DNA of 19,776 bases, taken from Coprinopsis marcescibilis. Its lineage: Eukaryota; Basidiomycota; Agaricomycetes; Agaricales; Psathyrellaceae. Shown here piece after piece: positions 1 to 19,776 of this stretch (position 1 is its first letter; each line of letters starts with the position of its first letter). The translations under genes and the position numbers were made by a program. The notes below the pieces were generated by a model. The model did not search any database. It had not been told where the DNA came from and saw only the letters and a program-made list of their open reading frames with translations. Where the stretch lies: assembly GCA_004369085.1 (NCBI GenBank), contig ML210417.1:6772-26547 (forward strand). The letters run 5' to 3'.

Positions 1-786
1 AGATTCGGCATGCAAAATGCCAAGCCTGCTCGAACCCCTATGGTTGAAGGGTATAAACCGCTTGCTAATACTGTGCCGGTTATGCCAGTTAATCCTGAAC
101 TCAGATCAAAATTTCAGTCCGTCATTGGATCTCTTCTTTACCTCATGTTGGGTATACGTCCCGACATATGCTATGCCGTTACTAAACTGGCACAGTTCTC
201 TGCGAATCCATCGCAAGAACATCTTGATCGAGCAATGTATATCTTTAAGTACCTCTTGGGAACAAAGAATTATGCTATGATCTACGATGGCAAAGAAGGA
301 GAAGGTCTCATTGGCTATACTGATTCCGACTATGCCGAAGATCCAAATCATCGAAGATCTATTACTGGCAATGTCGTTATGCTAGCTGGATGCACCATAT
401 CATGCCGATCACGCACACAGAAAACTGTTGCGCAATCCAGCACTGAAGCAGAATACATGGCCCTTGCTGAATTGTCGAAGCAGGTCATGTGGATTAAAAA
501 TCTATTCAGTGAATTAGGCATACACCTGCCCGCTGTCCCAGTATGCTCTGATAACCAAGGAGCTATATTTGACGCATCAAACGCTATCCAAGAAAAGCGA
601 ATCAAACATATTGATGTTTGCTACCACTACATTCATGAATGTGTAGAGGATGGTAAAATTGAAGTGTTGTTCACTCCAGGCGATGACAACCCTGCAGACA
701 TGTTCACCAAAGCCTTAGGTTGGGTGAAGTTTGAGCGTTTTCGCCAGAAGATCGGTCTAGTTATCTACTCTTCTAAGAATGCTTAG
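1..786 (+). CDS. Copia (Ty1-type) Pol polyprotein, C-terminal part
   Basis: This is the 3' end of a Copia-type polyprotein: the end of the reverse transcriptase followed by RNase H. The frame is open from the first base of the window (it reads RFGMQNAKP before the internal Met at 10), so the gene begins upstream. Visible hallmarks are the Copia linker NAKPARTPM, the block RPDICYAVTKLAQF, and the RNase H acidic residues in YTDSDYA, STEAEYMAL and CSDNQGA. The protein ends with the usual tail ADMFTKAL followed by a short basic stretch and a TAG stop. A polypurine tract and an LTR follow at once, as expected for a complete 3' end. No stop or frameshift is seen in this part, so the element may be fairly young, but gag, integrase and the 5' LTR lie outside the window. 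Confidence 0.95.
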   Translation, partial: RFGMQNAKPARTPMVEGYKPLANTVPVMPVNPELRSKFQSVIGSLLYLMLGIRPDICYAVTKLAQFSANPSQEHLDRAMYIFKYLLGTKNYAMIYDGKEGEGLIGYTDSDYAEDPNHRRSITGNVVMLAGCTISCRSRTQKTVAQSSTEAEYMALAELSKQVMWIKNLFSELGIHLPAVPVCSDNQGAIFDASNAIQEKRIKHIDVCYHYIHECVEDGKIEVLFTPGDDNPADMFTKALGWVKFERFRQKIGLVIYSSKNA

Positions 787-810
787 ATTGCCTATACCGG
801 CAACCATGCA

Positions 811-818
811 AGGGGGAG
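811..818 (+). other. Polypurine tract of the Copia element
   Basis: AGGGGGAG directly abuts the first TG of the LTR and lies 25 bases after the Pol stop codon. In Copia elements this is where plus-strand DNA synthesis is primed. It is absent next to the inverted solo LTR further right. Confidence 0.85.
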
Positions 819-1172
819 TGTTGAACTTAGAACGATCGACTACACTTATGTCAGATACGTGACTAAGTGAATATGCTGATGTCATATACATGACCAAAGT
901 ATTACAAACCATGATGCATCTTCTTGCGTCATTATTATTCATACCAACTCATACATGAGTCTAGACTATGCTGGAACATTCTAGCAATGTCTATATATAA
1001 GGGCTGTAGTTTAGCCCTATATGAATTATCTCTCTTGCCTCTTAACTACCACATGCTAAGCTATCTAGCGACTCTTAACTACATTCTACTACCAGGTAAA
1101 TATGTCCTCCCAAGTTGTATACATTGGCCTCCTGTCTGCCTGCGCATTAGCTGCGCTCCATGGCTTTCAACA
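819..1172 (+). repeat. 3' LTR of the Copia element
   Basis: The 354-bp LTR starts TGTTGAACTT after the polypurine tract and ends CTTTCAACA, giving a 7-bp terminal inverted repeat TGTTGAA/TTCAACA. Both ends are confirmed by a second, inverted copy at 1519-7771 that stops at the same termini. The copies differ by point changes and by about 60 bp present only in the inverted copy, just upstream of the TATA box. CAGCC at 1173-1177 may be one half of this element's target duplication; the other half would lie outside the window. Confidence 0.9.
992..1019 (+). promoter_or_regulatory. LTR TATA box and adjoining hairpin
   Basis: TATATATAA at about 992-1000 is followed at once by AGGGCT, seven bases, then AGCCCT, a possible stem-loop near the expected transcription start. 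The TATAAGGG sequence and both hairpin arms are kept in the inverted LTR copy (about 1668-1690), although neighbouring bases differ. A core promoter role is inferred. Confidence 0.5.
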
Positions 1173-1513
1173 CAGCCTGCTGCCATCTTTGCTGAGCCTC
1201 AGAGCATTGATTTGGCAGTACATGGATATGCTGTTGAGGTATGGGTACCTGAGCAGCCAAAGAGGTACCATCTACATGATCATTGATAATGCTATGAGTC
1301 CACAGAGCCCAGAGCAATATGAACTGTTTACTTACCTGTGTTCCCAGACTCCTGAGACGTTTCAGCATGGCGATGTATGTGGTGCGAGGGTCCTGGTTGG
1401 CCCCAAGGTGTGGGGTATGGTTCACCAGCAGACACTTTATCTTTGTGTCCCTGTTTGTGTTGCTGACTTTGGTCCTGGAGGTGTTGCAGACACTCTTTGC
1501 GTTCGCGTTCATG
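1173..1513 (-). pseudogene. Repetitive ORF of unknown function, downstream half
   Basis: On the - strand this piece is open and begins NANAKSVCNTSRTKVSN after the codon that crosses the solo LTR insertion point. If the LTR and one copy of its 5-bp target duplication are removed, it joins in frame with 7777-8139. The motif before the junction (VLKASKDS) followed by NANAKS repeats an upstream motif VLKASKDG followed by NANTKN. On its left it is cut by the + strand Copia LTR. I recognise no domain. It could be a real low-complexity protein or an older repeat that is open by chance. Confidence 0.4.
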
Positions 1514-1518
1514 CTGTC
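1514..1518. repeat. Target site duplication CTGTC, left copy (Copia solo LTR)
   Basis: CTGTC directly precedes the TG terminus at 1519 and recurs directly after the other LTR terminus at 7772-7776. A 5-bp duplication is the usual size for LTR retrotransposons. Confidence 0.85.
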
Positions 1519-1794
1519 TGTTGAAATCCAGAGAGTGCAGCAAATGTGCAGGCAAGCAGGAGGCCAATGTAAACGACTGGGTAGGACATATTTACCTGGT
1601 AGTAAGTAGTTAAGAGTTGCTTATATAGCTTAGCAGGTAGTAGTTGAGAGGCAAGAGAGATAATTCGTATAGGGCTAAACTACAGCCCTTATATACCTAT
1701 TCTACAAGCATATTAGTAAGCAAGTTACACGCTACATGTGATAAGTAAATATATAAATAGACATTGCTAGAATGTTCCAGCATAGTCTAGACTC

Positions 1795-1803
1795 AAGTAT
1801 GAG
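1795..1803. repeat. Target site duplication AAGTATGAG, left copy
   Basis: The nine bases just outside the left terminal inverted repeat are repeated exactly at 7634-7642 outside the right one. Removing the element and one copy restores a continuous LTR sequence that aligns with 819-1172. Confidence 0.92.
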
Positions 1804-1965
1804 CAGGCTCCTAAAACCAGCCGCTCGTCTGCTTGAGCCTTCAGGGACAGAGAGGAGTGATTCGGAATACGACACGGGAGCGGACAAAAATGTATAAACA
1901 ACATCATGATGGGACAAATAAAACTTAGGTCAAGGCTCTCGCAGAGAGCGGCTGGCAAAACTGGT
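1804..1965 (+). repeat. Left terminal inverted repeat
   Basis: The outermost 27 bp (start CAGGCTCCTAAAACC) are an exact inverted match to 7607-7633. Similarity resumes at 1902-1965, which matches 7473-7532 inverted (AACAAATAAAACTTA-type stretch and CGGCTGGCAAAACTGGT). The ten bases CCAGCCGCTC at 1817-1826 recur inverted at 1946-1955, so this end alone could form a stem about 110 nt apart, with a weaker second pairing at GAGCCTT/AAGGCTC. Confidence 0.88.
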
Positions 1966-2146
1966 TGCCAAAAGACTCCGAAATTCTCAGCCAAAGTCCT
2001 GGTTCTGCGCACTTTGAATATTCATTGATTTTATCACTTCGGCAGACGAAGGGCAAGTTGGCGTGACCAACGCGCGAGGCGCGTCGCGTCAGGTGAAATG
2101 CTTGTTTATTGGCCTATGTAGCACCATATTCGCCCCCACAACATCC

Positions 2147-4595
2147 ATGTCAGTCTCTACTACAGAATGGACATTCGAGAAAATTCGCGCACTAGGCCTT
2201 CGAGTCTTCAAGCGTCGTCTCTGCTATCCACAGCTCCAGATAATCCAGAATATCCAGAAAGGGTTAGACGTCATCGCATGTCTACCGACTGGAGCAGGCA
2301 AAACTCTCACCTTTTGGATGCCAGTGCTCATGGCAATAGAGGAGGGCTCCAAGGATGCGATGACATTTGTAATTACACCGCTTAATCTCCTTGGAAAGCA
2401 GAACGAGCAACAGCTCAAGGCTGCTAACATATCTGCAATCAGCATAAGTGCCGCAAACGTATCGGATGTTGTCCTGAAGGTACGTTACCTGCTCAAACAA
2501 TCATGGCTCTATTTTTGACTGCCAAACAGGATGTGGCCTCAGGAGTTTACAATGTGATCATAGTCAATCCCGAGATTCTCATGAGCCATCCTGGGTTTGA
2601 CAAGTTGTTAAGCGACCCCAAGTTCACATCAAGGATTCAGAACATCACCTTTGATGAAGGCCATTGTATCAGTCAGTGGGGCAAGTTTCGCAAGGATTAC
2701 CGTCAAGTGGGCTCGTTGCGCTTCAAGATACCCGAATCCATACCTTTCTACGTCGCCACAGCCACCCTCCCTCATGATATACTCTCAGACATCAAGATGA
2801 CACTTCGATTCCGACGCGACAAAACCGTTTGCATTCGGCGCTCCAATGACCGTCCGGACATTCAACTGATGGTTCGCCCACTTGTATACCCCATCAACTC
2901 CTTCAAAGATCTCGACTTTCTGCTCGATTTCTTCCCCAAAGACTGGAAGCCAGGGGACCAAGCCCCTCCCAAGTTCCTCATCTTTTTCGATGACACCAAG
3001 GAAGCAGAGCGTGCATGTCGTTACCTGAGCGCGCGTCTCGCAGACCGATTCAAGGACAAAGTCGCGTATTTCCACTCAACGATGTCGGATGTGTACCGCG
3101 ACGATCATTATCGCCTGTTCTTCAACTCCTTGGTGATAGGCATGTTCTGTACCGACGCATTCGGCATGGTAAGTGGTTTATATAATATATCTGGTCATTT
3201 CATTTTGACTAACTGTTAAATCAGGGAATGGACATACCAGACATCGACTTTGTGATACAATGGCGTGCACCGCGTGACATGTGCACGCTCTGGCAGCGAT
3301 TTGGTCGGGTAGCTCGAGGCAAGGACAGGACGGGGGTTGCAATCTTCCTTGTGGATAAGAAGGACACTGATGAGGCCAGGCACCTCAAGGAGCAAAAGCT
3401 GAATGAGAAGAAGAAGAAAGATGTCAAAGCTGGGGCAAAGCGAAAGGCGGCAGAACACGACCACTCCAGCTCACCAAGTAAGCGAGCCGCACTTGCCGAC
3501 CGAACTATCAACACAAACAACCAGCCCAACAACCCTCAACCACCTTGTATCGATGAATCAGATGCTGTTCTCATCGCAGAGCACACGGAGATGTACCGTA
3601 GGCAGGGGCTTGACAATCCACAGAACAAGCCAATCCGAGGGCAAAGCCGGACGGTTCAGTTGGGCAGTGCCTTGGATGACTTCATCAACAGCAAGACTCG
3701 AAATGAGTGTCGAAGAAAGTGGCCGAATGTGTACTTCCTCAACAATGACGCGCGTGAGTTCACCTCTGATCCATTCACAAGTTGACATCGATCTTACTCA
3801 CACGTGTGCTTCCAGACCAAAACGATCGCTTCTTGTGCGATTCCCAAGGCTGTGCCCGTTGCAAGCTGCTCCAACCCACTGTCTGCTGCGACGTCTGCCA
3901 TCCTGGCGAATTCACCCAGTATAGCGTCGAGTTCGTCAAGACCCCCAAAGCGACCGCCAGATCTTCCGTGAAGACCCTACCCATGGACGACCACGCAAAA
4001 GATCTCAAGCGAGCGCTTTATGTCTGGCGCAAGGACATCGCTCTGAAAATACATTCGCCAGGCATCATACGCGCTCACGGGAACAAGATTGTTATGACTG
4101 AAGACATACTCAACCGGATAATCGACTGCGCTCGGGCAAAGAAGCTGCCATCTGTGGAGGCCCTCAAGCTTGAAACCTCCTGGAGATATGCCGAGGAGCA
4201 CGGCGCTTCGCTTCTTGCCATTGTAGGGCGCTTTTACCCACCAGAGTCTGCAGTAGAGGAAGGAAAAGGGCGCAAGCGCGCGCAAGGCCGTTGCTCGCAA
4301 TGTGATCAAGTTGGCCATATCAGTGAGTATTTATTTGAGAATATACATGTTTTATTAACACAAACCAGGCTCCAACCGCAACTGTCCCAAACGCGCTCAG
4401 GCTCGGGCTGAACGCCACGCTCAAGAGAGCGAAAATGTTCCGCCAACCCCCACATCAACATCAACTGCCACCCCTATCCGTGTACCAACGGGCGCAGTGC
4501 CACATACACCCGCCGCATACCCGATTCCATTCGGTCATGCTTATTCGCCATACTACTGGAGTCCCGTTGCACCTCCATACGGCACACCTCGCTAA
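2147..4595 (+). CDS. RecQ-family DNA helicase encoded by the transposon
   Basis: ATP-dependent DNA helicase of superfamily 2. Exons are 2147-2479, 2530-3168, 3225-3753, 3816-4322 and 4369-4595; introns are 46-62 nt with GT...AG ends, giving 744 aa. The start is the ATG at 2147; an earlier in-frame codon at 2063 is GTG and unlikely in a eukaryote. Visible motifs: Walker A PTGAGKT (residues 47-53), DEGH followed by CISQWG (153-156, motif II typical of RecQ), ATATLP (187-192), CTDAFGMGMD (motif V, 318-327) and QRFGRVAR (motif VI, 348-355). A lysine-rich linker at 386-398 may be a nuclear signal. The Cys cluster C508, C513, C516, C524, C525, C528 resembles the RecQ zinc subdomain, displaced by about 100 residues. 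A knuckle-like C-X2-C-X4-H-X6-C lies at 660-675. The role is probably strand unwinding during transposition. Confidence 0.88.
4592..4595. other. Interlocked stop codons of the two transposon genes
   Basis: The four bases CTAA contain TAA for the + helicase (4593-4595) and TAG for the - transposase (4594-4592). Their coding regions overlap by 4 bp tail to tail, so each 3' UTR must lie within the coding region of the other gene. Confidence 0.85.
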
Positions 4596-7315
4596 AGGTT
4601 GAGGCTCCCATCGTCCACAACCTGTTCATCGCCATCGCCGCCGTCCTCTTCATCAGTTGCCATCGATTCATTTGCCCCGAGTAAAAGTGACCCTATACCC
4701 TTGGCTGCTGCATCGGGAACTCGATAACGAGTTACCCGTCCCTTCACCTTTTCCATGACACGGTTCTCGAGGATGTATGCGACAAGCTTTGCGAATGTCA
4801 GTTTCATGTTTGCCGGGCTGTGTCGTGTGGTTCTGTGATCCAGGCAGAACATGTCTTCAAATTGAATGCGAACATTTTTGTAGGTTTCGATGAGAGGGGA
4901 TTCCGTGATGATTCGGTCCTTGGTATGATTCGAAAATTTTCCCCCATAGATGCGCTTCGTGTAGAGGTTGTTGTGCTCTACAATCCAGTCGATTGCCCGA
5001 AAGTGACCCGGCTCACCACTGGGGTTACATAGAATGTTCATCCTGATCGCCCGACTGGTACAAAAAGTAAGTCCATGTTTAGTACTGCAAGCATTGCACT
5101 CACCTCAGTCCTTTTGGATAGATGAAATGCACGTTTTCCAGATACGTACGCATCTCTGCTGCGTACTTGTGCTTGCCACACCCTGCAAATATGTTCATCC
5201 AGGGAATGAAGCTTGCTTCGACTCGTCCAATGTCGCCATGATTCATTGCATACGATATCTCCTCGTACAGAAGAAAGTATTCGTGCTGTCGCAGGACGTT
5301 CCGGTGCTGCTCGTCTTCCTCTGCAATAGAGTCTTCAGGTAAGTTATTGTCATCCGGTTCCGGTATCCCAACGTGTGTCAGGACGATAGCCTTGGCCATT
5401 GCCTGCAGCGTCTCCCATTCGGGATTCGAGTTGGCGAACTGGTCGAGTGTCTGAGAGCTTGCATCCAGTGTTGGGCCCTCCTTGGCTGCTTCGAGTGTCC
5501 AGGCACTCAAACGCATCGCAATCCCGACGTGCTGAATCACCTCGTGCATTCGACGAAACCCGGGGTCCGATTCGATTTTCCCTGTCTCCTTTGGGCGAAT
5601 TTGAGCAACGAGCTTGATCAGGGATGAGTCGTCCTGTCGAGAAAGCTTTGGTCGGATAAAGAGGCGCCAAATCGCATCCGCACACGCCATTTTGAGGTGG
5701 AATAACCCAAGGACAAAGACCACGAACTGGAATCGGTTCCAGGGTGTCCCCTCCTGCGCTCGTGAGTCCTGAAGGCTATTGATGTGCTGTCCTGTCAGAA
5801 GGTCCCCAAAGACAAGGATTACCCGATTGAAAAGTTCTCTGAGGCGCTGGTCTTTTGCAGATTCGCCGACACCTGCTTGAAGAAAGAACGAGGTGAGTGC
5901 CGTTGCATTATTACTTGGTGTACTTGGGCTAATGTCGATTATACGCAGCGGGGTCTGAGTCGTCTTGGTAATGGGGATCTTTTCTACCTCTTCGGGTTGG
6001 CCATTCAGTGTCGAGAATCGTTGAAAGTAGTCAGGTCCATGATGGATGAGGTCGTCGAGTATCTTCCAAGCCATGAACCGTTGAGAACGGGTGAGGCCTG
6101 TGGGGTGAACTTTGTCTGGCTCCGCGTGAACGGTGTATAGGCATTCGAACGGTATCTCGGGGCGAGTGCAAGTGTTTGGATTGAGCTTCTTTGTGACTGG
6201 ATCTGGTCGGTTCGCCGGATTGTGCGGCGATGTCTTCCAAAGCTCTTTGGAACAGTCAAGGTCCTCTGAGGTGACACCGTGATTGAGTGGCAGCAGGGTT
6301 CCAGTAGTGAAGTGGTGAAGTGTCTCGTCAGACTGCTCAACGGTGGGTGTCCCATGCTTGAGTGTAACATCGAGGTTGTCGTACGCATACGAAACCATAA
6401 GTTGCTGACCGATTCGCCTTGCCTCTTCACCAGCTTCTTTGGACAGCGAGTTCACGGCTTCGTTTATTGACGTTGTCGAGATGGAGAGGCCAAACCTTGC
6501 AAGCAGCTCGCACACCGTTTCTGACGTGTTACACGAGTGCAAAAAAATACCCACAACAGATTGAAGGCTGTTACACCTTTGGCTAGCGTGGTTCATCATG
6601 ATGCTAGTGCATATCAACTTCTTCTGAAGACACAGTTTTGTTTAGCCTCGGAGATCCAACCCCAGATGAAGACACTCACAATTGTCACAAGACTGGACAG
6701 TTGAGTCTTGATTAATTCATCCAAGTCTTCTGGACTATCCTCTCCATTTTCCACTAATGAAACTTGATTTATATCAAAGTTCTCCCAGAATCCATCATCA
6801 TTTGGAGGGGAGCTGTCCTCTGGCCCGGTATCCATGCCCATGGTGCGAGCATCCGTTGTAGACTCTTCCCTCTTGAGTTTTCGGCGATCTCTTCGTTTAC
6901 TGTTGACGTCATTGGATAGAAAGAGACAGTCGAGAAGGTTCCAGACATCTGGTGCAGTGCTCTTCACCCGACTTGTGTGGTCCGTAATGCTGAAATTCTT
7001 GATTTGATCTTCTGACATGTGGCGTGCGTCGCCGTGAAATCCAGTACGTGGGTTGGTTAGCTGCTTCATTTGGTGCTTGTAAACGCTTTCGGAGAGTCCC
7101 ATGGCCCATTTTCTGACAAGATCGTACTGATCGTTGCCCTCTGGATCGGATATCTTCTCCAAGCAGTGCGGAAGGCTGGTCTTGAATGCAGCTGCGACAG
7201 GGTGAGCTGAGACCTTGGGCATACCGAGTGCCATAGTGAAAACTTCGGAAAGACTGATACCATGACTCTGAATTGAGTCAAGGATATACAACACAACGGT
7301 GCGTTTGGGAACCAT
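4592..7315 (-). CDS. Putative DDE transposase, DUF6589-like (Academ type)
   Basis: Exons on the - strand are 7315-6680, 6623-5104 and 5054-4592; introns of 56 and 49 nt begin GTGAGT and end CAG. The joined frame is 2,619 nt (872 aa) with no internal stop. The start is the first in-frame ATG after the terminal repeat. Features I associate with fungal DUF6589 are AYDNLD (D294), a VFGDLLTGQ block (D486), GLFHLKMACADAIW (about 518-531), AGCGKHKYAAEM (about 692-703) and a C-terminal NPSGEPGHF then DWIVEHNN (E745). I infer D294, D486 and E745 as the catalytic triad by position and context only. An acidic, unstructured stretch lies near residues 165-200. Presumed role: cutting and joining the transposon ends. 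It faces the helicase gene and ends within it. Confidence 0.8.
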
Positions 7316-7472
7316 TCGAATTGGATGTATGTTACACCGACTCGCCGTTATCGATACACGGGCAATAAATGAGCCCCTAACTCGGTTGGATTGCGCCGTT
7401 GATGGGTTATCATTTATTTGAAGGTGCGCAGGGCCGGCAGGATGGCAAGTTATTTCTCCGAGAATCGCGGTG

Positions 7473-7633
7473 ACCAGTTTTGCCAGCCGCTCTCTCGCGA
7501 GAGCCTTCCATAAGTTTTATTTGTTCCATCATCAAAGATTGATTTGTTTGTCTCCCTCTCTATGTCCTCACAGAAATCTCATACTCTGTCTTACGGCTCT
7601 CTAGCGAGACGAGCGGCTGGTTTTAGGAGCCTG
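7473..7633 (-). repeat. Right terminal inverted repeat
   Basis: Inverted partner of 1804-1965. The outer 27 bp are identical and the inner block 7473-7532 matches with few changes; the part between is diverged. GAGCGGCTGG at 7611-7620 and its inverse at 7483-7492 repeat the two-arm layout of the left end. The inner arm adjoins a perfect 12-bp palindrome CTCTCGCGAGAG (7492-7503). Confidence 0.88.
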
Positions 7634-7642
7634 AAGTATGAG
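7634..7642. repeat. Target site duplication AAGTATGAG, right copy
   Basis: Exact copy of 1795-1803, directly outside the right terminal repeat. The interrupted Copia LTR resumes here. Confidence 0.92.
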
Positions 7643-7771
7643 TTGGTATGAGTAATGATGATGCAAGTGGATGTGTCATGGTTTGTAATGCTTTAGTCAT
7701 GTATATGACATCAGCATATTCACTTAGTCACATATCTGACATAAGTGTAGTCAATCATTCTAAGTTCAACA

Positions 7772-7776
7772 CTGTC
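7772..7776. repeat. Target site duplication CTGTC, right copy (Copia solo LTR)
   Basis: Exact copy of 1514-1518, directly after the LTR terminus TTCAACA at 7771. Confidence 0.85.
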
Positions 7777-8139
7777 TTTGCTGGCTTTGAGCACACTGGT
7801 TTGGTTGACTTTGAGCAGAGACAGGATGTTGTGCATTGCCTGCAGGCTCATGTGGCTGCTGTTGCACTCGTTCTTTGTGTTTGCGTTCTTCACACTCTCA
7901 CTCGCATTGCCTTTGCCAAGCTTGTGATTCTTTGTGTTCGCGTTGATGCCATCTTTGCTGGCCTTGAGCACGTCAGCTTGGCTGACTTTGAGGAGAGATA
8001 GGGTGTTGTTGATGTGGCTGTTGCTGCTGCTGCTCTCATTCTTCATGCCCTCACTTGCAGTGCCTTTGCTGAGTTCGTGAACACCGATTTGGCTGACTCT
8101 CGGACGAATGGGATGTGGTGGCAGTCTAATATCAGGCAC
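7777..8139 (-). pseudogene. Repetitive ORF of unknown function, upstream half
   Basis: The - strand is open from an ATG at 8139 to the LTR insertion point and continues in frame into 1513-1173 once the LTR is removed, giving at least 236 codons. It is rich in Asn, Ser and Lys and holds two to three imperfect internal repeats: LSLLKVSQADVLKASKDG and LSLLKVNQTSVLKASKDS, each followed by NANTKN or NANAKS, with HELSKGTAS/HKLGKGNAS between. I recognise no family. It may be a disrupted low-complexity gene or simply an old tandem repeat that happens to be open. Confidence 0.4.
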
Positions 8140-8226
8140 ACGTCAGATATAAGAGCAACGTGATGCAAGAATGACATACATTTGTATTAGTGATGTTTTG
8201 GAACGCAGTTCAGTTTGCGGGAGGTT
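8140..8226. other. No feature seen
   Basis: Short stretch between the repetitive ORF and the next solo LTR. I see no coding or repeat signal. Confidence 0.5.
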
Positions 8227-8231
8227 CCTTC

Positions 8232-8758
8232 TGTTACACCATCTCCAATGGTGGAACATGACAAAGGATACGTATTAACCACGGATGAGTGTCTTGAGAT
8301 ACAGATGGACTATTTTCGAAGAATGGGACTGTTTGATTACAAGTCAATAGATACCCCTGACTGTCAATTCGGATCTTGGGGGTATTTTTAGAGAGATAAC
8401 GAACATGAGGATATGATGTAGTATATTTTTCTTATTTATAGTAAAGATAACGGAAGGAACTTATCGATAACATTGATAAGAGATAAGGTAAATATATATA
8501 TACTTACCTAAATAGGTAGTTGTACATTAGTTTCGATCTTGTTTTCTACTTGTCACTCGATAGTTTTCGAATAAGACTTTTGTTAGTCTTCTCGTCGACG
8601 GATTGTCCTACTCGAATCCTTTGAAACTCCATTTGTCTTGACGTTCGTTCGTCTCAACCTACTCGTTCAACTCGTTTATCTCGACGATCTCTCATCTTGA
8701 CCTTATCGTCAACTATCGTTCGGCGACTAAGGCGTATCACTCGCCTTGCGTTGTAACA
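8232..8758. mobile_element. Second solo LTR, probably Gypsy type
   Basis: A 527-bp segment starting TGTTAC and ending GTAACA (6-bp inverted termini) is flanked on both sides by CCTTC (8227-8231 and 8759-8763), an exact 5-bp target duplication. Inside are an AT-rich promoter-like zone (8410-8520) and a TCG-rich zone (8590-8700), a pattern common in basidiomycete Gypsy LTRs. It shares no visible similarity with the Copia LTR. No polyprotein or tRNA-primer site adjoins it, so it is a solo LTR. The orientation is not certain; + seems more likely because the AT-rich zone precedes the TCG-rich one. Confidence 0.75.
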
Positions 8759-8763
8759 CCTTC

Positions 8764-9001
8764 CTTCTAGGCTGAGAGGTCTGAAGATCGTTCTCATTCT
8801 GTAGTAGATGTGCCTGATGATGCAGAGTACAGTCCTGTTCAATTTGCTTTACAGGGAGTAAGTTAAATTAAAATCTAAAAAGAACCTGGAAGGACATGTA
8901 CCTGAGTAGAGGGTGGAGCAGGAAGCCATGAGCTCATGTGTAGGTTGTAGAGGTGACACTGAGCGCGAAGACGAAGTGCACCCGAAGTGGAACATCCTAG
9001 A
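8764..9001. other. No gene seen
   Basis: Unique-looking sequence after the solo LTR. Short open stretches exist, but none has a family signal or a convincing splice pattern. Confidence 0.4.
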
Positions 9002-9044
9002 ACTAGGCTTAAGGACAGCGGTCTAAATAATGATCAGAGGCGGG
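9002..9044 (+). repeat. 43-bp dispersed repeat, copy 1
   Basis: This 43-bp block (beginning ACTAGGCTTAAGGACAGCGG) recurs at 10057-10099 with four differences, all transitions. A CG in copy 2 reads TA here. The origin is unknown. Confidence 0.75.
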
Positions 9045-9058
9045 TGTAGAGCATGCAT

Positions 9059-9072
9059 CTTGTCTAGACAAG
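9059..9072. repeat. 14-bp perfect palindrome
   Basis: CTTGTCTAGACAAG is its own reverse complement. It lies 14 bp after the 43-bp repeat. It could be a protein-binding site or the remains of a transposon end; nothing here decides. Confidence 0.4.
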
Positions 9073-9533
9073 GACTTCAACATGTCCTCTCACATTATCA
9101 CAACCTGCTTACACCCTTTGGGATTCCCCATAGCCTTGCACTTAACCAAATTCGACATTGTAGGATCTTCATTTTGCCTTTATCAACCTCATAACAAAGC
9201 GAACACGCTCATCAGCGCATTAACACCCTTGACTCTTGAGCACTTAAGGCCCAGAGCCTTCCAGTAACACGAGGCTATGGTTTCAGTCTGATATTTCTTT
9301 TCTAAATACCTCGGACTTTGTTTTTTTGTGTTCTTTCTTGACCTGTACCTATTACCATGGACTTTATAGTTTACGTTTGTGGGTACTGTTAGAGAACTAG
9401 CAGCTTACCTGTGCTTCGCATGGGCTTTCACTCAAATGTGATGTTTTAAGCATACTTAAAGTTTTGAAACCCGAAGTTCTTGAGTAAGGTGGAGACAGAT
9501 GGCAACTGTGAGTGCCAGTCATTGCTGACCAAG

Positions 9534-9688
9534 GTTGGCTCCTCCTGGCCCCCCTGCAGCTTGGATGTCATCAAACTTTCCCTAGCACAACCTGCTCCCC
9601 AGCAAAGCCACTGACAGAAGCTATCTGCAAGCACCAGTTGTCACCAACCAGTCAGCTCCTCCTGGCCTCACTACTGCTTGGATGCCAT
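9534..9688 (+). repeat. Imperfect internal direct repeat
   Basis: About 38 bp at 9534-9571 (GGCTCCTCCTGGCCCCCCTG...) recurs at 9651-9688 (AGCTCCTCCTGGCCTCACTA...), spacing 117 bp. The part between is not obviously repeated. Confidence 0.5.
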
Positions 9689-9989
9689 AAATGTGGTACT
9701 TCCCTTGCAAACAGAAATGCTGCTGGAAGCCTGGAAGGTGTACACCTTAAACCCTGGTGCAATAAAGACCCCTGGCTTGGGGATGATATCTGTTTGCTGT
9801 CATTTCCATTTGGTATGCTCAGAGCATGGCTCCATCTGCTGTGAGAGTTTGGTCTATGTGCGGGAGAAAGTCATGGAACTTTAATGGAAGGCAACTCGTG
9901 CTCACATGCTTAGTGCTTGATACTCAGTGAGTGTGCAGCTTCCTTATTTGTTATACCATTGTCTCTTATCATTAGCTTTTGGCTTTTCA

Positions 9990-10056
9990 TTATCTATCAA
10001 ACATGCGATTGGTTGTTTGTCCCATGGGTAAAAAGGCTTGCTTTTTATTATATCTG
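9990..10056 (+). repeat. 67-bp dispersed repeat, copy 1
   Basis: This block, ending TTGCTTTTTATTATATCTGA, recurs at 10316-10383 with about seven differences. It directly abuts the second copy of the 43-bp repeat. Confidence 0.7.
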
Positions 10057-10099
10057 ACTAGGCTTAAGGACAGCGGTCCGAATAACAATCAGAGGCGGG
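10057..10099 (+). repeat. 43-bp dispersed repeat, copy 2
   Basis: Second copy of 9002-9044. The flanks on both sides differ from those of copy 1, so the repeated unit is no longer than about 43 bp. Confidence 0.75.
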
Positions 10100-10315
10100 C
10101 TGATTAGTGAGGCTGGTCATTGTGTATTGGCGATTTGCAGGTGGGGGTATGCAAGAAAATAGATTGAAGGGCATTATGGGGCTGGCTACAGGCAAGGCAT
10201 CATGTTGGATAGTCCAAACATGACACAGTAGACCTCGAAAAGAGGAAAGCAGAACAGTTGGGTGGCATTTGGCTCCCTTATCTTTGTCTGTTATGTTTGT
10301 CTGTTATGTTTGTCT

Positions 10316-10383
10316 TTATCTATCAAGCATGTGATTGGCTGTTTGTCTCATGGGAAATATGGCTTGCTTTTTATTATATCTGA
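10316..10383 (+). repeat. 67-bp dispersed repeat, copy 2
   Basis: Matches 9990-10056. It is preceded by a short run of tandem TTGTCTGTTATG units (about 10283-10313). Confidence 0.7.
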
Positions 10384-10829
10384 TATTGTCCACATTTCCA
10401 GTCCTCACAATTTATCTTTTTCACAAGTTCAAAATGTGGGTTTTAAACATGTTGATGCACTCAAGATGGGCCAATCTCCACTGTATCTAATGCTGTTGGC
10501 AAAATTGCACCAAACGTTTCAGTTGCAGTCACGTTATTGAAAACACATTGAGTACTATTTTTATCCTGATGCCGTGCTGTGCATGAGGCTCATTCCTGTT
10601 TGAGTCACTGACAGAGCTGTTGGACGTCTGTGAAACACTCTCTCACTTTGAACCATGACATCCGAAATCAGCCATCCATGCAGACACCACTGCAGACTTC
10701 AAAGCCCATTCTCAAACGACTCTTCTTTTGACTCGATACAACTTTCTGCAGCAAAAATGAATGTCCTGCGATTGGGACCTCAATCTCAGAATTGACACAG
10801 ATAAGCACCCAGCTTGCTGATCCTTGAGC

Positions 10830-12002
10830 AATTGAGAGCCAAAGTGGAACAAAGGGCGTCTCCTTTCGACAAAAAGTGCTGCAAACAGCGACCGTCGTCG
10901 CCTATGTAGGCACATTGGTTGCTGAGGCAGTACCTGGAGGGATGTCCGTCAAAGGGACATTGGACGCGGTTTGTAAAGTGCTCAAAGTCGTCGAGGTAAG
11001 AGGCATTGCCATGAGACATTGAAGGCCTTCAACATCCTGACAACCATTGTGTAGCTCAACCTCCAGAACAAAGAAGACGTGGAAGAACTGTGCAGCAAAA
11101 TCAACGAGTTGGTGGACGTCCTATCCAAGTCCACGATTCCAGTAGGAGATGTTGCATTTGAAGCTCAACAATGTCAGCTTGTTAGGTATGTTTCGATATT
11201 CCCCAAATGATCACTTATATACCTTGTTGTACACTGCTCAGGAAACTACTTGCAAAGGCAGAAGAACTAAAAAAGCTGTTAGAAGACCCTTCAGCAAGCA
11301 TCAGACCCCAAGCAATTGCTCATGTGATTACCACCTGTCTCCACAATGTCGAAAGCTTCAAGACATATTTCTTGGTGGGTCGTTGTCGAGTCCGTGAGCA
11401 TTTGTTTGATTGAGATGAATCAGGTCTTGGTCACCAAACCAGGACCATCTACATGGTTCCTGGCAACTGTTAAGGTCATGGATCCTCTTGGGTTCTCTCA
11501 CATGGTTCCAAGGGAGTTTGTGAATGCCTTCAAGGTATGTCCTCAATGAGGTTTGCCATTGGTCTTAATGCCTGCACTCACTCATTAATAGGACCTTGGC
11601 CAATTCATCCTTGATGAATGGTCCAGTAATCCCACTCTGCAGGGGATACTAGCTCCCAATATTGCGGAGGGTAGGTATGACCTGACAATCAACAGTGGTA
11701 AGACCATCACAGAGATTGCAATTGGCAATAAACTGTATGTTGCTGAGCTGAACGAGACCATTGTGATGAGTGTTGTGGAGTTTAGGAATAAAATCCATGG
11801 GCAGGAATGCATTCAATGTGGTAAATTTGTCTCATCTGGCTGGTACATTTGGTAAGACCTCCTACATAGTACTTTGTTGCTTGGCTCATACCAGACAATA
11901 GCTGTGGTGGGTTTCAGGTTCAGGACCTTGGAGATGGCAAACCATCCAGCAAATCAATGGATGTGGTGGGCCAGGTGGAAAGGATACTTGCCAACATTGT
12001 AG
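10830..12002 (+). CDS. Hypothetical protein with HeLo/MLKL-like N-terminal region
   Basis: A multi-exon gene found by following splice sites: exons about 10830-10995, 11055-11185, 11242-11374, 11424-11534, 11592-11851 and 11918-12002, with introns of 49-66 nt and correct phases throughout (donors GTAAG, GTATGT, GTGGGT). The first exon boundary is unresolved because an in-frame TGA lies at about 10826. The N-terminal part has a hydrophobic helix (VVAYVGTLVAEAVPGG) and an amphipathic stretch with NKEDVEELCSKINELV, resembling the HeLo/MLKL-like coiled domains heading many basidiomycete NLR and cell-death proteins. The middle part (ATVKVMDPLGFSHMVPREF) and a late CIQCGK vaguely resemble fungal ubiquitin-like domains. 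The last exon is rich in Trp (QWMWWARWKG). There is no NTP-binding domain. Function is unproven; the domain call is from pattern memory. Confidence 0.55.
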
Positions 12003-12063
12003 TAAAATATTGGGTATGATTTTCTTTGGTTTGTTATGCCCAGTGATTGCTGATCAGTGATGG

Positions 12064-12880
12064 GCCCTGTTTCCTGTGGCTGATTGTTCATGCCTGATCT
12101 GGCTTATAGGATGTGTGTATTACACCTTGATGCCATATTCCTTCTTTGCTGATTTGCCATGCTTGTTCCACCTCACAGTTTGTGCATATTTGACCTCCAT
12201 GCCATATTCCTTCCTTGCTGATTCACCATGTTCTTTCCATCTCACAGATGGTACATATTTGACCTGGATGCCATATTCCTTCCTACTGAGTGGCCACACT
12301 TGCTCCATCTCATAGAGGGTACATATTTGACCTTGATGCCATATTCCTTCCTTGCTGATTTGCAATTGTTGTTCCATCCCATAGGATGTGCGTATTTGAC
12401 CTCCATGCATATTCCTTCTTTGCTGATTCACCATGCTTGTTCCACCTCACAGTTTGTGCGCATTTGACCTTAATGCCATATTCCTTTCTTGCTGATTCAC
12501 CACAATCATTCCATCTCATAGAAGGTACATATTTGACCTCAATGCTATATTCCATCCATGCTGATTTGCCACACTTGTTCCATCTCATAGCATGTGTGTA
12601 TTTGACCTTGATGCTATATTCCTTCCTTGCTGATTTGCCATGCTTGTTTCACCTCACAGTGGGTGCGTATTTGGCCTTGATGCCATATTTTTCTATGATA
12701 ATTTACCACACTCATTCCATCTCATAGAGGGTGTGTATTTGGCCTCCATGCCATATTCCTGCCTTGCTGATTTGCCATGCTTGTTCCATCTCATAGCTGG
12801 TGCATATTTGACCTCAATGCCATATTCCTTTTGTGCTAATTTGCCATGCTTGTTTCATCACATAGAGGGTGTGTATTGAT
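12064..12880. repeat. 69-bp minisatellite, about 11 copies
   Basis: The core GCCATATTCCTTCCTTGCTG starts at about 12132, 12201, 12270, 12338, 12407, 12475, 12544, 12613, 12682, 12750 and 12819, a period of 68-70 bp, mostly 69. Copies differ by scattered substitutions. Because 69 is a multiple of three, both strands show long open stretches (+ unit beginning MPYSFLAD, - unit containing VRWNKHGESAKKEYGI), but the 68- and 70-bp spacings break any single frame across the array. I treat it as a non-coding tandem repeat. Confidence 0.9.
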
Positions 12881-12912
12881 CTTATCATCATCTGGCTCAT
12901 GATTCATGCTTC

Positions 12913-13005
12913 ATGATGTTCCCAGCAAGTATTGTTGAGGTCCAAGACTCTGATGAAGACTTTGATGAATACTTTGATGCAGACTCTGATGAAGACTCTG
13001 AGTAA
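12913..13005 (+). other. Short acidic ORF
   Basis: A 30-codon frame ending in a run of Asp and Glu (DSDEDFDEYFDADSDEDSE, then TAA). The same DNA is a small DSDED repeat. It may be the last exon of an eroded gene; no acceptor-donor chain to a neighbour could be shown. Confidence 0.25.
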
Positions 13006-13379
13006 ACATCCAAATTCATGGGTAAGTCTTCCTATTGCTATATCTCCATGATGATACACATGAACCATAGTACAAGGCTTCACTTTTGGAAATGCAGGCA
13101 TGGATTACATTCCAATACAGAAGGTGCAACTTCAAGCTGGTTGAAGGCAAGCAAGCCAGCAGCAAGATATGTATGTAATACAGAATATGCTATGCCATCA
13201 GCTTTTTGTGCATACCTGTTCAACACCTCCAAGTTCTATAGTGACTCGATGGTATATGCTATGATGGAGTGTGCACTGCAAAAGTCGTCAACATGAGATT
13301 TGAGTCCTGACACTTCTGGTATTTATAATACATATGCTAATCGCTCCTCGCCATCCAAATTATTTACTAGGCTTGCAGT
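13006..13379. other. No gene seen
   Basis: Between the acidic ORF and the hairpin. A 92-codon open frame at 13018-13296 has no family signal and unlikely composition, so I do not call it. Confidence 0.4.
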
Positions 13380-13407
13380 GAATGTACATATCAGTGTATG
13401 TACATTC
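13380..13407. repeat. Perfect 11-bp inverted repeat (hairpin)
   Basis: GAATGTACATA and its exact complement TATGTACATTC are separated by six bases. It lies about 290 bp upstream of the amidohydrolase start, where a protein-binding site or hairpin is possible. It could also be a remnant of a small inverted-repeat element. Confidence 0.55.
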
Positions 13408-13672
13408 CAGGTACTTCGGTCAATAACTGCACTCTCGCAAATGCTCAGAATGGCCCCTGTAATCTGAGACGGTCTTGGTATTCGGATCGGACGCTGAGTG
13501 GGTTTCGGCGATCAGACTCGGGCTTCCTTGACGTTCTTTCACTTCACTTTCTTTCTGCTCGTTCACCGAGGTCCACTCTCTGCAGGTTCGACGATAGACA
13601 CTGGACCGACCGACACCACGAAACTAGAACGACCCATGGCTGAAAAGACTCCAGCCAAATCTCACGAGGACG

Positions 13673-16133
13673 ATGAGCGTGGAGAGCCCGCAGGTTCACC
13701 AGAACCGGACGAAAGCGCTCGTCCTCGCCGTCGTGCTCTCTCTGCTTACTCTCTACACCAACACCACCACCGACCACTACGAGGGACCTGCATTTGAGTA
13801 CAACATCACCAATCCTCTACCGCAAGGCAGCTACGCGCTGTGCTCGGCGGAAGGAGTTGCGAGGGGCGTGTACACTGTTGATGCGACGGATGGCGTCGTG
13901 GAGTGCGTGTTGGTTGTTGACGAGTGGGTCAAGGGTACTGGCTATTTGGGTGAGGTTCCAGTGTGCTTGTGAATGCGGACGAATGCTAATGTGCATGGCG
14001 TGTTGGTGTAGGTGAGGTGAAGGAGGCCTGGAAAGGGATTGGGGCCTCGGACTTGCTGCCAGTCGTACGCGTCCCACAAGGCGCCGTCGTCGTACCTGGC
14101 TTTGCGGATTCTCATTGCCATATATTGGAATATGGGTTCAGCAAGCAGATCCCGCTCGGGGGACTCAGGACTATCAAAGGTATCCTCGTGCCGTCCTTTC
14201 TCTACGCACTGACTTACATGCGTTGTAGAAAGTGTGGAAGCCGTGGCGCATTACGTGCAGTCCAACCCGGATATCCTCGCTGATGAAGGTGGGATTGTGG
14301 AAGGGTGGGGATGGGACCATAAGACGTTTGAGGGCGGCAAGATGCCTACTGCTGTGTGTATCTCATTATGCAATGTCTATTCCCCCCTACTACTCTTATT
14401 CGTACTGGCATTAACTAACTATCGCATTGTTCCCCCCACAGTCGGATCTCTCCTCGCACCCGGTCCTCGCCAACCGCCAAATCATACTGTTAAGCAAGGA
14501 CACGCAACTTGGGTCTCGCAGGCTACGTTGGATACGAATGGGCCTTACCCGGCTGACGTGGATGGGGGTGTTATCATGCGGGATGTGCAGGGAAATGTTA
14601 CAGGTGTGTTATTAGTTCTATTCTCTGCGTTATACGTTCTGGTGTCTGCTATACGTTCTACGTTGTGCGCTATCCCCTTATTTTCTCGCCCCCAGTCTTA
14701 CCTCTCACTCACTCATCTGTGCATCCATTAACTGACGCACTTGTAACACCCTGCAGGCGTATTCATTGACACGGCGATGACGCTGATCAGGCCACCCGTT
14801 ATCACCCCCCAGATGCAGCACCGGCGGTTCACGAACACCGCACGCGACGCGCTCAGCTTCGGGTTGACGAGTTTGCACGATGCGGGGTTTAACCCTACTT
14901 CATTGGATTTCTTTACTAGGTGCGTTCCGGCTTTGCTTTCGTGCTTGAGGTCGGCTTGGGTTGGATTTGTGGTCGAGCGTTTGGGTCGAGGGTTGGTTGA
15001 GGATAGTACCTCTCGGCTTCGTTCGCTACGTCTTGCGGAGGTCTAGGGTTCACGGTAACTCGCCTGGCGTTCCGATATCCTTCTCTTCTGCACTCCCTTT
15101 CCCGTTTTCCGTTTCCTGCATTCCGTTTTCCGTTTTCTGCTATCCGCATCGCCAATATCGCTCCCCCTTAGACAATCCAAACGCCATGCCGGCCTCCCAC
15201 TACGGATCTATGGCATATCCTTCTTCAACGTCTTCGCCATCGACGTCCACTCCCTCCTCCTCGTCCAACGACGCCTATTGGGGCTCCACACACCGGAATG
15301 TCGACGATATGGAGTGCGCAGCATCAATATTTTTGCGGATGGGGCGTTGAGGACTATGGGTGCTGCTGTGAGGCGGTGTGGTCCCTGCCGATGCAAGGCA
15401 CCTATCTAACTGATCTATGGACAGTTGTATGAACCTTATGCGGATGACCCAAGTACGTCGGGGAGCATGCGTCTTTCGGGGAGGTTCTTAATGCGATCGT
15501 GCCACGCTTTTTGGAGGATGGCTGGCAAGTGGTGAGTCCATCTTTATGTTTATGTTTTTGTCTACGTTTGCGTTCATTCGGTGTTCCTTTGTGATTGGTC
15601 TCTTTGGGTACAGTCGATGGTCCGAGTTCTCGTGGATTCGCTTGTCCGCTCGTTCGTGTGACGTCATTGTCACGTGTTGATTGGGGTCGGGGTCGGGGTC
15701 AGGGAACTTTCGCTTCTGAACCAGCTCTCGCTGCTCCGACTGCTGCTCTCCTGCTCCTGATAGAACCACCTACTCTTGCTCTGGTGGTCCTTTATTGCTG
15801 CCCCAGACTCGAGACCTTCATCTTCCCTCCCCCTTCGACCGTTCGGTCCGTACCTCGTTTCGGGCCCCACCCCATATCTCTCTTCTTTCTCATCCACTCA
15901 CAACCCAATCTTCCTTCAAGTCTCCCAATTTTTCTCCTCTCTTCCACTTCCTCCTCCTTTATGACCCTTTCAACCATGCTTACGCTTCGAACCAACTGTC
16001 TTTCTCTCCCTCCCTCTTATTTCTAGAACGTGCACGCAATCGGCGACCGCGCCAACGGCCTTGTGCGAGACGCGTTCGAACTCGCGCTGCGCAACCTCGG
16101 GCTCGCCGACTTCAACGACTTCAACGACGTCGT
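13673..16133 (+). pseudogene. Amidohydrolase family 3 (YtcJ-like) gene, decayed and C-terminally truncated
   Basis: Metal-dependent hydrolase of the amidohydrolase-3 family. Exons: 13673-13949, 14012-14179, 14229-14353, 14442-14603, 14757-14919, 15172-15367, 15425-15531, 16027-about 16133. After a short basic N-terminus comes one hydrophobic anchor (about residues 15-27). Family marks: PGFADSHCH (metal HxH), GWGWDH, LTSLHDAGF, LPLRIYG, FADGALRTMGAALYEPYADDP and VNVHAIGDRANG. Decay: exon 4 shifts frame near 14500 (a 4-bp loss of one GGAC would explain it); exon 7 lacks one G near 15478; exon 6 probably has compensating shifts; the usual Lys in the V-K-I-F-A-D-G block is Asn. The protein stops after HAIGDRANG, and the expected C-terminal third (EHAQ and SDWP-type motifs) is not found downstream. 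The start is uncertain: ATG 13636 in another frame begins MAEKTPAKS, also plausible. Confidence 0.8.
15532..16026 (+). other. Oversized, pyrimidine-rich intron of the amidohydrolase gene
   Basis: The segment between GWQV and NVHAIGDR has a canonical donor (GTGAGT) and acceptor (TTTCTAG) but is 495 nt, against about 50-250 nt for the others. Its last 220 bases are strongly C/T-rich on the + strand. An insertion into a once-short intron is possible. Confidence 0.6.
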
Positions 16134-16566
16134 GGGTGCGTTTTTCTTATGTTTTTCTTGGCTTTGGTTTCACTGGTGGGATATGTGGTTCTGGTTCTGG
16201 TCTTGGTATGTGTGAGATGTGTTTTGGTGGTTTCGTGTGGTGGGAGAGTGCTCTGGCCTCTGCCGCGATGTATGCACGCCAAGGGTTCATGTTCGCATCG
16301 GGTCAATCGCCGTTCTTCGTTCATCGTTCGTTGCCCTTGCGATTTCTTTGTCTATTTGACACCCCGTCGTGGTCTGGTATCGTACCCCATCCCCGGTACT
16401 TGCTGGTAGGGCCGAGGAATGTGGTAGTGCGATGGTGCGATGAGGAGAGGGTGATACGATTCGAGGGGGTCGTATGTTCAGTAGAGGGTGGTCTTGCGCG
16501 ACATTGGTGCCTTTGGGGGTGCTTGTGGGTCGGTCGGGCGTGCTGGGTTCGCATCCGTTCTTCTTC
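16134..16566. other. No gene seen; G/T-rich on the + strand
   Basis: Directly after the last recognisable amidohydrolase exon the + strand is rich in T and G (many TTTGGT, GGTTCTGG words). Open frames exist in several phases, as expected from skewed composition, but none continues the amidohydrolase. Confidence 0.4.
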
Positions 16567-17331
16567 TTAATATTTTATTGCTGTTGTGGGATGATGGAAG
16601 TCGTCATAACGGTGACAAGGGTCTTGGTAGCCCAGACTCGAAGTTATGGAGGCCGGGGCTTTCCAAGTCGCAAGGGTAAAGACCAGCTCTCTTCTCCTAT
16701 GATTGGGGTTTTCCACCAATTGAGTCGCGACGATGATGGTAACACAAAATCCGACATGCTCGGTGATGCGCTGAAAGCTCCCTTTTGGGCGCCTGGGGAC
16801 AGCGCCAATCTCGTTTGCTACCACAGATGAACTTTCGGTGAAAATGGACTCCATACCCACATAATGCTTGCGTCGAGAGTACAAATGGCCAATGGTGTGC
16901 GACCCAGCTCGTGCAGTGTGGATTTTGGTGGAGAATGAAAGGTGAAGGTTTCGGCGCCAATTGCCGTTTTCATTTTGAAATGACAAATTTCTGATTGAAT
17001 ACATTGTTGACCACGAAATAAAGGTAACATTTACTTCATTTACACACTTGTGTGAGACCGGAAAACAAAAATATACATTAGGTAGGAGTACATCGATCCA
17101 GGAGTTGGGTTCATTATCTTGACCTTCGCTGCTAAATAGAAGAACTGTCTTCGATCTCCTCTCAAACTCAGGAGGTGGGGGCACTGGAGAGTCCACTGAG
17201 AACATGTACGTGATGAATGCGATGATATTGGATGCCAGCACCGACAGGTTCACCTGCATCGTGTGTTTGAACCTAATACGATAATGCTGCGTAAACCGCT
17301 GCATTGGAGTATAAGTTCGTATCAAATGCAA
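16567..17331 (-). other. Doubtful ORF, possible membrane-protein relic
   Basis: A 254-codon frame on the - strand. Its N-terminal part holds one likely membrane segment (VNLSVLASNIIAFITYMF); the rest lacks pattern and looks non-coding. Just upstream on the same strand (about 17390-17500) another frame encodes a hydrophobic run (INAVLLIISPTTAILLHIV), separated by about 30 nt with an imperfect splice pair. This could be a relic of a fungal multi-pass membrane protein, but I could not build a coherent model. Confidence 0.2.
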
Positions 17332-17599
17332 AATGTATGTAATTATTGGAAGGTCCTTGATAACTAAAGAACTGTGACAGTATACTTTGTGGCAGGCGCA
17401 AAGGCAGTCAAAATTGAGAGTCCAACAACGTCAACAATGTGCAGAAGAATGGCTGTGGTTGGTGAAATGATCAACAATACCGCATTGATAACGGTTGTGA
17501 ACTAATCCGGATCTACCTGCAATTGCAATTCACGATAGTGTTGGTGTCCATCACGCTTTTCCACAAAACGATTTTGATTGTAGGTCACTGAACACTTTG

Positions 17600-17929
17600 C
17601 TCACAGTTATAGTGGCAACCAAGTATGGAAAGATTGTACCCCCGACTGCTTGGCAAATTCTTGGCCACATAGTAGGGGTGTTACTCAATCACAAGCACTA
17701 CCATAATGCTGATGGTGTGCAAGGTGAAGCAGACCGGAAGTGGTGCTGCACATGTCACACAAATACAGGCCCAGGTCGCCAGTGCCACAAAGGAACCTCT
17801 GGCTGCAACTTCCGCATAGATATGTCTGGGACGGCAACAACATTAGATATCTATCCCTATGAGGGACGGCGCCCAGGGTCCCAAAAATTACTTCCGGTTG
17901 ATGGAATCAGAATGCAATGGCATGGATAA
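17600..17929 (+). other. Uncharacterised ORF
   Basis: About 110 codons open on the + strand without an ATG near its start (the leading codon is TTG), so it would have to be an exon after an acceptor such as CTCACAG at about 17613. It has a Cys/His-rich patch (CCTCHTNTGPGRQCHKG). I recognise no family; it may be chance. Confidence 0.2.
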
Positions 17930-18003
17930 AAAGTAGTATGGTGGGTACATCAAAACCGGCAACTCGATGGTAAACAATAGGCAGGGACAGTACAGAAAAT
18001 AAT
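17930..18003. other. 3' flank of the DUF6698-like gene
   Basis: Short stretch just beyond the stop codon of the - strand gene; presumably its 3' UTR. No clear terminator or polyadenylation motif. Confidence 0.3.
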
Positions 18004-19530
18004 CTAGGAATCAGCGTCATCGGAAGGACCCTGGCAATTCAAATCCCGCTGTCCGAGAGCGGCCTGCCTCTTGAGAATGGCCCTCTTCTCCTTGATCTTA
18101 GCAAGCGCGGTGTTGCTGGGTGCGATGCGCTTGACAGTCGAGAAAGAAGGAAAGATCTGCCTGGAGGAAGGTAAAAGAGATAGACGCGATGCTAAGAACT
18201 GACACTCACCTGTTCCACCACAATAGTAGTTCCTTTACCTCTCCCTGTTCTTCGGGATCCTCCAAAAGTTCCAACAGCAACACGTAAAACGTCTCCGAAT
18301 CTGTCTCCTTATCGGTTCGGGAGAAAACATTGGTGTCGCAAAGGGCAAAGCGTACCTGAACATACACCATTAGCTTTGTGAATAGACTCAGGGGAAAAGT
18401 TTCACTTGAGTTGCAACATAGGCAACGGATGCTCGAGTGACCGAGCTCATTCCGTGGATGCGGGCATTACCAGAGCGGGTAGCCTTTGGTTCGATGCCAA
18501 CTGAACTGGGTGATGTAAAGATGTGCTTATAGGCCTGGAGAGAACATTGTAAGACGAAGAATAATCAGATGAAAGCATGTAAGAGTACCTTGACAATGAG
18601 CTCCCCTCTAAGTAGACCCCGCCATGGCTCGTCTGGATCAAACTTTTCGTTGCGATACAAGAAGTTTGGCCAGTGTGCGCCAGTGACCAGGAGTTCCTTA
18701 TTCTTAAGTTGCTGCTTAATTCTAATGATGACAGGGTTAGGGTCATTCCATGAAATATATAAATAAAAAGCATAACAAACTCAGCATCTGCCCAGTCAAA
18801 ACCAGCAGGGCATAGGAGGAAGCCTGTACGCTCATGGTTGAAGCCTCTGTCCACCTTGATGTTGCGGCCAATTGAAGGTCACAATGGTTCTCCGTCGCTG
18901 GGAGCAATCCAATCGATGACAACACCCTTCAGGCTTTTGGTATCATCGGAACAGGCACTGTTGGCACCCTTCTGGATCTAAACTACCTTGAGAGGCAATC
19001 AGGGAAAGCATACGGTTCAGTGCACCATATTTGCAGCAAACATGGTTTCCTCCTCGCTTGATGATAGCAGCTGCTCTTCAAGTCCTGGAACAATGGTCAT
19101 AAGATCGTTGTAGACATGAAGTTCACAAAGAAGCCTGTATATGGTTGAGCCTGATAGTGGAAAGGGCAGAATTGATCTTTACTGATGGGTTTCCAGTGGT
19201 TCGTCAGAGTCGGCAGATAAACCGACCATAATGAGAGCATGAACATTGGCGAAAGCGTAGATTATCCGTCCAAAGTGGCGGCCAGTGTGTACGAGTGGAT
19301 GTGTTACTCCCCTTAAAACTAATGAGTTGGATCTTTGTTCAATATTATAATACTTACAGGCGTTTCCTAGGCCCCATCTGAAGGGCGGCGGGTAACAGTC
19401 GCTTTTGGCCTACTACAGGGTTTTCTTCGTCTTCGCACAACACCCCATAGCGAGGATGCTCAGGCCAATTGGGTGCTCCAGGTTGGGTGGCATTTTCCTT
19501 TCTCTGTGTTGACAATGTCAAGGAGGCCAT
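18004..19530 (-). pseudogene. DUF6698-like protein, one in-frame stop
   Basis: Eight exons on the - strand: 19530-19358, 19311-19183, 19134-19026, 18977-18781, 18721-18589, 18534-18406, 18355-18210, 18160-18004; introns are 46-59 nt and all phases match. The sum is 1,173 nt (390 codons plus stop). Blocks I associate with the agaricomycete DUF6698 family, of unknown function, appear in order: TGRHFGRIIYAF, IQKGANSACSDDTKSLKG, VDRGFNHERTG then FLLCPAGFDW, GAHWPNFLYRN, AYKHIFTSPSSVG, KATRSGNARIHGMSSVT then VAYVATQVRFAL, VFSRTDKETDSE, LLLWWNRQIFPS. Exon 4 has an in-frame TGA at 18881-18879 (codon 170), where the family continues without a break. One change such as CGA to TGA would explain it, so this is a very recent pseudogene, a recoded stop or a sequence error. 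The fourth intron has a CTAAC branch site; the third has a weak GTGCAC donor. Confidence 0.75.
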
Positions 19531-19776
19531 TAGAGGTGGGAATTTGAAGCTGAAGCTGAGAGAACTATTGACATGACGGTGAATTTATAGAATGGGGGTT
19601 GGGATGGGGCGTGCAGCAAGGAGAGGGCAAGTGGTAGGTACAAGGAAGAGAAATCGAACCATTTCCTATTTAGGTGCGTCAGGCGCTGAATCTGTATCTG
19701 AGATCCAAAGAAGAATTGGTTGATTTCAGGTTCAGTCCCAAATTGGACTTGTCGTCACCTCCTGAAGGAGTTACCC
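19531..19776. promoter_or_regulatory. Upstream region of the DUF6698-like gene
   Basis: The 246 bp before the start codon presumably hold the promoter on the - strand. I see no clear TATA box and no other gene. Confidence 0.3.

Follow-up and report, generated by a model that had tools for sequence, protein, structure and literature searches.

An autonomous-looking AcademH-type DNA transposon of Coprinopsis marcescibilis with convergent genes for a DUF6589 protein and a RecQ-family helicase

Kolobok transposons duplicate TTAA at the target, whereas hAT and P elements duplicate 8 bp and, to our knowledge, carry no helicase. Within the Academ transposons, the AcademH lineage was reportedly named by Kojima in 2020 (Mob DNA 11:15). 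In the sources cited here, AcademH elements are described as having a helicase and target duplications of 9 or 10 bp (PMC10045372) and as low-copy in Basidiomycota (PMC10799480). AcademX, of the same superfamily, has a nuclease in place of the helicase and duplications of 3-4 bp, and the length of the Academ duplication has been suggested to match the kind of accessory enzyme, a helicase or a nuclease (PMC10045372). KolobokH elements of fungi have a DDD/E transposase and a RecQ helicase downstream of the transposase domain (PMC9587614), and Kyakuja-Dileera-Zisupton elements have a 7-8 bp target duplication (PMC12730594). Helicase domains of the AcademH, KolobokH or Helitron type are described as widespread in fungal proteomes (PMC10799480), and helicases as the commonest transposon-derived domains in fungal fusion genes (among PMC10045372, PMC10799480, PMC12210899, PMC9587614, PMC12730594 and PMC8290104). 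The original prediction, which regarded a helicase as exceptional in a cut-and-paste transposon, therefore stands only with a restriction, since AcademH and fungal KolobokH were already known to have one (PMC9587614).

We analyzed a stretch of 19,776 nucleotides (the window) from the 36.3-Mb assembly of Coprinopsis marcescibilis. Positions 1804-7633 hold a DNA transposon of 5,830 bp, the ends and target duplication of which are exact to the base. The terminal inverted repeats, the 9-bp duplication and the two intact, multi-exon, convergent genes that had been predicted from the sequence were all recovered. Both genes are hand-made models without transcript support and are open throughout; all six introns (6/6) are GT-AG. 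The features are as follows.

1795..1803, no strand: left copy of the 9-bp target duplication, AAGTATGAG; at the 32 empty repeat places the two flank matches share exactly nine bases here
1804..1830, plus strand: left terminal inverted repeat, 27 bp, starting CAGGCTCCTAAAACCAGCCGCTCG; complementary to the right repeat at 27/27 positions
1817..1841, plus strand: outer arm of the left-end foldback
1932..1955, minus strand: inner arm of the left-end foldback (inverted copy of the end motif)
2147..2479, plus strand: helicase exon 1, with the Walker A region (gene model)
2530..3168, plus strand: helicase exon 2, with the DEGH box (gene model)
3225..3753, plus strand: helicase exon 3, with motif VI (gene model)
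3816..4322, plus strand: helicase exon 4 (gene model)
4369..4595, plus strand: helicase exon 5 (gene model); a zinc-knuckle-like stretch crosses the exon 4/5 junction
4592..5054, minus strand: transposase exon 3 (gene model); the stop codons of the two genes overlap, tail to tail
5104..6623, minus strand: transposase exon 2, with the candidate catalytic residues (gene model)
5259-5264, minus strand: candidate E666/E667 (872-aa numbering), in transposase exon 2
5802-5804, minus strand: candidate D486 (872-aa numbering), in transposase exon 2
6378-6380, minus strand: candidate D294 (872-aa numbering), in transposase exon 2
6680..7315, minus strand: transposase exon 1 (gene model)
7483..7505, plus strand: inner arm of the right-end foldback
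7595..7620, minus strand: outer arm of the right-end foldback
7607..7633, minus strand: right terminal inverted repeat, 27 bp; complementary to the left repeat at 27/27 positions
7634..7642, no strand: right copy of the 9-bp target duplication, AAGTATGAG, identical to 1795-1803

Both flanks of the element belong to one dispersed repeat, with 42 genome matches to the left flank and 43 to the right, the window's own included. The comparison of empty sites took 34 of the 42 left and 35 of the 43 right matches; the rest were the window's own or stopped short of the junction. At 33 other places the match to the left flank extends as far as the junction, and 32 of them run on without the element; the exception, on contig C362, does not continue into the right flank. 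Exactly nine bases are common to the left and right flank matches in 32 of 32 empty places, as would be expected from a duplication of nine bases at insertion. Three empty sites (C15, C205 and one upstream in C272) were aligned base by base. Since 32 of the 33 repeat places are empty, the boundaries can be regarded as proven, and they are as exact as predicted. The host repeat itself spans about 1519-1803 and 7634-7775 of the window and has ~40 matches in the genome; it also occurs on C15 and C205, within ~2 kb of the DUF6589/helicase loci there.

A genome search for the end motif (up to 3 mismatches) returned 25 places (6 + 19), compared with 2 and 1 for a backward control, and thus provided the anticipated further copies with the same ends. 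Fourteen ends form seven same-contig pairs (C272, C65, C105, C54, C25, C141 and C187), each with an exact 9-bp duplication (7/7) of varying sequence; nine ends are unpaired. The ends on C214 and C379 probably belong to one element split by the assembly, since both lie near contig edges and both have CTAAACTAC. The duplication was 9 bp in 9/9 elements examined, C214/C379 and C140 having been recognized partly through it. A chance match of ends and duplication was considered and is ruled out by the empty sites together with the further copies. Four ends (C19, C70, C214 and C379) read CAGGCTCCTAAACCAGCCGCTCGTTCTCGCA and lie some 270-320 bases from a contig edge, as though the assembly had been broken by an almost identical element present in several copies.

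The nearest relative, C105:19755-20956, is a 1.2-kb internal-deletion derivative of this family, in which 454 bases remain from one end and 747 from the opposite end. It differs from window 1804-7633 at 60 of 1,201 aligned bases; 51 of the differences are transitions, 37 of these at CpG in either copy, a pattern suggestive of methylation-driven decay. C187 holds an 871-bp element with identical ends over the 191 bases read, and the C65 element is nominally 2.9 kb, of which 2,187 bases are N. The short copies are consistent with the ends being enough in cis. A second two-gene element (C140, 31578-37121) possesses ends and a 9-bp duplication of its own; its longest matches to the window element are 37% identical for the transposase and 35% for the helicase, and the helicase match crosses stops that could reflect introns or decay. 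Its ends were found by a relaxed scan, a stricter detector having found C65 but missed C140; the relaxed scan gave no ends at C336, C205, C15, C155 or C282. The pair at C54:95034-101345 delimits 6.3 kb with AcademH-type ends and an exact 9-bp duplication, within which the genome searches gave no DUF6589 or helicase match. In the 901 bases read there (96800-97700), one frame stays open for 299 aa; Pfam gave no match to it at E 0.1, and we take it to resemble mushroom retroelement proteins; it may be either cargo or a nested insertion.

The end motif recurs in inverted orientation ~130-140 bp inside each end of the window element, and single-strand folding of the two ends gave z-scores of -2.7 and -4.3. 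The inner motif GAGCGGCTGGCAA (at most one mismatch) was present at 10 of 12 ends; it was missing in C289 and in the right end of C65, where 64 of the 190 bases read are N. When the alignment was inspected by eye, no compensatory changes were noticed in the foldback arms, and the changes seen in C105 resemble CpG decay. The inner motif is therefore explained as well by a second, inverted binding site as by a hairpin. Judged from sequence, the motif may serve either as a second site for transposase binding or as a foldback.

The helicase gene, on the plus strand, encodes 744 aa in five exons. Pfam detected DEAD (1.6e-22) and Helicase_C (5.9e-15) over residues 29-356, and the zinc-knuckle-like stretch matched zf-CCHC_6 at E 0.086, below the Pfam cut-off. 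A public model of the protein (P0045, 684 aa) is 99% identical over 92% of the helicase modeled here. Ranked against solved structures (best 60 of 120), the element's helicase is closest to WRN, RecQ, RECQ5, RECQ1 and BLM (2e-31 to 3e-21); RECQ4 scored 1.8e-13 and the best RNA helicase 1.7e-11. This ranking agrees with the predicted membership of the RecQ family. Among 120 related helicases, some of them partial models, Walker A was present in 107 and motif VI in 106, and a crude RecQ zinc-binding pattern in 3. The first Walker B-like box in P0045-P0164 reads DEGH in 50/120 and DEAH in 56/120; DEGH, the element's version, might mark a transposon-type helicase subgroup.

The transposase gene, on the minus strand, encodes 872 aa in three exons, the length given in the original prediction. 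The public model P0001 (714 aa) is 100% identical over 82% and begins after the first 158 residues. As predicted, the protein matches DUF6589 (PF20231; E 2.5e-101, 339.8 bits compared with a cut-off of 27), at residues 389-797, so that candidate D294 falls outside the match. No other Pfam transposase family matched at E 1 or better. The predicted structure (pLDDT 88) has an RNase H-like order of elements with a helical insertion, and its best structural matches are Hermes, then the P element, with IS256-type transposases also found, all at weak Foldseek E-values (>0.001). The model thus resembles DDE transposases, in keeping with the nuclease fold expected of the large protein. D294 and D486 are conserved, and E666/E667 is the candidate third acidic residue. 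An alignment profile run against PDB sequences found no transposase, its single row (E 0.8) being a designed coiled coil. We infer that this DUF6589 protein acts as the element's DDE transposase, with D294, D486 and E666 or E667 as its putative catalytic residues. The Pfam entry PF20231 gives no function, and a literature search for DUF6589 and PF20231, which extended to neither most subscription journals nor the AcademH founding paper, returned no relevant paper. Equating DUF6589 with the AcademH-type transposase core may thus be new to the literature, though it is perhaps already in Repbase or the founding paper. One DUF6589 protein of Ganoderma boninense (P0243) is named 'ATP-dependent RNA helicase CshA' in the database, possibly through a mix-up with an adjoining helicase.

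DUF6589 occurs on 10 contigs of the C. marcescibilis genome. We checked the neighborhood of eight of these loci (C407 and C323 were left out; the window pair came from the hand-made gene models) and found a helicase match at most 1.4 kb from the transposase match at seven, six pairs being convergent and one back to back (C336). At C174, close to the contig start, DUF6589 had no helicase match; this locus (L060) also contains a long inverted duplication of the DUF6589 stretch at about 1579-3846, centered near 2712, which may be either a real palindrome or an assembly artefact. Among public proteins, at least 20 of 75 named transposases, from 16 species, share a contig with a listed helicase of the same species, a shared contig being inferred from an equal 'longest contig' size within one species. 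This count is a lower bound, as the matches listed comprise 120 of 3,281 helicases and 120 of 336 transposases; 58 of 133 transposases (organism name or contig missing) and 1 of 120 helicases were left out. Near-neighbor locus tags include H0H92_004012/004013, ONZ45_g7144/g7145, BN946_scf184690.g3/.g2, HWV62_34597/34599, EVJ58_g6060/g6058 and EW146_g2697/g2695. The predicted co-occurrence of the two genes thus extends beyond this locus and this genome.

Taken together, the contigs that carry the 20 pairs amount to 0.36 of a genome assumed to be 40 Mb, so that coincidences well short of 20 would be expected if each genome had one helicase. The estimate is weaker for some pairs, notably that of Amanita muscaria, because several helicases are listed for a species or the contig is of megabase size. 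A shuffle control, which drew solely from contigs bearing these genes, gave a mean of 28.9 and a maximum of 37 shared contigs, compared with the 20 seen; because of this restricted draw the control is ill posed, speaks neither for nor against sharing and was set aside. Trees of the 20 transposases and their helicases had 8 of 17 bipartitions in common and differed in 9, permuted labels giving an expectation of 0.24; species descent contributes to this agreement, its effect being contained in the 8/17. The four Pholiota molesta pairs have the same partners in both trees. The Amanita muscaria pair lies on a 4.6-Mb contig, and its helicase is placed elsewhere in the tree.

Set beside the described systems, the window element has the terminal inverted repeats, the helicase (DEAD and Helicase_C, RecQ-type) and the duplication length of AcademH, and no difference from AcademH was found in a comparison made by description alone rather than by sequence. 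The suggested AcademH affiliation is borne out by the helicase beside the transposase and by the 9-bp duplication: the element itself is new but belongs to an already described type. It differs from AcademX, which has a nuclease and 3-4 bp. Another superfamily that merely resembles AcademH is very improbable. KolobokH likewise combines a DDD/E transposase with a RecQ helicase (PMC9587614), but here the helicase has a gene of its own, convergent and on the opposite strand, rather than a place downstream of the transposase domain, and the varied 9-bp duplications are not TTAA. The modeled RNase H-like core, broken by a helical insertion, resembles that of hAT (Hermes) and the P element, the top structural matches, at weak E-values; 9 bp in 9/9 elements (two of them recognized partly by it) differs, however, from the 8 bp of these families and from the 7-8 bp of Kyakuja-Dileera-Zisupton, and Pfam points to no other transposase family.

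We consider it highly probable that window 1804-7633 is a complete, autonomous-looking cut-and-paste transposon of AcademH type, with a DUF6589 transposase and an assisting helicase. The transposase would bind the 27-bp ends, and probably the inverted inner copies as well, excise the element and join its ends to a target cut with a stagger of 9 bases; filling-in by the host would then create the 9-bp duplication. The RecQ-type helicase would most likely aid the transposase by unwinding the ends or target or by clearing the joined intermediate. A more far-reaching proposal, which we put forward tentatively and would rate somewhat below an even chance, is that DUF6589, as DDE core, works with the helicase as a two-protein transposition machine that has stayed together through agaricomycete evolution, the helicase acting directly by melting the palindromic ends or target and being tied to the 9-bp stagger. 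Alternatively, the helicase could be a passenger, a host-derived RecQ gene hitch-hiking with the element and dispensable for movement. Many families of transposases act without any helicase, C174 has DUF6589 alone, and 55 of the 75 named transposases have no same-contig helicase among the matches listed. Pairing at 7/8 loci of one genome and tree agreement over 16 species in excess of permuted labels are, however, not expected of a dispensable, swapped gene, and the helicase motifs are widely retained (Walker A 107/120, motif VI 106/120, some models partial); we therefore regard a passenger as rather unlikely. Less likely still is a decayed or immobile relic, the genes of which are retained for a host function. 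In its favor, a single copy with full transposase was found of the window element's own family, and the internally deleted C105 has CpG transitions at 37 of 60 substitutions, as in methylated, silenced DNA. Against it, both genes and both ends are intact, the two copies of the duplication are identical, and the repeat broken by the element has empty copies of up to 94% identity over ~285 bases, so that the insertion came after the repeat had spread. The element is complete and probably young, and may still be active.

An intact two-gene element with proven ends is a suitable basis for an AcademH transposition assay and sharpens the question of what purpose a helicase serves in a cut-and-paste transposon. 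The data also give grounds for renaming DUF6589 as a transposase core, and RecQ-like genes adjoining DUF6589 can be treated as transposon genes, for a cleaner annotation of mushroom genomes.

Outside the element, window 13628-14731 contains exon-like open frames. The two frames scanned there had no Pfam match above cut-off, and the stretch VEGWGWDHKTF resembles YtcJ-type amidohydrolases. Window 12124-12877 is a tandem array of a 69-bp unit in ~10.9 copies, with higher periods of 137 and 206 bp; the open frames over it are probably due to chance.
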